Source of the DNA: Streptomyces catenulae | Lineage (GTDB): Bacteria > Actinomycetota > Actinomycetes > Streptomycetales > Streptomycetaceae | Reading direction: 5' to 3' | DNA: 64,000 bases | NCBI RefSeq assembly: GCF_000718015.1 | Contig: NZ_JODY01000008.1 | Location: forward strand, 124,001-188,000 | Program-made: the position numbers and the translations under genes | Notes under the pieces: model-generated | What the model saw: only the letters and a program-made list of their open reading frames with translations | What the model was told of the DNA's origin: nothing | Database searches by the model: none | Shown here: in pieces, positions 1 to 64,000 of the stretch | Numbering within the stretch: the stretch's first letter is position 1 | How the letters are laid out: the number at the start of each line of letters is the position of its first letter

Positions 1-1
1 G

Positions 2-955
2 CCGGAGGCGCGGATCGCGACGGCCCACGGCCAGATGTCCGAACAGGCTCTGGAGCAGGTCGTGGTGGACTTCTGGGAGAAGAAGTTCGACGTCCTCGTC
101 TCGACCACGATCGTCGAGTCCGGCATCGACATCTCCAACGCCAACACCCTCATCGTCGAGCGCGGCGACAACTTCGGCCTCTCCCAGCTGCACCAGCTCC
201 GTGGCCGGGTGGGCCGTGGCCGCGACCGCGGGTACGCCTACTTCCTCTACCCGCCGGAGAAGCCGCTGACCGAGACCGCCCACGAGCGGCTGGCGACGAT
301 CGCGCAGCACACCGAGATGGGCGCCGGTATGTACGTCGCCATGAAGGACCTGGAGATCCGCGGCGCGGGCAACCTCCTCGGCGGCGAGCAGTCCGGCCAC
401 ATCGCGGGCGTCGGCTTCGACCTGTACGTCCGGATGGTCGGCGAGGCGGTCGCCGACTACCGCGCGTCCCTGGAGGGCGGGGTGGAGGAGGAGCCGCCGC
501 TGGAGGTCAAGATCGAGCTGCCGGTCGACGCGCACGTCCCGCACGACTACGCCCCCGGCGAGCAACTGCGCCTCCAGGCGTACCGGGCCATCGCCTCGGC
601 GTCGAGCGAGGAGGACATCAAGGCGGTCCGTGAAGAGTTGACCGACCGCTACGGCAAGCTGCCCGAGCCGGTGGAGAATCTGCTGCTGGTCGCCGGGCTG
701 CGGATGCTGGCGCGGGCCTGCGGCGTCAGCGACATCACCCTCCAGGGCTCCAACGTCCGCTTCGGCCCGGTGGAGCTGCGCGAGTCCCAGGAGCTGCGCC
801 TCAAGCGCCTCCACCCGCGCTCCGTCCTCAAGCCCGCCACCCGCCAGGTGCTGGTACCCCGCCCCACCACCGGCAAGATCGGCGGCAAACCGCTGGTCGG
901 CCGGGAACTGCTGGCCTGGGTGGGGGAGTTCCTGACGACGATCCTGGGGGCGTAG
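2..955 (+). CDS. mfd: Transcription-repair coupling factor Mfd, C-terminal part (5' truncated by window edge)
   Basis: The open frame runs in from before the window; only about the last 317 residues are visible of a protein that is usually near 1,170. Mfd is a dsDNA translocase that removes stalled RNA polymerase from lesions and recruits UvrA. The visible part holds the last helicase motifs of the second RecA-like domain (IVESGIDISNANTLIVERGD, then QLHQLRGRVGRG), the following TRG-type segment (MKDLEIRGAGNLLGGEQSG) and the C-terminal D7 domain, which normally masks the UvrA-binding surface. The ATG at 35 is internal and is not the start. The frame ends cleanly with TAG. Confidence is high because the RGRVGRG and GAGNLLG motifs are diagnostic. 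Confidence 0.96.
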   Translation, partial: PEARIATAHGQMSEQALEQVVVDFWEKKFDVLVSTTIVESGIDISNANTLIVERGDNFGLSQLHQLRGRVGRGRDRGYAYFLYPPEKPLTETAHERLATIAQHTEMGAGMYVAMKDLEIRGAGNLLGGEQSGHIAGVGFDLYVRMVGEAVADYRASLEGGVEEEPPLEVKIELPVDAHVPHDYAPGEQLRLQAYRAIASASSEEDIKAVREELTDRYGKLPEPVENLLLVAGLRMLARACGVSDITLQGSNVRFGPVELRESQELRLKRLHPRSVLKPATRQVLVPRPTTGKIGGKPLVGRELLAWVGEFLTTILGA

Positions 956-1182
956 GCGTAGGCGGGCCGCCGGCACCGGGTGGCCCGCCGCCGGACCGGT
1001 GCCGTCCGTGCGGCGTGGGGTGGCCCGCCGCCGGGCCGCGCAGCCCCTGCAGACGTATCTTCCGGGGTTTCTGACTGTTTCAGGGGATTGACCGGTTCCT
1101 GGCGGGAGTTGTCGGCATATCCTCTCCCGGAGCGTGGACCCGCCCGCTCCGCCGCCTTCTCCCCGGACTGGATGCCCCTGCC

Positions 1183-1659
1183 GTGATACGTGCCCGCCGT
1201 GCCGCCCTGTCCGCCGCCGCCTTCGTGACGGCCGCCCTGGTCTCCGTCGTCGCCTGTACGCCCGGGAACGCCGGGGCGGACGAACGGCCCACGACGCCCG
1301 CGGCGACGGCCTCCGCCACGGCGTCCTCCTCGCCCCCGGCCTCGCCGTCCGCCTCGCCTTCCGACTCGCCGTCGGCCCTGCCCGCGCGGACGGCACCGGC
1401 GTCCCCGGCGCCCGCCCCCACGGACGCGCCGGATACGGCGGTCCGGCACGACCCCCCGCCGCTGCCGAACCCGGCCCGGCGGACGACCGCCCCCGTCGCG
1501 GACCCGGGCGGGAGCGGCGGCGTGATCCTCGCGCCGTCCGGGAACCACTACCGGCGCGGTCAGTTCTGCAAGAAGATCCATCTCGGGCTCACCACCCGGG
1601 ACGCCCACGGCGCCACCCTGCACTGCGCGATGCAGAGCGGCCGACCGCACTGGCAGTAG
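1183..1659 (+). CDS. Small secreted lipoprotein-like protein with Pro/Ser/Ala-rich linker
   Basis: 158 residues from a GTG start. The N-terminus is a signal peptide (basic MIRARRAA, hydrophobic stretch, then VVAC), which fits a lipobox with Cys25 as the acylated residue. Residues about 30-120 are a low-complexity Pro/Ala/Ser/Thr wall-spanning linker. A compact C-terminal segment of about 45 residues carries two Cys (GQFCKK and LHCAMQ) and ends in HWQ, resembling small Cys-paired C-terminal domains common in streptomycete secreted proteins. No enzymatic motif is visible, so the function is unknown. It converges with the CPT-like gene with a gap of only 5 bp. Confidence 0.72.
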   Translation: MIRARRAALSAAAFVTAALVSVVACTPGNAGADERPTTPAATASATASSSPPASPSASPSDSPSALPARTAPASPAPAPTDAPDTAVRHDPPPLPNPARRTTAPVADPGGSGGVILAPSGNHYRRGQFCKKIHLGLTTRDAHGATLHCAMQSGRPHWQ

Positions 1660-1664
1660 GACCC

Positions 1665-2198
1665 TCACCCCACCCGCTCCGCCACCTCCCGCGCGCACTC
1701 CCGTGCCGTGTGCAGGCCGGTGTCGACCTCGATGTCGTAGGTCATCCCGCGGTGGACCAGGGACGCCTGGGCGGCGGCCATTCCGGGGACGCGGTCGGGG
1801 CGGGTGCGTTCGCGGGCGGTGGCGACGGCCGCGTCGCAGCGGACGCCGACCCAGAGGGCGGGCAGGTCGCCCAGTGCGCGCTCCCAGGCGCGGCGGCCCT
1901 CGACGCCGCCGAGGAACACCTCGTCGAGGATGACCGGCGCCCCGGCGCGGGCGACCGCGGCGACGCCGTGCCGCCAGCTCTCCTGGAGCGCCTGGAACGC
2001 GGCGCCGGGCGTGACCGAACCGTCCGCGCCGAGGACCAGCCCGTCGGGGGCGTCCATCAGGCCGGGCGGCAGCGCCTCGATCAGGCTGTCGACGCCGAAC
2101 GTCAGCCACGGGCGTGGCAGCACGTCCTGGAGGGCGCGGGCCAGCGACGACGTGCCGGAGCTGGAACCGCCGTTGAGAACGATCACCTGGTGGGCCAT
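1665..2198 (-). CDS. Chloramphenicol phosphotransferase-like P-loop protein
   Basis: 177 residues, the same length as the CPT family of Streptomyces. CPT transfers phosphate from ATP to chloramphenicol and protects the producer. The N-terminal ILNGG-type strand (VLNGGSSSGTSSLARAL), the FGVDSLIEALP segment with the catalytic-type Asp, ILDEVFLGG, and LWVGVRCD...RDRVPGMA-like blocks all align with CPT as I remember it. The oddity is in the P-loop: CPT has GKS, while here the codon is ACG, giving GTS, so the Walker A lysine is a threonine. Activity on chloramphenicol cannot be assumed. It may act on another substrate or be a degenerate paralogue. ATG start; transcribed away from the DUF2079 gene's end with a 52-bp gap. 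Confidence 0.82.
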   Translation of the reverse strand: MAHQVIVLNGGSSSGTSSLARALQDVLPRPWLTFGVDSLIEALPPGLMDAPDGLVLGADGSVTPGAAFQALQESWRHGVAAVARAGAPVILDEVFLGGVEGRRAWERALGDLPALWVGVRCDAAVATARERTRPDRVPGMAAAQASLVHRGMTYDIEVDTGLHTARECAREVAERVG

Positions 2199-2250
2199 CG
2201 CGCCACCGTAGCGACCACCGCCCGCCGCCGCCCCCGGATTTCCGCCCGGC

Positions 2251-3750
2251 TCAGGGCCCGGACGTCCGCCGCAGCACCAGGAGTTCCGCGGCCGTACCGG
2301 ACACCGCGTACCGGGTGTGCGGATGCCGCTGCTCGGCCTCGGTGCGGACCTGCTCGGGGGTGCGGCCGTCGGACAGCTGCACCGCGACGTAGTCGGGGGC
2401 GATCCCGCGGGTGTCGCCGATCCAGAACACCCGGGTGCGGGAGACGAGCCGGGACAGCGGCCGGATGTCCGCCTCGACGCTCGCCCCGTCCGGGACGGTC
2501 GCCAGCAGCCGTTCGGCGGCGGCGACCTCCGGCGGGATGCGGTACGTCGCCGACTCGGTGAGGCGGGACAGCGGCAGCGTGGTGGTCAGCGCCAGCGCCG
2601 CGGCGAGCACCGCCGCCGGGAGCTGGTCCGCCAGCGCCCGCAGCCGGGGGCGCGGCGAACGGCCGGTCCGCTCCAGCGCGTCGACGAGGGCGAGGAAGAC
2701 CACCGGCATCAGCACCGCGTTGTAGTGCCAGTCGATGCCCCAGTAGTGCGGCTCGTGGGAGACGAACCGCCAGCCGAGCGTCGGCACCGCCGCCAGCAGC
2801 AGCGGCGAACGCAGCGCCAGCAGACCGGTGGTGGGCAGCAGCACCCACAGCAGGGTGTGCAGCGCCTCGCCCACCCCGATCGCCGGGCCCGCCGCGCCGT
2901 CGCCGCCGAGCTTGGACCAGTAGTCGTACGAGCCGGTGCCGTTGAACCCGGGGATGATCACGCCGAGGGTGACGGCGGTGGCGGCCAGCCCGAAGCCGAC
3001 CAGCGCGACGGCGAGCGGCAGCGCCTGCCGCGCCCGGACCAGCACCACCACACCGATCGCGGCGGCGGTGACCCCCAGATCCTCCTTGACCAGCACCAGC
3101 GGCGCGGCCCAGCACACCGCCGCCGTCCACCGCCCGCGCACCACCGCCTCCAGCGCGAACGCCAGCAGCGGCAGCGCGAAGGCGATCTCGTGGAAGTCGA
3201 AGTCGACGGCCTTCTGCAGCCCCCACGACAACCCGTACGCGACACCGACGGCCAGCCCCCGGGCGCGCCCCAGATACCGGGCGGCGGCGCGGGTGACCGG
3301 CACCGACGACAGCGCGAACAGCGCCGCCTGCGCCGTCAGCAGCGTCAGCGGCGAGGGCAGCAGCCGGTAGAGGGGCGCGAGCAGGATCAGCACCGGGCTG
3401 AAGTGGTCGCCCAGGATGTTGGTGCCCGGCCCCTTGAGGTCGACGATCGGCGCCCCGAGATGCGCGTAACCGCGGACCGCCTGCTCGAAGATGCCGAGGT
3501 CCCAGGAGGCGGTGCCCATCGTCAGATGGCGCAGCAGCGACAGCGTGGCGTACGCGGCGAAGAGCAGCGCCGCCAGCCACCACGGGTCGAGGCGCGGCGC
3601 CCGCCATGCGGCGAATCGGCCGCCGCGCGCGGCGGCGGGCGCCTCGCGGGGGATGTCGGGCGGCGCGGTCCGTTGCCCGGGCGGCGCCCCGGTCGCCGTG
3701 CCGGGCGTCGCGGGACCGGCGCCCGCCGCCGTCGCTGCGGCCGTGTCCAT
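2251..3750 (-). CDS. DUF2079-type polytopic membrane protein
   Basis: 499 residues from the ATG at 3750; an upstream in-frame extension would be Arg-rich non-coding sequence and would overlap the start of the divergent HNH gene. A short Ala/Pro-rich cytoplasmic tail is followed by many hydrophobic segments. The signature WDLGIFEQAVRGYAHLG, then LKGPGTNILGDHFSP with the acidic/His pair, and SHEPHYWGIDWHYN later on, mark the DUF2079 family, which has the GT-C glycosyltransferase-like fold. The likely role is transfer of a sugar from a lipid carrier on the outer face, but the substrate is unknown. The C-terminal 100 residues form a soluble domain. Neighbours give no pathway clue. Confidence 0.85.
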   Translation of the reverse strand: MDTAAATAAGAGPATPGTATGAPPGQRTAPPDIPREAPAAARGGRFAAWRAPRLDPWWLAALLFAAYATLSLLRHLTMGTASWDLGIFEQAVRGYAHLGAPIVDLKGPGTNILGDHFSPVLILLAPLYRLLPSPLTLLTAQAALFALSSVPVTRAAARYLGRARGLAVGVAYGLSWGLQKAVDFDFHEIAFALPLLAFALEAVVRGRWTAAVCWAAPLVLVKEDLGVTAAAIGVVVLVRARQALPLAVALVGFGLAATAVTLGVIIPGFNGTGSYDYWSKLGGDGAAGPAIGVGEALHTLLWVLLPTTGLLALRSPLLLAAVPTLGWRFVSHEPHYWGIDWHYNAVLMPVVFLALVDALERTGRSPRPRLRALADQLPAAVLAAALALTTTLPLSRLTESATYRIPPEVAAAERLLATVPDGASVEADIRPLSRLVSRTRVFWIGDTRGIAPDYVAVQLSDGRTPEQVRTEAEQRHPHTRYAVSGTAAELLVLRRTSGP

Positions 3751-3896
3751 GCGCGTCCTCCGTCTCGGCTTCCGAAAAGATACTCGAAGCCGTCGAACCG
3801 GGCGGTTACGACGTACCCGCCCCGTGGCGCGTACGCTCCTTCGCCGGACCGGCCACCGGTGCTCCGGCGGCCCAGCTACCTGAGGGGACACCCGAC

Positions 3897-4637
3897 TTGA
3901 ACCGGATACGGACCGCGCTGCCCATCGCCGCCGTCGCCGCACTGCTCACCCTGACCGGCTGCACCCCCGCCGACGGGGCGGGCGGCGAGGACGCCAAGGG
4001 CGCCGGGGAGGGGACGTCGGCGTCCGGCGCGCCCGGTGGCGCCCTGGCGACGCTGGCGGGACTGCCCGTCAAGAAGCGTGGCTCGCAGGACGGTTACGCC
4101 CGTGACCGCTTCGGCAGCGCCTGGGCCGACACCGACAGCAACGGCTGCGGCACCCGCGACGACATCCTCCAGCGCGACCTGGAGCACACCACCCACCGCG
4201 GCAAGACCTGCGCCGTCACCTCCGGGACGCTCACCCACGACCCGTACACCGGCGGCACCATCCGCTACAGGCGCGGCAGCAGCAAGGTCGACATCGACCA
4301 TGTCGTGGCGCTCTCCGACGCCTGGCAGAAGGGCGCCGCCCGCTGGGCGCCGCGCAAGCGGATCGCGCTCGCCAACGACCCGCTGAACCTCATCGCCGTG
4401 GAGGCGTCCGCCAACCGCAGCAAGAGCGACGGCGACGCGGCCGCCTGGCTGCCGGAGAACCAGGGCTACCGCTGCACCTACGTCGCACGGCAGGTGGCGG
4501 TGAAGCAGAAGTACGGGCTGTGGGTCACCCGCGACGAGAAGGCGGCGATGTCGAAGGTGCTGAACGGCTGCCCGAGCGAGAAGCTGCCGACCGGCGGCAA
4601 CCCGACGGAGGCACCGGGGCGGTTCAAGGCGAAGTAG
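3897..4637 (+). CDS. Secreted HNH/DUF1524-type nuclease-like lipoprotein
   Basis: 246 residues from a TTG start preceded by CTGAGGGGA at a suitable distance; starting further upstream would run into the divergent gene. The signal peptide ends in LTLTGC, a good lipobox. After a Gly/Glu-rich linker (about 22-55) comes a DUF1524/HNH module: VDIDHVVALSDAWQKGA, then LANDPLNLIAVEASANRSK with the Asn and Lys expected after the His metal site. The family contains extracellular nucleases and GmrSD-like C-terminal domains. A role in hydrolysing extracellular nucleic acid is inferred from the motif. A short tandem repeat and a gene-free gap follow. Confidence 0.87.
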   Translation: MNRIRTALPIAAVAALLTLTGCTPADGAGGEDAKGAGEGTSASGAPGGALATLAGLPVKKRGSQDGYARDRFGSAWADTDSNGCGTRDDILQRDLEHTTHRGKTCAVTSGTLTHDPYTGGTIRYRRGSSKVDIDHVVALSDAWQKGAARWAPRKRIALANDPLNLIAVEASANRSKSDGDAAAWLPENQGYRCTYVARQVAVKQKYGLWVTRDEKAAMSKVLNGCPSEKLPTGGNPTEAPGRFKAK

Positions 4638-4680
4638 CGACGGGGACGGCGGGGCACGGCCGGGCGCGCGGCCACCGGGG

Positions 4681-4730
4681 CGCCCGGTGGGCCGAGAGCC
4701 CGCGGCGCCCGGTGGGCGAAGAGCCCGCGG
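4681..4730. repeat. Two tandem 25-bp direct repeats
   Basis: Copies at 4681-4705 and 4706-4730 differ at only two positions. They lie 43 bp after the HNH lipoprotein stop, in the gap before the SurA-like gene. Each contains GCCCGGTGGGC and GAGCCCGCGG, so the transcript could fold. Most likely a local slippage duplication in or near a terminator. Confidence 0.7.
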
Positions 4731-4926
4731 CGCCCCGCCCGCGTACCCAAAAACCTGGGGAATCGTTGGCCAACCGGTGGCCCGGGGCACCCGGACTCCC
4801 TACTATCGATCAACGCCAGATCGATGAGATGACCGCTCCCGGCACCCGCCGGGGGCGCCCCGCCCACCGCTGCCGCACGGCGTTCGCGCCGCGCCGTCTC
4901 GTTCACGATCTCTGCCGGGAGGCCCC

Positions 4927-5568
4927 GTGCTCCGCCGTAGGACAGTGCTCTCCGTATCCGTCTCCGCCGCCCTGCTGGCGACCCCGCTGCTCACCGCCTG
5001 CGGCAGCGACGCGCACCCCGGTGCCGCCGCGATCGTCGGTGGCCAGCGGATCACCGTCGCCCAGCTCCAGGCGAAGGTCAAGGACGTACGCCGGGCCCAG
5101 AGCAAGTCCCCGCAGGGCGGCCAACTCATCTCCAACACCGGCCAGTTGAGCCTGATCACCCTCAACGGCATGATCTTCCGGCAGGTCCTGGAGCGCAGTG
5201 CCGACCGCGAGGGGGTCTCCGTCAGCCGCGCCGATGTGCAGAAGTGGCGGTCCACCGCGGAGAAGGAACTGGGCGGCCCGGAGCGGCTGAAGGCCGTCTG
5301 GCTCCAGCAGCAGTCGGTCGCCCCGGACGAGGTCGACGCGACCGTCCGCAACCAACTCCTCCTGGACGGCCTTGCCAAGAAGATCGGCGCCGACCGCGCC
5401 AGCGCCGCGGGCCAGCGCCGCCTCGTCGACAACCTCGCCCGCACCTCCCGCGCCATGGGCGTCGACGTCAACCCGCGCTTCGGCTCCTGGAACGACCGCC
5501 GGGTGATCCTGGGCGCGACGAAGGACCCGTGGATCTCCCCCGCCTCGGGCACCCGCGAGCAGGCGTAG
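4927..5568 (+). CDS. SurA N-terminal-domain lipoprotein
   Basis: 213 residues from a GTG start. The signal peptide ends in TPLLTACGSD (lipobox, Cys25). The mature part, AAIVGGQRITVAQLQAKV onward, is the helical SurA-N/trigger-factor-C type chaperone domain; no parvulin PPIase domain follows. The likely role is binding unfolded exported proteins at the outer membrane face. It lies just upstream of mazG, an arrangement I recall from other Streptomyces. A possible -10 (TACTAT, 4801-4806) would give a leader of about 115 nt. Confidence 0.85.
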   Translation: MLRRRTVLSVSVSAALLATPLLTACGSDAHPGAAAIVGGQRITVAQLQAKVKDVRRAQSKSPQGGQLISNTGQLSLITLNGMIFRQVLERSADREGVSVSRADVQKWRSTAEKELGGPERLKAVWLQQQSVAPDEVDATVRNQLLLDGLAKKIGADRASAAGQRRLVDNLARTSRAMGVDVNPRFGSWNDRRVILGATKDPWISPASGTREQA

Positions 5569-5586
5569 CAGGAACGTCCTGGGGAG

Positions 5587-5634
5587 CGGCCCCGGCGCCC
5601 GGTCGGCCCGTGCGGCCCCCGGGTGCCGGGGCCG
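5587..5634 (+). terminator. GC hairpin after SurA-like gene
   Basis: A 16-bp stem (5587-5602 with 5619-5634, one G:T pair) closes a 16-nt loop 18 nt after the stop codon. It lies before the leaderless mazG promoter. No U-tract, as is usual in Streptomyces. Confidence 0.6.
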
Positions 5635-5673
5635 TCGCCGGTCCGCGGCGCGGGCGCTGTCGGTGGGGTGCGT

Positions 5674-5679
5674 TACGTT
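5674..5679 (+). promoter_or_regulatory. Candidate -10 (TACGTT) of a leaderless mazG transcript
   Basis: TACGTT ends 6 nt before the GTG at 5686, which is the spacing expected if transcription starts on the start codon. No convincing Shine-Dalgarno is placed for this GTG. Confidence 0.5.
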
Positions 5680-5685
5680 CGAGGG

Positions 5686-6744
5686 GTGAACGCTGACGTG
5701 CCCTCCGCCGACGCCGCTGACCGCCCCGGCGGCACCGGACGCCTGGTCCTGCTCACCACCAGCCACCGCGTCGCCCCGGGCCTGCTGTCCTGGAACGCCT
5801 GGCGGACGCTGCGCGCCGCCGACCGCGTGTGCTGCGCCGACGCCGCCCATCCGCAGCTGCCGTATCTGCGCGAGGCCGGAGTCACGGTGGAGACCGCCGT
5901 CCCCACCGCCCGTGAGCTGGTCGACGACTGCGTCGCCGGGGACCGCACGGTCGCCGTCCTCACCTCCGCCGACGGCGAGAGCGCGCTCACCGACGGTCTG
6001 GCCCGCCTCGCCGGTTCCGGCCGCGAGACCATGCCCGATCTGGAGCTGCTGCCCGGCGCCTACGATCTGCCCGGCGCCCGGCTGCTCGATCTCGTCCAGG
6101 TCATGGACCGCATCCGCGCCAGCTGCCCCTGGACGGGCATCCGCACCCACGAGGACCTCGCCAAGTACGCCCTGGAGGAGACGTACGAGCTGGTCGAGGC
6201 CATCGAGACCGGTGACCGCGAGGCGCTCCGCGAGGAGCTGGGCGACGTCCTGCTCCAGGTCGTCTTCCACGCCCGCATCGCCCAGGACGACCCCGAGGCG
6301 CCGTTCTCGGTCGACGACGTCGCCGGGACGATCGTGGAGAAGCTGATCCACCGCCATCCGCATCTGTTCGGGGACGAGCCCGCCGAGACGCCCGAGGAGG
6401 TCCGGGCGCACTGGCTGCGCACCAAGGCGACCGAGAAGCGGCGCGCCTCGGTCACCGACGGCGTCCCGCTCACCCAGCCCGCGCTGGCCCTCGCCGCCAA
6501 GCTCGCCTCCCGCGCCCGCACCGCCGGTCTCGACGTCCGCCCGTCGGCCCCCGGCATCGGCTACGAACTCCTGGCCCTGGCCGCCCGCGCCGAGGCCGAG
6601 GGCACCGACCCGGAGACCGCCCTCCGCGCCGCCGCCCGCACCTACCGCGACGCGATCCGCGCGGCGGAGGGCCTGCCGACGGCGGAGACGGACGAGATAT
6701 CCGAGCTGCCCGAGGAGCCTGGGACACCCGAGGCGCCCGAATAA
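5686..6744 (+). CDS. mazG: MazG nucleoside triphosphate pyrophosphohydrolase
   Basis: 352 residues from the GTG at 5686. MazG hydrolyses NTPs/dNTPs to NMP and PPi for pool cleaning. Residues 1-125 resemble the degenerate methylase-like N-terminal region seen in actinobacterial MazG (LVLLTTSHRVAPGLLSW...). The catalytic all-alpha MazG domain starts near CPWTGIRTHEDLAKYALEE and carries the EExxE...ExxD metal-binding pattern in EETYELVEAI and EELGDVLLQVVFH. A second helical repeat follows, and the C-terminus is an acidic tail. The start fits a leaderless promoter six bases upstream. Confidence 0.92.
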   Translation: MNADVPSADAADRPGGTGRLVLLTTSHRVAPGLLSWNAWRTLRAADRVCCADAAHPQLPYLREAGVTVETAVPTARELVDDCVAGDRTVAVLTSADGESALTDGLARLAGSGRETMPDLELLPGAYDLPGARLLDLVQVMDRIRASCPWTGIRTHEDLAKYALEETYELVEAIETGDREALREELGDVLLQVVFHARIAQDDPEAPFSVDDVAGTIVEKLIHRHPHLFGDEPAETPEEVRAHWLRTKATEKRRASVTDGVPLTQPALALAAKLASRARTAGLDVRPSAPGIGYELLALAARAEAEGTDPETALRAAARTYRDAIRAAEGLPTAETDEISELPEEPGTPEAPE

Positions 6745-6836
6745 GAGGTGCCCCCCCCGGGGCGCCCCGCCCCCCCCGGCCGCGGGGCGCCTCCCGCGGG
6801 CGGGGGCGCGCCGTCCGTACCGCCCCGAGCAGCGGT

Positions 6837-6842
6837 TACCGT
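6837..6842 (+). promoter_or_regulatory. Candidate -10 (TACCGT) of a leaderless P450 transcript
   Basis: TACCGT ends 6 nt before the GTG at 6849, the same geometry as at mazG. The preceding 100 bp are a C/G tract with no alternative start. Confidence 0.45.
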
Positions 6843-6848
6843 CGAAAG

Positions 6849-8171
6849 GTGCACCCCTCGCCCGACACCGCCCCCGGATGCCCCGCGCACCCCGCGGCCG
6901 CCGCCCCGTCCGCCCCCGCCCTCTTCACCTGGGAGTTCGGCGCCGACCCGTATCCGGCCTACGCCTGGCTGCGGGAGCATGCGCCGGTGCACCGTACGGA
7001 GCTGCCCAGCGGCGTCGAGGCATGGCTGGTGACGCGGTACGCCGACGCCCGGCAGGCGCTCGCCGACGCCCGGCTCTCGAAGAACCCGGTGCACCACTCC
7101 GAGGGCGCCCACGGCAAGGGCAAGGTCGGCATCCCCGGCGAGCGCAGCGCCAACCTCATGACGCATCTGCTCAACATCGACCCGCCCGACCACACCCGGC
7201 TGCGCCGTCTGGTCTCCAAGGCGTTCACCCCGCGCCGCGTCGCCGCCTTCGCACCGCGCGTCCAGGAGCTGACCGACGCGCTGATCGACGGGTTCGCCGC
7301 CCGCGGTGAGGCCGACCTCATCCACGAGTTCGCCTTCCCGCTGCCCATCTACGCCATCTGCGATCTGCTCGGCGTCCCGCGCGAGGACCAGGACGACTTC
7401 CGGGACTGGGCCGGGATGATGCTCCGCCACACCAAGCCGGGCGGCACCGGCGGCGGGCCGCGCGGCGGCGTCGCCAAGGCGGTCAAGAAGATCCGCGGCT
7501 ACCTCGCCGAGCTGATCCACCGCAAGCGCGCCGTCCTGCCGCCCGAGCCCGCGCCCGACGAGGACCTGATCTCCGGCCTGATCCGCGCCTCCGACCACGG
7601 CGAGCACCTCACCGAGAACGAGGTCGCCGCGATGGCGTTCATCCTGCTCTTCGCCGGGTTCGAGACCACCGTCAACCTCATCGGCAACGGCACCTACGCC
7701 CTGCTGCGCACCCCCGACCAGCGCGAACTCCTCCAGAAGTCGCTGGCCACCGGGGACCGCGAGGTGCTCGCCACCGGTATCGAGGAGCTGCTGCGCTACG
7801 ACGGTCCGGTCGAGCTGGCCACCTGGCGGTTCGCGACCGAGGAGCTGACCCTCGGCGGCGAGCGGATAGCCGTCGGCGATCCGGTGCTGGTGGTGCTCGC
7901 CGCCGCCGACCGCGACCCCGCGCGCTTCGACGCCCCGGACACCCTCGACCTGCGCCGCACCGACAACCCGCACCTCGGCTACGGCCACGGCATCCACTAC
8001 TGCCTCGGCGCGCCGCTCGCCCGCCTCGAAGGACAGACCGCCCTCGCCACCCTGCTGACCCGGCTGCCCGACATCCGGCTCGCGGCGGAACCGGACGATT
8101 TGCGGTGGCGCGGCGGACTCATCATGCGCGGTCTGCGCACCCTCCCCGTGGAGTTCACCCCGGCCCCCTGA
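6849..8171 (+). CDS. Cytochrome P450 (CYP107-like)
   Basis: 440 residues, slightly longer than the usual 400-410 because of an Ala/Pro-rich N-terminal tail. It is a soluble class I haem monooxygenase that needs ferredoxin partners; none is adjacent. Visible motifs: C-helix region DPPDHTRLRRLVSKAFTPRR, I-helix oxygen groove LLFAGFETTVNLIG, K-helix ExxR in EELLRYDGP, and haem-binding loop LGYGHGIHYCLGAPLAR with the axial Cys. The family oxidises secondary metabolites or fatty acids; the substrate cannot be read from sequence. It is a single gene rather than part of a visible biosynthetic cluster. Confidence 0.93.
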   Translation: MHPSPDTAPGCPAHPAAAAPSAPALFTWEFGADPYPAYAWLREHAPVHRTELPSGVEAWLVTRYADARQALADARLSKNPVHHSEGAHGKGKVGIPGERSANLMTHLLNIDPPDHTRLRRLVSKAFTPRRVAAFAPRVQELTDALIDGFAARGEADLIHEFAFPLPIYAICDLLGVPREDQDDFRDWAGMMLRHTKPGGTGGGPRGGVAKAVKKIRGYLAELIHRKRAVLPPEPAPDEDLISGLIRASDHGEHLTENEVAAMAFILLFAGFETTVNLIGNGTYALLRTPDQRELLQKSLATGDREVLATGIEELLRYDGPVELATWRFATEELTLGGERIAVGDPVLVVLAAADRDPARFDAPDTLDLRRTDNPHLGYGHGIHYCLGAPLARLEGQTALATLLTRLPDIRLAAEPDDLRWRGGLIMRGLRTLPVEFTPAP

Positions 8172-8177
8172 CGACAC

Positions 8178-8199
8178 GCCGTCCACCTGCGCGGACGGC
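8178..8199 (+). terminator. Short hairpin after P450 gene
   Basis: GCCGTCC (8178-8184) pairs with GGACGGC (8193-8199) across an 8-nt loop, just after the stop. Weak but suitably placed. Confidence 0.4.
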
Positions 8200-8403
8200 C
8201 GCCCGGGAGCCGGAAGTTGACACTCCGTCAGTCGCGTGACCTACACGTGATCTCCGCTACACCGGCTTGTGACGCCCCGTGAGCCCGGCTACCTTGCCAC
8301 CGAACAAGCGATCCATCGCCCCGGTGGACGCCGTACCGGACCCCGGGCGGCCGGACCGGGGCGGCGGGACGGACAACTCAACCGCCGCTCGAAAGGCAAT
8401 CGC

Positions 8404-9396
8404 ATGCGCACCGGCAACGGCAGACACCGTCGCCCCCGCCAGGCACCGGCCCTCTTTGTCACGGCGGGTGTGACCGGCGCGGGCCTCGCCCTGCCCCTCC
8501 TCGGCGCGGGCGCCGCCCACGCCGCCGACACCGCCACCTGGGACCGCGTCGCCCAGTGCGAGTCCGGCGGCATCTGGTCCAGCGCCGAGGGCACCGGCTT
8601 CTACGGCGGGCTCCAGCTCACGCTCGACATGTGGCGCGACCACGGCGGTCTGGAGTACGCCGCCCGCCCCGACCTGGCCAGCCGCTCCCAGCAGATAGCC
8701 GTGGCCCAGGCGATCCTCGCCGACCGCGGTCCCGACGCCTGGCCGCGCTGCGCCACCGACGCCGGACTCACCGAGGACGGCAAGGCACCCGACGTCGACC
8801 CCGGCGGCTCCGTCACCACCCCGCCCGCCGACGCGGACGACGCCCACACCGGCACCGGCACCGACTCCGACCAGGAGGGGCCCGCCACGCCGGACACCAC
8901 CGACCCGTCCACCCCGAAGGGCACCCCGGACCCGTCCGACACCCCGGACCCGTCCACCTCGCCCGACGCCACCGGCTCCCCCCAGGCGCCCGAGGGCTCG
9001 CAGCGACCCGACACGCACGACCCGTCCGACGAGCCGTCCACCGACCCGTCCGACCACGCCACGCCCCCCGCCGAGCCCTCGCACCCGTCCCGTACGGCGC
9101 CCCCGGCGGACACCGACGGGCCTCGTGACGGTGACAGCTCCGGGCGCCACCGCGGCGGCAGCGACGCCGACGGGGACGGCGACCGCGCCCCGGGGCGGCA
9201 CGCCTCGCGCGGCGGGGAGCGGACGGAGCCGGACGCGGGCGGGTACACCGTGCGCTCCGGTGACAACCTGTCAGCCATCGTCGAGGCGCGTGACCTGCCC
9301 GGCGGCTGGCCCGCGCTGTACGAGCGCAACGAGGGCGTCATCGGCGACGACCCGGACCTCATCCGGCCTGGTCAACTCCTCGATCTGGGCCGCTGA
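8404..9396 (+). CDS. Resuscitation-promoting-factor-like transglycosylase with long linker and LysM
   Basis: 330 residues from the ATG at 8404. The order is signal peptide (to about residue 40, AAHAADT), Rpf catalytic domain (about 42-120) with [11 protein letters not shown] containing the catalytic Glu, an Asp/Pro/Thr/Ser-rich linker of about 150 residues, and a C-terminal LysM (GYTVRSGDNLSAIVEARDLP). It should cleave the glycan strands of peptidoglycan at the cell wall, aiding spore germination and growth. It is a paralogue of the next gene but has a much longer linker and no riboswitch of its own. Start chosen because the signal peptide begins there. Confidence 0.92.
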   Translation: MRTGNGRHRRPRQAPALFVTAGVTGAGLALPLLGAGAAHAADTATWDRVAQCESGGIWSSAEGTGFYGGLQLTLDMWRDHGGLEYAARPDLASRSQQIAVAQAILADRGPDAWPRCATDAGLTEDGKAPDVDPGGSVTTPPADADDAHTGTGTDSDQEGPATPDTTDPSTPKGTPDPSDTPDPSTSPDATGSPQAPEGSQRPDTHDPSDEPSTDPSDHATPPAEPSHPSRTAPPADTDGPRDGDSSGRHRGGSDADGDGDRAPGRHASRGGERTEPDAGGYTVRSGDNLSAIVEARDLPGGWPALYERNEGVIGDDPDLIRPGQLLDLGR

Positions 9397-9624
9397 TCGA
9401 GCCGATAGGCGGCTTTTGCCCGTTTTAGCGAAAGTGAGACATGGCTCTCGTCCGTGTCCGGGCCGTCCCGACCTGCCCTTCGTTTCCACACCATGTCCTA
9501 CCTGCGGAAATATGCGCTCTCTGTGATCGTTGGCGGTCAACTGGGTGCAGAAAGCGGGGTTTGAACGACACGGGGGGTTCTGTCTACGGTCAGGACCGCT
9601 CGCCAAAGCGGGCCCTTCGTTCAC

Positions 9625-10499
<875 letters not shown>

Positions 10500-10506
10500 T
10501 CCCCGC

Positions 10507-10584
10507 GCGGGGCCCCACGGCCCCGCACCCCGGGCACCCGGCCCCTCCCGGCCACCGCGCCCGTGCGTACGGCGGTACGCACGG
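10507..10584 (+). terminator. Two hairpins after rpfA
   Basis: Hairpin 1 is GCGGGGCC (10507-10514) with GGCCCCGC (10519-10526), starting 8 nt after the stop. Hairpin 2 is a perfect 10-bp stem (10561-10570 with 10575-10584) with a 4-nt loop. Together they probably end the rpfA transcript. The rest of the gap to 10929 is a C/G-rich stretch in which I see no gene. Confidence 0.6.
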
Positions 10585-10910
10585 CACACCGGACCGGGAG
10601 GCGGCACCGGCCGCCCGGACCCCACGGGCCACGGCCCCCGGCACCGCCCGGGAGCCCCCGCTCACCCGCGGACCTCCCCCCCCACGGGATACCCCGCCCG
10701 GCGCGCACGTCCCCGGGGCGGCACCGGCTCCCCGCCGGTGCCGCCCTCCGCGCGCCGAGGCGGGGTTTCGCCGTTCCGTACCCTGGTCCCGGACACAGCG
10801 TCGTGCCCGCCCCACATCAGCTGCTTTTCCGTTCCGCGGCCTTCGTTGTCGAATGTCAGGAACCTGGCGTCCGAGGCACCTTTCGTCCCGTACTGCGGGC
10901 CGCGAGGTAG

Positions 10911-12254
<1,344 letters not shown>

Positions 12255-12319
12255 CCCCGGCGCGGTGCGTCCCGCTCCGCCCGACCGTGGGCGGGCCGCC
12301 ACCGCACCGGCCTGCGTTC

Positions 12320-12354
12320 GTCCCCGGCGACGGTCCCGTACCGTTGCCGGGGAC
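12320..12354 (+). terminator. Hairpin after eno
   Basis: A 15-bp stem (12320-12334 with 12340-12354, one G:T pair) and 5-nt loop in the eno-ftsB gap. Confidence 0.6.
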
Positions 12355-12428
12355 GGCTGCGCTTCCGACCGGCTCCGCCCGGCGGGGGCGCGCGCACTCC
12401 ATGACGGTCGGCCAACAGGGGAGGCGAC

Positions 12429-12884
12429 GTGTCCGCGGACCGGTTCTCGACCGCGACCCGGCTCAAGGCGCTCGGCGAACAGGCGGCGGCCCGCGTCCAG
12501 CGCGTCCGGCGCCCGCGCCGCAACCGCCTCACCGGCCGGGCCGCCCTGCTGGCCCTCGTCATGTGCTCCCTCGTCGTGGCCCTGGCCTACCCGATACGGC
12601 AGTACGTCTCGCAGCGCTCCGACATCGCCGACCAGCGCCGCAAGGCCCAGGAGGCGGCCCGGACCCTGGACCGGCTGCGCGACGAGAAGTCCCGCTGGCG
12701 CGACCCGGCCTACGTCGAGCAGCAGGCCCGGCTGCATCTGCACTTCGTCCGCCCCGGCGAGACGGGTTATATCGTCCAGGACGGCTCGCGCGCCGACGAC
12801 GGCGCCGCGCGCGAGGGCGCCTCGGCGGCCTCCAGCCCCTGGTACGAGAACCTCTGGGCCGACGTCGACACGGCCGACCGGTGA
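12429..12884 (+). CDS. FtsB/DivIC-family septum formation initiator
   Basis: 151 residues from a GTG with GGGGAGGCGAC upstream. The N-terminal cytoplasmic tail is Arg-rich (to about residue 38), followed by one membrane span (AALLALVMCSLVVALAYPI) and an extracellular coiled coil (DIADQRRKAQEAARTLDRLRDEKSRW) ending in the family motif DPAYVEQQARLHLHFVRPGE. FtsB/DivIC links FtsL and FtsQ/DivIB in the divisome. The position behind eno is the standard actinobacterial one. The acidic C-terminal tail is lineage specific. Confidence 0.92.
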   Translation: MSADRFSTATRLKALGEQAAARVQRVRRPRRNRLTGRAALLALVMCSLVVALAYPIRQYVSQRSDIADQRRKAQEAARTLDRLRDEKSRWRDPAYVEQQARLHLHFVRPGETGYIVQDGSRADDGAAREGASAASSPWYENLWADVDTADR

Positions 12885-12963
12885 CCCGCCGCACCCCGGC
12901 CGCGGCCACCGGCCCGCGGCCGTGAGCACCGAAGACCCATCGAAGATCCCACCGAAAGCGCAC

Positions 12964-13512
12964 ATGGACACGCCTCCGCCCCAGACCGAGCCCACCGAGC
13001 CCACCGCCGCGGACATCGCCGCCTTCAAGGAGCAGCTGGGCCGCCCGCCGCGCGGCCTGCGGGCCATCGCCCACCGCTGCCCCTGCGGTCAGCCCGACGT
13101 CGTCGAGACGGCCCCGCGCCTGGAGGACGGCACGCCGTTCCCGACGCTGTACTACCTGACCTGCCCGCGCGCGGCCTCCGCCATCGGCACGCTGGAGGCC
13201 AACGGCGTGATGAAGGAGATGACCGAGCGGCTGGCCACCGACCCCGAGCTGGCCGCCGCCTACCGCGCCGCCCACGAGGACTACATCCGCCGCCGCGACG
13301 CCATCGAGGTCCTCCAGGGCTTCCCCAGCGCCGGTGGGATGCCGGACCGCGTCAAGTGCCTGCACGTCCTCGTCGGCCACTCCCTCGCGGCCGGTCCCGG
13401 CGTCAACCCGCTCGGCGACGAGGCGATCGCGATGCTGCCCGAGTGGTGGCGCAAGGGCCCGTGCGTGAGCCCGTGCGACGAGAGCGCCGCCGCCGAAGGA
13501 GACGCCGAATGA
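12964..13512 (+). CDS. DUF501 family protein
   Basis: 182 residues from the ATG at 12964; an in-frame GTG at 12922 would add 14 residues but has no ribosome-binding site. The sequence HRCPCGQPDVVETAPRLEDGTPFPTLYYLTCPRA, later PDRVKCLHVLVGHSLAAGPGVNPLGDEA and CVSPCDE, is the conserved core of DUF501, with His/Cys residues that could bind metal. The function is unknown. It lies between ftsB-like and ppx, overlapping the latter by 4 nt (ATGA), which suggests translational coupling with the exopolyphosphatase. Confidence 0.93.
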   Translation: MDTPPPQTEPTEPTAADIAAFKEQLGRPPRGLRAIAHRCPCGQPDVVETAPRLEDGTPFPTLYYLTCPRAASAIGTLEANGVMKEMTERLATDPELAAAYRAAHEDYIRRRDAIEVLQGFPSAGGMPDRVKCLHVLVGHSLAAGPGVNPLGDEAIAMLPEWWRKGPCVSPCDESAAAEGDAE

Positions 13513-14474
13513 CCCGGGTCGCCGCCGTCGACTGCGGTACCAACTCCATCCGCCTGCTGGTCGCCGACGTCGATCCGGCCACCGGTGAGCTGATCGAGCT
13601 GGACCGCCGGATGCAGATCGTCCGCCTCGGCCAGGGCGTCGACCGCACCGGCCGCCTCGCCCCCGAGGCGCTGGAGCGGACCTTCGCCGCCTGCCGCGAG
13701 TACGCCGCCGTCATCGAGGAGCTGGGCGCCGAGCACACCCGCTTCGTGGCGACCTCCGCCTCCCGCGACGCGGAGAACCGCGACGACTTCGTCCGCGGGG
13801 TGGTGGCGATCCTCGGCGTCGAGCCCGAGGTCATCACCGGCGACCAGGAGGCGGAGTTCTCCTTCACCGGCGCCACCCGCGAGCTGACCGGCCGCCCCGA
13901 CCTCGCCCGCCCGTACCTCGTCGTGGACATCGGCGGTGGCTCCACCGAGTTCGTCCTCGGCGACACGACCGTCCGGGCCGCCCGCTCCGTCGACATGGGC
14001 TGCGTGCGGATGACCGAGCGGCACTTGGTGCACGACGGCGGGATCAGCGACCCGCCGGCCCCCGACCGGATCGCCGCGATCAAGGCGGATGTGGCCGCCG
14101 CCCTCGACGAGGCGGAGGCCGCCGTGCCGCTCCGCGAGGCCGCCACCCTCGTGGGGCTCGCCGGTTCGGTCACCACCGTCGCCGCCATCGCCCTCGGCCT
14201 CGACCACTACGACTCCGAGGCCGTCCACCACGCGCGTATCTCCCGCGCCCGCGTCGCGGAGATCACCGACCGGCTGGTCACCTCCACCCACTCCGAACGC
14301 GCCGCGGTCCCGGTCATCCACCCGGGGCGCGTCGACGTCATCGCCGCCGGAGCCCTCGTCCTGCTGGAGATCATGGACCGGACGGGCGCCGAGGAGGTCG
14401 TCGTCAGCGAGCACGACATCCTGGACGGCATCGCCTTCAAGGCAGCGGAGGACGCCGGGAAGAGCGCCCCGTAG
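13509..14474 (+). CDS. ppx: Ppx/GppA exopolyphosphatase / pppGpp phosphatase
   Basis: 321 residues, the short actinobacterial form without the C-terminal HD domain. ASKHA fold: phosphate-1 loop AAVDCGTNSIRLLVADV, phosphate-2 motif VVDIGGGSTEFVLGD and LVGLAGSVTTVAAIAL for the adenosine/phosphate region. It hydrolyses terminal phosphate of polyphosphate and/or the 5' phosphate of pppGpp; the sequence alone does not tell which. The start overlaps the DUF501 stop (ATGA) with AAGGAGA upstream. A strong terminator follows. Confidence 0.93.
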   Translation: MTRVAAVDCGTNSIRLLVADVDPATGELIELDRRMQIVRLGQGVDRTGRLAPEALERTFAACREYAAVIEELGAEHTRFVATSASRDAENRDDFVRGVVAILGVEPEVITGDQEAEFSFTGATRELTGRPDLARPYLVVDIGGGSTEFVLGDTTVRAARSVDMGCVRMTERHLVHDGGISDPPAPDRIAAIKADVAAALDEAEAAVPLREAATLVGLAGSVTTVAAIALGLDHYDSEAVHHARISRARVAEITDRLVTSTHSERAAVPVIHPGRVDVIAAGALVLLEIMDRTGAEEVVVSEHDILDGIAFKAAEDAGKSAP

Positions 14475-14532
14475 CACCGGCCCGGACCGGGTGTGCCGCA
14501 CACCCGCCGCACACCCCGCGGAACGCCACACG

Positions 14533-14564
14533 CAGTGCCCCCACCCTTCCCGGTGGGGGCACTG
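14533..14564 (+). terminator. Strong hairpin after ppx
   Basis: A perfect 11-bp stem (14533-14543 with 14554-14564) with a 10-nt loop, 59 nt after the ppx stop. It ends the ftsB-DUF501-ppx unit. Confidence 0.75.
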
Positions 14565-14717
14565 CTGCGTACCGGGGGCGGGCGGCGCGGGACGCGCGCG
14601 GAGGGTAACGCCCACGGCGCGCCGGGAGCCGCCGCCACGCCGGGGCGTTCGGCAGCCGCGTACGGCGAGGGGGGCCCGGCGACTGCCTACCGCATGACCG
14701 CACATGATTTCTTGGGT

Positions 14718-14745
14718 CGAAAGTCCCTTCATTTCGGGACTTTCG
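14718..14745. promoter_or_regulatory. Perfect 10-bp inverted repeat upstream of the SPFH gene
   Basis: CGAAAGTCCC (14718-14727), 8-nt gap, GGGACTTTCG (14736-14745). It sits in an unusually AT-rich 120-bp patch (about 14,697-14,830) 240 bp before the SPFH start. The TTTCGGGACTTTCG half resembles the left half of DosR/DevR-type boxes (GGGACT...), but the standard spacing is not met. It could be an operator or a factor-independent hairpin. The rest of 14,565-14,983 holds no gene that I can support. Confidence 0.5.
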
Positions 14746-14983
14746 GCTGCTGGTGTGCCCGGTTCGCTCTGTAAAGATCTTGTTGGTGGCCTCTGGTCAT
14801 CTTTTGGTCAGTTAAAAGGCGACATCTAAAGGCAGTTGAGAGGACGGGCGGTCGTGGAGGCAATCGGGAGCCGAGCGCCCCGGAAGGGCACGGACGGTCC
14901 GCCGTCCGGGACCGTCCGGCCCGGTTGCGCACGGTTATCCCCTCCACGGCCTCGCCGCGGTTCCTGCGACGACGGAGCGGACG

Positions 14984-16576
14984 ATGGCATCGATACCCGA
15001 CGATGAGCAGCACGAGGGTGATTCGGCGCCCGTACCCGCCAAGCCGAAGCGGCCGTACAACGCATGGCGCGGTGACGGTATCCCGATGGACAAGCTCTTC
15101 CGCGAGGGAGCGGCGGAGGAGACGGCGGACGGCGCGGCGGCGGAGCGGCACGGCCCGCGGGCGGAGGCGGACACCGCGGAACAGCCGCTGGTGCTGGTGC
15201 CGTTGCTGGACGTGGACACCGGACTGCCCTTCCGGGACGAGTTCGAGGACGCGCTCCCGGCCCGCGGCACGGCGACCCGGTCGGTCGGCAAGGCGACGCG
15301 GGCGGGCGGTACGGCGACCCGGTCGGCCGCCCCGGCGGCCGCGGACGCCGCGGTGGCGGGCATCGCCGCCGCCAACGGACTGCTGGACACGGCGGAGCGG
15401 ACCGGCCGCGACGCGCCCGGGCCCCCGGACGGCGGCCGGGCCGAGGAGGAGCCGCCGCCGCGCACCGGACGTACGGGCGCCGAGAGGGACGCCGGGAAGC
15501 GTGCCGGGAAGGGCGCCGGACAGGACGCCGGGAAGGGCCCCGCGGAGCGGGCGCGGCGGGAGCCGTCGCGGTCCGCGGCCCAGGACACCGGGGAGCCCGC
15601 GGCCCGGGGCGGCGACACCCGGACGCCGGTGCGCCGCTCCCCGTCGGCGGACCCCGCCCTGACCGAGCGGCGCGGCCCCGCGCTCCCCGGCTGGCTCGCC
15701 CTCGCCGTCGGCCTACTGGCGCTCGTGGGCGTCGTGGCCCTGCTCTGGTGGCGCGGTGTGCTGCCCGAATCGGCGGTCCGCGCCACGGGCCTGCCGGTCA
15801 CCGGCCCGGGGCGGCTGCGCGGCCGGGAGGGGCTGCTGATCGCCGCCGCGGCCGTGGTGGCGCTGCTCGCCTTCGGCGGGCTGACCCGCGGGCGGGTCGG
15901 CAGCGCCCTGGTGCTGAGCCTGTTCGGCCGCTACCGGGGCACCGTCCGGCGCGCCGGACTGCTGTGGATCAGCCCGATGCTGCTGCGCCGCCGGGTGGAC
16001 GTCCGGCTGCGGCACTGGCGCAGCGAGCCGATGCCCGCCGTGGACGCGGACGGTGCGCAGCTACGTGCCGTGGTGATGGTCGTCTGGCGGGTCAAGGACA
16101 CCGCGCGGGCGCTGCTCGCCGTCGAGGACCACGCCGAGTACCTGCGCGAACAGGTGGAGGCCGCGATGGCGCGGGTCCTGTCGCAGGCCCCGGCCGACGC
16201 CTTCCAGGAGGAGGGCCGCCCCGGCCCGACCGCCCCCTCCACCCTGCGGGACGCGGAGGCGGTGGGCGACGCGCTGACCCGGATGCTGGCCGCCGACTGC
16301 CGACCGGTCGGGATCGAGGTCTTCTCCGCGCAGCCCACCCGGATCGAGTACGCGCCCGAGGTGGCGGGCGCCATGCAGCGCCGCCAGATCGCGGCGATCG
16401 ACGCCCGGCACCGCGACACCGTGCTGACCTCGGTCGTCGACGCGGTGGACGACACCGTCCGCAGGCTGACCGCACGGGGACTCGTCGAACTCGACGACTA
16501 CGAACGGAAGGCCCTGGTCAAGGACTTGACCGTGGCCTTCTACACGGCGCGCGGCAGCGCGGCGTCCGAAAGCTGA
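14984..16576 (+). CDS. SPFH/Band-7 (slipin/stomatin-like) membrane protein
   Basis: 530 residues. Residues 1-225 are a low-complexity, charged and Ala/Gly-rich cytoplasmic region (GTATRSV, RAGKGAGQDAGKG repeats). Two hydrophobic segments follow (WLALAVGLLALVGVVALLWW and LLIAAAAVVALLAFGG), and then an SPFH domain (about 325-500): ISPMLLRRRVDVRLRHW, QLRAVVMVVWRVKDTARALLAVEDHAEYL, and RRQIAAIDARHRDTVL in the coiled-coil part. SPFH proteins build membrane microdomain scaffolds and often partner with proteases or wall enzymes. The start has a GGAG-type site. Only 29 bp separate it from the NlpC/P60 gene, suggesting an operon. Confidence 0.86.
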   Translation: MASIPDDEQHEGDSAPVPAKPKRPYNAWRGDGIPMDKLFREGAAEETADGAAAERHGPRAEADTAEQPLVLVPLLDVDTGLPFRDEFEDALPARGTATRSVGKATRAGGTATRSAAPAAADAAVAGIAAANGLLDTAERTGRDAPGPPDGGRAEEEPPPRTGRTGAERDAGKRAGKGAGQDAGKGPAERARREPSRSAAQDTGEPAARGGDTRTPVRRSPSADPALTERRGPALPGWLALAVGLLALVGVVALLWWRGVLPESAVRATGLPVTGPGRLRGREGLLIAAAAVVALLAFGGLTRGRVGSALVLSLFGRYRGTVRRAGLLWISPMLLRRRVDVRLRHWRSEPMPAVDADGAQLRAVVMVVWRVKDTARALLAVEDHAEYLREQVEAAMARVLSQAPADAFQEEGRPGPTAPSTLRDAEAVGDALTRMLAADCRPVGIEVFSAQPTRIEYAPEVAGAMQRRQIAAIDARHRDTVLTSVVDAVDDTVRRLTARGLVELDDYERKALVKDLTVAFYTARGSAASES

Positions 16577-16605
16577 GCCGGCGCTCAGGGAAAGGCAGGT
16601 CACAT

Positions 16606-17517
16606 ATGCGGACACCGGAATTCACCGAGGAGGCCCCGACCGACTGCCCGTGCGACTTCTGCACGGGGGGCCGGGTCGCCGACGCGTCCGGCGGCCACCG
16701 GCCGCGGTGCACCGTGCGCGGTGCCGTCGTCGCGGCGGTGGGCGCGGCGGTGCTGGTCGGCACGGGCGCGGGCCCGGCGAGCGCGGAACCGGCGCCGAGC
16801 CACGCGGGCTGGGACGGTACGAAGTACTGGTTCAAGAACGCCGCCGGTGAGTGGCGCTGGACCAGCTACAGGGCGAAGTACGAGCGCTACACCGGCAAGA
16901 GCGGCGGCAGCACCGCCCGCCCCGCCCGCCCCGCCCCGTCCACCGGGCACAACAGCTCACCCACCTTCCGTGGCCGGGCCGGATGGGACGCCGTCGACCG
17001 GGTGTACTGGTACCGCAGCAGCGGGCACTGGTGGTGGACCAGCCACCGGAACATCTACGAGGCCCGGACCGGTAGCTCCGGCTCCGTCCCCAAGGGCTCC
17101 GGCAGCACCGGCGGCTCCGGCTCCGGCTCCGGCGGCAAGGGCACCCCCTCGCGGCACGGCACCGAGGCCGCCATCGGGTGGGCGATGAGCCAGCTCGGCA
17201 AGCCGTACGCCTGGGGCGGCAACGGGCCGTACTCCTACGACTGCTCCGGCCTGGTCCAGCAGGCGTACCGGCGGGCCGGGATCTCGCTGCCGCGGGTCGC
17301 CGACTACCAGTACCGCGCCGGGAAGTCGATCGCCCGCTCCCAGCTGCGCCGCGGCGACCTCGTCTTCTGGTCGTCCAGCGGCTCGTCCTACGGGATCCAC
17401 CACGTGGCGATCTACCTCGGCAACGGCCAGTACCTGGAGGCGCCGCGACCGGGGAAGAACGTCCGCGTCTCCTCCTTCTCCTCCTACAACCCCAACATGT
17501 ACGCCCGCGTCGGCTAG
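16606..17517 (+). CDS. Secreted NlpC/P60 peptidoglycan hydrolase with two W-rich repeats
   Basis: 303 residues. The N-terminus is odd: a 35-residue cytoplasmic-type segment with a CPCDFC cluster precedes the hydrophobic signal core (AVVAAVGAAVLVGTGAG) and a PASAEP cleavage site. Two roughly 35-residue aromatic repeats follow (GWDGTKYWFKNAAGEWRW... and GWDAVDRVYWYRSSGHWWW...), each ending TSxRxxYExxTG, then a Gly/Ser linker and an NlpC/P60 domain (about 188-303) with catalytic Cys in YDCSGLVQQAYRRAG and His in GIHHVAIYLGNG. It probably cleaves D-Glu-mDAP-type peptide bonds. Likely co-transcribed with the SPFH gene. Confidence 0.9.
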   Translation: MRTPEFTEEAPTDCPCDFCTGGRVADASGGHRPRCTVRGAVVAAVGAAVLVGTGAGPASAEPAPSHAGWDGTKYWFKNAAGEWRWTSYRAKYERYTGKSGGSTARPARPAPSTGHNSSPTFRGRAGWDAVDRVYWYRSSGHWWWTSHRNIYEARTGSSGSVPKGSGSTGGSGSGSGGKGTPSRHGTEAAIGWAMSQLGKPYAWGGNGPYSYDCSGLVQQAYRRAGISLPRVADYQYRAGKSIARSQLRRGDLVFWSSSGSSYGIHHVAIYLGNGQYLEAPRPGKNVRVSSFSSYNPNMYARVG

Positions 17518-17537
17518 GGGATTTCGCGGGGTTCGGG

Positions 17538-17584
17538 CCGCCGCCGGGCCCGGGGGCGACGCCGCTCCCGGGCCCGGCGGGCGG
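17538..17584 (+). terminator. Hairpin after NlpC/P60 gene
   Basis: A 12-bp inner stem (17543-17554 with 17567-17578), extended by CCGCC/GGCGG with a bulge, 20 nt after the stop. Confidence 0.6.
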
Positions 17585-17600
17585 TCCCGGGGAAGAAAGT

Positions 17601-17618
17601 TCGTGAAATCCTTCACAT
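17601..17618. promoter_or_regulatory. Candidate Rex operator, distal
   Basis: TCGTGAA-ATCC-TTCACAT matches the Streptomyces Rex site TTGTGAA-N4-TTCACAA except at one base in each arm. It lies about 307 bp upstream of the ndh start. Confidence 0.5.
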
Positions 17619-17872
17619 GAAAAAGGTGCCGGATGGACGAAGAAACCGGGCTTCCGACCCTCATTCGAAGGTCCTAGGTCCCTTGTGAGCGGGGAAAGTG
17701 CGGCTCCGGACGTGCTAAGGGCGACCCGTCCCGGCCGGTGGTCCAGCGGTCGGCGCGCCCGCAACGCCTGATCAACGGGGGTATCAACGCCTCGCGTGGC
17801 CCGGTGGTTCCCCATCGGTGCTATGGCGTCGGTCACGGGGGCGGCGGAGTGTAGCAGATGCCCCTACGAACC

Positions 17873-17890
17873 TTGTGAAGGGGCTCACGA
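17873..17890. promoter_or_regulatory. Candidate Rex operator, proximal to ndh
   Basis: TTGTGAA-GGGG-CTCACGA matches TTGTGAA-N4-TTCACAA with two mismatches in the right arm. It lies 35 bp before the ndh start, in a good place to block transcription. Rex is the NADH/NAD+-sensing repressor of respiratory genes, and ndh is an established target in Streptomyces. Between the two sites I see no gene. Confidence 0.7.
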
Positions 17891-17924
17891 GCAGCCCCCC
17901 AGGGGGAGGTGGATACTCGATTGC

Positions 17925-19307
17925 ATGAGCACCACGGAGCGTCCCAGGATCCTCGTTGTAGGCGGTGGGTACGTAGGTTTGTACGCGGCGCGTCGCATCC
18001 TCAAGAAGATGCGGTACGGCGAGGCGACCGTCACGGTCGTCGACCCGCGCTCGTACATGACGTACCAGCCCTTCCTCCCTGAAGCTGCGGCCGGCAGCAT
18101 CTCCCCGCGCCACGTCGTGGTTCCGCTGCGGCGTGTGCTGCCCAAGGCGGAGGTTCTCACCGGCCGGGTGACCACCATCGACCAGGACCGCAAGGTCGCC
18201 ACCGTCGCGCCGCTGGTCGGCGAGGCGTACGAGCTGCCCTTCGACTACCTGGTCATCGCGATGGGTGCGGTCTCCCGTACCTTCCCGATCCCGGGCCTTG
18301 CCGAGAACGGCATCGGCATGAAGGGCGTCGAGGAGGCCATCGGCCTGCGCAACCACGTGCTGGAGCAGCTGGACAAGGCCGACTCCACCACCGACGAGGA
18401 GGTCCGCCGCAAGGCGTTGACCTTCGTCTTCATCGGCGGCGGCTTCGCCGGTGCGGAGACCGTCGGCGAGGTCGAGGACATGGCCCGCGACGCCGCGAAG
18501 TACTACAACAACGTCAAGCGCGAAGACATGCGCTTCCTGGTCGTCGACGTCGCCGACAAGATCCTCCCCGAGGTCGGCCCGAAGCTCGGTGCCTACGGCA
18601 AGGCGCATCTTGAGGGCCGTGGCGTCGAGGTCTACCTCAAGACGGGCATGGACTCCTGCGTCGACGGTCACGTCGTGCTCAACAACGGCCTCGAGGTCGA
18701 CTCGGACACCATCGTGTGGACCGCGGGTGTCAAGCCGAACCCGGCGCTCTCCCGCTTCGGTCTGCCGCTGGGCCCGCGCGGTCACGTCGACACCGCCGCC
18801 ACCCTCCAGGTGCAGGGCACCGACTACATCTGGGCCGCGGGCGACAACGCCCAGGTGCCGGACATGGTCGGCCGCAAGGCCGGTAACGAGAACGCCTGGT
18901 GCCCGCCGAACGCGCAGCACGCGCTGCGGCAGGCGAAGGTCCTCGGCGACAACGTGGTCTCCGGTATGCGGGGCTTCCCGCAGAAGGAGTACAGCCACGC
19001 CAACAAGGGCGCGGTTGCGGGTCTGGGCCTGCACAAGGGCGTCGCGATGATCGTCGTCGGCAAGGCGAAGATCAAGTTCAAGGGCCGTCTCGCCTGGTAC
19101 ATGCACCGCGCGTACCACGGCATGGCGATGCCGACGTTCAACCGTAAGATCCGGGTCTTCGCCGACTGGACGCTCGCGATGTTCCTCAAGCGTGAGGTCG
19201 TCTCGCTCAGCGCCATGCAGAACCCCCGCGAGGAGTTCTACGAGGCCGCCAAGCCGGCGCCGAAGCCCGCCGCCGAGGCCGACAAGCCGAAGGCCAAGGC
19301 TTCTTGA
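17925..19307 (+). CDS. ndh: Type II NADH:quinone dehydrogenase (NDH-2)
   Basis: 460 residues from the ATG at 17925. A single-subunit, non-proton-pumping flavoprotein at the inner face of the membrane that passes electrons from NADH to menaquinone. FAD dinucleotide fold at the N-terminus (PRILVVGGGYVGLYAARRIL), NADH fold in the middle (TFVFIGGGFAGAETVGEVED), the second FAD motif (TDYIWAAGDNAQVPD) and the quinone-site block (CPPNAQHALRQAKVLGDN). The C-terminal amphipathic region and Lys/Ala/Pro tail would anchor it to the membrane. Two Rex-like sites upstream suggest induction when NADH is high. It is a single gene with its own terminator. Confidence 0.96.
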   Translation: MSTTERPRILVVGGGYVGLYAARRILKKMRYGEATVTVVDPRSYMTYQPFLPEAAAGSISPRHVVVPLRRVLPKAEVLTGRVTTIDQDRKVATVAPLVGEAYELPFDYLVIAMGAVSRTFPIPGLAENGIGMKGVEEAIGLRNHVLEQLDKADSTTDEEVRRKALTFVFIGGGFAGAETVGEVEDMARDAAKYYNNVKREDMRFLVVDVADKILPEVGPKLGAYGKAHLEGRGVEVYLKTGMDSCVDGHVVLNNGLEVDSDTIVWTAGVKPNPALSRFGLPLGPRGHVDTAATLQVQGTDYIWAAGDNAQVPDMVGRKAGNENAWCPPNAQHALRQAKVLGDNVVSGMRGFPQKEYSHANKGAVAGLGLHKGVAMIVVGKAKIKFKGRLAWYMHRAYHGMAMPTFNRKIRVFADWTLAMFLKREVVSLSAMQNPREEFYEAAKPAPKPAAEADKPKAKAS

Positions 19308-19334
19308 TCTCCAGGTCGGCATAGTCCGGCCGGC

Positions 19335-19374
19335 CCGAAGGGCGTCCGCCATCCGTGGGGCGGGCGCCCTTCGG
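19335..19374 (+). terminator. Hairpin after ndh
   Basis: CCGAAGGGCG (19335-19344) pairs with CGCCCTTCGG (19365-19374), with further inner pairing TCCGCC/GGCGGG; 28 nt after the stop. Confidence 0.75.
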
Positions 19375-19506
19375 CATGTCCGCCGTCGGAGCCGTGACGC
19401 GCTTTACCGTCCCCTTACGCGGGAACGGGACTATCCGGGCGCCTGCACGGCGTTTACGTGGTCGGTGAAAGTGTTTCGCCGACTCGTCAAGACGGAGGTG
19501 TGCGAC

Positions 19507-20817
19507 ATGGCCGACGCCGCTGGACGGCTCACCAGGCTCGCCGAGGAGGTGCTGGGGGCGAAGCTCCCGGTCCGTATCCGCGCGTGGGACCGCAGCGAGT
19601 TCGGCCCTCCGGGCGCCCCGGTCCTCGTCTTCCGCAACCGACGGGCCCTGCGCCGCCTGCTCTTCAAACCCGGCGAACTGGGCCTGGCCCGCGCCTGGGT
19701 CGCCGGAGACCTCGACATCGAGGGCGATCTCTACGAGGCGCTGGATCTGCTGGCCGGTCTCATCTGGGAGCGCGGCACCGCCGCCCCCGCACCGCAGCGC
19801 GCGCCCGTGCTGCGGGCCCTGGCGCGGCCCGAGATCCGCGCGGCGGCCAAGGAGCTGCTGTCCCTCGCGGCCGTACCGCTGCCGCCGTCCCCGCCCGCCG
19901 AGGAGGCCCGCACCCGCCGCGGTCCGCTCCACACGCTGCTGCGCGACAAGGAAGCCATCAGCCACCACTACGACGTCGGCAACGACTTCTACGCGCTGGT
20001 GCTGGGCCCGTCGATGGTCTACTCGTGCGCCTACTGGGCGGGCCCCGACGCGACGCTGGAGGAGGCGCAGCGCGACAAGCTCGACCTGATCTGCCGCAAG
20101 CTCGGCCTCACCGAGGGGCAGCGCCTCCTCGACGTGGGCTGCGGCTGGGGCTCGATGGTGCTGCACGCCGCCCGCGAGTACGGCGTCCGGGCCGTCGGCA
20201 TCACCCTCTCCGAGGAGCAGGCCACGTACGCCCGTAAGCGGGTCGCGGAGGCGGGGCTGGCCGACCGGGTGGAGATCCGGGTGCAGGACTACCGCGAGAT
20301 CCATGACGAGCCGTTCGACGCGATCTCCTCGATCGGGATGGCCGAGCACGTCGGGCGGGCCCGCTACGCCGAGTACGCGAACGCGCTGTACGCCCTGCTC
20401 AAGCCCGGCGGGCGGCTGCTCAACCACCAGATCGCCCGGCGCCCGCTGACCGACGAGGACACCTACCACGTCGACGAGTTCATCGACCGGTACGTCTTCC
20501 CGGACGGTGAGCTGTCGCCCGTCGGCCGGACCGCGGGGGCGCTGGAGGACGCCGGGTTCGAGGTGCGGGACGTGGAGGTGCTGCGGGAGCACTACGCGCT
20601 GACGCTGCGGCGGTGGGTCGCCAACCTGGAGGCCCGCTGGAAGGAGGCGGTGCGGCTGACGACGCCGGGCCGGGCCCGGGTGTGGCGGCTCTACATGGCC
20701 GCCTCCGCGCTCTCCTTCGAGCGCAACCGCATAGGGGTCAACCAGGTGCTCGCCGTGCGGACGCCGGAGTCCGGGGCGTCGGGGCTGCCGCTGCGCCCGC
20801 GCGTCTGGCAGGGCTGA
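19507..20817 (+). CDS. Cyclopropane-fatty-acyl-phospholipid synthase family methyltransferase
   Basis: 436 residues from the ATG at 19507 with ACGGAGG upstream. An N-terminal lipid-binding domain (about 1-140: LLFKPGELGLARAWVAGDLDIEGDLYEAL) is followed by a SAM-dependent methyltransferase core: HHYDVGNDFYALVLGPSMVYSCAYW, motif I LLDVGCGWGSMVLHAA, and GMAEHVGRARYAEY, a bicarbonate/active-site region typical of CFA synthases. It adds a methylene (or methyl) group across double bonds of membrane phospholipid acyl chains. A 16-bp terminator separates it from the convergent ABC genes. Confidence 0.93.
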   Translation: MADAAGRLTRLAEEVLGAKLPVRIRAWDRSEFGPPGAPVLVFRNRRALRRLLFKPGELGLARAWVAGDLDIEGDLYEALDLLAGLIWERGTAAPAPQRAPVLRALARPEIRAAAKELLSLAAVPLPPSPPAEEARTRRGPLHTLLRDKEAISHHYDVGNDFYALVLGPSMVYSCAYWAGPDATLEEAQRDKLDLICRKLGLTEGQRLLDVGCGWGSMVLHAAREYGVRAVGITLSEEQATYARKRVAEAGLADRVEIRVQDYREIHDEPFDAISSIGMAEHVGRARYAEYANALYALLKPGGRLLNHQIARRPLTDEDTYHVDEFIDRYVFPDGELSPVGRTAGALEDAGFEVRDVEVLREHYALTLRRWVANLEARWKEAVRLTTPGRARVWRLYMAASALSFERNRIGVNQVLAVRTPESGASGLPLRPRVWQG

Positions 20818-20829
20818 GCCACCGGACGG

Positions 20830-20869
20830 CAGGAGGGCCCCGGACCGCGTACGGTCCGGGGCCCTCCTG
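20830..20869. terminator. Bidirectional terminator
   Basis: A perfect 17-bp stem (20830-20846 with 20853-20869) and 6-nt loop between the convergent CFA synthase and ABC permease genes. Confidence 0.85.
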
Positions 20870-20882
20870 GGTGTGCGGGCGG

Positions 20883-23408
20883 TTACTCCGCCTTGAGGGC
20901 GGTGAGCATGTTCAGCTTCGCCGCGCGGCGGGCCGGCCACAGGGCGGCGACCACGCCGACCAGGGCGGCCAGGGCGAGGAAGAGACCCATCCGGCCCCAG
21001 GGCAGCACCAGTTCGTAGGTGGTGAGCGTGGCGGAGATCAGTTCACCGGCGGCCCAGCCGAAGAAGACGCCGAGACCGATGCCGAGGACGCCGCCGAAGA
21101 GCGAGATCACCAGGGACTCCAGACGGACCATCCGCCGGACGCCGGTGCGGTCCAGACCGATGGCGCGGAGCATGCCGATCTCCTGGGAGCGCTCGAAGAC
21201 CGACATGGCCAGGGTGTTGACGACGCCGAGGACGGCGACGATCACGGCCATGGCGAGCAGTGCGTAGAGCATGTTCAGCAGCAGGTTGACCGACTGGGAG
21301 ATGCCGTCGGAGACGTCCTTCTTGTCCTCGACGGTGAGGGCGGGGTTCTTGCCCAGCGCGTCGATCAGCTTCTGCTTGGTGGCGTCGGTGGCGCCGTCCT
21401 TGGTCTTGACCATGACCTTGAGGTCGGTGGCGTTCTTCTGGTGGCCGCCCAGGACGCCGTTGTCGACGACGATCTGCTGGATCATCTCGTTGCCGCGGTA
21501 GACGCCGGAGACGGTGAGCGTCTCCTTCCGGCCGTCCTCGAACGTCACCGGGACGCGGGAGCCGACCTTCCAGCCCTTCTCCTTCGCGGTGTCCTCGTCG
21601 GCGACGATGCCGCGGTCGGCGAGGTCGCCGAGGGAGCCGGAGGTGAAGTCGAGGCGGGTCAGCTTGGCGAAGTCCTTGCCGTTGACGCCGGTCAGATAGG
21701 CGGTGTGGCCGCCGATCTCGGCCTCGGAGCTGCGCATCGGGCTGAGGGCGGTGACCTCGTCGAGGCTGCCGAGCTTCTGCGCCACCTCGGGGGAGAGCGG
21801 CGTCAGACCGGCCATGGAGACGATGTAGTCGGCCTTGAGGGAGTCGACGGCCATCTTGTCGATGCCCTTCTGGACGCTGTTCCCGATCACCGTCAGACCG
21901 GTGATCAGGGTCAGGCCGACCATCAGGGCGGAGGCGGTGGCGGCGGTGCGGCGCGGGTTGCGGACCGCGTTCTGCCGGGCGAGCTTGCCGGAGATGCCGA
22001 ACGCGCGGAGCAGCGGGGCGGCCAGGCCGATGAGCGGGCGGGAGAGCAGCGGCGTCAGGACGAAGACGCCGATCAGCAGCAGCACCGCGCCCAGGCCCAG
22101 GACGGCCTTGCCGTCGCTCATGCCGGTGGCGGCCAGGACGGCGGCGATACCGGCGGCGGCGAGGAGCGCGCCGAGGGCGTTGCGGACGACCAGGGACTTG
22201 GTGGTGGCCGTGGCGTGCACGCTGTTCATCGCGGCGACCGGCGGGATCTTCGCGGCGCGGCGGCCCGGCAGCCAGGCGGCGAGGACGGTCACGCCGATGC
22301 CGACCACCAGCGAGGTGACGACGGTGGAGACGTCGACGACGAGCGGGCCGTCGGGGACGATCGCGCCGCTGCCGTTCATCAGGGCGCGCATCGCGGCGCC
22401 GATGCCGATACCGGCGGCCAGACCGGTGACGGCGGCTGCCGCGCCGACGACGAACGCCTCGATCAGCACCGAGCGGGTGACCTGGCGGCGGCTGGCGCCG
22501 ACCGCGCGCAGCAGCGCCAGTTCCTTGGTGCGCTGGGCGACCAGCATGGTGAAGGTGTTGGCGATCAGGAAGATGCCGACGAAGAGCGCGATACCGGCGA
22601 AGCCCAGCAGCGCGGTCTGCATGCTCTGCATGCTCTCGGCGATCTGGTCGGCCTCGTCGTCGGCGAGCTGCTTGCCGGTGGTGGCCTCGGCGCCCTTGGC
22701 GGGCAGCACCTTGCGGATCTGCGACTCCAGGGCGCTCTGCGAGGTGCCCGGGGCGGCCTTGACGTGGATCTCGTTGTACTTGCCGGGGGCGAGCAGCTGC
22801 TTCTGGGCGGTCGCGTTGTCGAACAGCGCGAGGCTGCCACCGGCCGAGACGGCGCCGTCGGTGGTGGTGAAGACGCCGGTCAGCCGGGGCTCGTGGACCG
22901 TTCCGTCGAAGGAGATCCGGACGGTGTCGCCGACCTTGTACCCGGCCTCGTCGGCGGTACGGGCGTCCAGGGCGATCTGGTCGGCGCCGTGCGGGGCGGT
23001 GCCGTCGCGCAGCGGGTAGCGGGCGTCCTTGCCGTCGGCGCCGGGGTAGTAGTTGCCGCCGCGGGTGGCGAAGCCGGTGCCGATCAGCTTGCCGTGGCGG
23101 TCGGCGATGGCGGTGAAGCCGGTGACGGTGCCGGTGGCCGAGGCGGCGCCGGGCACGTGGGCCGCCTTGTCGAGCAGCTTCTGGTCGAGGGCGGGGCGGG
23201 CGCCGGGCCCGGCGCCGTCGCCGGTGGGCCGGACGGCCACGTCGACGTCGGCGTAGCCCGCCTGGGAGCTGGCGCGCAGCCCGCCGGAGATGGTGGAGGT
23301 GAAGACCAGGGTGCCGGAGACGAAGGCGACGCCGAGCATGACGGCGAGGACGGTCATCAGCAGCCGGGCCTTGTGCGCGAGGACGTTGCGCAGGGCGGTA
23401 CGGAGCAT
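20883..23408 (-). CDS. ABC transporter permease (MacB/FtsX type)
   Basis: 841 residues from an ATG, the usual length for the large actinobacterial double-FtsX permeases. A first membrane span (LLMTVLAVMLGVAFVSGTLV), a large extracellular MacB-PCD domain (about 40-260), three spans around 265-400, a second pair of spans around 430-480, a second extracellular domain (about 510-700) and three C-terminal spans ending in ALWPARRAAKLNMLTALK. Such permeases do not form a channel in the classic sense; they use mechanotransmission to export peptides or lipoproteins, or to control wall enzymes. It is downstream of its ATPase (47-bp gap) on the same strand. Confidence 0.93.
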   Translation of the reverse strand: MLRTALRNVLAHKARLLMTVLAVMLGVAFVSGTLVFTSTISGGLRASSQAGYADVDVAVRPTGDGAGPGARPALDQKLLDKAAHVPGAASATGTVTGFTAIADRHGKLIGTGFATRGGNYYPGADGKDARYPLRDGTAPHGADQIALDARTADEAGYKVGDTVRISFDGTVHEPRLTGVFTTTDGAVSAGGSLALFDNATAQKQLLAPGKYNEIHVKAAPGTSQSALESQIRKVLPAKGAEATTGKQLADDEADQIAESMQSMQTALLGFAGIALFVGIFLIANTFTMLVAQRTKELALLRAVGASRRQVTRSVLIEAFVVGAAAAVTGLAAGIGIGAAMRALMNGSGAIVPDGPLVVDVSTVVTSLVVGIGVTVLAAWLPGRRAAKIPPVAAMNSVHATATTKSLVVRNALGALLAAAGIAAVLAATGMSDGKAVLGLGAVLLLIGVFVLTPLLSRPLIGLAAPLLRAFGISGKLARQNAVRNPRRTAATASALMVGLTLITGLTVIGNSVQKGIDKMAVDSLKADYIVSMAGLTPLSPEVAQKLGSLDEVTALSPMRSSEAEIGGHTAYLTGVNGKDFAKLTRLDFTSGSLGDLADRGIVADEDTAKEKGWKVGSRVPVTFEDGRKETLTVSGVYRGNEMIQQIVVDNGVLGGHQKNATDLKVMVKTKDGATDATKQKLIDALGKNPALTVEDKKDVSDGISQSVNLLLNMLYALLAMAVIVAVLGVVNTLAMSVFERSQEIGMLRAIGLDRTGVRRMVRLESLVISLFGGVLGIGLGVFFGWAAGELISATLTTYELVLPWGRMGLFLALAALVGVVAALWPARRAAKLNMLTALKAE

Positions 23409-23455
23409 GGGTCAGTAGTCCTGGGGGAGAGGTCCGAAGTGCGGGCGGCGGGGCG

Positions 23456-24238
23456 TCAGTTGGTACGGCCCTTGGCGTCGAAGCCCTTCATGCGTTCCAG
23501 GACCAGATCGGCGGTGGGGTGGGGCATGTCGTCGACGATGCGGCCGTCGGCGAGGAAGACGACGCGGTCGGCGTAGGAGGCGGCGACCGGGTCGTGGGTG
23601 ACCATGACGACGGTCTGGCCGAGTTCGCGGACGGAGTTGCGCAGGAAGCCGAGGACCTCGGCGCCGGAGCGGGAGTCGAGGTTGCCGGTCGGCTCGTCCG
23701 CGAAGATGATCTCGGGCCGGGAGGCGAGGGCGCGGGCGACGGCGACGCGCTGCTGCTGGCCGCCGGAGAGCTGGCCGGGGCGGTGCTTGAGACGACCGCC
23801 GAGGCCGACGGTCGTCACGACGCGGTCCAGCCAGGCGCGGTCGGGCTTACGGCCCGCGATGTCCATCGGGAGGGTGATGTTCTCCAGCGCCGTCAGGGTC
23901 GGGAGCAGGTTGAACGCCTGGAAGATGAAGCCGATCTTGTCGCGGCGCAGCTGGGTGAGCTTCTTGTCCTTCAGCCCGGTCAGCTCGGTGTCCCCGATCC
24001 GGGCGCTGCCGCCGGAGATTGTGTCCAGCCCCGCCATGCAGTGCATCAGCGTCGACTTGCCGGAGCCCGAGGGGCCCATGATCGCGGTGAACTGCGCCTG
24101 GTGGAACGTGACGGAGACGGCGTCGAGGGCGACCACCCGGGTCTCACCCTCTCCGTAGACCTTGCTGAGGTCCGTCGCGCGGGCGGCCGCCGCGGTGGTG
24201 CGCGGGGCGGTGGGGGCGCCGGTGGGGATGGTGGTCAC
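23456..24238 (-). CDS. ABC transporter ATP-binding protein (LolD/MacB type)
   Basis: 260 residues from the GTG at 24238, which has GAGGAG at proper distance; a longer frame to 24298 adds nothing conserved. Walker A IMGPSGSGKSTLMHCMAGLD, Q-loop FIFQAFNLLPTLTALEN, signature LSGGQQQRVAVARALA, Walker B PEIIFADEPTGNLD and H-loop VMVTHDPVAASYAD are all intact. It powers the adjacent FtsX-type permease. The sequence does not tell the substrate; in this family it may be peptides, lipoproteins or wall-enzyme control. Confidence 0.95.
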   Translation of the reverse strand: MTTIPTGAPTAPRTTAAAARATDLSKVYGEGETRVVALDAVSVTFHQAQFTAIMGPSGSGKSTLMHCMAGLDTISGGSARIGDTELTGLKDKKLTQLRRDKIGFIFQAFNLLPTLTALENITLPMDIAGRKPDRAWLDRVVTTVGLGGRLKHRPGQLSGGQQQRVAVARALASRPEIIFADEPTGNLDSRSGAEVLGFLRNSVRELGQTVVMVTHDPVAASYADRVVFLADGRIVDDMPHPTADLVLERMKGFDAKGRTN

Positions 24239-24739
24239 GGAAGCGTGCTCCTCGTCGAAACGGTGCGGCGGGACGGCCGCGGCTGGGGACCTTTCCATCG
24301 TCGGCGTGCGGAGCCCCCCGGAACGTCAGCCCCGACGCCCGTCCTGGACCCGACCTGGGGCGTATCGGGCACCACGGCCGTCATCCCTGGGGATGAGGGG
24401 CGCCCCTGAGACGGCCGGGCGCGCGGGGGGCGGGAGGGGCGCGGGGCGGTCCGGGGGCCGGGTGTCCGGCCCGGTGGGATTCCTGCCGGAGTGTCGGCCG
24501 AGCACATATCGGGGCGGGTTGGCGAGGCGGTACGGCGACTTTCCGTCATTTCGGGGCCCGAACGTGTTTCAGGACGTTACGCCGGAGGTGCGCCACAGGC
24601 ATGTGACAACAGCCCGCGGTGGTGGCTGACGCACCCTCAGTTGCCAATAAAATAAGACAACCTCGGGATGAGCGGCCGGGGGTCAGGTGGCCTGCGGGCT
24701 ACGCTCGTGCTGCCTCTGTGGGGGCATGGGGGAGTCCAC
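24239..24739. promoter_or_regulatory. Gene-free region with ABC promoter (leftward) and bldA promoter (rightward)
   Basis: No convincing gene. An AT-rich element GTTG-CCAATAAAATAAGA-CAAC (24640-24661) is striking in 73% GC DNA. A candidate bldA -10, TACGCT, is at 24700-24705, which would start transcription near 24712 and leave a leader of about 28 nt to be trimmed. The -35 is not clear. The AT tract lies 50-66 bp before that start, the position of an UP-like element; this is an inference. Confidence 0.45.
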
Positions 24740-24821
24740 GCCCGGATGGTGGAATGCAGACACGGCGAGCTTAAACCTCGCTGGCCTTCGGGCCGTGCCG
24801 GTTCAAGTCCGGCTCCGGGCA
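24740..24821 (+). tRNA. bldA: tRNA-Leu(UAA), bldA
   Basis: The full class II cloverleaf is present. The acceptor stem GCCCGGA (24740-24746) pairs with TCCGGGC (24814-24820) before discriminator A. The anticodon stem GCGAG/CTCGC encloses the loop CTTAAAC, so the anticodon is TAA (24772-24774). A long variable arm follows, then the TPsiC arm with GGTTCAAGTCC. CCA is not encoded. This is the only tRNA that decodes the rare UUA codon in Streptomyces; bldA mutants fail to form aerial hyphae and many antibiotics, because TTA codons occur mainly in regulators and accessory genes. By eye I found no in-frame TTA in the annotated genes of this window. Confidence 0.97.
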
Positions 24822-25476
24822 CTTCCGGCAATCGGCCGCCCGTTCCGAAGGGTTTTCCCGGACCTTGCGCCGTGCCGCGCATACCCTGACACATCCCGTT
24901 CACACTCCGCCCCGGCGGAGCCTGTCCGCGCCCGCCCGCCGCCGCGTTCTCCCTGCCCGGACGCCCGCCGCCCGGCCGGACCGCCGGGCGCGCCGCACCG
25001 CCCACCCGGACGGACCGGCACCGCTTCCGGAGAAATGCGGCGGACGATTGCGGGGCGGCTCCCTTCCTTCCCGCGGCCCATTCCGTGACCGTACGAATCC
25101 GTAGGGTCACGCGGTGGTGTGCGGGCTTTGTGGCGGCGCCGCGAGCCGGTGCCGGATAACGGGCCGGAGGCCGTGTGCGGGTGATTTCCCGGAGGCGTTC
25201 CGCGGTATTTCGTATTCGCTCGTTCCGGGGAATTCGCCGTCCCGCCGACCGGATTTCGTCCGCCCGTGGAGAAGCGCGGCGCGCCTCCGGGCGGACGGGT
25301 CCGGCGGCGCCGTCGCTCCGGGCGGCGGCGGGGTGCGCGGTGCCCCGAATTCCGGGCGGGCGGCCCATCCGGGGTGCGGTCCGTGCGCCGGTCGCCGGGG
25401 TCCCGGAAGTCGCGCCTGCTCTGCGTATGGTGAGCTTTTGTCGGATTTGAGCGTATTGAGGATGGTGGCTTACGGC
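24822..25476. other. Gene-free region after bldA with a 28-bp palindrome
   Basis: About 650 bp without a gene that I can support; open frames here are Arg/Pro-rich and lack ribosome-binding sites. At 25084-25111 CGTGACC-G-TACG-N4-CGTA-G-GGTCACG forms an interrupted palindrome with arms of 7 and 4 bp. No clear terminator for bldA is visible. The base composition is less GC-biased at 25,080-25,260 than in flanking genes. Confidence 0.5.
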
Positions 25477-26568
25477 ATGGAACTCTCCTTCCTGCGTCCC
25501 CTCTACACGGAGGGAGCCCCGGTCGCCTCGGTGTACCTCGACACCACACGCGCGGTCCCGGACGCGGACGAGCGGATCGCCACCCGCTGGCGGACCGCAC
25601 GCCGCACGCTGGCCGAACAGGGCGCGGACGACGCGACGCTCGAAGCGCTGGACGCCACCGTCGGCGGCGTGCCCGACCTGTCCGGACCCCAGGGCGAGGC
25701 GCTGTTCGCCGCCGACGGGCGACTCCTCGGCGCCTTCACCCTGACCGAGCCGCCCGCCGCCGACCGGGCGCTCTGGACGCCGGTGCCCGACCCGCTGCTG
25801 CTCGCCTTCGACCGCGACCACCAGGTGCCGCACGTGCTCGTCGCGGTCGACCGGGAGGGCGCCGACGTCGAGGGGTACCCGGCCGCCGCCCACGAACCGG
25901 CCTTCCGGCGGACCTTCAACGGCAGCACCCTGCACATCACCCGCGTCCGCGCCGGTGCCGAGGCGCAGGCGTCGTTCCACCGGCGCACCGTCAACGTCTG
26001 GTCCGAGAACACCGAGCAGGCGGCGCAGGACGTCCGCGACGCCGTCGACGCGGTGGACGCCGAGGTCATCCTGGTCGCCGGGGACCCGAAGGCGTTCGGA
26101 CTGCTGCGGGATCACCTCGGGCCGCTGGCGGAGCGGTTGGTGAAGGTGGGCGGTGGCCGCACCGACGCGCAGGCCCGGGCGGCGCTGCGGGAGGCGGCCG
26201 ACACCGCGCTCCACGAGATTTCGGCCGAGTCCCACCGGGACGCCTTGCGGCAACTGGAGAGCGCACTCGACGGCGATCAGGCCCTCCAGGGCATCCCGGC
26301 GGTGAAGGAGGCGCTCGCCGAGGGCCGGGTGGACACCCTCTACATGGCGCCGCCCACGGCCACCCAGGACGTCCCGCTCTTCACCTCGGAGCGCAACCCC
26401 CGCGCCCTGGCCACCGATCGGGCGGCCCTCGGCGACGACCCGACGGTGTTCGAGGCGCCCGCGCCGCTCCTGCTGCTGCGCGCCGCGGTCCTCGGCGACG
26501 CGTCCTTCAGCGAGATCCAGCCGCCGACCCGGTGCACCGACGGCGTCGCCGCCCTGCTGCGCTACTGA
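25477..26568 (+). CDS. baeRF (eRF1-like/Vms1-type) family protein, Rv2629-like
   Basis: 363 residues from the ATG at 25477; an ATG at 25462 adds five residues but has its GAGG too close. The start MELSFLRPLY and ASVYLDTTRAVPDADERIATRWRTAR are typical of the actinobacterial Rv2629-type family. The middle (ALFAADGRLLGAFTL..., VPHVLVAVDREGADV) is the eRF1 domain 2-like region, and the end (VDTLYMAPP) is a domain 3-like module. The family is related to archaeal/eukaryotic release factors and to Vms1 peptidyl-tRNA hydrolases, suggesting a role in ribosome rescue or dormancy. No GGQ motif is visible. It is the first gene after bldA. Confidence 0.83.
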   Translation: MELSFLRPLYTEGAPVASVYLDTTRAVPDADERIATRWRTARRTLAEQGADDATLEALDATVGGVPDLSGPQGEALFAADGRLLGAFTLTEPPAADRALWTPVPDPLLLAFDRDHQVPHVLVAVDREGADVEGYPAAAHEPAFRRTFNGSTLHITRVRAGAEAQASFHRRTVNVWSENTEQAAQDVRDAVDAVDAEVILVAGDPKAFGLLRDHLGPLAERLVKVGGGRTDAQARAALREAADTALHEISAESHRDALRQLESALDGDQALQGIPAVKEALAEGRVDTLYMAPPTATQDVPLFTSERNPRALATDRAALGDDPTVFEAPAPLLLLRAAVLGDASFSEIQPPTRCTDGVAALLRY

Positions 26569-26578
26569 TCCGCGCCAC

Positions 26579-26604
26579 GCCCGGACCCGTCGCCGGGTCC
26601 GGGC
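26579..26604 (+). terminator. Hairpin after baeRF gene
   Basis: A perfect 10-bp stem (26579-26588 with 26595-26604), loop 6 nt, 10 nt after the stop. Confidence 0.7.
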
Positions 26605-26625
26605 ACGATCGCGGACGGCCGTTCG

Positions 26626-26631
26626 TACTCT
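26626..26631 (+). promoter_or_regulatory. Candidate -10 (TACTCT) upstream of Bax-inhibitor gene
   Basis: TACTCT at 26626 and a second TACTCT at 26708-26713 sit in similar contexts (TACTCTTCGTGG and TACTCTTGTGG). The first would place a tiny reading frame (26671) in the leader; the second would not. Confidence 0.35.
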
Positions 26632-26670
26632 TCGTGGTGTAGGCGCGCCCCTGACGGAGGGGGAGAAATC

Positions 26671-26685
26671 GTGCTCAGGAAGTAG
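26671..26685 (+). CDS. Possible four-residue upstream ORF
   Basis: GTG-CTC-AGG-AAG-TAG (M-L-R-K) lies 6 nt after an excellent ribosome-binding site (GGAGGGGGAG, 26657-26666), 67 nt before the Bax-inhibitor gene start. It may be chance, but the strength of the site is hard to explain otherwise. Confidence 0.25.
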   Translation: MLRK

Positions 26686-26752
26686 CCCCGCGTCTTTGCC
26701 AAGCCATTACTCTTGTGGCGAGGTCGCGCAGGGCGGCCATGGAGGAGTGAGG

Positions 26753-27580
26753 ATGAGGAGCAGCAACCCGGTCTTCTCGCGACGGGGGTTCAGCCGCGAC
26801 ACCGGCTACGCGGGCTTCAACGCGCCGCCGCAGGCCGGGGGCGTCGGAGCCGATCCGTACGCCGGGGCCAACCCGTACGCGCAGACCGCCACCCAGGCAC
26901 CGCAGTACACGCCGCAGACCCGCCCGATGACGATGGACGACGTCGTCGTCCGCACGGCGTTCACCCTCGGCACGGTCATCGTCGGCGCCGTCGTCGGCTG
27001 GCTGTACCTGTCGGACAAGATCGGCTTCGCGATCGGTGCCGGTATCGCCGCGATGGTGCTGGGCTTCATCCAGTCCTTCAAGCGGAAGCCGTCGCCGGCG
27101 CTGATCCTGGGGTACGCGGCGCTGGAGGGGCTCTTCCTCGGCGCGCTCAGCGGCAACCTCAACGACCTGCCGAAGATGAACGGCGCGCCGATGCAGGCGG
27201 TGCTGGGCACGATGGCGGTCTTCGTCGCGATGCTCATCGCCTACAAGACGCGGATCGTGCGGGTCACCGCCCGCTTCACCCGCTTCCTGATGATCGCGAC
27301 GCTGGGCTTCGTACTGCTGTCGCTGGTCAACGTCCTGTTCATGGCGTTCGGCGGCGGTGACGGCCTCGGCTTCCGCAGCGGCGGTCTCGGCATCGTCTTC
27401 GGTCTGGTCGGTGTCGTCCTCGGCGCGCTGTTCCTGGCGCTGGACTTCAAGCAGGTCGAGGACGGCATCGCCTACGGCGCCCCGCGGGAGGAGTCCTGGC
27501 TGGCCGCGTTCGGCCTGACCACCACGCTGGTGTGGATCTACATGGAGATGCTGCGGCTGATCTCGATCCTGCGCGATTGA
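26753..27580 (+). CDS. Bax inhibitor-1 / YccA-like membrane protein
   Basis: 275 residues from the ATG at 26753 with GGAGGAGTGAGG upstream. An N-terminal disordered tail rich in Gly/Ala/Pro/Tyr (to about 60) is followed by seven hydrophobic segments (TAFTLGTVIVGAVVGWLYL, IGAGIAAMVLGFI, LILGYAALEGLFLGALSG, AVLGTMAVFVAMLIAY, FLMIATLGFVLLSLVNVLF, IVFGLVGVVLGALFLALDF, AAFGLTTTLVWIYMEMLRLISIL). The DFKQVEDGI and LVWIYMEMLRLI blocks are the family's C-terminal signature; the Asp residues sense pH and gate ions in studied relatives. Function in Streptomyces is unknown. Confidence 0.9.
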   Translation: MRSSNPVFSRRGFSRDTGYAGFNAPPQAGGVGADPYAGANPYAQTATQAPQYTPQTRPMTMDDVVVRTAFTLGTVIVGAVVGWLYLSDKIGFAIGAGIAAMVLGFIQSFKRKPSPALILGYAALEGLFLGALSGNLNDLPKMNGAPMQAVLGTMAVFVAMLIAYKTRIVRVTARFTRFLMIATLGFVLLSLVNVLFMAFGGGDGLGFRSGGLGIVFGLVGVVLGALFLALDFKQVEDGIAYGAPREESWLAAFGLTTTLVWIYMEMLRLISILRD

Positions 27581-27633
27581 CGGGACGGCGGGCCGAGGCG
27601 GCGTCACCCCGCCGCCCGGCACCGCACCGTCAC

Positions 27634-27665
27634 GGAGCCCCGCGGGCAGTCGCCCGCGGGGCTCC
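27634..27665 (+). terminator. Strong hairpin after Bax-inhibitor gene
   Basis: A perfect 14-bp stem (27634-27647 with 27652-27665) with a 4-nt loop. Confidence 0.8.
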
Positions 27666-27738
27666 GGCGTGCCCGGGGACCGCCCGCCCGCCGCCGGACC
27701 GCCCCCGGCGGCCGTGCGCGCCGCCGTGCGCCGTCGCA

Positions 27739-27744
27739 TAGGCT
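27739..27744 (+). promoter_or_regulatory. Candidate -10 (TAGGCT) of a leaderless transcript
   Basis: TAGGCT ends 6 nt before the GTG at 27751, as at mazG and the P450 gene. No ribosome-binding site is present. Confidence 0.5.
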
Positions 27745-27750
27745 CGCGCC

Positions 27751-28071
27751 GTGCCTGACGTAACGCCATTGGTCCACGCCGTGGACTCCTTCGCCGACCG
27801 CCTCCGCTCGATGCCGCAGAGCATCCTGCGCCGCGGCGCGGCGGCCGACGCGCTCGCCCTGGCGCGGGAGCTGACCGCCCGCGCCCAGCGCCTGGAACGC
27901 CCGGACCGGGAGCCGTACGCACTGCCCGACGCGGGGCTGTTCGCCGTCGGCGACCAGCTCGCCGTCGCCGGGCACGACCTCGTCGAGGCCCTGCGGAACG
28001 CGGAAACGGCCTCCGCCGGGGATGTGGCGGAGGCCGTGGCGCGGGTCGGGGAGACGGCGCGGCGCTGGTGA
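27751..28071 (+). CDS. Small hypothetical protein
   Basis: 106 residues from a GTG. It is predicted mainly helical, Ala/Arg/Leu-rich and soluble (VDSFADRLRSMPQSILRRGAAADALALARELTARAQRLE, then LFAVGDQLAVAGHDLVEALRN). No signal peptide, Cys cluster or membrane segment is visible, and I do not recognise a family. The leaderless promoter and normal codon use support it being real. It converges on the next gene with only 40 bp between them. Confidence 0.7.
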   Translation: MPDVTPLVHAVDSFADRLRSMPQSILRRGAAADALALARELTARAQRLERPDREPYALPDAGLFAVGDQLAVAGHDLVEALRNAETASAGDVAEAVARVGETARRW

Positions 28072-28111
28072 GCCGGGGCGGCGGCCCGTGGGGCGCGCCG
28101 CCGACGGCCGG

Positions 28112-29062
28112 TCAGAGCGAGGCGATGACGCGGTCGGCGAGAAGGTAGACGCTCTCCTGCCGGTCCTCGCCCCAGGCGAACGTCAGGGCGTACGCACCGG
28201 CGATGGCGGAACCGCCCAGCAGCACCGGGGCGTGACCCTCCCGCAGCGCCTCGGCGACGCTCTCGGACGTCTCGCGGTGGCCCGGCGTCAGACAGAGGGT
28301 GGTGCCGTCGGAGAAGACGTAGACGTCGAGGGTGCCCAGCGGGCCCGGGCGGACGTCGACCAGCGGCACGCTCCGCTCGGCCAGCTCCTCCAGCCGCGCC
28401 ACCGTGCGCTCGTGGTCGGTGACGGCGGCGACCGGCGTGAAGTCCGGGTGCGAGGGGTGGCGACGGCGGGCCGCGGCCAGCTCCGCCGACTCGCCCTCCT
28501 CCGCCGTCTCCCACTCGGCGGCCCGCAGCGCGTCCGACGACTCCGGCGCGGGCTCGACCGCGGTGAACGGTTCCGGCACCGCGAACGGCTCCAGCGCGTC
28601 CGGGCCGAGCAGCGGCTCCAGACCGGCCAGGTCCGCCTGGCGGGGCAGGAACGGCCGGGCGTCGAACCGGTCGTCCGGCAGATCGCGGGGGTCCAGCGGG
28701 CTCTCCTCGCCGATCCCGGGCACCCCGCCCAGCAGCGACGGGGCGTCCGCGGCGTCCCGGGCCTCCTGGGCGGCCCAGAACGCCCGCGCCTCGGCCAGCT
28801 CCCGCTCCCGCTCCTCGGCGAGGGCGTCGGCGACCGCCGCGCGTATGTCCGCGAGCGGCGTCGCCTCGGCCGGGCTCTGCCGGGCCGCCGGGACGGTGCG
28901 GACCGCGTCGGCGTGGGCGGAGAGGGTTTCGCGGGTGGACACCAGCTCGGTGCGCACCTCGGCGAGCTGGCGGCGCAGCCCCCGGACGGTGTGCAGCGCC
29001 GCGGCGCCCACCGCCACGGCACCGGCCACGGCCAGGAACAGGACGAGGTCGACGACGCTCAT
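28112..29062 (-). CDS. Membrane-anchored hypothetical protein
   Basis: 316 residues from an ATG with GGGGGGAGGG upstream. One N-terminal membrane span (VVDLVLFLAVAGAVAVGAAAL), a short coiled coil (RGLRRQLAEVRTELVSTRETLSAHAD), an acidic Pro/Asp/Glu-rich central region (about 95-200) and a conserved-looking C-terminal domain (about 210-316: VPLVDVRPGPLGTLDVYVF, GHRETSESVAEALREG, AYALTFAWGEDRQESVYLLADRV). The topology resembles membrane-tethered scaffold proteins. Function unknown. It overlaps by 4 nt a tiny upstream frame on the same strand. Confidence 0.8.
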   Translation of the reverse strand: MSVVDLVLFLAVAGAVAVGAAALHTVRGLRRQLAEVRTELVSTRETLSAHADAVRTVPAARQSPAEATPLADIRAAVADALAEERERELAEARAFWAAQEARDAADAPSLLGGVPGIGEESPLDPRDLPDDRFDARPFLPRQADLAGLEPLLGPDALEPFAVPEPFTAVEPAPESSDALRAAEWETAEEGESAELAAARRRHPSHPDFTPVAAVTDHERTVARLEELAERSVPLVDVRPGPLGTLDVYVFSDGTTLCLTPGHRETSESVAEALREGHAPVLLGGSAIAGAYALTFAWGEDRQESVYLLADRVIASL

Positions 29063-29178
29063 GCGCCCTCCCCCCGTCGCTCCGCGGCCTCGGCGGCGCG
29101 CGGCGCGCGCCCGTCGACGGCCCGGGCCCGGCCGACGGCCGCGACGGCGGCCTTGCTGGGTTCGCTGCGCTCGCTCAC
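29059..29178 (-). CDS. Possible 39-residue small protein translationally coupled to the next gene
   Basis: Starts at GTG 29178 with GGGGAG 7 nt upstream (a longer ATG start at 29193 adds five residues), and its stop overlaps the next ATG as ATGA. It is Ala/Arg-rich (VSERSEPSKAAVAAVGRARA...). It could be a real small protein or a coupling leader for the membrane-anchored protein. Composition alone cannot decide. Confidence 0.35.
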   Translation of the reverse strand: MSERSEPSKAAVAAVGRARAVDGRAPRAAEAAERRGEGA

Positions 29179-29431
29179 TGGTGTACTCCCCATAGCAGAA
29201 GGTCTTTCGACTTCTACCTCAGCCTGACGGGCGTCGGCGACCGCGCCCAGTGCGCTTTGTCCCGAAATAGTGGGGGCCTGCGGCCTCATGCGACCGAGTG
29301 ACCCCCGGCTGACCTGCAAGAACCCTTCTCCGGCGGGGCGTTGGTCACAATCCTGGCGGCGATTGGGTCGCGATCTTGTCACCGGGTGACCCACCTCACG
29401 CGCCCTTGCCGAGGGTGCCCGCACGACGACG
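29179..29431. other. Gene-free region with leftward promoter
   Basis: No gene seen. GTCACCGGGTGAC (29378-29390) is a near-perfect 13-bp palindrome that might be an operator for the leftward unit. Confidence 0.35.
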
Positions 29432-29481
29432 AAGGGTGCGCGGAAACGGGGGAGTTGACTTCCCGGTTTCCGCGCACCCTT
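29432..29481 (-). terminator. Large hairpin downstream of the thiolase gene
   Basis: A perfect 16-bp stem (29432-29447 with 29466-29481) with an 18-nt loop that can pair further. It lies 225 bp beyond the thiolase stop, past two repeat copies, and probably ends that leftward transcript. Confidence 0.7.
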
Positions 29482-29499
29482 GGCGACGATTCAGCTCAG

Positions 29500-29725
29500 C
29501 GGCTCAGCTCAGCCGCGCCCCTTTTTTTGGTCGCGCTGAGCTTCGCCTCCGCTGCGGGCAGGTGCCGCCCTCCTTCGTCGGGCGACCCCTACCCTCCGCT
29601 GCGGCTCAGCTCAGCCGCGCGCTTTCATGGTCGCGTTCCGCTTCGCCTCCGCTGCGGGCGGGTGCCATCCTCCTTCGTCGGATGACCCCCACCCTCCGCT
29701 GCGGCTCAGCTCAGCCGCTCGATGA
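29500..29725. repeat. Tandem repeats of about 100 bp at the 3' end of the thiolase gene
   Basis: Copy 1 spans 29500-29601 (102 bp), copy 2 spans 29602-29701 (100 bp), and a third partial copy begins at 29702 and forms the end of the thiolase gene (CGGCTCAGCTCAGCCGC). Shared blocks are CTTCGCCTCCGCTGCGGGC, GGTGCC, TCCTTCGTCGG and ACCCTCCGCTG. The junction motif GCGGCTCAGCTCAGCCGC is itself nearly palindromic. The gene's stop lies inside the junction, so its tail seems to have been duplicated with the following DNA. Confidence 0.85.
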
Positions 29726-30926
29726 CCATCGCCATGCCCTGGCCGCCGCCCACGCACATCGTCTCCAGGCCGAACTGCTTGTCGTGCCACTGGAGGGAGT
29801 TGATCAGGGTGGTGGTGATGCGGGCGCCGGTCATGCCGAAGGGGTGGCCGACGGCGATGGCGCCGCCGTTGACGTTCAGCTTGTCGAGGGGGATGTCCAG
29901 GTCCCGGTAGCTCGGGATGACCTGGGCGGCGAACGCCTCGTTGATCTCGACCAGGTCGATGTCGGACATCGACAGACCGGCCCGGCGCAGCGCCTGCCGG
30001 CTCGCCTCGACCGGGCCGTAGCCCATGATCTCGGGGGAGAGGCCGGAGACGCCGGTGGAGACGATCCGGGCCAGCGGGGTCAGGCCCAGCTCGCGCGCCT
30101 TGGTGTCGGACATGATCACCAGCGCCGCGGCGCCGTCGTTCAGGGGGCAGCAGTTGCCCGCGGTGACCAGTCCGTCCGGGCGGAACACCGGCTTGAGGCC
30201 CTGCACGCCCTCCACCGTGACGCCCGCCCGCGGGCCGTCGTCCTTGGCGACGACGGTGCCGTCCGGCAGCGTCACCGGCGTGATCTCCCGCTCCCAGAAC
30301 CCGGCCGCGATGGCCTTCTCGGCGAGGTTCTGCGACCGGACGCCGAACTCGTCCATGTCCTGACGGGTGACGCCCTTGAACCGGGCGAGGTTCTCCGCGG
30401 TCTGCCCCATCGCGATGTACGCGTCCGGGACCAGGCCGTCCGCGCGCGGGTCGTGCCAGTCCGCGCCCGCCTGCTCCGCGCGGGCCGCGGTGCGTGCCTC
30501 GGCGTCGGCGAAGAGCGGGTTGTGGGTGCCGGGCATCCCGTCCGAGCTGCCGTTCACGGAGCGCGAGACGGTCTCGACGCCCGCCGAGATGAAGACGTCG
30601 CCCTCGCCCGCCTTGATCGCGTGCAGCGCCATCCGGGAGGTCTGGAGCGAGGAGGAGCAGTAGCGGGTGATCGTGCAGCCCGGCAGGTGGTCCATGCCCA
30701 TCTGTACGGCGACGATCCGGCCGAGGTTGTGGCCCTGCTCACCGCCGGGCAGCCCGCAGCCGAGCATCAGGTCGTCGATGTCCCGGGGGTCCAGCTCGGG
30801 CACCTTGGCCAGCGCGGCCTCGATGATCTTCGCGGTCAGGTCGTCCGGGCGCAGCTCCTTGAGCGAGCCCTTGAAGGCGCGGCCGATCGGGGAGCGGGTG
30901 GCTGAGACGATGACGGCTTCGGGCAT
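29706..30926 (-). CDS. Acetyl-CoA C-acetyltransferase (thiolase)
   Basis: 406 residues from the ATG at 30926 (GGAGCCGTG upstream). Catalytic Cys in [20 protein letters not shown], His in [19 protein letters not shown], and the second Cys in [16 protein letters not shown] are all present, so the enzyme should be active in condensing or cleaving acyl-CoA. The QPLGR-like [17 protein letters not shown] start is typical of the actinobacterial FadA-like branch. It may serve fatty-acid breakdown or acetoacetyl-CoA supply. It stands alone; its 3' end is embedded in the tandem repeat. Confidence 0.95.
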
Positions 30927-31077
30927 CACGGCTCCATGGGGTCGTAACGTGCGGCGGCGCGAGACCCGGGGGCCTCGGCGGGCGCGGGCGGGCGGGACTG
31001 TCAGGGAAGTTACCGGTACGTACCGCGGAGGTCACGGGGTGCGCGCTGTGATGCGGGACTCTTTTCTAAGCGGACGC

Positions 31078-32127
31078 TTATGCGGAGGTGGGCCCCGCGC
31101 CCACGGCGCCCCCGCCCCGGGCCGCCGGTGGCTGCTCGGTCTCTTCCGGGGCCGGGATCCGGCGGCGCCTGCGGTGCTTGAGCAGGGCCCAGGGCGCGCG
31201 GGCCGAGGCGACCTCCGTACCGGCCTCGGACGCGGCCTCCGCGGCGGCCTCCTCGACCGGCAGTACGCCCTCGTACCGGGCGGGCTCGGGGTGCTCGCCC
31301 TCCGGCCACAGGCCCAGGGAGGCGCAGAGCGTCGGCAGCACGGCCATCGCGGCGGTGGCGTAGCCCTCCGCCGACGGGTGGTAGTTGTCCGGGCCGAACA
31401 GCTCCCGCGGCCGGGCCTCGAACTCCGGGCCCAGCAGATCGCCGAGCGAGACCGTCCGGCCGCCGTTCTCCACCACGCCGATGGTCTGCGCCGCCGCCAG
31501 CTGCCGCGACAGCCGCCGGGCCACCCAGCGCAGCGGCTGGTAGACCGGCTCGATGGTGCCCATGTCCGGGCAGGTGCCGACGACGACCTCGCTCCCGGCC
31601 GCCCGCAGCCCGCGGACCGCGTCGGAGAGCAGCCGTACGGAGCGGGCCGGGGGCATCCGGTGGGTGACGTCGTTCGCGCCGATCATGATCACGCAGACGT
31701 CCGGGGCCGGGGCGCCGTCCGCCAGCAGCAGCGCGACCTGGCGCTCCAGGTCGTCGGATTGCGCCCCGGGCAGCGCGACGTTGCGGAAGTCGACCGGCAG
31801 CTCCGACAGCGCGGCGAGGCCGGAGGCGAGGAGCGCGCCCGGTGTCTCGCGGGCCCGGCGCACGCCCTGGCCCGCCGCCGTGGAGTCGCCGAGGAAGGCG
31901 AGGCGCAGCGGCGGCCGGTCGGCGCCGTGGCCGAACGCGGCGCCGTAGCGGCCGTCGGCGCACGGCGGGAGGTCGCCGGAGCCGCCGACCGTGCGGCGCG
32001 CCAGCCGGACCTCGGTCAGCAGCACCCCGGCGGCGGCCACCCCGAGCAGCCCGATCCCGCCGCCGCCGTACGCCGCGGCGGCGGCGATCCGCCGGGCCAC
32101 CCTCGCCCTGGACAACGTCATCGGCAT
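31078..32127 (-). CDS. SGNH/GDSL-family hydrolase, membrane anchored
   Basis: 349 residues from the ATG at 32127 (GGGGAGG 10 nt upstream; an ATG two codons later is the alternative). One N-terminal membrane span (IAAAAAYGGGGIGLLGVAAAGVLL) places the catalytic domain outside. Block I RLAFLGDSTAAGQGV has the nucleophile Ser, block II NVALPGAQSDDLERQ the Gly, block III VIMIGANDVTH the Asn, and block V FGPDNYHPSAEGYATAA the Asp/His. The long C-terminal tail is Ala/Glu/Arg-rich. The family includes lipases and esterases; the substrate is unknown. Confidence 0.92.
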   Translation of the reverse strand: MPMTLSRARVARRIAAAAAYGGGGIGLLGVAAAGVLLTEVRLARRTVGGSGDLPPCADGRYGAAFGHGADRPPLRLAFLGDSTAAGQGVRRARETPGALLASGLAALSELPVDFRNVALPGAQSDDLERQVALLLADGAPAPDVCVIMIGANDVTHRMPPARSVRLLSDAVRGLRAAGSEVVVGTCPDMGTIEPVYQPLRWVARRLSRQLAAAQTIGVVENGGRTVSLGDLLGPEFEARPRELFGPDNYHPSAEGYATAAMAVLPTLCASLGLWPEGEHPEPARYEGVLPVEEAAAEAASEAGTEVASARAPWALLKHRRRRRIPAPEETEQPPAARGGGAVGAGPTSA

Positions 32128-32275
32128 AGGCCGGGCACCTCCCCGTGCAGTGCGTCGGCGTGCCCCGGGCCGTACCGGTCGGCGCACGCCGGACATGCGG
32201 TGAGAACTCGTACAACAGGTTGTTGCCCCGTCGTGCACCGAACGCAACGCGGCGGCCCCGCAGACGGGCGGGCAA

Positions 32276-32281
32276 TAGGCT
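32276..32281 (+). promoter_or_regulatory. Candidate -10 (TAGGCT) for cystathionine beta-synthase
   Basis: TAGGCT would start transcription near 32288 and give a 40-nt leader containing GCGGAGACC. The -35 is weak. Confidence 0.4.
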
Positions 32282-32327
32282 GATGTGATGGGCGCAGGAC
32301 AGCGTGCCCCCGACCGCGGAGACCACC

Positions 32328-33713
32328 GTGCAGTTTTACGATTCGATGATTGAGCTCGTCGGCAACACCCCGCTCGTGCGGCTCAACAACGTCACCCAAG
32401 GGATCCAGGCGACCGTCCTGGCCAAGGTCGAGTACTTCAACCCCGGAGGCTCGGTCAAGGACCGGATCGCGGTGCGGATGATCGAGGCCGCCGAGGAGTC
32501 GGGCGCGTTGCGGCCGGGCGGCACCATCGTCGAGCCGACGTCCGGGAACACCGGCGTGGGGCTGGCGATCGTGGCCCAGCAGAAGGGCTACAAGTGCATC
32601 TTCGTCTGTCCCGACAAGGTCTCGATGGACAAGATCAATGTGCTGCGGGCGTACGGCGCCGAGGTCGTGGTCTGCCCGACCGCCGTCGACCCCGAGCACC
32701 CGGACTCGTACTACAACGTCTCCGACCGGCTGGTCAGGGAGACGCCCGGGGCCTGGAAGCCGGACCAGTACAGCAACCCGAACAATCCGCGCTCGCACTA
32801 CGAGTCGACCGGCCCGGAGCTGTGGGAGCAGACCGACGGGAAGATCACCCACTTCGTGGCGGGTGTCGGCACCGGCGGCACGATCAGCGGCACCGGCCGC
32901 TATCTGAAGGACGCCAGCGACGGCCGGGTGAAGGTCGTCGGCGCCGACCCGGAGGGCTCCGTCTACAGCGGCGGCTCCGGGCGGCCGTACCTGATCGAGG
33001 GCGTCGGTGAGGACTTCTGGCCGACCGCGTACGACCGGACCGTCGCCGACGAGATCGTCGCGGTGTCGGACAAGGACGCCTTCCAGATGACCCGGCGGCT
33101 GGCCAAGGAGGAGGGGCTGCTGGTCGGCGGCTCCTGCGGGATGGCCGTGGTGGCCGCCCTGGAGGTCGCCTCCCGGCTCGGCCCCGACGACGTGGTCGTC
33201 GTCCTGCTGCCGGACAGCGGCCGCGGCTACCTCTCGAAGATCTTCAACGACGAGTGGATGGCCGACTACGGCTTCCTGGAGGAGGGCGGCGCCGCCGCCG
33301 TCGGCGAGGTGCTGGCCCACAAGGAGGGCGCGCTGCCGTCGCTGGTGCACATGCACCCGGAGGAGACCGTCGGCCAGGCGATCGAGGTGCTGCGCGAGTA
33401 CGGCGTCTCCCAGATGCCGATCGTGAAGCCGGGCGCCGGGCACCCGGACGTGATGGCCGCCGAGGTCGTCGGCTCCGTCGTCGAGCGGGAGCTGCTCGAC
33501 GCGCTCTTCGCCCAGCGCGCCTCGCTGTCGGACCCGCTGGAGAAGCACATGTCGGCGCCGCTGCCGCAGGTCGGCTCCGGCGAGCCGGTCGCCGATCTGA
33601 TGGCGGTCCTGGAGGGCGCGGACGCCGCCATCGTGCTGGTCGAGGGCAAGCCGAAGGGCGTCGTCAGCCGCCAGGACCTGCTGGCGTACCTGGCGCGCGA
33701 AGCGGGGAAGTGA
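32328..33713 (+). CDS. Cystathionine beta-synthase
   Basis: 461 residues from the GTG at 32328 with CGGAG six nt upstream. PLP fold-type II enzyme joining serine and homocysteine to cystathionine in transsulfuration. PLP-lysine block YFNPGGSVKDRIAVRMI, substrate loop EPTSGNTGVGLAIV, phosphate loop AGVGTGGTISGTGRY, and the long insert (WKPDQYSNPNNPRSHYESTGPE) that distinguishes CBS from cysteine synthases. The C-terminal 130 residues hold two CBS domains (MHPEETVGQAIEVLREYGVSQMP... and LMAVLEGADAAIVLVEG), as in eukaryotic-type CBS, where they bind adenosyl ligands. A haem-binding N-terminus is absent. Confidence 0.94.
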   Translation: MQFYDSMIELVGNTPLVRLNNVTQGIQATVLAKVEYFNPGGSVKDRIAVRMIEAAEESGALRPGGTIVEPTSGNTGVGLAIVAQQKGYKCIFVCPDKVSMDKINVLRAYGAEVVVCPTAVDPEHPDSYYNVSDRLVRETPGAWKPDQYSNPNNPRSHYESTGPELWEQTDGKITHFVAGVGTGGTISGTGRYLKDASDGRVKVVGADPEGSVYSGGSGRPYLIEGVGEDFWPTAYDRTVADEIVAVSDKDAFQMTRRLAKEEGLLVGGSCGMAVVAALEVASRLGPDDVVVVLLPDSGRGYLSKIFNDEWMADYGFLEEGGAAAVGEVLAHKEGALPSLVHMHPEETVGQAIEVLREYGVSQMPIVKPGAGHPDVMAAEVVGSVVERELLDALFAQRASLSDPLEKHMSAPLPQVGSGEPVADLMAVLEGADAAIVLVEGKPKGVVSRQDLLAYLAREAGK

Positions 33714-33952
33714 CGGCGCGGCCGGTGTGCGACGGGGCGGTCGGCGGGGGCCCGGCCGCCCCGTCGGCCGTCCGGTCCGCGGCACGGCGCCGCCCCGCCG
33801 CGCAAGATGTACGTACGCGTCATACGGACGCAGCACGTACTTAACACGGGTCCGGCAGATTGTCGGTCACGGCGATCGGAACTCCGGAGCGGCTCCCGGA
33901 CCTCCCACTTCGCCGGGACGCCCCTCCGGACCTGGCCCGGAGCGCGTCCCCA

Positions 33953-34007
33953 GCGGGGACCGCCGTCGTCCCGACCCCGGCCACGGCCGGGGTGCGGCGG
34001 TCCCCGC
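33953..34007. terminator. Large bidirectional terminator
   Basis: A 13-bp outer stem (33953-33965 with 33995-34007) encloses a second 9-bp hairpin (33974-33982 with 33985-33993). It separates the convergent CBS and permease genes. The rest of 33,714-34,033 contains no gene; GTACGTAC at 33,809 is a small palindrome. Confidence 0.8.
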
Positions 34008-34033
34008 CTTTCTCTTTCCGGGGTGCGGTGGGC

Positions 34034-35452
34034 TCAGCGGGGCGTGGCCGGTTCGTGCCCCTCGGCGGTGGCCGGGTCCGGCTCCGGCGGCACCAGGCGT
34101 CCGGTGTCGCGGCGGGCGAAGATCCCGTACAGCACGGCCGGTACGAGCAGGCCGACGAGCCAGGAGAGGTCGGCGCCGCCGAGCGGGCCGACCAGCGGGC
34201 CGGTGTAGAACGCGGTGGCCAGGAACGGCAGTTGGGCGAGGACGCCGACCGCGTAGACCGAGAGCGCCGTGCCGTTCCACGCGCCGTAGCGCCCGCGCGG
34301 GTCGGTGAGGGCGGGGATGTCGTACCGCTCCTTGGAGATCAGGTAGTAGTCGACGAGGTTGATCGCCGACCACGGCGTGAAGAACGTCAGCAGGAACAGC
34401 AGGAAGTCCTTGAACGCGGTGAGGAAGGAGTCCTTCCCCAGCAGCGCGACCACGGAGCCCGCCACCATGATCCCGGCGATGTACGCGCTGCGGGCGCGCG
34501 GTGACAGGGTGCGCTGGGTGCGGAAGCCGCTGACGCCGGTCACCAGCGACATGAAGCCGCCGTAGGTGTTGAGGATGTTGATGGTGAGCTTGCCGAGCGC
34601 GATGACGAGGTAGAGCAGTGAGGCGATCAGCCCGGTGCCGCCGAGCCCGACGATGTACGTCACCTCGTGGCCGACGAAGGCGGCGGGCGCCGCGGCGGCG
34701 GCCAGCGCGCCGAACGTCATCGACCACTGCGAGCCGAGCACCGAGCCGGAGAGCGTCCACCAGAACGTCGCCCGCGCCGAGGTGTGGCGCGGCAGATAGC
34801 GCGAGTAGTCGGCGACGTACGGGCCGAACGCCAGCTGCCAGGAGGCCGAGAGGGAGACGGCGAGCAGGAAGACGGGGAGCCCGAAACCGTGTGGATGCAG
34901 CAGCGCGCCCAGGTCGGTCTGGTGGAGGAGGCGGGCGCCGAGGTAGACGAAGGCGAGCGCGCAGACCAGCCCGGCGATCTTGCCGAGAAGGTGGATCAGG
35001 CGGTAGCCGACGGCTGTGGCGACGCCGGTGACCAGCGCGAACACAAGGATGCCGGTGGTGTCGCCGAGATGCGTCAGCTGGCCGACCGCCTGCCCGGCGA
35101 GCACCGTGCCGCTGGCGAAGAAGCCGATGTACATCACGATGACCAGGGCCAGCGGGACGACCGCGCCGCGCACCCCGAACTGCGCCCGGGAGGTGATCAT
35201 CTGCGGCAGTCCGAGCCGGGGGCCCTGCGCGGAGTGCAGTGCCATCACGGCGCCGCCGAGCAGATTGCCGATCAGCAGTCCGGCCAGGGCCCAGAAGGGG
35301 GTCGCGCCGAAGACGACGGCCAGCGCCCCGGTGACCACCGCGGTGATCTGGAGGTTGGCGCCCAGCCAGAGCGTGAACTGATTGAACGCGCTGCCGTGCC
35401 GCTCCTCGTCCGGGACGACGTCGATCGAGCGTTTCTCCACCACACCGGCCAT
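34034..35452 (-). CDS. NCS1-family cytosine/purine/hydantoin permease
   Basis: 472 residues from the ATG at 35452 with GGGAGG 8 nt upstream. Around 12 membrane segments. The family start RSIDVVPDEERHGSAFNQFTLWLGANLQI, then HSAQGPRLGLPQMITSRAQFG and YVADYSRYLP, mark NCS1 (nucleobase-cation symport). The FFTPWSAINLVDYYLI block is typical of CodB-like members. It probably brings in cytosine, a purine or a hydantoin with H+ or Na+. It is divergent from an RpiR-type regulator 268 bp away, which may control it through the palindrome between them. Confidence 0.9.
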   Translation of the reverse strand: MAGVVEKRSIDVVPDEERHGSAFNQFTLWLGANLQITAVVTGALAVVFGATPFWALAGLLIGNLLGGAVMALHSAQGPRLGLPQMITSRAQFGVRGAVVPLALVIVMYIGFFASGTVLAGQAVGQLTHLGDTTGILVFALVTGVATAVGYRLIHLLGKIAGLVCALAFVYLGARLLHQTDLGALLHPHGFGLPVFLLAVSLSASWQLAFGPYVADYSRYLPRHTSARATFWWTLSGSVLGSQWSMTFGALAAAAAPAAFVGHEVTYIVGLGGTGLIASLLYLVIALGKLTINILNTYGGFMSLVTGVSGFRTQRTLSPRARSAYIAGIMVAGSVVALLGKDSFLTAFKDFLLFLLTFFTPWSAINLVDYYLISKERYDIPALTDPRGRYGAWNGTALSVYAVGVLAQLPFLATAFYTGPLVGPLGGADLSWLVGLLVPAVLYGIFARRDTGRLVPPEPDPATAEGHEPATPR

Positions 35453-35476
35453 GGACACCACCTCCCTGGATGCATC

Positions 35477-35494
35477 CTGTATGAATTCATTCAG
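35477..35494. promoter_or_regulatory. 18-bp palindromic operator candidate upstream of NCS1 permease
   Basis: CTG-T-ATGAATTCAT-T-CAG is symmetrical except at one pair. It stands out in GC-rich DNA and lies 25 bp before the permease start, between it and the divergent RpiR-family gene, so RpiR binding is a reasonable guess. Confidence 0.5.
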
Positions 35495-35719
35495 AATTAG
35501 GGTGCGGTGAATGGAAGGTCAATAGGTGGGAGCGGACCATCTGGGCCGGGCGGGGCGGAAGGGAGCCCGGTTCGGTGAGGTCTGCTCCGGTGCGGTGCGA
35601 TTCGGGCGGCCGGTCCGGCGCGGGGCCCCGGCGGGCGTTCGGGGCGTCGCGCGGCCCGGGTTTCCGTAGAGTCGATCGGTAGACGACATGGCCCCCGACC
35701 GGGCCGGGAGGAAGAGGCG

Positions 35720-36718
35720 ATGAGCGGGGACGGGGACGGCAACAGCGGCGGCGGTACGGCCGGTGCCACGGGCGGGACGGCCACGGCGCGTACGGGGGCG
35801 ACCGGCGGTACGGACGGGACGGGCGTGGCCGGGGCTCCGGCCGGTGACGGTGCGGGGGCCGGGGCTGCGGCGGTCGGTGCGGCCGGTGGTGACGCGGCGG
35901 CCGCGCGGTTGCAGCGGCTCTTCGAGGGGCGGCGGCTGACGCCCACCCAGCGGCGTATCGCCCACTGCATGGTGCGCCGCGCCGCCGACGCGCCGTTCCT
36001 CTCCAGCGTCGAACTCGCCGAACTCGCCGGGGTCAGCCAGCCCTCGGTGACCCGCTTCGCGGTCGCCCTCGGCTTCGACGGCTACCCGGCGCTCCGCCGC
36101 CATCTGCGCGACACCGCCCCGACCGGCCCGGACGCCACCGCCGTGGTCAACGAGTACCAGCAGGCGGTCCAGGCGGAGATCGACAACCTCCGCCATCTCG
36201 CCGCCGTCCTCGCCGACCCGGAACCGGTCGTCCGGGCGGGCCGCCTCTTCGCCGCCTCCCGGCCGCTGCCCGTCCTCGGGCTGCGCGCGGCCACCGCGCA
36301 GGCCGCCGGGTTCGTCTACTTCGCCCGCAAGGTCCACCCGGACGTCCGCCTGCTCGACGAGGGCGGCTCGCTCCTCGCCGACCGCATCGACGCCGCCGTC
36401 CGCGCCGGGGCGAGCGCCCTGCTCTGCTTCGCGCTGCCGCGCCATCCGCGCGAGGTCGTCGAGGCGCTGGCGTACGCGCGCGCCGTCGGGCTGACCGTCG
36501 TCACCGTCGCCGACAGCGCCTTCGCCCCCGTCGCCCACCACACCGATCTGCTGCTCCCCGCCCCCGTCGGCACCGGTCTGACCTTCGACACGGTCTGCGC
36601 CCCGATGCTCCTGGGCCGCGTCCTGCTGGAGGCGATGTGCGACGCGCTGCCCGGCGCCCAGGCCAGCCTGGAGGAGTTCGACGCGAAGGCGGCGGCACGG
36701 GGGCTGTTCGTGGAGTGA
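35720..36718 (+). CDS. MurR/RpiR-family transcriptional regulator
   Basis: 332 residues from an ATG with GGGAGGAAGAGGCG. Residues 1-60 are an unusual Gly/Ala/Thr low-complexity tail. Next comes the RpiR helix-turn-helix (LTPTQRRIAHCMVRRA..., SSVELAELAGVSQPSVTRFAVALGF), and then a SIS sugar/phosphosugar-binding domain (about 180-320: VLGLRAATAQAAGFVYFARK, LLCFALPRHPREVVEAL, VTVADSAFAPVAHHTDLLLPAP). RpiR proteins usually respond to phosphorylated sugars or nucleobase-derived ligands. It may control the divergent permease and perhaps the hut-type operon. Confidence 0.9.
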   Translation: MSGDGDGNSGGGTAGATGGTATARTGATGGTDGTGVAGAPAGDGAGAGAAAVGAAGGDAAAARLQRLFEGRRLTPTQRRIAHCMVRRAADAPFLSSVELAELAGVSQPSVTRFAVALGFDGYPALRRHLRDTAPTGPDATAVVNEYQQAVQAEIDNLRHLAAVLADPEPVVRAGRLFAASRPLPVLGLRAATAQAAGFVYFARKVHPDVRLLDEGGSLLADRIDAAVRAGASALLCFALPRHPREVVEALAYARAVGLTVVTVADSAFAPVAHHTDLLLPAPVGTGLTFDTVCAPMLLGRVLLEAMCDALPGAQASLEEFDAKAAARGLFVE

Positions 36719-36953
36719 GCCCCGGGAGCGGACACCCGGAGCGTCCGTACGGGCGCCCGCGAGCCCGGGGCTTCCGGCGGCTCCCGGCCCGGTCCGCGGC
36801 GGCCGTCCGCCGTCCTCCCGTCTCAGGGAATCCTCATCCGCGCTCACTACGCTCCACCGCCGGTACGGGGGTGTCGGTGCAGAGGTGACGGCACGGGCGG
36901 GCCGGTACGCGCCGAGCCGTCCGTGCGGTGCGGTCGAGGTGAGGAGGTCCGGC

Positions 36954-37550
36954 GTGGGACGCGGGGCGTACGGGCTGGCGCGGGTGGCGGTGATCGTCCG
37001 GGCGCCGGTCGGTTGGCTGTGGTGGTCCGGAGTGCTGGCCGCCGGGATCGGGGCGCTGCCGCCGGGGGCGGCCGGGCGCCGGATCGGGGTGCTCGCCGGG
37101 ATCGCGGGCGGCCTGATCACCGCGTACGTGGTGTGGGCCGCGCGCCGCCGCCGCTGGCGGGCCCTGCTCGGCGCCGCGGAGCGGGCCGGGCGCGCCGTCG
37201 TCCTCCAGGACCGGGCGGTCACCCTCCGCGCCTGGCGCCGGGCCCACCGCCGATGGCTGCTCCTCGCCCTCCCGGTCGCCGTCGCCTCGTCGTTCGTCCT
37301 GCCCGTGGCCGGTGGCCTGCTGCTGTGCGGCGCCGCGCTCGGGCTGTGGGCCAAGGCGCGGTGGCTCGGCCGCTGGGAGCGGGAGCACGAGGCCCTGCTC
37401 TGGGTCCGTACCGAAGCGGCGGCAGGCGGGGGCGCCGCGGGCCGCACCGTCCCCGGCCTCCACACCACCGGCCTGGCCGCGGGCGACGCCGCCCCGGGCG
37501 GCGCCCGCAGGCCGCGCCGCCGCGCGCGATCGGGGTCGGCGCGGCGGTAA
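36954..37550 (+). CDS. Hypothetical membrane protein
   Basis: 198 residues from the GTG at 36954, which has GAGGAGG six nt upstream (a GTG at 36885 lacks a site). Two pairs of hydrophobic segments: VGWLWWSGVLAAGIGALPPG and IGVLAGIAGGLITAYVVWAA, then WLLLALPVAVASSFVLPVAGGLLLCGAALGLW, with Arg-rich loops, and a basic Gly/Ala-rich C-terminal tail. Positive-inside charge suggests four spans with both ends in the cytoplasm. I do not recognise a family. It converges with the PLP enzyme. Confidence 0.7.
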   Translation: MGRGAYGLARVAVIVRAPVGWLWWSGVLAAGIGALPPGAAGRRIGVLAGIAGGLITAYVVWAARRRRWRALLGAAERAGRAVVLQDRAVTLRAWRRAHRRWLLLALPVAVASSFVLPVAGGLLLCGAALGLWAKARWLGRWEREHEALLWVRTEAAAGGGAAGRTVPGLHTTGLAAGDAAPGGARRPRRRARSGSARR

Positions 37551-37644
37551 CGCGGCGGGCGGGACGGCCGCGGGCGGGCGGTGGCGGCGCAGGGTCCCGC
37601 CGACGCGGCCCGGCCCGGCGCCTCGCACCCCGCAGGCCCCCGCC

Positions 37645-39006
37645 TCACTGCAACGTGCGCAGCTCCTCCGTGTGGGCCCCGCCGCTCTCCGCCGTCAGCT
37701 CCTCCAGGGTCTGCGGCGTACGGACGGTCGCGAAGCGGACCCCGCCCGCCGGGTCCGCGGTGTAGCCGTACACCCCGGGCCGGGGCAGCGAGTTGTAGGC
37801 GAAGTGGGTGGAGAAGTAGTACGCGCCGGTGTCCAGCAGCGCGGCGTGGTCGCCGGAGGCCAGGAGCGGCAGCGGGCGGTTCTCGGCGACCAGATCGCCC
37901 GCGAAGCAGCACGGCCCGGCGATGTCCTGGGCGACCTCCGGCCCCTCCTTGGGCAGCCCCCGGGCGTCGTACGCGGCGACCCGCAGCGGCCAGGCGTCCG
38001 GGACGAAGACCGTACGGGTGGCGACCTGCGCCCCGGCGTGGGTGACCGCGATCGGCCGCCCGCCCGCCGACTTCGCGTACTCCACCCGCGCCACCACCGT
38101 GCCGTGCTTGGCCAGCAGCGACCGGCCGAACTCGGTCACCAGCCCGTACCGCCCCCGGAACAGCCCCGGCACCCGCTCCCGCAGCAGCTCCACGTACTCC
38201 CGGTAGGTGGGCGTGACCCGGTCCGAGGCGAAGTTCACCGGCAGCCCGCCGCCGATGTCGAGGGTGTCGACCTGCGCCCGCCCCACCTGCGCGTTGATCT
38301 CCTCGGCGAGGTCGAACAGGGCCCGCACCCCGTCGGCCATCAGCGGCAACGCCATGCCCTGCGAGCCGACGTGCCCGTGCAGCCGGGTCAGCCACGGGCG
38401 GTCCCGGTAGGCCCGCACCACCCATGCCCGGGCGCCCTCGTCCCGTAGCGCCACCCCGAACTTGGAGGTGTCCGTCGCGGTGCTCATCGCGCCGATGCTG
38501 CCGCCGCCGAGCTGCGGATTGACCCGCAGCCCCAGCGGCGCGCCGGTCGGCGCCGACGACACCAGCGCGTCGACCCGGGCCAGCTCCTCCGGGTTGTCGA
38601 TGTTGACCGCGATGCCCAGCGCCAGGGCCTCGCGCAGCTCGGCGGGGGTCTTGGCGGGGGAGTCCAGCACCGTGCGCCGCACCGGGACGCGCGCCGCGCG
38701 GGCCAGCGCCAGCTCCCCGGGGCTGGCCACCTCGCAGCCCAGCCCCTCGTCGGCGAGCAGCCGCAACACCGGCACCAGCGACGCCGCCTTCACCGCGAAC
38801 GCGTGCAGCACGGGAACCCCGGCATCGGTGAACTCGGCGAAGGCGGAACGGAGTTCGGCCGCCGAACGCCGCACCCCCGCGACATCCAGCAGCCCGGCGA
38901 CGGGCGCGGCGGGGCTCACGAGCCCCTGCTCGACGGCTGCCCGTACGGCACGGTCCCGGTCCGTGCGGCCCGGAACGGTCGGAGAACCAGTGGTGAGGCC
39001 AGTCAT
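37645..39006 (-). CDS. Type III PLP-dependent decarboxylase-fold enzyme (diaminopimelate/ornithine decarboxylase-like)
   Basis: 453 residues. Alanine racemase-like TIM barrel with the PLP Lys in VLHAFAVKAASLVPVL, TSKFGVALRD, a glycine phosphate loop VDTLDIGGGLPVNFAS, RLHGHVGSQGM, and in the C-terminal beta domain CCFAGD (in place of the usual CESGD) and YYFSTHFAYNSLPRPGVYGY. This is not the housekeeping lysA by these motifs; it resembles the Y4yA-type group, whose reaction is not settled. It lies next to hut genes but points away from them. The start ATG is 389 bp from the M20 gene start. Confidence 0.85.
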   Translation of the reverse strand: MTGLTTGSPTVPGRTDRDRAVRAAVEQGLVSPAAPVAGLLDVAGVRRSAAELRSAFAEFTDAGVPVLHAFAVKAASLVPVLRLLADEGLGCEVASPGELALARAARVPVRRTVLDSPAKTPAELREALALGIAVNIDNPEELARVDALVSSAPTGAPLGLRVNPQLGGGSIGAMSTATDTSKFGVALRDEGARAWVVRAYRDRPWLTRLHGHVGSQGMALPLMADGVRALFDLAEEINAQVGRAQVDTLDIGGGLPVNFASDRVTPTYREYVELLRERVPGLFRGRYGLVTEFGRSLLAKHGTVVARVEYAKSAGGRPIAVTHAGAQVATRTVFVPDAWPLRVAAYDARGLPKEGPEVAQDIAGPCCFAGDLVAENRPLPLLASGDHAALLDTGAYYFSTHFAYNSLPRPGVYGYTADPAGGVRFATVRTPQTLEELTAESGGAHTEELRTLQ

Positions 39007-39266
39007 ACCGTCACTCCATCATCGCTCCGCCGTACGACGCCACAGCTGTCCAGGGACCGGTCACCGAGCCGTTACGCGTCCCCGGCGGGACGGTGACCCC
39101 GGGGGAGGCGGTCGGCCCGCCCGGCGGCCGGGGGCGCGGCCGGAAGGCCCGGTGCGGCGAGGCCGCGCCCCGGTCCGTGAGAAGGGCCACACGATCGTCG
39201 CCGTGGGGTGCGCGGTGGTACGCGGCGCCCGGTCCGGCCGTGGCCGCCGCCCGCCCTCCCGCGCTG

Positions 39267-39304
39267 TTGACTAGCCATATTCAGCGAAGCCAATATGTGA
39301 ATAT
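39267..39304 (+). promoter_or_regulatory. Promoter with overlapping inverted repeat upstream of the hut-type operon
   Basis: TTGACT (39267-39272), 18-nt spacer, CAATAT (39291-39296) is the best -35/-10 pair in the window. An inverted repeat ATATTCA (39277-39283) / TGAATAT (39298-39304) overlaps it, so a dimeric repressor could block it. The leader to the M20 start is about 90 nt. Otherwise the gap 39,007-39,395 contains nothing that I can call a gene. Confidence 0.6.
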
Positions 39305-39395
39305 CCCGATCCAATCGCTGCCGGGAGGCACCCGTGCCAGGACCTCGTCCCGTTCCGACCGAAGGCGCTGCCGCACCCACGACGGGGGTGCGGGC

Positions 39396-40646
39396 ATGAC
39401 CGGACAGCCCGCGTCGTTCCACACCATGTGGCGGGAGCTGCGGCCCCTCGGCCGCGACACCTCCTCCGGCGGCTACCGCCGCCACGCCTGGACCCCCGCC
39501 GACGCCGACTGCCGCGCCTGGTTCCGCGCCCAGGCCGAGGCCCGCGGCCTCTCCTACGAGCTGGACCGCAACGGCAACCAGTGGGCCTGGCTCGGCGTCC
39601 GCTCGTACACCGAGGTCGCCCCCGGCGCCGCCGTCGTCACCGGCTCCCACCTGGACTCCGTCCCGGACGGCGGCGCCTTCGACGGCCCGCTGGGCGTCGT
39701 CTCCTCCTTCGCCGCGCTCGACGAACTCCGCCGCAGGGGAGCGGAGTTCCGCGCGCCGCTGGCCCTCGTCAACTTCGGCGACGAGGAGGGCGCCCGCTTC
39801 GGGCTCGCCTGCGTCGGCTCCCGGCTCAGCGCGGGCGCCCTCACCCCCGAGGACGCCCGTGAGCTGCGCGACGGCGACGGCGTCACCCTGCCGCAGGCCA
39901 TGGAGCGCGCCGGATACGACCCCGACGCGATCGGCCCCGACCGCGACCGGCTGGACCGGATCGGCGCCTTCGTGGAGCTCCACATCGAGCAGGGCCGCGC
40001 CCTCGACCTGACCGGCGACCCGGTCGGCATCGCCTCCGCCATCTGGCCGCACGGCCGCTGGCGGTTCGACTTCCACGGCGAGGCCAACCACGCGGGCACC
40101 ACCCGCCTGGAGGACCGCCACGACCCCATGCTCAGCTACGCCCGGACCGTCCTCGCCGCCCGGGAGGCCGCCCACGCCGCGGGCGCCCTGGCCACCTTCG
40201 GGAAGATCAGCGTCGAGCCGAACGGCGTCAACGCGATTCCCTCGCTGGTCCGCGGCTGGCTCGACTCCCGCGCCGCCGACCAGGACATCCTGGACACCGT
40301 CGTCGAGGAGATCGGGCGCGCCGCCGCGGAGAGCGCCGCCCGTGACGGCGTCGACCTGCGCGTCGTCCGGGAATCCTTCACCCCCGTCGTGGAATTCGGC
40401 CACACCCTCCGCGACGAACTGGGCACCCTGCTCGCCCGCGCCGCCGACGGACGGCCCGTCCCCGTCCTCGGCACCGGCGCCGGACACGACGCCGGCATCC
40501 TCTCGGCGACCGTCCCGACCGCCATGCTGTTCGTACGCAACCCCACCGGCGTCTCGCACTCGCCCGCCGAAACCGCGGCCGAGGACGACTGCGTCGCCGG
40601 GGTCACCGCACTCGCCGACGTACTGGAGGGGCTCGCGTGCCGATGA
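39396..40646 (+). CDS. M20-family amidohydrolase (allantoate amidohydrolase/N-carbamoylase type)
   Basis: 416 residues from the ATG at 39396. Di-metal M20 signature: [20 protein letters not shown] (metal His and Asp), [18 protein letters not shown] (catalytic Glu and metal Glu), [13 protein letters not shown] (metal His) and the lid-domain [16 protein letters not shown]. Relatives remove the carbamoyl group from allantoate or N-carbamoyl amino acids. Here it overlaps hutF by 10 nt and precedes hutI, so in this operon it may be the enzyme acting on N-formylglutamate, replacing HutG; that is an inference from context. Confidence 0.88.
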
Positions 40647-42040
40647 CACCGCAGGACACCACGCCGCCCGGCGGCACCCCCGAACGCCCCACGCCGCCGG
40701 GCGCGACGGTCTACTGGCTCGAACACGCCTGGCTCGGCGACCGCACCGAGCCCGGCGTGACCGTCGAGACCGCCCAGGGGCGGATCACGGCCGTCCGCAC
40801 CGGCACCGCCACCCCGCCGCCCGGCGCCGTCGCCCTGCGCGGGCTGACGCTGCCGGGCCTGGCCAACGCCCACTCGCACGCCTTCCACCGGGCGCTGCGC
40901 TCCACCGTGCAGGTCGGCTCCGGCACCTTCTGGACCTGGCGCGAGGTCATGTACGACACCGCCGCCCGCCTCGACCCGGACAGCTACCACGCCCTCGCCC
41001 GGGCCGTCTACGCCGAGATGGCGCTCGCCGGGATCACCTGCGTCGGCGAATTCCACTACCTCCACCACCGGCCCGGCGGCGGCGCCTACGCCGACCCCAA
41101 CGCCATGGGGGAGGCGCTGATCGCGGCCGCCGCCGACGCCGGAATCCGCATCACCCTCCTCGACACCGCCTACCTCTCCGCGGGCTTCGGCACCCCGCCC
41201 GCCCCGCACCAGCGGCGCTTCTCCGACGGCACCGCCGACGCCTGGGCCGAACGCGCCGCCGCCCTCAAGGGCGCCGCGCACGCCCGCATCGGCGCGGCGA
41301 TCCACTCCGTCCGCGCGGTGCCCGCCGCACAGCTGGGCACCGTCGCCGACTGGGCCCGCGAACGCGGCGCCCCGCTGCACGTCCACCTCTCCGAGCAGAC
41401 CGCGGAGAACGACGCCTGCCAGGAGGCCCACGGCTGCACGCCCACCCGCCTCCTCGCCGACCACGGCGCCCTCGGCCGCACCACCACCGCCGTGCACGCC
41501 ACCCACCTCACCTCGGAGGACATCGGCCTGCTCGGCGGCGCCGGGAGCGGGGTGTGCATGTGCCCGACCACCGAGCGCGACCTCGCCGACGGCATCGGCC
41601 CCGCCGTCCGCCTCCAGGAGAGCGGCAGCCCGCTCTCGCTGGGCAGCGACAGCCACGCCGTCATCGACCTCCTCGAAGAGGCCCGCGCGATGGAGCTGAA
41701 CGAGCGGCTGCGCACCCGCGCCCGCGGCCACTGGACCGCCGCCGCACTGCTGCGCGCCGCCACCGCCGACGGCCACACCGCCCTCGGCTGGGACGACGCG
41801 GGCACCCTGACCACCGGCGCCCTCGCGGACTTCACCACGATCGCGCTGGACTCCGTACGGACCGCGGGCCCGCCGCCCCGGCTCGCCGCGGAGACCGCGG
41901 TATTCGCCGCGACGGCGGCCGACGTACGGCACACCGTCGTCGGCGGCCGCCGGATCGTCCGCGACGGCGTGCACACGCTCGTGCCGGACGTGCCCACCGA
42001 ACTCGCCGCGGCCGTCGCCGCCGTACGCACCCGCGACTGA
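40637..42040 (+). CDS. hutF: Formimidoylglutamate deiminase (HutF)
   Basis: 467 residues from the GTG at 40637 with GGAGG seven nt upstream. Amidohydrolase superfamily. Metal-binding block [19 protein letters not shown], HutF-specific [29 protein letters not shown], and the catalytic Asp in [17 protein letters not shown], with LNERLR after it. It turns N-formimidoyl-glutamate into N-formylglutamate and ammonia in histidine breakdown. Translationally coupled to the M20 gene (10-nt overlap) and followed by hutI, which makes its substrate's precursor. Confidence 0.93.
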
Positions 42041-42087
42041 CGCGCCCCCACGGGACGCACCAGCGGACGAAGGAGAACACCACCGCG

Positions 42088-43257
42088 ATGACCACCACCG
42101 CACTGACCCGTCTCACCCAGCTCGTCACCAACGACCCCTCCCTCGGCGAAGGCCCCCTCGGTCTGATCCAGGACGCGGCCGTCGTCATCGACGGCGACCG
42201 CATCGCCTGGGTCGGTCCGTCCAGCAAAGCACCCGCCACTGACAACGCCGTCGACGCGAGCGGCCGCTCCGCCCTGCCCGGCTTCGTCGACTCCCACTCC
42301 CACCTGGTCTTCGGCGGCGACCGCACCCAGGAGTTCAACGCCCGGATGTCCGGCCGCGCCTACGAGGCGGGCGGCATCCGCACCACCGTCGCCGCCACCC
42401 GCGCCGCCACCGACGAACAGCTCTCCGCCAACGTCGCCCACTACCTCGCCGAGGCGCTGCGCCAGGGCACCACCACCTTCGAGACCAAGTCCGGCTACGG
42501 CCTGACCGTCGAGGACGAGGCCCGCGCGCTGCGCATCGCCGGGGAGCACACCGACGAGGTCACCTACCTCGGCGCGCACATCGTCTCGCCCGACTACGCC
42601 GACGACCCGGCCGGCTACGTCGACCTCGTCACCGGCCCGATGCTGGACGCCTGCGCCCCGCACGCCCGCTGGATCGACGTCTTCTGCGAGAAGGGCGCCT
42701 TCGACGGCGACCAGGCCCGCGCGATCCTCACCGCGGGCAAGCGCCGCGGCCTGCTGCCCCGCATCCACGCCAACCAGCTGTCCTACGGGCCCGGCGTACA
42801 GCTCGGCGTGGAGCTGGACGCCGCCTCCGCCGACCACTGCACCCACCTGACCGACGCCGACGTCGACGCGCTGGCCAACTCCGCCACCGTCGCGACGCTG
42901 CTGCCCGGCGCGGAGTTCTCCACCCGCGCCACCTGGCCCGACGCCCGCCGCCTGCTGGACGCCGGGGCGACCGTCGCGCTCTCCACGGACTGCAACCCCG
43001 GCTCGTCCTTCACCTCGTCGATGCCGTTCTGCATCGCCCTCGCCGTCCGGGACATGCGGATGACGCCCGACGAGGCGGTGTGGGCGGCGACGGCGGGCGG
43101 CGCGCAGGCGCTGCGCCGCACCGACGTGGGCCGGATCACCCCCGGCGCCCGCGCCGACCTCACGCTGCTGGACGCGCCCTCCCACGTCCACCTCGCCTAC
43201 CGGCCCGGCGTCCCGCTGGTGTCGGGCGTCTGGCGCAAGGGCGTCCGGGTGGCCTGA
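42088..43257 (+). CDS. hutI: Imidazolonepropionase (HutI)
   Basis: 389 residues from the ATG at 42088 with AAGGAG upstream. Hydrolyses imidazolonepropionate to formimidoylglutamate, the third step of histidine degradation. Metal-binding [20 protein letters not shown], substrate residues in [25 protein letters not shown]-type [20 protein letters not shown] and catalytic [17 protein letters not shown]. Last gene of the operon. Urocanate hydratase (hutU) and histidine ammonia-lyase (hutH) are not in this window. Confidence 0.95.
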
Positions 43258-43291
43258 GCCGCCGCACCGGGGCTCCTACGGGCCCCACACA

Positions 43292-43336
43292 CGAAGGAGG
43301 GCCCGCCCCGAGTCGCCCGGGGCAGGCCCTCCTTCG
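43292..43336. terminator. Bidirectional terminator between hutI and the sigma factor gene
   Basis: CGAAGGAGGGCC (43292-43303) pairs with GGCCCTCCTTCG (43325-43336), with inner CCCCG/CGGGG pairing. Confidence 0.85.
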
Positions 43337-43381
43337 CGCGGGCGGACACCGGCCGGTGGACCGGTGGGCGACCGCGGAATC

Positions 43382-44320
43382 TCACTCGTCGATCATCAGA
43401 CCCTTGCGCAACCGCACCAGGGTGCGCGAGAGCAGCCGGGAGACGTGCATCTGGGAGATGCCCAACTCCTCGCCGATCTCGGACTGGGTCATGTTGGCGA
43501 CGAACCGGAGCGACAGGATCTTGCGGTCGCGCGGCGGGAGTTCGGCGATCAGCGGCTTGAGGGATTCGACGTACTCGATGCCCTCGAGTCCGTGGTCCTC
43601 GTAGCCGATCCGGTCCGCCAGCGCGCCTTCGCTGTCGTCCTCCTCGGGCTGGGCGTCGAGCGAACTCGCGGTGTACGCGTTGCTCGCCGCCATGCCCTCC
43701 ACGACCTCGTCCCGGGTGATGCCGAGACGTTCGGCCAGCTCGCCGACCGTGGGTGCACGGTCCAGCTTCTGGGCCAGTTCGTCACCGGCCTTGGCGAGGT
43801 CGAGGCGGAGCTCCTGCAGCCGCCGCGGCACGCGCACCGACCAGCTGGTGTCGCGGAAGAAACGCTTGATCTCGCCGACGATCGTCGGCATCGCGAACGT
43901 CGGGAACTCGACGCCGCGGCTCAGTTCGAACCGGTCGATCGCCTTGATCAGACCGATCGTGCCGACCTGGACGATGTCCTCCATCGGCTCGCTGCGGGAG
44001 CGGAACCGGGAGGCCGCGAACTTGACCAGGGCGAGGTTGAGTTCGACCAGGGTGTTCCGGACGTAGGCGTATTCGTGGGTGCCTTCCTCAAGCGATTCGA
44101 GCCGCTCGAAGAGGGTTTTGGACAGCGCCCTCGCGTCGACCGGACCCACCTCGTCGAACGGCGGGATCTCGGGCAGCCCGTCGATTTCGGGCACCACCGG
44201 CAATTCGGGTTCGGCGGCGGCCGGCTGGGAAGGGATCTGTCCGGTCGGGTCGGACGGGGGTGTCGACGAGGTGTGCTGCCGGGTGTCGTCGGTGCGCATT
44301 TCGTCGAGCCGGGGTGACAT
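43382..44320 (-). CDS. sigI: SigB/SigF-family RNA polymerase sigma factor (SigI-type by context)
   Basis: 312 residues from the ATG at 44320 (GGAGGAGACC just upstream; earlier in-frame ATGs lack sites). The N-terminal 75 residues are Pro/Glu-rich. Region 2 is ALVKFAASRFRSRSEPMEDI and VGTIGLIKAIDRFELSRGVEFPTFA, region 3 covers RVPRRLQELRLDL... and region 4 is ELPPRDRKILSLRFVANMTQSEIG with the helix-turn-helix LGISQMHVSRLLSRTL. Streptomyces has about nine such stress/differentiation sigma factors. The divergent STAS and HATPase genes next to it suggest control by partner switching. The name is from recalled gene order and is less sure than the family. Confidence 0.9.
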   Translation of the reverse strand: MSPRLDEMRTDDTRQHTSSTPPSDPTGQIPSQPAAAEPELPVVPEIDGLPEIPPFDEVGPVDARALSKTLFERLESLEEGTHEYAYVRNTLVELNLALVKFAASRFRSRSEPMEDIVQVGTIGLIKAIDRFELSRGVEFPTFAMPTIVGEIKRFFRDTSWSVRVPRRLQELRLDLAKAGDELAQKLDRAPTVGELAERLGITRDEVVEGMAASNAYTASSLDAQPEEDDSEGALADRIGYEDHGLEGIEYVESLKPLIAELPPRDRKILSLRFVANMTQSEIGEELGISQMHVSRLLSRTLVRLRKGLMIDE

Positions 44321-44581
44321 GGTCTCCTCCATCGTTCTCGGCATATGGCTGCCGATGCCTCTACGTGAAGCTGCGGTGTGCGGCGCCTCCAAAGCCGGCC
44401 GTGGCGAATGTGTCTGCGTCTACGCCTACCTGGCTTTGCCGGAAGATGGCAAGTGTGCGATGTCTGTATTTGGTGTTATATGCGGATTGTTCAGCTACCC
44501 CTGTGTGAAGCGAAGGCGTAGGGTTCGATGAGCGCAGTCATAGGCAAAACGACGTCGAGACAGCAAGAGGGGTGCGCGCGC

Positions 44582-44956
44582 ATGGACCGCGGGACGGTCG
44601 GCAGTGCGAGCCGAGGCCGGCTTCACGTCGCGATCCGGCATCACGGCGCCAGCGCGGTCGTGACGGCGGCGGGCGAGCTGGATCACCACACCGCCGATCT
44701 GTTGCGTGACGCGTTGGAGGGGTGCGTGGCGGAGGGGCGTGCCCGCCTGGTGGTCGACTGCGGGCCCCTGGAGTTCATGGACTCCACCGGACTCAACGTC
44801 CTGCTCGGCGCCCGCCTCAAGGCGGAGGCCGCGGGGGGCGGGGTCCATCTCGTCGCGATGCAGCCCGTGGTGGCCCGCGTCTTCGAGATCACCGGCGCGG
44901 AGGCGGTTTTCACGGTGCACGACTCGCTCGATGCGGCACTGGCCGGCGAAGGGTGA
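44582..44956 (+). CDS. STAS-domain anti-sigma factor antagonist
   Basis: 124 residues from the ATG at 44582 with AGAGGGG; an ATG at 44528 would add 18 residues. RsbV/SpoIIAA fold: LHVAIRHHGASAVVTAAGELDHHTADLL and the phosphorylation-site block PLEFMDSTGLNVLLGARLKA, where the Ser is the likely target. It should bind and inactivate the anti-sigma factor when unphosphorylated. It lies between the divergent sigma gene and the HATPase gene, completing a partner-switch module. Confidence 0.92.
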   Translation: MDRGTVGSASRGRLHVAIRHHGASAVVTAAGELDHHTADLLRDALEGCVAEGRARLVVDCGPLEFMDSTGLNVLLGARLKAEAAGGGVHLVAMQPVVARVFEITGAEAVFTVHDSLDAALAGEG

Positions 44957-45125
44957 CGGAGGATGCTCCGGGGGATGGCATTCCGGGCACGTAGTCCGCG
45001 TCACATCTTCCGTACCCAAGAAGTGGGTGTTCTCACGGTCCGGTCGGGCAGGAGACATCTGAATCCGTTGAATCTGTCAGTTATCCGTTTTCCGTGAAAA
45101 GGCGAATCGGTGAGGTGAAGCGCTG

Positions 45126-45626
45126 ATGAGCACCACCCGGCCGTACCCGCCGGGCGACCTCGGCCCGGAGTCGGGCAGCGCCGGCGCTTCCGCCGCGGCC
45201 CCGCCCGCCGCCCCGGTCGGCCAGGTCCGCAGGCTGCGCCTGAGCGGCACCCGGGGAGCCGTCGCGCGCGCCCGGGACTTCGCCCGTGAGGCCCTCCAGG
45301 ACTGGGGCTGGCTCCCGGCCGCCACCGCCGATCAGCGCGCGGCCGCCGAGGACGTCCTGCTGGTCGTCTCCGAGCTGGTCACCAACGCCTGTCTGCACGC
45401 CGAGGGCCCCGAGGAGCTGCGGCTGCGCTGCACCGCCAAGGTGCTGCGCCTGGAGGTCGGCGACCTGGGCGCCGGGTCGCCCGCGCCGCGCACCCCGCAC
45501 CGTGCCGGACGCCCGGGCGGGCACGGCATGTTCATCGTGCAGCGGCTCTGCCTGGACTGGGGCGTCGTCCGTAACGCCGACGGCCCCGGCAAGACCGTCT
45601 GGGCCGAACTGGCCGCGCCGTCCTGA
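45126..45626 (+). CDS. HATPase anti-sigma factor / serine kinase (RsbW-like)
   Basis: 166 residues from an ATG with GGTGAGGTG upstream. An N-terminal Pro/Ala/Gly tail (1-35) is followed by a GHKL ATP-binding domain: N-box AEDVLLVVSELVTNACLHA, short GDLGAGSPAP and G-box RPGGHGMFIVQRL. It should bind the sigma factor and phosphorylate the STAS protein. A gap of 169 bp after the STAS gene leaves room for a promoter of its own. The family is much expanded in Streptomyces; pairing with the adjacent sigma factor is inferred from position. Confidence 0.9.
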   Translation: MSTTRPYPPGDLGPESGSAGASAAAPPAAPVGQVRRLRLSGTRGAVARARDFAREALQDWGWLPAATADQRAAAEDVLLVVSELVTNACLHAEGPEELRLRCTAKVLRLEVGDLGAGSPAPRTPHRAGRPGGHGMFIVQRLCLDWGVVRNADGPGKTVWAELAAPS

Positions 45627-45676
45627 GCGGTGCCGGGCGGCGCGCGCCGCCCGGGAGCCCGGTGCGGCCGGGAGGT

Positions 45677-45706
45677 GAGGGCGTGGACCCGAGGGTCCGC
45701 GCCCTC
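45677..45706 (+). terminator. Hairpin after anti-sigma gene
   Basis: A 13-bp stem (45677-45689 with 45694-45706, one T:G pair) and 4-nt loop. Confidence 0.7.
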
Positions 45707-45891
45707 CGTGCGTTCCGCCCCGATCCGCCCCGCGCAGTGCCTTCCCCCTTCGCGGTCCCCGGCGTACCTTGAGCCACCCATCTGATGTGCCGTCAGTAAA
45801 CGGGCGGCGCCCAGGGACGGTACGGGGCCGCCGGGCCCGCGGCCCGCACGGGCCCCGCCGCGCCCCTGGACCCGGGAGAAGGGAACGAGAG

Positions 45892-46614
45892 GTGGCCCGC
45901 TTCCACACCCCCCAGATCCGCCGCCCCCGCGCGGCCCGGCCCGCCGTCGCCGTGGCGCTGACCTCGGCGGCGGTGCTGCTGTCCGCACCGACCGCGCATG
46001 CCGACGTCGTCGACGTCAACTACCAGTGCAAGACCCCGATCGGCAACAAGGGCGCCGTCTCGCCCATCGACATCACGTCCACCCCGAGCGGCGGCGGGTA
46101 CCGGCTCGTCATGTCGTTCCGCAAGGGCGTCTCGTCCAGCCCCGTCGAGCTGGGCAAGGGCGCCATGAAACCGTCCGCCGTCATCGAGCTGGGCGGCGCG
46201 GACAAGGGGACGGTGCCGGTGTCGGGGCCGCCCAACGACCAGGCCATCCCGGCCAACACCCCGATCAAGATCAGCGACCTGAGCGGTACGTACACGCCCA
46301 AGGCGAGCGGCAAGGTGACGTTCACGGCGGGCGAGCTGACCATCAAGGCGCTCGGCACCACGACGACCTGTACCCCGAGCAACAGTCCCAAGCCGTCGCT
46401 CAGTCTGGACGTCAAGGGTGGCTCCGGAGGGTCGGGCGGCGGGTCCGGCTCCTCCTCCGGCGGTGCCTCGGGCGGCGGCGCGTCCGGCTCCGGCGGGCAG
46501 CTGCCGCAGACCGGACCCGCGGACTCCGCCGTCGCCCTCGGCACCTTCGGCGCCACCGTGCTGCTCGCCGGGGCGGCCGGTGCCCTCTGGCTCAACCGCC
46601 GCCGCACCGCCTGA
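45892..46614 (+). CDS. LPXTG-anchored surface protein
   Basis: 240 residues from the GTG at 45892 (GGGAGAAGGGAACGAGAG upstream). Signal peptide to AHADVV. A single domain of about 130 residues runs from YQCKTPIGNKG to ALGTTTTCTP, probably closed by a disulfide. A Gly/Ser wall-spanning linker follows, then LPQTG, a membrane span (AVALGTFGATVLLAGAAGALWL) and RRR, a complete sortase sorting signal. The domain occurs again in the fourth gene of this operon. Function unknown; a wall-attached structural or binding role is inferred. First gene of a four-gene unit. Confidence 0.85.
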   Translation: MARFHTPQIRRPRAARPAVAVALTSAAVLLSAPTAHADVVDVNYQCKTPIGNKGAVSPIDITSTPSGGGYRLVMSFRKGVSSSPVELGKGAMKPSAVIELGGADKGTVPVSGPPNDQAIPANTPIKISDLSGTYTPKASGKVTFTAGELTIKALGTTTTCTPSNSPKPSLSLDVKGGSGGSGGGSGSSSGGASGGGASGSGGQLPQTGPADSAVALGTFGATVLLAGAAGALWLNRRRTA

Positions 46615-46690
46615 CCCGCCGCCCCTCCCCGGGGCGCGCGCCCGCACCGCGCCGCCCCTCCCGTACGCGTACGAGCACCAGGAGCAGCCG

Positions 46691-47614
46691 ATGCCGTTCC
46701 GTACCCGCGGCGCGTCCGTGGCACTCGCGACGGTCGCCGCGCTGGCGTGCTGGCCCCCGGGCGTCGCGGCGGCCACCGCCCGACCCGGCTGGTCGGTCGC
46801 GCCCGCGCCCGGCGCCGGGAGCCGCCCGACCGGCGACGACCGGCCGTTCTTCTACCTGGAGGGCGCGCCCGGCACCGCCCTGGCCGACCGGCTCGCGGTG
46901 ACCAACCCGGCCGGACACCCCGTCACCGTCCGGCTGCGCGGCGCCCCGGCGCCGGGCGGTACGGACGCCTCCGCCTGGCTCGCGCCCGCCGCGGCGCAGG
47001 TCCGTGTCCCGGCGCGGACCCGGGCGGCGGTGCCGTTCACCGTCCGGGTGCCCCGGGACGCCGCACCCGGGGAGCGCACCGCCGTGCTCCGCGCCGACGG
47101 TCCCGGGGGCGGGCGGAGTGTCCCCGTCCATCTGCGGGTGACCGGGCCCGCGCTCGCCGCGCTGACCGTCGAGGACGTCGCGGTGGCCCGGGGCGACGAG
47201 GGGGCAGAGATCCGCTACACGCTGGTCAACCGCGGCACCACGGTGCTCCGGCCGCGCCTCGCGGTACGTGCCGACGGCTTCCTGGGGAGCGCGCTGCGGC
47301 GCCCGGCCCGCGCGCTGCCGGTCGCGCTCGCCCCCGGGCAGCGCGTCCGGCGCACCGAGACCTGGTCCGATCCGCCCGCCCTGGACGCCGTCGACATCAC
47401 CCTCACCGTCACCGCCGCCGGGGGCGCGCACGCCTCCGCACGCGCCGGGTACGCACCCCTGTCCCGGGGCGCGCTCGGTGCCGGGGCGCTCGCCGTCGCC
47501 GCGGGTGCGGGCGGCGCGCTGTGGCGACGGCGCCGCCGCACCGCCCGCACCGCGCCACCGGACCGACCCGCCCACGGAACAAGGGAGTTGACGCGCGTGG
47601 GAGACCGACCGTGA
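46691..47614 (+). CDS. Secreted membrane-anchored protein, DUF916-like Ig-fold
   Basis: 307 residues from the ATG at 46691 with AGGAG. Signal peptide to GVAAATARP. The mature part (FFYLEGAPGTALADRLAVTNPAGHPVTVRLRGA..., ARTRAAVPFTVRVPRDAAPGERTAVLRAD, LAALTVEDVAVARGDEGAEIRYTLVNRGTTVLRP) is two beta-sandwich domains of the type seen in WxL/DUF916 proteins and COG1470. A C-terminal span (GALGAGALAVAAGAGGALW) and basic tail follow. It probably binds partner surface proteins. It ends in GTGA overlap with the next gene. Confidence 0.8.
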   Translation: MPFRTRGASVALATVAALACWPPGVAAATARPGWSVAPAPGAGSRPTGDDRPFFYLEGAPGTALADRLAVTNPAGHPVTVRLRGAPAPGGTDASAWLAPAAAQVRVPARTRAAVPFTVRVPRDAAPGERTAVLRADGPGGGRSVPVHLRVTGPALAALTVEDVAVARGDEGAEIRYTLVNRGTTVLRPRLAVRADGFLGSALRRPARALPVALAPGQRVRRTETWSDPPALDAVDITLTVTAAGGAHASARAGYAPLSRGALGAGALAVAAGAGGALWRRRRRTARTAPPDRPAHGTRELTRVGDRP

Positions 47615-48720
47615 CCCGCGGGGCGGCGCGCCGCACCGTACGGGCCCGGCTGCGCCGCGCGGCCGTCGCCGTCCTCGTCCTGGGCGCGGCGCTGCTGCCG
47701 TACGCGCCGACCGCGGCCGCCGCACCGGGCAGCGCCGCCGGAGCGCCCACCGCCGAGGTCGGCACCGCACAGGCCGGAACCGGCGGCACGGTGACCGTCT
47801 CCGGGCGCGGCTGGCGGCCCCGAACGCTGCTCACCCTGCTGATCTGCGGCCAGAACATGATCGGCGGCACCAACTCCTGCGCCAACGGCGACGGGCGGGC
47901 GGTCACCACCGACGCCCACGGCGCGTTCCGGACCGCGCTGCCGGTGGCCGAGCCGCCCAAGCCCTGCCCCTGTGTGGTGCATGTGGCGACGGTGACCGGC
48001 CCGGCCGCCGCCGACGACGTACCGTTCGCGGTCGCCGGGCACCCGGTCGCCCCGCTGCCGCAACAGGAGACCGGCGCCCGCCTCGCCGTGGTCTCCGGAC
48101 CCGAACTGACCGGCGGCGACAACCTGCTGACCTGGTTCGGCGCGCCCCCGCGGCGGCGGCTGACCTTCACGGTCGGCAACACCGGGGCGGTTCCGGCGAA
48201 GGACCCGGTCTTCTCGGTGGGCACCGCGCACGGGGTGTTCGCGGCCCAGTGGGAGGACCGGCAGTGGCACGGCACCGTGCCCGCCGGGAAGAAGGCCCGG
48301 ATCTCCCTGGACGTGGAGCTGGCGGCCGGTGCCCACGGCGGCTACCAGGTCTCGGCCAGGTACGGCGGCAAGTTGCTGGTCGAACAGGGCTGGGACGTCG
48401 GGCGGCCCTGGGGCGTGACGCTGTTCTGGGTGCTGCTCTGCCTGGTGGTGCCCGCCGCCGTCTTCCGCGCCGGGATGGCCGTCGTCGACCGGGTACGGCC
48501 ACGGACCGCACCGGCGCCGCGCACCGCCCGGTCCGCCCGCCGGGCCACCGGGCCCCGGGCGCCGGGCCGGTGGCGCGCCCGGCTGCGCACGCTTCGGGGC
48601 GGTACGGACGGGGGGACCGCAGCCGCGGACCGCCCGGCCGCGCTGCCCTGGTACACCCCGGACACCGCACCGTCCGCGACCACATCCAGCGCACCACCGA
48701 CAGCGGAAGGGCCATCGTGA
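47611..48720 (+). CDS. Secreted membrane-anchored protein with neocarzinostatin-like domain
   Basis: 369 residues from the GTG at 47611, overlapping the previous stop. Signal peptide to TAAAAPG. The first domain (GGTVTVSGRGWRPRTLLTLLICGQNM..., NSCANGDGRAVTTDAHGAF, PCPCVVHVATVTG) has the layout and paired Cys of the neocarzinostatin/macromomycin fold. A second beta domain (LTFTVGNTGAVPAKDPVFSV...) is followed by a membrane span (GVTLFWVLLCLVVPAAVFRAG) and a long basic/Ala-rich cytoplasmic tail. No chromophore or antibiotic cluster is nearby, so binding of a ligand is only a possibility. TGATG overlap with the next gene. Confidence 0.78.
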   Translation: MTRGAARRTVRARLRRAAVAVLVLGAALLPYAPTAAAAPGSAAGAPTAEVGTAQAGTGGTVTVSGRGWRPRTLLTLLICGQNMIGGTNSCANGDGRAVTTDAHGAFRTALPVAEPPKPCPCVVHVATVTGPAAADDVPFAVAGHPVAPLPQQETGARLAVVSGPELTGGDNLLTWFGAPPRRRLTFTVGNTGAVPAKDPVFSVGTAHGVFAAQWEDRQWHGTVPAGKKARISLDVELAAGAHGGYQVSARYGGKLLVEQGWDVGRPWGVTLFWVLLCLVVPAAVFRAGMAVVDRVRPRTAPAPRTARSARRATGPRAPGRWRARLRTLRGGTDGGTAAADRPAALPWYTPDTAPSATTSSAPPTAEGPS

Positions 48721-50147
48721 TGAGGAAACGGCGGAGCGTGCTGAGACGACGCGGAGGAGCGGGGGTGGCCGCCGGGGCGGCGCTGCTGCTCGCGGGCGCG
48801 GGGCTGGTGGCCACGGCCCCGACCGCGCAGGCGGCGGACACCGCGTACCGGACCGAGTGCACCCCGCCACCGATCTCGGGGCTGCCGCCGGTCGAGGGCA
48901 CCACCACGGTGGCGCTGAGCGCACCGGCGACCGCGAAGGTCGGCGAGGAGATCGAGGTGGTGTGGAAGACGGTCACCGCCGCCTCGAAGAACCCGGACGT
49001 CCTCGACCTGGACAAGGACACCGTGCAGCCCTCCGGCGTGGTGCAGTTGGCCGGGGCGCAGGCAGGTGAGCTGGCGATGAAGGGGCCGCGGAGCAATCCG
49101 CCGATCCCGAAGAACAGCCCGATGGTGCTGCCGGACATGAAGGGCACGCTGAAGCTGGAGAAGCCGGGGGAGGTGACGCTGACGCCCGGCGCGTACACGA
49201 TCAACGTCAACAAGCCGATCTCCACGGACACCAAGTGCGTCCCGAAGGAGAAGGCGGCACCGGCCGTCACGATCAAGGTGACCGACGGCGGCGGCACGAC
49301 CGGCGGCGGCGACTCCGGGGGGACGGCGGCGGGCGGCACCTCGTCCGGCGGCACCTCGTCGGGCGGCTCCGGCGGTACGGCCGCGGGCGGGACGTCCACC
49401 GGTGGCGGCGACGGCGGGACCACCGCCGGAGGCTCCGGTTCCGGAGGCGGCAGCACGGGCGGCACCGGCGGCTCGGGCGGGGAGCCCGACGGCACCGCGC
49501 ACCAGGGTGAGCAGGTGCAGGTCCCGTACGCCTGCAAGACGCCGATCGGGGACAAGAAGGCCACCTCGCCGGTGCGGATCGACGCGGTGGCGCAGGGCGG
49601 CGGCTACGACCTGACGGTGAAGTTCGCCAAGTCCGTGATGGACAGCCCGGCGGACATCCCCAAGGGCTCGGTCAAGCCGTCGATGGCGGTGGCGCTGGGC
49701 GGCGCGGACAAGGGCACCGTCAAGGTCGAGGGCCCGGCGAACGCCGCGCCCATCAAGTCCGGGCAGCCCATCGAGATCCCCGACCTCAAGGGCGGCTACA
49801 CCCCGGGCGCCACCGGCCGGACGACGCTGACCCCCGGCGTCCTGACCGTCAACGCCCTGGGTACGACCACCACCTGCACCCCGGAGAAGGACCCGGGCGC
49901 CTCCCTGACCCTCGACACCGCGGCCCGGCCCGGCGGCGCCTTTGGCGGTACGTCCACGGCGGGCGGCACCTCCGGCACGTCCGGCGCGTCCGGTTCCGCG
50001 GGCGGCGCCGCCGCGGCGGGCGGTCTCGCCGACACCGGCGCGAGCGACCACGGCGGGCTGACCGCCCTCGGCGTCTTCGCCGCCACCGTGCTGCTGCTCG
50101 GCGGCGGCCTGCTGCTGGGCACCCCCTGGCGGCGGGCCCGCCGCTGA
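48720..50147 (+). CDS. LAXTG-anchored surface protein with two related domains
   Basis: 475 residues from the ATG at 48720 (a GTG one codon earlier is possible). Signal peptide to QAADTA. Domain A (about 40-175: YRTECTPPPISGLPPVEG to ISTDTKCVP), a long Gly/Ser/Thr linker, and domain B (about 265-395: YACKTPIGDKKATSP to ALGTTTTCTPE), which matches the single domain of the first gene (shared LGGADKGTV). C-terminus GGLADTG, a span (LTALGVFAATVLLLGGGLLLG) and RRARR, the LAXTG signal used by class E sortases in Streptomyces. Last gene of the operon. Confidence 0.85.
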   Translation: MRKRRSVLRRRGGAGVAAGAALLLAGAGLVATAPTAQAADTAYRTECTPPPISGLPPVEGTTTVALSAPATAKVGEEIEVVWKTVTAASKNPDVLDLDKDTVQPSGVVQLAGAQAGELAMKGPRSNPPIPKNSPMVLPDMKGTLKLEKPGEVTLTPGAYTINVNKPISTDTKCVPKEKAAPAVTIKVTDGGGTTGGGDSGGTAAGGTSSGGTSSGGSGGTAAGGTSTGGGDGGTTAGGSGSGGGSTGGTGGSGGEPDGTAHQGEQVQVPYACKTPIGDKKATSPVRIDAVAQGGGYDLTVKFAKSVMDSPADIPKGSVKPSMAVALGGADKGTVKVEGPANAAPIKSGQPIEIPDLKGGYTPGATGRTTLTPGVLTVNALGTTTTCTPEKDPGASLTLDTAARPGGAFGGTSTAGGTSGTSGASGSAGGAAAAGGLADTGASDHGGLTALGVFAATVLLLGGGLLLGTPWRRARR

Positions 50148-50160
50148 CCGGCCCCGTACG

Positions 50161-50204
50161 CACGAGGGCCCGGCACACCCGATGCGGTGTGCCGGGCCCT
50201 CGTG
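50161..50204. terminator. Very strong bidirectional terminator
   Basis: A perfect 19-bp stem (50161-50179 with 50186-50204) and 6-nt loop between the surface operon and the convergent transporter. Confidence 0.9.
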
Positions 50205-50221
50205 GTGGGCCGGGGGGCGTG

Positions 50222-51751
50222 TCAGCGCACGTCGCCCATGAGCCCGAGGATCTTCTTGCGGTTCAGCCAGATCGCCACACCCGCGAGGACCGCCAGTGCG
50301 GCTTCCGCGGCGAGGACGCCCGTACCGCTCAGGTCGGCACCGGCGGTGGAGAGCAGGCTGACGATGCAGTCGCCCGCGGTGACGGCGAGGAACCAGACAC
50401 CCAGCATCTGGCTGGCGTACTTCTCCGGCGCCAGCTTGGTGGTGACCGACAGGCCGACGGGGGAGAGGCACAGCTCACCCATGGTCTGGATCATGTAGAC
50501 CATGAGCAGCCACATCGGGCTGACCTTGGTGCCGTCCGACGACATCCCCATCGGGACGATGAAGACGAAGTACGAGATGCCGATCATCACCATCGCGATG
50601 GCGAACTTGATCGTGGTGCTCGGCTCCTTGAGGCGCTTGGCCAGCGCCAGCCACATCCAGGCGAAGACCGGGGCCAGCGCCATCACCCAGAGCGGGTTGA
50701 CGGACTGGAACCACGTCGACGGGAAGTGCAGACCGAAGATGGTGTCGGCGGTGTTCTTCTCCGCGAAGCCGCTCAGCGTGGAACCAGCCTGGTCGAAGAT
50801 CATCCAGAAGACGGCGGCGGCGGCGAAGAACCAGATGTAGCCGCTGACCTTCGTCTGCTCCTCGGCGGTCAGGTCCTTGTCGCGCTTGATGCGCGCCAGC
50901 ACCGAGACCGGGATGATCAGGCCGAGCAGCGCGATCGGGATCAGCGCCCAGTTCAGCGTGAAGGTGCCGGTGCCGATGACGATGCCGTAGAAGACCGCGG
51001 CGATGGCCAGCCAGATCAGGCCCTTGCGCAGCCAGGAGTTGCGCTCCTGGACGGAGAGCGGCGTCGGGACCGTGCTGCTGATCGGCGAGAGGTGGCGGGT
51101 GCCGATGGTGAACTGGATCAGACCCAGGGCCATACCGACCGCGGCGGTCGCGAAGCCGAGGTGCCAGTTGACGCTCTGGCCGATGGTGCCGACGACCAGC
51201 GGGGCGAGGAAGCCACCGAGGTTGATGCCGATGTAGAAGATCGTGAAGCCACCGTCACGGCGCGGGTCCTGCGGACCGTCGTAGAGGTGGCCGACCATCG
51301 TCGAGATGTTGGCCTTCAGCAGGCCGGAGCCGAGCGCGACCAGTCCCATACCGGCGAAGAACATCGCCGTGCCGGGCACCGCCAGCGTCAGGTGACCGAG
51401 GATCACGACGCAACCGCCGATGATCACCGTCTTGCGCGGGCCCCAGACGCGGTCGGCGAACCAGCCGCCGGGCATGGCCAGCAGGTAGACCATCGCGAGG
51501 TAGACCGCGTAGATCGCCGACGCCGTGGCCATCGTCATCGCGAGACCGCCGCCCTGGGCCCCGGGCTTGGCATCCGTGCCGCCGGAGATCAGGTACAGAA
51601 CGAGAAGGGCCCGCATGCCGTAGAAGCTGAAACGCTCCCACATCTCGGTCATGAAGAGAGTGGCCAGTCCGCGGGGGTGGCCGAAGAAGGTCTTGCCGCC
51701 GGAGGCAGGGTTCCCCTGCGCGGCGGTGTCCTTCGTCAGGCTGGACGCCAT
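50222..51751 (-). CDS. POT/PTR2-family proton-dependent oligopeptide transporter
   Basis: 509 residues from the ATG at 51751 (AAGGAAG upstream). About 14 membrane segments. Family signatures FMTEMWERFSFYGMRALLV, GGWFADRVWGPRKTVIIGG and GFTIFYIGINLGGFLAPLV, with the ExxER-type motif (EMWERF) needed for proton coupling. It imports di- and tripeptides with protons. A gap of 474 bp separates it from the divergent response regulator. Confidence 0.94.
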   Translation of the reverse strand: MASSLTKDTAAQGNPASGGKTFFGHPRGLATLFMTEMWERFSFYGMRALLVLYLISGGTDAKPGAQGGGLAMTMATASAIYAVYLAMVYLLAMPGGWFADRVWGPRKTVIIGGCVVILGHLTLAVPGTAMFFAGMGLVALGSGLLKANISTMVGHLYDGPQDPRRDGGFTIFYIGINLGGFLAPLVVGTIGQSVNWHLGFATAAVGMALGLIQFTIGTRHLSPISSTVPTPLSVQERNSWLRKGLIWLAIAAVFYGIVIGTGTFTLNWALIPIALLGLIIPVSVLARIKRDKDLTAEEQTKVSGYIWFFAAAAVFWMIFDQAGSTLSGFAEKNTADTIFGLHFPSTWFQSVNPLWVMALAPVFAWMWLALAKRLKEPSTTIKFAIAMVMIGISYFVFIVPMGMSSDGTKVSPMWLLMVYMIQTMGELCLSPVGLSVTTKLAPEKYASQMLGVWFLAVTAGDCIVSLLSTAGADLSGTGVLAAEAALAVLAGVAIWLNRKKILGLMGDVR

Positions 51752-52213
51752 GGGTGCTTCCTTGGTCTGCTCGGGACGCGAGGGTCGAACGTCACGCCCG
51801 GTGGGGGTCGATGACCGGCACCGGCGTAGACCTGCCCGCGCACCCCACGTCCGAGGGGATCGACGCCACCCGAGGGGGAGCCGGCGGGACGGTCGTACAC
51901 CGCCATCCACGCCCCCCGTCATTCTTGGCGCGGCGGACCCGGTCGACAGGTCAATCGCTGTGCACCTGGCGCGGTGTACCGCACCCTGTACACAACTGGG
52001 GACCGCGGACACCCTTGAGGTGCCGAGGGCCCCGGCGGTTGTGCGATGGACGTCGGCCCACCATACGTCCCGTTCGACCGGCGTTGGGAGGGGTGAGACA
52101 ACGCTCACATTCCCCGCAGGGAACCATTCCTGCGTGTCGACGAACCACGCCGTCCCTTGTCGCATATGTCGTCCCGCCCGCCCCGCTCGCCCCCTGGCCA
52201 CGGTGCATCGGAC
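51752..52213. promoter_or_regulatory. Divergent control region of POT transporter and response regulator
   Basis: No gene is seen. An inverted repeat GTGTAC (51974-51979) / GTACAC (51988-51993) with an 8-nt spacer may be an operator. A further CGTACAC occurs at 51,893. Confidence 0.35.
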
Positions 52214-52219
52214 TACCAT
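52214..52219 (+). promoter_or_regulatory. Candidate -10 (TACCAT) of a leaderless response-regulator transcript
   Basis: TACCAT ends 6 nt before the ATG at 52226; no ribosome-binding site is present. Confidence 0.5.
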
Positions 52220-52225
52220 CGGGCC

Positions 52226-52906
52226 ATGACCCGTGTACTGCTCGCCGAGGATGACGCGTCCATCTCGGAGCCGCTCGCCCGCGCACTGCGCCGCGAGGGT
52301 TACGAAGTCGAGGTGCGCGAGGACGGCCCCACGGCGCTCGACGCCGGCCTACAGGACCACATCGATCTGGTCGTGCTCGACCTGGGACTGCCCGGCATGG
52401 ACGGCCTGGAGGTCGCCCGCAGGCTGCGCAACGAAGGTCATTCCTTCCCCATCCTGGTGCTGACCGCCCGCGCCGACGAGGTGGACACCGTCGTCGGTCT
52501 GGACGCCGGAGCCGACGACTACGTCACCAAGCCCTTCCGCCTCGCCGAGCTGCTCGCCCGCGTCCGGGCGCTGCTGCGGCGCGGCTCCACCGCCGAACCG
52601 CAGCAACCGCCCGCCACCCACGGTGTGCGCATCGACGTCGAGTCGCACCGCGCATGGATGGGCGACGAGGAGCTGCAGCTCACCGCCAAGGAGTTCGACC
52701 TGCTGCGGGTGCTGGTGCGGGACGCCGGTCGGGTCGTCACCCGTGACCAGCTGATGCGCGAGGTCTGGGACACCACCTGGTGGTCGTCGACGAAGACCCT
52801 CGACATGCACATCTCCTGGCTCCGCAAGAAGCTCGGCGACGACGCCGCCAACCCGCGCTACATCGCCACCGTCCGGGGCGTCGGCTTCCGCTTCGAGAAG
52901 AGCTGA
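52226..52906 (+). CDS. OmpR/PhoB-family response regulator
   Basis: 226 residues. Receiver domain (VLLAEDDASISEPLARAL with the acidic pair, phospho-Asp in VVLDLGLPGMDGLEV, conserved Thr in LVLTARADE and Lys in DYVTKPFRLAEL) and a winged-helix DNA-binding domain (LTAKEFDLLRVLVRDAGRVVTRDQLM, TLDMHISWLRKKLGDD, IATVRGVGFRFE). It works with the histidine kinase that starts 88 bp downstream. The stimulus and targets are unknown; the adjacent divergent peptide transporter is a candidate target. Confidence 0.95.
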   Translation: MTRVLLAEDDASISEPLARALRREGYEVEVREDGPTALDAGLQDHIDLVVLDLGLPGMDGLEVARRLRNEGHSFPILVLTARADEVDTVVGLDAGADDYVTKPFRLAELLARVRALLRRGSTAEPQQPPATHGVRIDVESHRAWMGDEELQLTAKEFDLLRVLVRDAGRVVTRDQLMREVWDTTWWSSTKTLDMHISWLRKKLGDDAANPRYIATVRGVGFRFEKS

Positions 52907-52994
52907 CGCACCCGGGGCCCGGCCGTGGCCGCGGGCAGGCCCTGCCGGGCGGGACGCCGAGACAGACCACCGCAACCCCCGCCCGGAGGGCACC

Positions 52995-54242
52995 GTGCGC
53001 CGCCGCCTGATCAACTCCACCCTCGCGGTGGTGCTCGTCGTCATCGCCGTCTTCGGCCTCTCCCTCGTCATCGTCGAGACCCGCACCATCCAGGCGGGCG
53101 CCCAGGAGAGCGTGGCGTCCGAGGCGGTCCGGCTGGTCGGCATCGTCGAGAGCCGGATCGGCAGCGGCGAGAAGATCACCCCGGACGCCCTCTCCGAACA
53201 GATCACCGTCCACCGCTACGCCCGGATCAAGGTGCCCGGCAAGGCGCCGATCGAGATCGGCACCCGGCCCACCGGTGACGTCATCCAGTCGCAGGTCTCC
53301 GGCGACCGCGGGGAGCAGGTCACCGTCCAGGAGTCGCGCGCCGCCGTCAACGAGGAGATCGGCCGCACGCTGCTGGTCATCCTGGCGGTGGCGCTGCTGG
53401 CGATCGTCGCCGCGGTGGGGCTCGCGATCCGCCAGGCCCGTCGGCTCACTGCCCCCCTCACCGACCTCGCCGAGACCGCCGAACGCCTCGGCTCCGGCGA
53501 CCCCCGCCCCCGCCACCGCCGCTACGGCGTCCAGGAGCTGGACCGGGTCGCCGATGTGCTGGACGCCAGCGCCGAGCGGATCGCCCGGATGCTCACCGCC
53601 GAACGCCGCCTCGCCGCCGACGCCTCCCACCAGCTCCGTACTCCGCTGACCGCGCTCTCCATGCGGCTGGAGGAGATCACGCTCACCGACGACCCGGACA
53701 CCGTCAAGGAGGAGGCCACCATCGCGCTGGCCCAGGTGGAGCGGTTGACCGATGTGGTCCAGCGGCTGCTCACCAACTCCCGCGACCCGCGCTCCGGCTC
53801 CGCCGTCGCCTTCGACCTCGACGAGATCGTCAAGCAGCAGGTGGAGGAGTGGCGGCCCGCCTACCGCAGCGCCGCCCGCTCCATCGTCCGCTCCGGGAAG
53901 AAGGGGCTGCGGGCCGTCGGTACGCCGGGTGCGGTGGCGCAGGTGCTCGCCACGCTGATCGAGAACTCGCTGATGCACGGTGACGGGACGGTCGCGCTGC
54001 GCACCCGGGTCACCGGCAACCAGGCGGTGGTGGAGGTCACCGACGCGGGGCCCGGTGTCTCCGCCGACCTCGGCTCGCGGGTCTTCGAGCGGACCGTCTC
54101 CGGCCGCAACTCCACGGGGCTGGGCCTCGCCGTCGCCCGCGATCTGGCGGAGGCGGACGGCGGACGGCTGGAACTGCTCCAGCAGCGCCCGCCGGTCTTC
54201 GCCCTCTTCCTGGCCCGGGAGGCCGAACCGTCCGAGGTGTGA
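52995..54242 (+). CDS. Sensor histidine kinase
   Basis: 415 residues from a GTG with GGAGGGCACC. Two membrane spans (LINSTLAVVLVVIAVFGLSLVIV and TLLVILAVALLAIVAAVGLAI) enclose an extracellular sensor of about 90 residues (SVASEAVRLVGIVESRIGSGEKI...). A HAMP segment follows, H-box LAADASHQLRTPLTALSMRLEE with the phospho-His, N-box TLIENSLMHGDG and G-box NSTGLGLAVARDLAEADGG. It phosphorylates the preceding regulator. It converges on GtrA with a gap of 13 bp. Confidence 0.94.
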   Translation: MRRRLINSTLAVVLVVIAVFGLSLVIVETRTIQAGAQESVASEAVRLVGIVESRIGSGEKITPDALSEQITVHRYARIKVPGKAPIEIGTRPTGDVIQSQVSGDRGEQVTVQESRAAVNEEIGRTLLVILAVALLAIVAAVGLAIRQARRLTAPLTDLAETAERLGSGDPRPRHRRYGVQELDRVADVLDASAERIARMLTAERRLAADASHQLRTPLTALSMRLEEITLTDDPDTVKEEATIALAQVERLTDVVQRLLTNSRDPRSGSAVAFDLDEIVKQQVEEWRPAYRSAARSIVRSGKKGLRAVGTPGAVAQVLATLIENSLMHGDGTVALRTRVTGNQAVVEVTDAGPGVSADLGSRVFERTVSGRNSTGLGLAVARDLAEADGGRLELLQQRPPVFALFLAREAEPSEV

Positions 54243-54255
54243 GGGGTCCGGCGGG

Positions 54256-54777
54256 TCAGCCGCGCGGGGCGCCGTGCGGCTGCGGCTGCCGCTCCCGCGC
54301 CTGCTCCGGCTCGTGCGGCCGCGTATCCGGCAGCGGCTCGGCGCCGTCCGGCGTGCGGAAGACCCAGGTGCGGTACGACCAGAAGCGGAAGAGGGTGGCG
54401 ACGCCGATGCCGAGGAACTTGAAGACGTTGCTCTGCAGCGGGGAGTCCCAGCCGAAGCCGTACGTCGCCGCGTAGAGCATGCCGTTCTCGATGATCAGTC
54501 CGGCGATGCTGAACAGCAGGAAGAGCGAGAGTTCGCGGGTGCGGCCCTGCTTGTCGCGGTCGCGGTAGGTGAAGTAGCGGTAGCCGAGGTAGTTGGTGCC
54601 GGTGGCCACGACCGTCGCGATGACGCTGGCCCGCACGACCGGCAGCTCGGTCAGATGGCGTACGAGGTTGAAGACCGCGAAGTTCACGACCACCCCGGCG
54701 CCGCCGACGGCACCGAACTTGGCGACCTCCCGCAGGAGCTGCTCCAGCCGCGACCGCAGCGCGCTCCGTTCACTCAT
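54256..54777 (-). CDS. GtrA-family membrane protein
   Basis: 173 residues from an ATG. Four membrane segments (FGAVGGAGVVVNFAVFNLV, VRASVIATVVATGTNYLGYRYFTY, LSLFLLFSIAGLIIENGMLYAATYG, FKFLGIGVATLFRFWSYRTWVF). The YRYFTY...RFWSYRTWVF pattern is the GtrA signature. The family helps flip or supply polyprenyl-linked sugars for cell-surface glycans. The C-terminal tail is Pro/Glu/Arg-rich. No glycosyltransferase is adjacent; purK starts 236 bp away in the other direction. Confidence 0.9.
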   Translation of the reverse strand: MSERSALRSRLEQLLREVAKFGAVGGAGVVVNFAVFNLVRHLTELPVVRASVIATVVATGTNYLGYRYFTYRDRDKQGRTRELSLFLLFSIAGLIIENGMLYAATYGFGWDSPLQSNVFKFLGIGVATLFRFWSYRTWVFRTPDGAEPLPDTRPHEPEQARERQPQPHGAPRG

Positions 54778-55000
54778 GGTGATCGTCTTGCTCCCTGTCC
54801 GTGGCGGCCGGCCCGGCCGGTCGTCCCGGACCGCCCCTCATGCTAACCAGCGTTTCCCAGGGGTCGCCGCGCACGGGCGCGCGCAGCGACGCCCGCCCGC
54901 AGTGATACGGAAGATCACGCTCCGCACATTGCCTCCGCCATACGGTGGCCCTCGGACGATCCTCCAAACACCACCCGTCGGGGTGGCACGCCCGTACGGA

Positions 55001-55006
55001 TACGCT
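55001..55006 (+). promoter_or_regulatory. Candidate -10 (TACGCT) of a leaderless purK transcript
   Basis: TACGCT ends 6 nt before the purK GTG at 55013. Confidence 0.5.
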
Positions 55007-55012
55007 GGGGGC

Positions 55013-56164
55013 GTGACGTTCCCGGTAGTCGGCATGGTCGGTGGCGGTCAGCTCGCCCGTATGACCCACGAGGCGGGCATCCCCCTCGGCATCAAGTTCA
55101 AGCTCCTCAGCGACACCCCGCAGGACTCGGCGGCCCAGGTGGTCAGCGAAGTCGTCATCGGCGACTACCGCGACCTGGACACGCTGCGCTCCTTCGCGCG
55201 TGGCTGCGATGTGATCACCTTCGATCACGAGCACGTACCCACCGAGCACCTCAAGGCGCTGGAGGCGGACGGCATCCCTGTACGCCCCGGCCCCGAGGCG
55301 CTGGTGCACGCGCAGGACAAGGGGGTGATGCGGGCGAGACTGGACGCGCTGGGCGTGCCCTGTCCGCGCCACCGCATCGTCTCGGATCCGGAGGATGTGG
55401 TGGCGTTCGCCGACGAGGGCGATGGTTTTCCCGTGATCCTTAAGACCGTCCGCGGCGGCTATGACGGCAAGGGTGTCTGGGTCGTACGTTCCTCCAAGGA
55501 GGCGGCCGAGCCGTTCCGCGCCGGGGTGCCCGTGCTGGCCGAGGAGAAGGTCCCCTTCACCCGCGAACTGGCCGCCAACGTCGTCCGCTCGCCGCACGGC
55601 CAGGCCGTCGCCTACCCCGTCGTGGAGTCCATCCAGGTCGACGGCGTCTGCGACACGGTCATCGCCCCGGCGCCCGACCTCGACGCGGACCTCGCGGCGC
55701 GCGCCCAGGAGATGGCGCTGCGGATCGCGGCGGAGCTGGGCGTCGTCGGCCACCTCGCGGTCGAGCTGTTCGAGGTGCCCGGGCCCGACGGTGAGCCGCG
55801 GGTGCTCGTCAACGAACTGGCGATGCGTCCGCACAACTCCGGGCACTGGACCCAGGACGGCGCGATCACCTCGCAGTTCGCCAACCACGTCCGTGCCGTG
55901 CTGGACCTCCCGCTGGGCGACCCGCGCCCGCGCGCCCCGTGGACGGTGATGGCCAACGTCCTCGGCGGCGACTACCCGGACATGTATTCCGCGTACCTCC
56001 ATTGCCTGGCACGCGATCCGCAGCTGAAGATCCACATGTACGGAAAGGACGTGAAGCCCGGCCGGAAGGTCGGTCACGTCAACACCTACGGCGACGACCT
56101 TGCCGACGTGCGCGAGCGCGCCGCGCACGCCGCCGGCTACCTGCGAGGAACGATCACCGAATGA
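55013..56164 (+). CDS. purK: 5-(carboxyamino)imidazole ribonucleotide synthase
   Basis: 383 residues from a GTG. ATP-grasp enzyme that uses ATP and bicarbonate to turn AIR into N5-CAIR in purine synthesis. N-terminal [18 protein letters not shown], the [11 protein letters not shown] block, ATP-grasp motifs [20 protein letters not shown] and [34 protein letters not shown], and the C-terminal [19 protein letters not shown] are all typical. Overlaps purE by 4 nt (ATGA), so the two sequential enzymes are co-translated. Confidence 0.97.
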
Positions 56165-56703
56165 CCAGTAGCTCCCCCGGAAGCCCCATCGTCGGCATCG
56201 TCATGGGTTCGGACTCCGACTGGCCCGTCATGGAGGCGGCGGCCAAGGCGCTCGACGAGTTCGAGATCGCCTACGAGGTCGACGTCGTCTCCGCGCACCG
56301 GATGCCGCACGAGATGATCGCGTACGGCGAGGAGGCCGCCGGGCGCGGGCTCAAGGCGATCATCGCGGGCGCCGGGGGAGCCGCCCATCTGCCGGGCATG
56401 CTCGCCTCCGTCACGCCGCTGCCGGTGATCGGCGTGCCGGTGCCGCTGAAGTACCTCGACGGCATGGACTCGCTCCTCTCCATCGTGCAGATGCCCGCCG
56501 GGGTGCCGGTCGCGACCGTCTCCGTCGGCGGCGCCCGTAACGCCGGGCTGCTCGCCGCGCGGATGCTCGCCGCGCACGACGAGGAACTGCTCGGCCGGAT
56601 GCGGGAGTTCCAGCAGGAGCTGAACGACCAGGCCACCGAGAAGGGCAAGCGGCTGCGGAACAAGGTCGCCTCCCCGGCCGGTTTCGGCTTCGGGAGCAAG
56701 TGA
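56161..56703 (+). CDS. purE: N5-CAIR mutase
   Basis: 180 residues. Class I PurE, converting N5-CAIR into CAIR, the step after Pur[45 protein letters not shown] with the catalytic His, and [27 protein letters not shown] are the family signatures. The C-terminal [14 protein letters not shown] is an actinobacterial tail. It follows purK by overlap and its stop overlaps the dipeptidase start. Confidence 0.97.
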
Positions 56704-57896
56704 TGACGGCCGCCGCGGTGGACCCGCGTATCGCCGCCCTGCTCGCCGAACACCCCGTCGTCGACGGCCACAACGACCTGCCCTGGGCGCTGCGCACCCA
56801 GGCCGGGTACGACCTGGAGCGGCGTGACATCGCCGGTGACCAGTCGGAGTTCCTGCACACCGACATCCCGCGGCTGCGGGCCGGTGGCGTCGGCGCGCAG
56901 TTCTGGTCGGTCTACGTCCGCGCCGACTTCGCGGGCGATACGGCGGTCAGCGCCACCCTGGAACAGATCGACGTGGTGCGGCGGATGGCCGCGCGCTACC
57001 CCGAGGCGCTGCGGCTGGCGTTCACCGCCGACGACATGGAGGCGGCGCGCGCCGACGGCGTCATCGCCTCGCTGATGGGCGCCGAGGGCGGCCACTCCAT
57101 CAACAACTCGCTGGCCACCCTGCGGGCCCTGCACCGGCTGGGCGTCCGCTACATGACGCTCACCCACAACGACAGCCTGGCCTGGGCGGACTCCGCGACG
57201 GACGAGCCGCGCGCGGACGGTCTCAGCGCCTTCGGCGAGGAGGTCGTGCGGGAGATGAACCGCCTCGGCATGCTCGTCGACCTCTCGCATGTCGCCGCCA
57301 CGACGATGCGGGACGCGCTGCGGGTCTCCACCGCGCCGGTGATCTTCTCGCACTCCTCGTCCCGCGCGGTCTGCGACCACCCGCGGAACATCCCCGACGA
57401 CGTCCTGGAGCGGCTGCCCGCCAACGGCGGCACCGCGATGGCCACCTTCGTGCCGAAGTTCGTGCACCAGGAGGTCGGCCCCTGGATGCTGCGGGCCGAC
57501 GAGAACATGCGGGCCCACGGCTTCCACCACCTGGACACCACGCCCGAGGCGATGGTGGTCCAGCGGGAGTTCCGGGCGGCGCACCCGATGCCGGAGGCGA
57601 CCGCGGCGACCGTCGCCGACCACCTCGACCACCTGCGGGAGGTCGCCGGGGTCGACCACATCGGGCTCGGCGGCGACTACGACGGCACCGCCTTCACCCC
57701 GACCGATCTGGCGGACGTGGCGAGCTACCCGAATCTGCTCGGGGAACTGCTGGACCGTAAGTGGTCCACCGCCGACCTCGCCAAGCTGACCTGGCGCAAC
57801 GCGGTCCGTACGCTGCGGGACGCGGAGGATGTGGCCCGCGCCGAGCAGGCCCGCCGCCCGGAGTCGATCGCCACGATCGAGCAGCTGGACGGCTGA
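56703..57896 (+). CDS. Membrane dipeptidase family (peptidase M19)
   Basis: 397 residues from the ATG at 56703, overlapping the purE stop, with GGGAG upstream. Zinc-binding [32 protein letters not shown] with the bridging Glu, [20 protein letters not shown] and [18 protein letters not shown], and the Asp in [10 protein letters not shown]. It hydrolyses dipeptides, including D-amino-acid-containing ones, and some relatives cleave beta-lactams. No signal peptide, so it is cytoplasmic, probably recycling peptides. Third gene of the purK unit. Confidence 0.94.
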
Positions 57897-57912
57897 GCGG
57901 TACCTCTTCACC

Positions 57913-57949
57913 CACCGGCGGGCCCTGTCACGGACGGGGCCCGCCGGTG
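57913..57949. terminator. Bidirectional terminator
   Basis: A perfect 13-bp stem (57913-57925 with 57937-57949), loop 11 nt, between dipeptidase and VOC genes. Confidence 0.8.
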
Positions 57950-57983
57950 CGTTCCGTGTCCGGGCGGCGGGCGGAGCGCCGGG

Positions 57984-58352
57984 TCAGTCGCAGAGGCAGA
58001 GGCAGAACGGGTGCCCGACCGGGTCCAGATAGACGCGCCAGCTCTGCCGGGCGTCGTCCTGCTGGACCAGCTTCGCGCCGAGCGCCAGCGCCTTCTCCTG
58101 CGCCGCCTCCAGGTCCGCGCGCCGGACGTCGAAGTCGAGGTGGCACTGCTGGGGCCGGTCCTGCCCCGGCCACTGCGGCGGCCGGTACCCCGCCACCTCC
58201 TGGAACGCCAGCCGCCGCCCCTGTGGCCCGACGGCCTCGAACCAGTCGCCCTCGCCCGTCACCCGCCAGTCGAGCAACTCGGCGTAGAAACCGGCGAGCG
58301 CCCGCGGATCGGGGCAGTCCAGCGCGACGACAGTCAGCTCGATCAGCGCCAT
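57984..58352 (-). CDS. VOC-superfamily (glyoxalase/bleomycin-resistance-like) protein
   Basis: 122 residues from an ATG with AGGAGGTAACG upstream. One VOC module made of two beta-alpha-beta repeats: LTVVALDCPDPRALAGFYAELLDW and HLDFDVRRADLEAAQEKALALGAK, ending DPVGHPFCLCL with the usual His/Glu-type metal positions changed. Members either bind drugs or catalyse metal-dependent reactions. It is divergent from a CGNR-type regulator, which may control it. Confidence 0.9.
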   Translation of the reverse strand: MALIELTVVALDCPDPRALAGFYAELLDWRVTGEGDWFEAVGPQGRRLAFQEVAGYRPPQWPGQDRPQQCHLDFDVRRADLEAAQEKALALGAKLVQQDDARQSWRVYLDPVGHPFCLCLCD

Positions 58353-58379
58353 ATCGTTACCTCCTGAAGCGGTTTACGG

Positions 58380-58392
58380 GTAACTGCGTTAC
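58380..58392. promoter_or_regulatory. Palindrome GTAAC-N3-GTTAC between VOC and CGNR genes
   Basis: A perfect 5-bp inverted repeat with further GTTAC (58356-58360) and GGTAACG (58412-58418) nearby, in a 74-bp divergent promoter region. Candidate operator for the CGNR protein acting on both genes. Confidence 0.5.
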
Positions 58393-58413
58393 TGCATCAT
58401 GGCGGTCGGCCGG

Positions 58414-58419
58414 TAACGT
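58414..58419 (+). promoter_or_regulatory. Candidate -10 (TAACGT) of a leaderless CGNR transcript
   Basis: TAACGT ends 7 nt before the GTG at 58427. Confidence 0.4.
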
Positions 58420-58426
58420 GGCAAGG

Positions 58427-58987
58427 GTGGCGGACCGAACGGCACCGGTGTCCCTCCTCCCGGTGCAGGACCTGGTGAACACCCTCGACATCGAGACCGG
58501 CGTGGACGCGCTGACCGCGGACGGCGGGCTCGACGCCTTCCTCACCGCGCACGGCCTGCCCCCGCTCACCGCGGCGGACGCCCCGGCGGCCCTGCGCACC
58601 CTGACCGAGCTGCGCGAGGCGCTGCGCACCGTCTGCCTCGCACACACCGCGGACACCACCCCGGACCCCGCCGACGCCCGGACCCTGGACCGGCTGCTGG
58701 CCCGCGGCCCGCTCGTCCTCGCCCTCGACCCCGACGGCGCCCCCGCACTCCGCCCGGCCGCCGGGCTGCGCGGCGCCGACCGGCTCGTCGCGCTGCTGGC
58801 CGCCGCCGTCGCCACGGCAGCCGCCGACGGCAGCTGGCGCCGCCTCAAGGCGTGCGAGGCCCATGACTGCCGGTGGGTGTTCTACGACCGGAGCCCGGCC
58901 GGACGCAGCCGCTGGTGCTCGATGGCGGTCTGCGGCAGCCGGGCGAAGATGCGCAGCTACCGCGCCCGCCGCGCGGAATCCGGCTGA
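58427..58987 (+). CDS. ABATE/CGNR zinc-finger family protein, probable regulator
   Basis: 186 residues from the GTG at 58427 (a GTG at 58418 adds three). An N-terminal ABATE domain (VSLLPVQDLVNTLDIETGVDALTADG..., LRTLTELREALRTVC) is followed by a C-terminal treble-clef zinc finger (CEAHDCRWVFYDRSPAGRSRWCSMAVCGSR), where the last motif is CGSR rather than CGNR. The family is thought to bind DNA and respond to stress or small molecules. It is divergent from a VOC gene, a pairing often seen with repressors. Confidence 0.9.
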   Translation: MADRTAPVSLLPVQDLVNTLDIETGVDALTADGGLDAFLTAHGLPPLTAADAPAALRTLTELREALRTVCLAHTADTTPDPADARTLDRLLARGPLVLALDPDGAPALRPAAGLRGADRLVALLAAAVATAAADGSWRRLKACEAHDCRWVFYDRSPAGRSRWCSMAVCGSRAKMRSYRARRAESG

Positions 58988-58994
58988 AACCCGC

Positions 58995-59033
58995 GACCGC
59001 CCGGCCGGGGCACGGTGGCCCGGCCGGGCGGTC
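58995..59033. terminator. Bidirectional terminator
   Basis: A perfect 15-bp stem (58995-59009 with 59019-59033), loop 9 nt, between convergent CGNR and UDP-sugar dehydrogenase genes. Confidence 0.85.
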
Positions 59034-59071
59034 GGAACGGAAGGAACCGGGAGAAACGGTAGGAAAAGCGG

Positions 59072-60412
59072 TTACGCCTGCGGGCGGCCCAACGCCCGGT
59101 AGGTCCAGCCGGCCTTCCGCCACAGCTCCGGGTCGAGGGCGTTGCGCCCGTCCAGGATGCGGCGTTCGGCGGCCGCCTCGCCCAGCACCGCCGGGTCCAG
59201 CTCCCGGAACTCCCGCCACTCGGTCAGATGCAGCACCGCGTCCGCCCCGCGCACCGCCTCCAGCGCGCTGCCCGCGTAACCCAGCGTCGGGAAGAGCCGC
59301 CGGGCGTTCTCCATGCCCTTCGGGTCGTAGACGGTGACCTGGCCGCCCTGGAGGTGGATCTGACCGGCGACGTTGAGGGCGGGGGAGTCGCGGACGTCGT
59401 CGGAGTCCGGCTTGAAGGTGGCGCCGAGGACGGCGATCCGCTTGCCGAGGAAGCCGCCGCCGACCGCGTCCCGGGTCAGCTCGACCATGTGGCCGCGGCG
59501 CCGCATGTTGATCGAGTCGACCTCGCGCAGGAAGGTCAGCGCCTGGTCCGCGCCCAGCTCACCGGCGCGGGCCATGAACGCCCGGATGTCCTTGGGCAGG
59601 CAGCCGCCGCCGAAGCCGACCCCGGCACGCAGGAACTTCTTGCCGATCCGCTCGTCGTGCCCGATCGCCTCGGCCAGCTTCATCACATCGCCGTCGGCCG
59701 CCTCGCAGACCTCCGCCATGGCGTTGATGAACGAGATCTTCGTGGCCAGGAAGGAGTTGGCGGCGGTCTTCACCAGCTCGGCGGTCGGGTAGTCCATGAC
59801 GACGAACGGCGAGCCCTCGGCGACCGGCTTCTCGTAGATCTCCCGCAGCAGCGCCTCGGCCCGCTCGCTCGCGACGCCGACGACGATCCGGTCCGGGTGC
59901 AGGGTGTCGTCCACGGCGAACCCCTCGCGCAGGAACTCCGGGTTCCACGCCAGCTCCGCCGCCTCGCCCGCCGGTGCCTCGCGCGCCAGCAGCCGCGACA
60001 GCCGCGCCGCGCTGCCCACCGGCACCGTCGACTTGCCGACGACCAGCGCCGGACGGGTCAGATGCGGGGCGAGCGAGGCGAAGGCGCTCTCGACGTACGA
60101 CATGTCGCAGGCGTACTCGCCGTGCTTCTGCGGGGTGTTCACACAGACGAAGTGCACATCGCCGAAGGCCCCCGCCTCCTCGTAGGAGGTGGTGAAGCGG
60201 AGTCGGCCGGTGGAGCCCTCGATCCCGTCGATGTGGCGGCGGAGCAGCTCCTCCAGTCCCGGTTCGTACATCGGGACCTCGCCGCGCCGCAGCATCTCGA
60301 TCTTCTCGGGGACGACGTCCAGACCCAGGACCTCGAAGCCGAGCTCGGCCATGGCGGCGGCGTGGGTGGCGCCGAGGTAGCCGGTGCCGATCACGGTGAT
60401 CTTGAGGGCCAT
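59072..60412 (-). CDS. UDP-glucose/GDP-mannose dehydrogenase family protein
   Basis: 446 residues from the ATG at 60412 with GGAGCATCC. NAD-binding fold ITVIGTGYLGATHAAAMAELGFEVLGLDV, VHFVCVNTPQ, KSTVPVGSA, WNPEFLREGFAVDDTLHPDRIVVG, the catalytic Cys in GVGFGGGCLPKDIRAFMARA and the C-terminal AVLGATFKPDSDDVRDSPAL. It oxidises UDP-glucose (or a related NDP-sugar) to the uronic acid in two steps for surface polysaccharide. The genome context offers no polymer cluster. UDP-glucose is the most likely substrate. Confidence 0.95.
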   Translation of the reverse strand: MALKITVIGTGYLGATHAAAMAELGFEVLGLDVVPEKIEMLRRGEVPMYEPGLEELLRRHIDGIEGSTGRLRFTTSYEEAGAFGDVHFVCVNTPQKHGEYACDMSYVESAFASLAPHLTRPALVVGKSTVPVGSAARLSRLLAREAPAGEAAELAWNPEFLREGFAVDDTLHPDRIVVGVASERAEALLREIYEKPVAEGSPFVVMDYPTAELVKTAANSFLATKISFINAMAEVCEAADGDVMKLAEAIGHDERIGKKFLRAGVGFGGGCLPKDIRAFMARAGELGADQALTFLREVDSINMRRRGHMVELTRDAVGGGFLGKRIAVLGATFKPDSDDVRDSPALNVAGQIHLQGGQVTVYDPKGMENARRLFPTLGYAGSALEAVRGADAVLHLTEWREFRELDPAVLGEAAAERRILDGRNALDPELWRKAGWTYRALGRPQA

Positions 60413-60592
60413 GGATGCTCCAAACCAGTTTTCGGCGCGGCGGCCGGGGTGCGGTGTGCAGGTCGGTGACGGACGGGCGAAAAGGCGCTGACCGAGCATA
60501 GTCGGGCCCCCGCGGGCGGGCGTCGGGCACCGGCCACCGGGGAACGGATGGTCTGTCGGCAACCTCACGTATCCCGCCGCGCCCGGGACGCC

Positions 60593-60598
60593 TAGAAT
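60593..60598 (+). promoter_or_regulatory. Candidate -10 (TAGAAT) for acyl-CoA dehydrogenase
   Basis: TAGAAT is close to the consensus and would start transcription near 60605, just before the inverted repeat at 60618. Confidence 0.5.
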
Positions 60599-60617
60599 CC
60601 GGAGCAGAACGGGTTAC

Positions 60618-60631
60618 TTAACGGTAGTTAG
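60618..60631. promoter_or_regulatory. Inverted repeat in the acyl-CoA dehydrogenase leader
   Basis: TTAAC-GGTA-GTTAG, nearly symmetrical and AT-rich. It lies just after the predicted transcription start, where a TetR-like repressor would block elongation. Confidence 0.45.
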
Positions 60632-60658
60632 CTTCAGCTCTCAGGGGAGTGAGAAACC

Positions 60659-61831
60659 TTGGCGGGAACCGCTGATTTCGATCTGTACCGGCCGTCGGAG
60701 GAGCACGACATGCTCCGGGAGTCGGTGCGTGCCCTCGCCGAGGCGAAGATCGCACCGTTCGCCGCCGCCGTGGACGAGGAGGCCCGCTTCCCGCAGGAGG
60801 CGCTCGACGCGCTGGTCGCCAACGACCTGCACGCCGTCCACGTACCGGAGACCTACGGCGGCGCGGGCGCCGACGCGCTCGCCACCGTCATCGTCATCGA
60901 GGAGGTCGCCCGGGTCTGCGGTTCGTCCTCGCTGATCCCGGCGGTCAACAAGCTCGGCTCGCTCCCGGTGATCCTCTCCGGCTCGGAGGAGCTGAAGGCG
61001 AAGTACCTCGGCCCGCTGGCCAAGGGCGACGCGATGTTCTCGTACTGCCTGAGCGAGCCGGACGCCGGTTCGGACGCGGCGGGCATGAAGACCAAGGCCG
61101 TCCGCGACGGTGACTTCTGGGTCCTCAACGGCGTGAAGCGCTGGATCACCAACGCCGGTGTCTCCGAGTACTACACGGTCATGGCCGTCACCGACCCGGA
61201 GAAGCGCTCCAAGGGCATCTCCGCCTTCGTCGTCGAGAAGGGCGACGAGGGTGTGTCCTTCGGCGCCCCCGAGAAGAAGCTCGGCATCAAGGGCTCGCCG
61301 ACCCGCGAGGTCTACCTCGACAACGTCCGCATCCCCGCCGACCGCATGATCGGCGCCGAGGGCACCGGCTTCGCCACCGCGATGAAGACCCTCGACCACA
61401 CCCGCATCACCATCGCCGCACAGGCACTGGGCATCGCCCAGGGCGCGCTGGACTACGCCAAGGGCTACGTCCGCGAGCGGAAGCAGTTCGGCAAGCCGAT
61501 CGGCGACTTCCAGGGCGTGCAGTTCATGCTCGCCGACATGGCGATGAAGGTCGAGGCCGCCCGCCAGCTGACCTACGCCGCCGCCGCCAAGTCCGAGCGC
61601 ATCTCCGCCGGTGGCAAGGACGAGGACCTCACCTTCTTCGGCGCCGCCGCCAAGTGCTACGCCTCCGACGCCGCGATGGAGATCACCACCGACGCCGTCC
61701 AACTCCTCGGCGGCTACGGCTACACCCGCGACTACCCGGTCGAGCGCATGATGCGCGACGCCAAGATCACGCAGATTTATGAGGGCACGAACCAGGTGCA
61801 GCGGATTGTGATGGCGCGGAACCTGCCGTAG
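60659..61831 (+). CDS. Acyl-CoA dehydrogenase
   Basis: 390 residues from a TTG with GGGGAG nine nt upstream. FAD enzyme oxidising acyl-CoA to enoyl-CoA. N-terminal helical domain, middle beta domain with FSYCLSEPDAGSDAAGMKT and VLNGVKRWITNAG, C-terminal domain with RKQFGKPIGDFQGVQFMLADM, GGYGYTRDYPVERMMRDAKI and the catalytic Glu in QIYEGTNQVQRIVMAR. The length and motifs fit the short/branched-chain type, so it may act in fatty-acid or branched-chain amino acid breakdown. Last core gene before the accessory block. Confidence 0.95.
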   Translation: MAGTADFDLYRPSEEHDMLRESVRALAEAKIAPFAAAVDEEARFPQEALDALVANDLHAVHVPETYGGAGADALATVIVIEEVARVCGSSSLIPAVNKLGSLPVILSGSEELKAKYLGPLAKGDAMFSYCLSEPDAGSDAAGMKTKAVRDGDFWVLNGVKRWITNAGVSEYYTVMAVTDPEKRSKGISAFVVEKGDEGVSFGAPEKKLGIKGSPTREVYLDNVRIPADRMIGAEGTGFATAMKTLDHTRITIAAQALGIAQGALDYAKGYVRERKQFGKPIGDFQGVQFMLADMAMKVEAARQLTYAAAAKSERISAGGKDEDLTFFGAAAKCYASDAAMEITTDAVQLLGGYGYTRDYPVERMMRDAKITQIYEGTNQVQRIVMARNLP

Positions 61832-61849
61832 GCGGTAGCTGCACAACAA

Positions 61850-61881
61850 GAAATGCCCCTGCCGCACGGCGGGGGCATTTC
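61850..61881. terminator. Terminator after acyl-CoA dehydrogenase
   Basis: A 14-bp stem (61850-61863 with 61868-61881, one T:G pair) with a GCAC loop. It marks the junction to the convergent accessory block. Confidence 0.85.
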
Positions 61882-61894
61882 CTGTCTGCGGGGC

Positions 61895-62092
61895 CTACAC
61901 GAGGCCGACCCCCGCCTGAGCCTTGATGGTGTTCACCGCGTCTTCGGTGAGCCAGCGCAGGGGGACCACGGTCCACTTGTCGCGCTTGCGCATGACCACG
62001 GCTTTACCGTCCCTGGTGCGTCCGACGTGGACGAAGCCGTGATCACGCCGCAGGTCTTTCGCCAGGTTCTCGCCGTGGATCACGGGCGTCAC
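61895..62092 (-). CDS. Small hypothetical protein
   Basis: 65 residues from a GTG that overlaps the stop of the preceding small gene (GTGA). Basic and mixed alpha/beta by eye (FVHVGRTRDGKAVVMRKRDKWTVVPLRWLTEDAVNTIKAQ). No membrane segment or Cys. I do not know the family. Coupled to the 44-residue frame upstream, it is the last gene of the accessory minus-strand block. Confidence 0.6.
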   Translation of the reverse strand: MTPVIHGENLAKDLRRDHGFVHVGRTRDGKAVVMRKRDKWTVVPLRWLTEDAVNTIKAQAGVGLV

Positions 62093-62223
62093 TCCCCTTC
62101 GCGGTCCTCGTCATCGGCGAGGCTGCTGTGCACGTTCCCGTTCTGAGAGACCCGGGAGTCAGGATCAGTCGCCTGATCCCGACCGGCGTACGGATCCCAC
62201 TCGTCCTCGTTCCGCTTACCCAT
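62089..62223 (-). CDS. Very small acidic hypothetical protein
   Basis: 44 residues from the ATG at 62223 with GGGAG nine nt upstream. Highly charged and hydrophilic (MGKRNEDEWDPYAGRDQ..., SSLADDEDREGE), probably disordered. The frame is open upstream to about 62484, so a longer product cannot be excluded, though that part has Ser/Arg/Pro-rich shadow-like composition. Overlaps the next small gene. Confidence 0.5.
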   Translation of the reverse strand: MGKRNEDEWDPYAGRDQATDPDSRVSQNGNVHSSLADDEDREGE

Positions 62224-62493
62224 TCTTGTCTGCTCCCTGGATCGACCGCTGAAGCGATATGGGGAATCGGTCCCCGCGCCGTCGTACATCCCGCCCGACC
62301 AATGGCCTGTCCTTTCACGGGATGGAGACGGGGTCTGCACTGTCCCTGTCGTGATTCTCAAATGGGTACGGGGCCCATTCGGCGTCGCCGGGCAGGGGCA
62401 GAGGTATGGGTGCCTCTGCTCGGACCGGGCACGTCTTCCTGTACTCGACGGCTTGTCCGACCGGGAGGCTCCCGATACCGGCAACTGTGACCA

Positions 62494-62688
62494 TCAGTGC
62501 CCCTCCGGGTGCCGACGGAGGAAGACGTTGCAGTCGGACACAGTGGTCATGTCGCCACCCGCACGGGCGCGGTCCCGCACATTGGCCAGCTCGGTGCAGC
62601 CTGCGCAGTCCGGCACCGGACCAGGCTCCGCATCCAACCTGAGCGGCAGCTCTACCGCCTCACTCGGGTAAGTCCTCGGCTGGCTCAT
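62494..62688 (-). CDS. Small Cys-containing protein of the streptomycete accessory regulator family
   Basis: 64 residues from the ATG at 62688 with GGAGGGACAG. It has a CAGC pair (VPDCAGCTELANVRDRARAGGDM) and a further Cys/His set (SDCNVFLRRHPEGH), which could bind zinc. Such small proteins commonly lie next to XRE-DUF5753 regulators in Streptomyces. Function unknown; a co-regulator or antagonist of the adjacent regulator is inferred. Confidence 0.7.
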   Translation of the reverse strand: MSQPRTYPSEAVELPLRLDAEPGPVPDCAGCTELANVRDRARAGGDMTTVSDCNVFLRRHPEGH

Positions 62689-62774
62689 ACTGTCCCTCCG
62701 CGTCGTCCGTGTGATGACCACGTTAGGGACGTCAGCGAATCAACCCCCAGGAAGTTGCACGCGGTTGCACAGAT

Positions 62775-63623
62775 TCATCCAAGGGAGTCGATGGCCCTTG
62801 TGATGCAGGCGCGAGCTTCTGGGCCTCGTACTGCGATCTTCGACAGTTCGCCGAAGGCTTTCAGATACGTTCGGATCTCGCCGGGGGCTGTCAGGTTGAT
62901 CTCTGCCGTCAGCGTCTCCACCGCCACCTGGGCATCGTCGAAGGCGTAGAACGCTTCCAGCGGCCAGGCCGCACGCCGGGCGCCGAGCGGGATCACGCCC
63001 AACGAGACGTTGGGCTGAGCCATGACCGACAGCAGGTAGCCGAGTTGGCCCGCCAGCGCCGCGTCGTCGCTGACGCGGTAATAGAGGACAGCTTCCTCCA
63101 GGAGCAGCGCAAAGTGATGGCCCCCTTCCCGCACGACGCGGGAGCGGTTCAGCCGAGCCTGTACGGCGTCTGAGACATCGTCCGGCGTTCCCTGAAAGTG
63201 CGTGATGGACCGTAGAAGGCCAGTGGCGTACTCAGCTGTCTGGAGCATCCCCGGCACGACATTGGATGCGTACACGCGGAAGGTGCGGGTCCGTTGGTAG
63301 AGGGGCACCGTCTGTTCGTGAATCCGGCGCATCCCGTCCCGGTGGATCTGCCGCCACTCCACGTACATGGACTCAGCGTTGCGTGAGGCTGCGATCAAGT
63401 CGGCGGCCTGATCGTCAGCATCACAGGCCGTGCACCAGGCCCGGATATCCGCGTCTGAGGGCGGAGTCTTGCCACGGGCGATCCGCGAGGACTTGGACTT
63501 GTGCCAGCCGCACCGGGCGGCCAGTTCATTCCCCGTGAGCCCGGCGTCCTTCATGATGCTTTGCAACCGGGTTGCTACAGCGGCGCGCGCCGCTTGGGCG
63601 CTGGAGAGCGGGGATGAGGACAT
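62775..63623 (-). CDS. XRE-family regulator with DUF5753 domain (WhiJ-like)
   Basis: 282 residues from the ATG at 63623. N-terminal helix-turn-helix (AVATRLQSIMKDAGLTGNELAARCGWHKSKSSRIARGKTPP) and a DUF5753 sensor/effector domain (YQRTRTFRVYASNVVPGMLQTAEYATGLL, then HFALLLEEAVLYYRV, PNVSLGVIPLGARRA). WhiJ-like proteins number dozens in each Streptomyces genome and usually act with a small DUF397 partner; here the neighbours are a DUF6879 protein and a small Cys protein instead. Base composition is less GC-rich than the core genes, a sign of transfer. Confidence 0.92.
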   Translation of the reverse strand: MSSSPLSSAQAARAAVATRLQSIMKDAGLTGNELAARCGWHKSKSSRIARGKTPPSDADIRAWCTACDADDQAADLIAASRNAESMYVEWRQIHRDGMRRIHEQTVPLYQRTRTFRVYASNVVPGMLQTAEYATGLLRSITHFQGTPDDVSDAVQARLNRSRVVREGGHHFALLLEEAVLYYRVSDDAALAGQLGYLLSVMAQPNVSLGVIPLGARRAAWPLEAFYAFDDAQVAVETLTAEINLTAPGEIRTYLKAFGELSKIAVRGPEARACITRAIDSLG

Positions 63624-63640
63624 GAACCGGCCGGCCTGAG

Positions 63641-64000
63641 TCAGACGCTGTACTTCTCGTGTGGGATGGCGCGCTCCCACACCGCCTCGAACGCCGAGGC
63701 GCAGAGCTGCGCAACGGCAGGGTCTTCGGTCTGGTCGGTGTGGACCCACTGCCCGGACCCATCAAAGATATTGAACTGAACCAACCGCCTGTCGAACAGC
63801 CAGAAGTCATTTCCGGGCAGGGCCAGATCTGATGCGTGGCGCCGAGGCAGCCAACGGATCTGCTCCCCGGCAGCGACGTTTGTGAACGTTCCGGAGTGCT
63901 CAAAGCGGATGTAGTCGCTCAGCGGTTCGGAGACGATTCGGGCGCGGCGCATCACCACTCCCTTGTTCGTGACCTCCTGCACGAGGTCGAGCCACGGCCG
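63641..64000 (-). CDS. DUF6879-type protein, N-terminus cut by window end
   Basis: At least 119 residues; the frame continues past the end of the window (RPWLDLVQEV before the internal GTG at 63982), so that GTG is not the start. Conserved blocks RARIVSEPLSDYIRFEH, AAGEQIRWLPRR and LALPGNDFWLFDRRLVQFNIF mark the DUF6879 family, found beside XRE-DUF5753 genes in streptomycetes. The gap to the regulator gene is 17 bp, so they are co-transcribed. Function unknown. Confidence 0.85.
   Translation of the reverse strand, partial: RPWLDLVQEVTNKGVVMRRARIVSEPLSDYIRFEHSGTFTNVAAGEQIRWLPRRHASDLALPGNDFWLFDRRLVQFNIFDGSGQWVHTDQTEDPAVAQLCASAFEAVWERAIPHEKYSV

Follow-up and report, generated by a model that had tools for sequence, protein, structure and literature searches.

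Control by a rare tRNA has its textbook case in bldA, and the 64 kb stretch of Streptomyces DNA analysed here (64,000 nucleotides, hereafter the window) raises the question of whether its tRNA gene is the bldA of this strain, with regulatory weight, or a UAA tRNA of some other role or origin. The gene lies as follows:

24740 to 24821, + strand: bldA, class II tRNA-Leu(UAA), anticodon TAA at 24772-24774, identified by ARAGORN, its fold and a tRNA family match

ARAGORN, run on the whole window, reports this as the sole tRNA, a tRNA-Leu with the anticodon taa at 24740-24822 (+). Its end is one base past that of the tRNA body, since pairing places the discriminator at A24821, which is where the initial annotation had ended the gene. 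The acceptor stem pairs GCCCGGA with TCCGGGC and the anticodon loop CTTAAAC occupies 24770-24776; ARAGORN and the minimum-energy fold agree on the loop, the anticodon TAA and the complete class II structure that had been read from the letters. The fold itself is a cloverleaf with a four-pair variable stem at -41.7 kcal/mol, compared with -31.9 +/- 3.2 kcal/mol for shuffled sequences (z -3.05), of which one in 200 was equally good. As A24821 is followed by CTT, CCA is not encoded. A scan of the window with the Rfam tRNA model at the gathering threshold did not return bldA among its matches, and against the strain's own genome the same model scores it at 51.1 bits, above the cut-off.

The own assembly is a draft of 7,045,102 bases in 90 contigs with an estimated completeness of 100%, and it contains 67 matches to the tRNA family. 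ARAGORN was run on 31 loci and 31 stretches covering these matches, and a recount by position gave 67 distinct genes. The anticodon TAA occurs in one of these 67 tRNA genes from 90 contigs, among leucine anticodons distributed as cag 1, gag 2, tag 1, caa 1 and taa 1, and the bldA DNA used as a query against the assembly matches only itself. A second UAA tRNA-Leu was thus not found in the draft assembly, which bears out the expected uniqueness. The sole leucine tRNA with the anticodon CAA that was found in the genome (L093:61-136, C7:19290-19364) has 76 bases and lacks a long variable arm; a pattern search for a Leu(CAA) of class II came back empty. Of 41 genus genomes searched, counting this one, 19 have relatives of the 76-base tRNA, 13 of them full-length.

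A regulatory role depends on how rarely UUA is used. As had been read by eye, no in-frame TTA occurs in the 52 called genes of the window (16,835 codons); the genes were called by a rough procedure of our own, which could overlook atypical genes of low GC, and the zero is unchanged with a gene caller made neutral to TTA. Across twenty stretches of 20 kb each from this genome, 5 of 316 genes contain TTA, adpA being one of the five; the stretch with adpA was picked on purpose, and leaving it out gives 4 of 299. Because only 5/316 sampled genes have a TTA, zero of 52 is expected and is no sign of a protected core (P = 0.44 for no TTA gene in 52 at this rate; Fisher p = 1). The suggestion that the absence marks a conserved core outside bldA control therefore gains nothing from the count, which is uninformative on this point. 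The adpA of this genome lies 0.7 kb before tRNA-His and encodes a PfpI domain (36-124) and an AraC-type HTH domain (189-267). Its in-frame TTA falls between the two domains, as codon 160 of a called frame whose start is probably late, and a TTA at this place is a published feature of streptomycete adpA according to the accessible part of PMC4255298.

These counts bear on the view that the gene is a housekeeping UUA tRNA only, without regulatory weight in this strain, which we consider very improbable: the sampled TTA rate is not zero (5/316 genes) and S. coelicolor bldA is reported to have a transcript level comparable to certain other tRNAs (PMC4681348, in the part available), but a tRNA used in translation at large should have far more codons to read than the 0 TTA in 16,835 window codons and 5 in 106,753 elsewhere, and adpA keeps its interdomain TTA.

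The tRNA is widely conserved within the genus. Used as a query, it has a match in 193 of 199 same-genus genomes, and a plasmid-type tRNA has one in 387 of 392 (a set that contains the 199). Loss of bldA in some species was considered for the six of 199 genomes without a match and rejected: G135 and G113 have a divergent copy, the contig of G139 stops 0.2-0.3 kb beyond the start of the ABC gene, and G130 has a run of N roughly at the expected place. G030 and G168 gave no bldA match; a pattern search was also empty in 5/5 genomes, which is a weak negative because the pattern also missed G113, which has a copy. The loci compared in the following are 69 bldA loci that were taken from the best matches and are therefore not a random sample. 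Among them, CCA is encoded in 31, absent in 37 and unreadable by the pattern used in one.

Two further sequences were observed in passing. On contig C24 of G148 (L170, near 9866-9920), the 3' half of a bldA-like tRNA is present but no 5' half that matches it, next to genes that by eye resemble CRISPR-Cas and HTH/ATPase genes, and this is probably a decayed extra copy. In Streptomyces tibetensis (L300), bldA at 3266-3350 is followed 317 bases behind by a second tRNA (3668-3744), which ARAGORN reads as Leu with the anticodon taa and which has a short variable arm.

The surroundings of the gene comprise the following features:

20883 to 23408, - strand: FtsX/MacB-type permease (gene call)

23456 to 24238, - strand: ABC transporter ATPase, the divergent neighbour conserved beside bldA (gene call, relatives)

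24626 to 24653, + strand: candidate bldA promoter CTGACG-16-TAAAAT (consensus match and conservation)

24645 to 24661, + strand: CAATAAAATAAGACAAC, core of the conserved upstream block, 78 bases before the tRNA (alignment, 17-mer scan)

25477 to 26568, + strand: gene for a baeRF family 2 protein, with bldA on one side and BaxI on the other, a position in which relatives were not found to have it

26753 to 27580, + strand: Bax inhibitor-1-like membrane protein (BaxI), next 3' of bldA in many relatives

The ABC ATPase gene, which is divergent from bldA and whose partner is probably the FtsX/MacB-type permease, adjoins bldA in 66 of the 69 loci, which represent 68 distinct places. When 70 sequences (the window and the 69) are aligned, a strongly conserved block stands out at about 24626-24662, with CTGA, CCCTCA and CAATAAAATAAGACAAC in it. 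With both the ABC neighbour and the upstream block kept, the position of bldA on the chromosome is orthologous. A consensus scan finds the promoter-like pair CTGACG-16-TAAAAT in this block, compared with a mean of 0.0 in shuffles, and by its sequence the pair is probably the bldA promoter. A search with BldD and AdpA consensus sequences found no such site near bldA, and over the window it gave about as many matches as expected by chance. PMC4255298, in the part that is accessible, reports that BldD has a target in bldA and that AdpA activates the gene.

The 17-mer core of the block was found in at least 118 loci of public genome contigs; 80 of these carry names, and 76 of the 80 are Streptomyces. 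Among the matches listed, 105 of 118 have a tRNA-Leu(UAA) on the same strand, 62-118 bases 3' of the 17-mer. Of the 13 listed loci that lack a tRNA, nine have 32-47% GC, and the four named ones among these nine come from other bacteria; the remaining four have 67-70% GC, and there the motif is no more than about 200 bases from the locus end. Over the 18 kb of the window around bldA, the best match among these at least 118 loci is L328 (83.1%), followed by L288 from Streptomyces violens (80.8% over 7.2 kb aligned).

The downstream side of bldA is a variable spot between strains. BaxI lies no more than 1.5 kb downstream of bldA in 30 of the 69 loci; in 17 longer downstream stretches from relatives it is found 0.1 to 17 kb from bldA in 15 and not found in two. 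A general link between bldA and baeRF, a release-factor-like protein, was rejected, as baeRF is not beside bldA in relatives: it occurs within 1.5 kb of bldA in 0 of 69 other loci and in none of the 118 listed public 17-mer loci of up to 8 kb. At E <= 1e-60, no baeRF relative was found in 60 other same-genus genomes; distant ones (29-31% identity) lie elsewhere in four of nine genomes searched at E <= 1e-20. The use of bldA as an integration site was likewise dropped after a repeat search gave no support, with no direct 14-base repeat of bldA at any other place on the window's + strand and, in the 17 downstream stretches, a single inverted match to it of 14 bases. Elsewhere in the window, a c-di-AMP riboswitch (ydaO/yuaA leader, 72 bits) is present at 9657-9824, before a gene called at 9828-10499.

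That the tRNA belongs to a mobile element, or is a decayed copy instead of chromosomal bldA, is already contradicted, for although Streptomyces plasmids do carry UAA tRNA copies, some of them decayed, and the downstream side of bldA varies among strains, the stems here are fully paired, ten other genomes share the identical sequence (an 83-mer), the ABC neighbour and the upstream block are conserved, and the window's own downstream genes recur in the same order farther on in most of the 17 stretches from relatives.

The window tRNA is Streptomyces bldA, a gene already known, and the initial annotation was right to name it so. Its anticodon and fold, the lack of a second UAA tRNA in the draft genome, its orthology within the genus, the conserved upstream element and an adpA with an interdomain TTA were all observed directly. 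As a whole, the best explanation, of which we are all but sure, combines this gene with a probable upstream promoter, a limiting supply of UUA tRNA and the known bldA-AdpA control. Transcription would start from the promoter about 90-115 bases upstream and the precursor would be trimmed. CCA, as it is not encoded, would be added after transcription, and the mature tRNA would bring leucine to UUA codons. Since no other UAA tRNA was found and UUA codons are very scarce, the few TTA genes can be limited by the supply of this tRNA; adpA is presumably the foremost of them, and through the known bldA-AdpA control the supply would act on aerial growth and antibiotic production. For charging, developmental timing and phenotype, this model draws on the literature, on which loss of bldA would leave the strain able to grow but make it bald and antibiotic-deficient.

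The comparison with S. coelicolor bldA rests on published descriptions, which in the parts available give it as a tRNA-Leu for UUA and as the only UUA tRNA (PMC4255298, PMC4681348, PMC2000904). The two systems share, on these accounts, the anticodon UAA, the status of only UUA tRNA and an adpA with an interdomain TTA. They differ at the 3' end, where CCA is described as encoded in S. coelicolor (PMC4681348, accessible part) whereas CTT follows A24821 here.

A search with the bldA region also returned related tRNAs on Streptomyces plasmids, in 13 of the 29 records matched. With the plasmid tRNA as the query, a UAA tRNA or a remnant of one was found at 17 places in 14 plasmid records, all from Streptomyces, and 15 of the 17 places, covering all 14 records, were examined. 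ARAGORN calls a tRNA-Leu(UAA) in 13 of these 15 loci, and L217 and L219 have remnants, the tRNA of L217 being degenerate. In 10 of the 15, a full-length gene annotated as a ScbR-family or TetR-family regulator lies just 5' on the same strand; L212, L213, L218, L219 and L221 are without one upstream of the tRNA, and in two plasmid records only a receptor fragment precedes the tRNA. From the stop of the receptor gene to the start of the tRNA there are 8, 10, 24, 26, 26, 26, 27 and 35 bases in eight of the ten loci, while in L220 the copy behind the regulator gene is broken and the ARAGORN call is 322 bases away. In all ten, an ATPase gene precedes the receptor gene and a divergent gene is present as well, with an HTH annotation in nine; the two genes of L061 are HATPase_c_2 and a MmyB-like regulator. 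In 9 of the 15 loci the annotation places a type III polyketide synthase-like gene (PhlD) downstream. The receptor protein used as a query is found in 15 plasmid records, three of them without a tRNA behind it.

The accessory tRNA-Leu(UAA) stands directly behind a scbR-type gene in L061 (5353-6085), L062, L063, L211, L214, L215, L216, L222 and L168, where the module also comprises an ATPase gene, a divergent gene for a regulator and, in many cases, PhlD. A contig of G203 has the same order of receptor and tRNA, 22 bases apart, with the receptor recognised by eye from its sequence, and the extra UAA tRNA of G010 is without a scbR-type neighbour among the adjacent genes printed. Plasmid pSITFR-21a (L218) has two ARAGORN calls of tRNA-Leu(UAA), at 1333-1407 and 3001-3085, near a SpoIIE phosphatase gene and without an annotated scbR beside them.

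The integrity of the accessory copies was assessed in an alignment of 13 UAA tRNAs, comprising the window tRNA, those of eight plasmid records, those of the G203 and G010 contigs and two divergent chromosomal ones; L212, L213, L217, L219, L220, L221 and L222 were left out as damaged-looking or repeated. Nine of the 25 predicted pairs show at least one both-sided change that keeps the pair, of which those at columns 1-85, 4-82 and 65-75 rest on one plasmid copy each and others on G010 or chromosomal copies. One mismatched pair is present in six of the ten aligned accessory copies (L061, L062, L215, L216, L218, L169) and three in L168; L063, L211, L214, the window tRNA and the two divergent chromosomal ones have none. 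Some accessory copies therefore look intact, and several slightly or clearly decayed.

Palindromes such as CAAACAGGCAGACCTGCCTGTTTC lie before the ATPase gene of L061, with related ones in other loci, and we take them to resemble butyrolactone-receptor sites. This leads to a tentative reading, one that we would call possible rather than probable, in which the ATPase gene, the gene of the ScbR-type gamma-butyrolactone receptor and, in last place, the tRNA-Leu(UAA) form an operon on large Streptomyces plasmids, a mobile second bldA with a hormone-released supply of UUA tRNA. The receptor would repress its own operon via the upstream palindromes and the hormone would release this repression. A precedent for an accessory tRNA that alters antibiotic output in Streptomyces is tRNA-Asp-AUC of streptomycetes (PMC9262613, in the part available), which differs from the plasmid UAA tRNAs in amino acid and codon and is a new anticodon species, not an extra bldA. 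A literature search, with most subscription papers outside its reach, did not find a plasmid-borne second bldA described.

The idea that plasmids carry a UAA tRNA owing to TTA-rich genes is not supported: among the genes called in 50 kb of each plasmid, 5 of 98 contain TTA on four tRNA-bearing plasmids and 8 of 150 on four that lack the tRNA (p = 1), a weak test because the caller, trained on this chromosome, finds only 43 to 88% of the annotated gene number. Taken together, the Streptomyces plasmid stretches (L227-L234) have TTA in 13 of 248 called genes, while the sample from the strain's own genome gave 5 of 316 (p = 0.016), a mere hint of more TTA on plasmids that comes from different strains and an imperfect gene caller.

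For the chromosomal gene, these results confirm the presence, the uniqueness and the adpA target of bldA for one more Streptomyces. To our knowledge, bldA is usually taken as a strain's only UUA tRNA. Some plasmids add another, several of them right behind a hormone-receptor-like gene, and this may matter more than the window gene. If the operon reading is true, a quorum signal would govern the supply of UUA tRNA directly, outside the AdpA-bldA loop of the chromosome, and plasmid-bearing strains may depart from the usual bldA rules.
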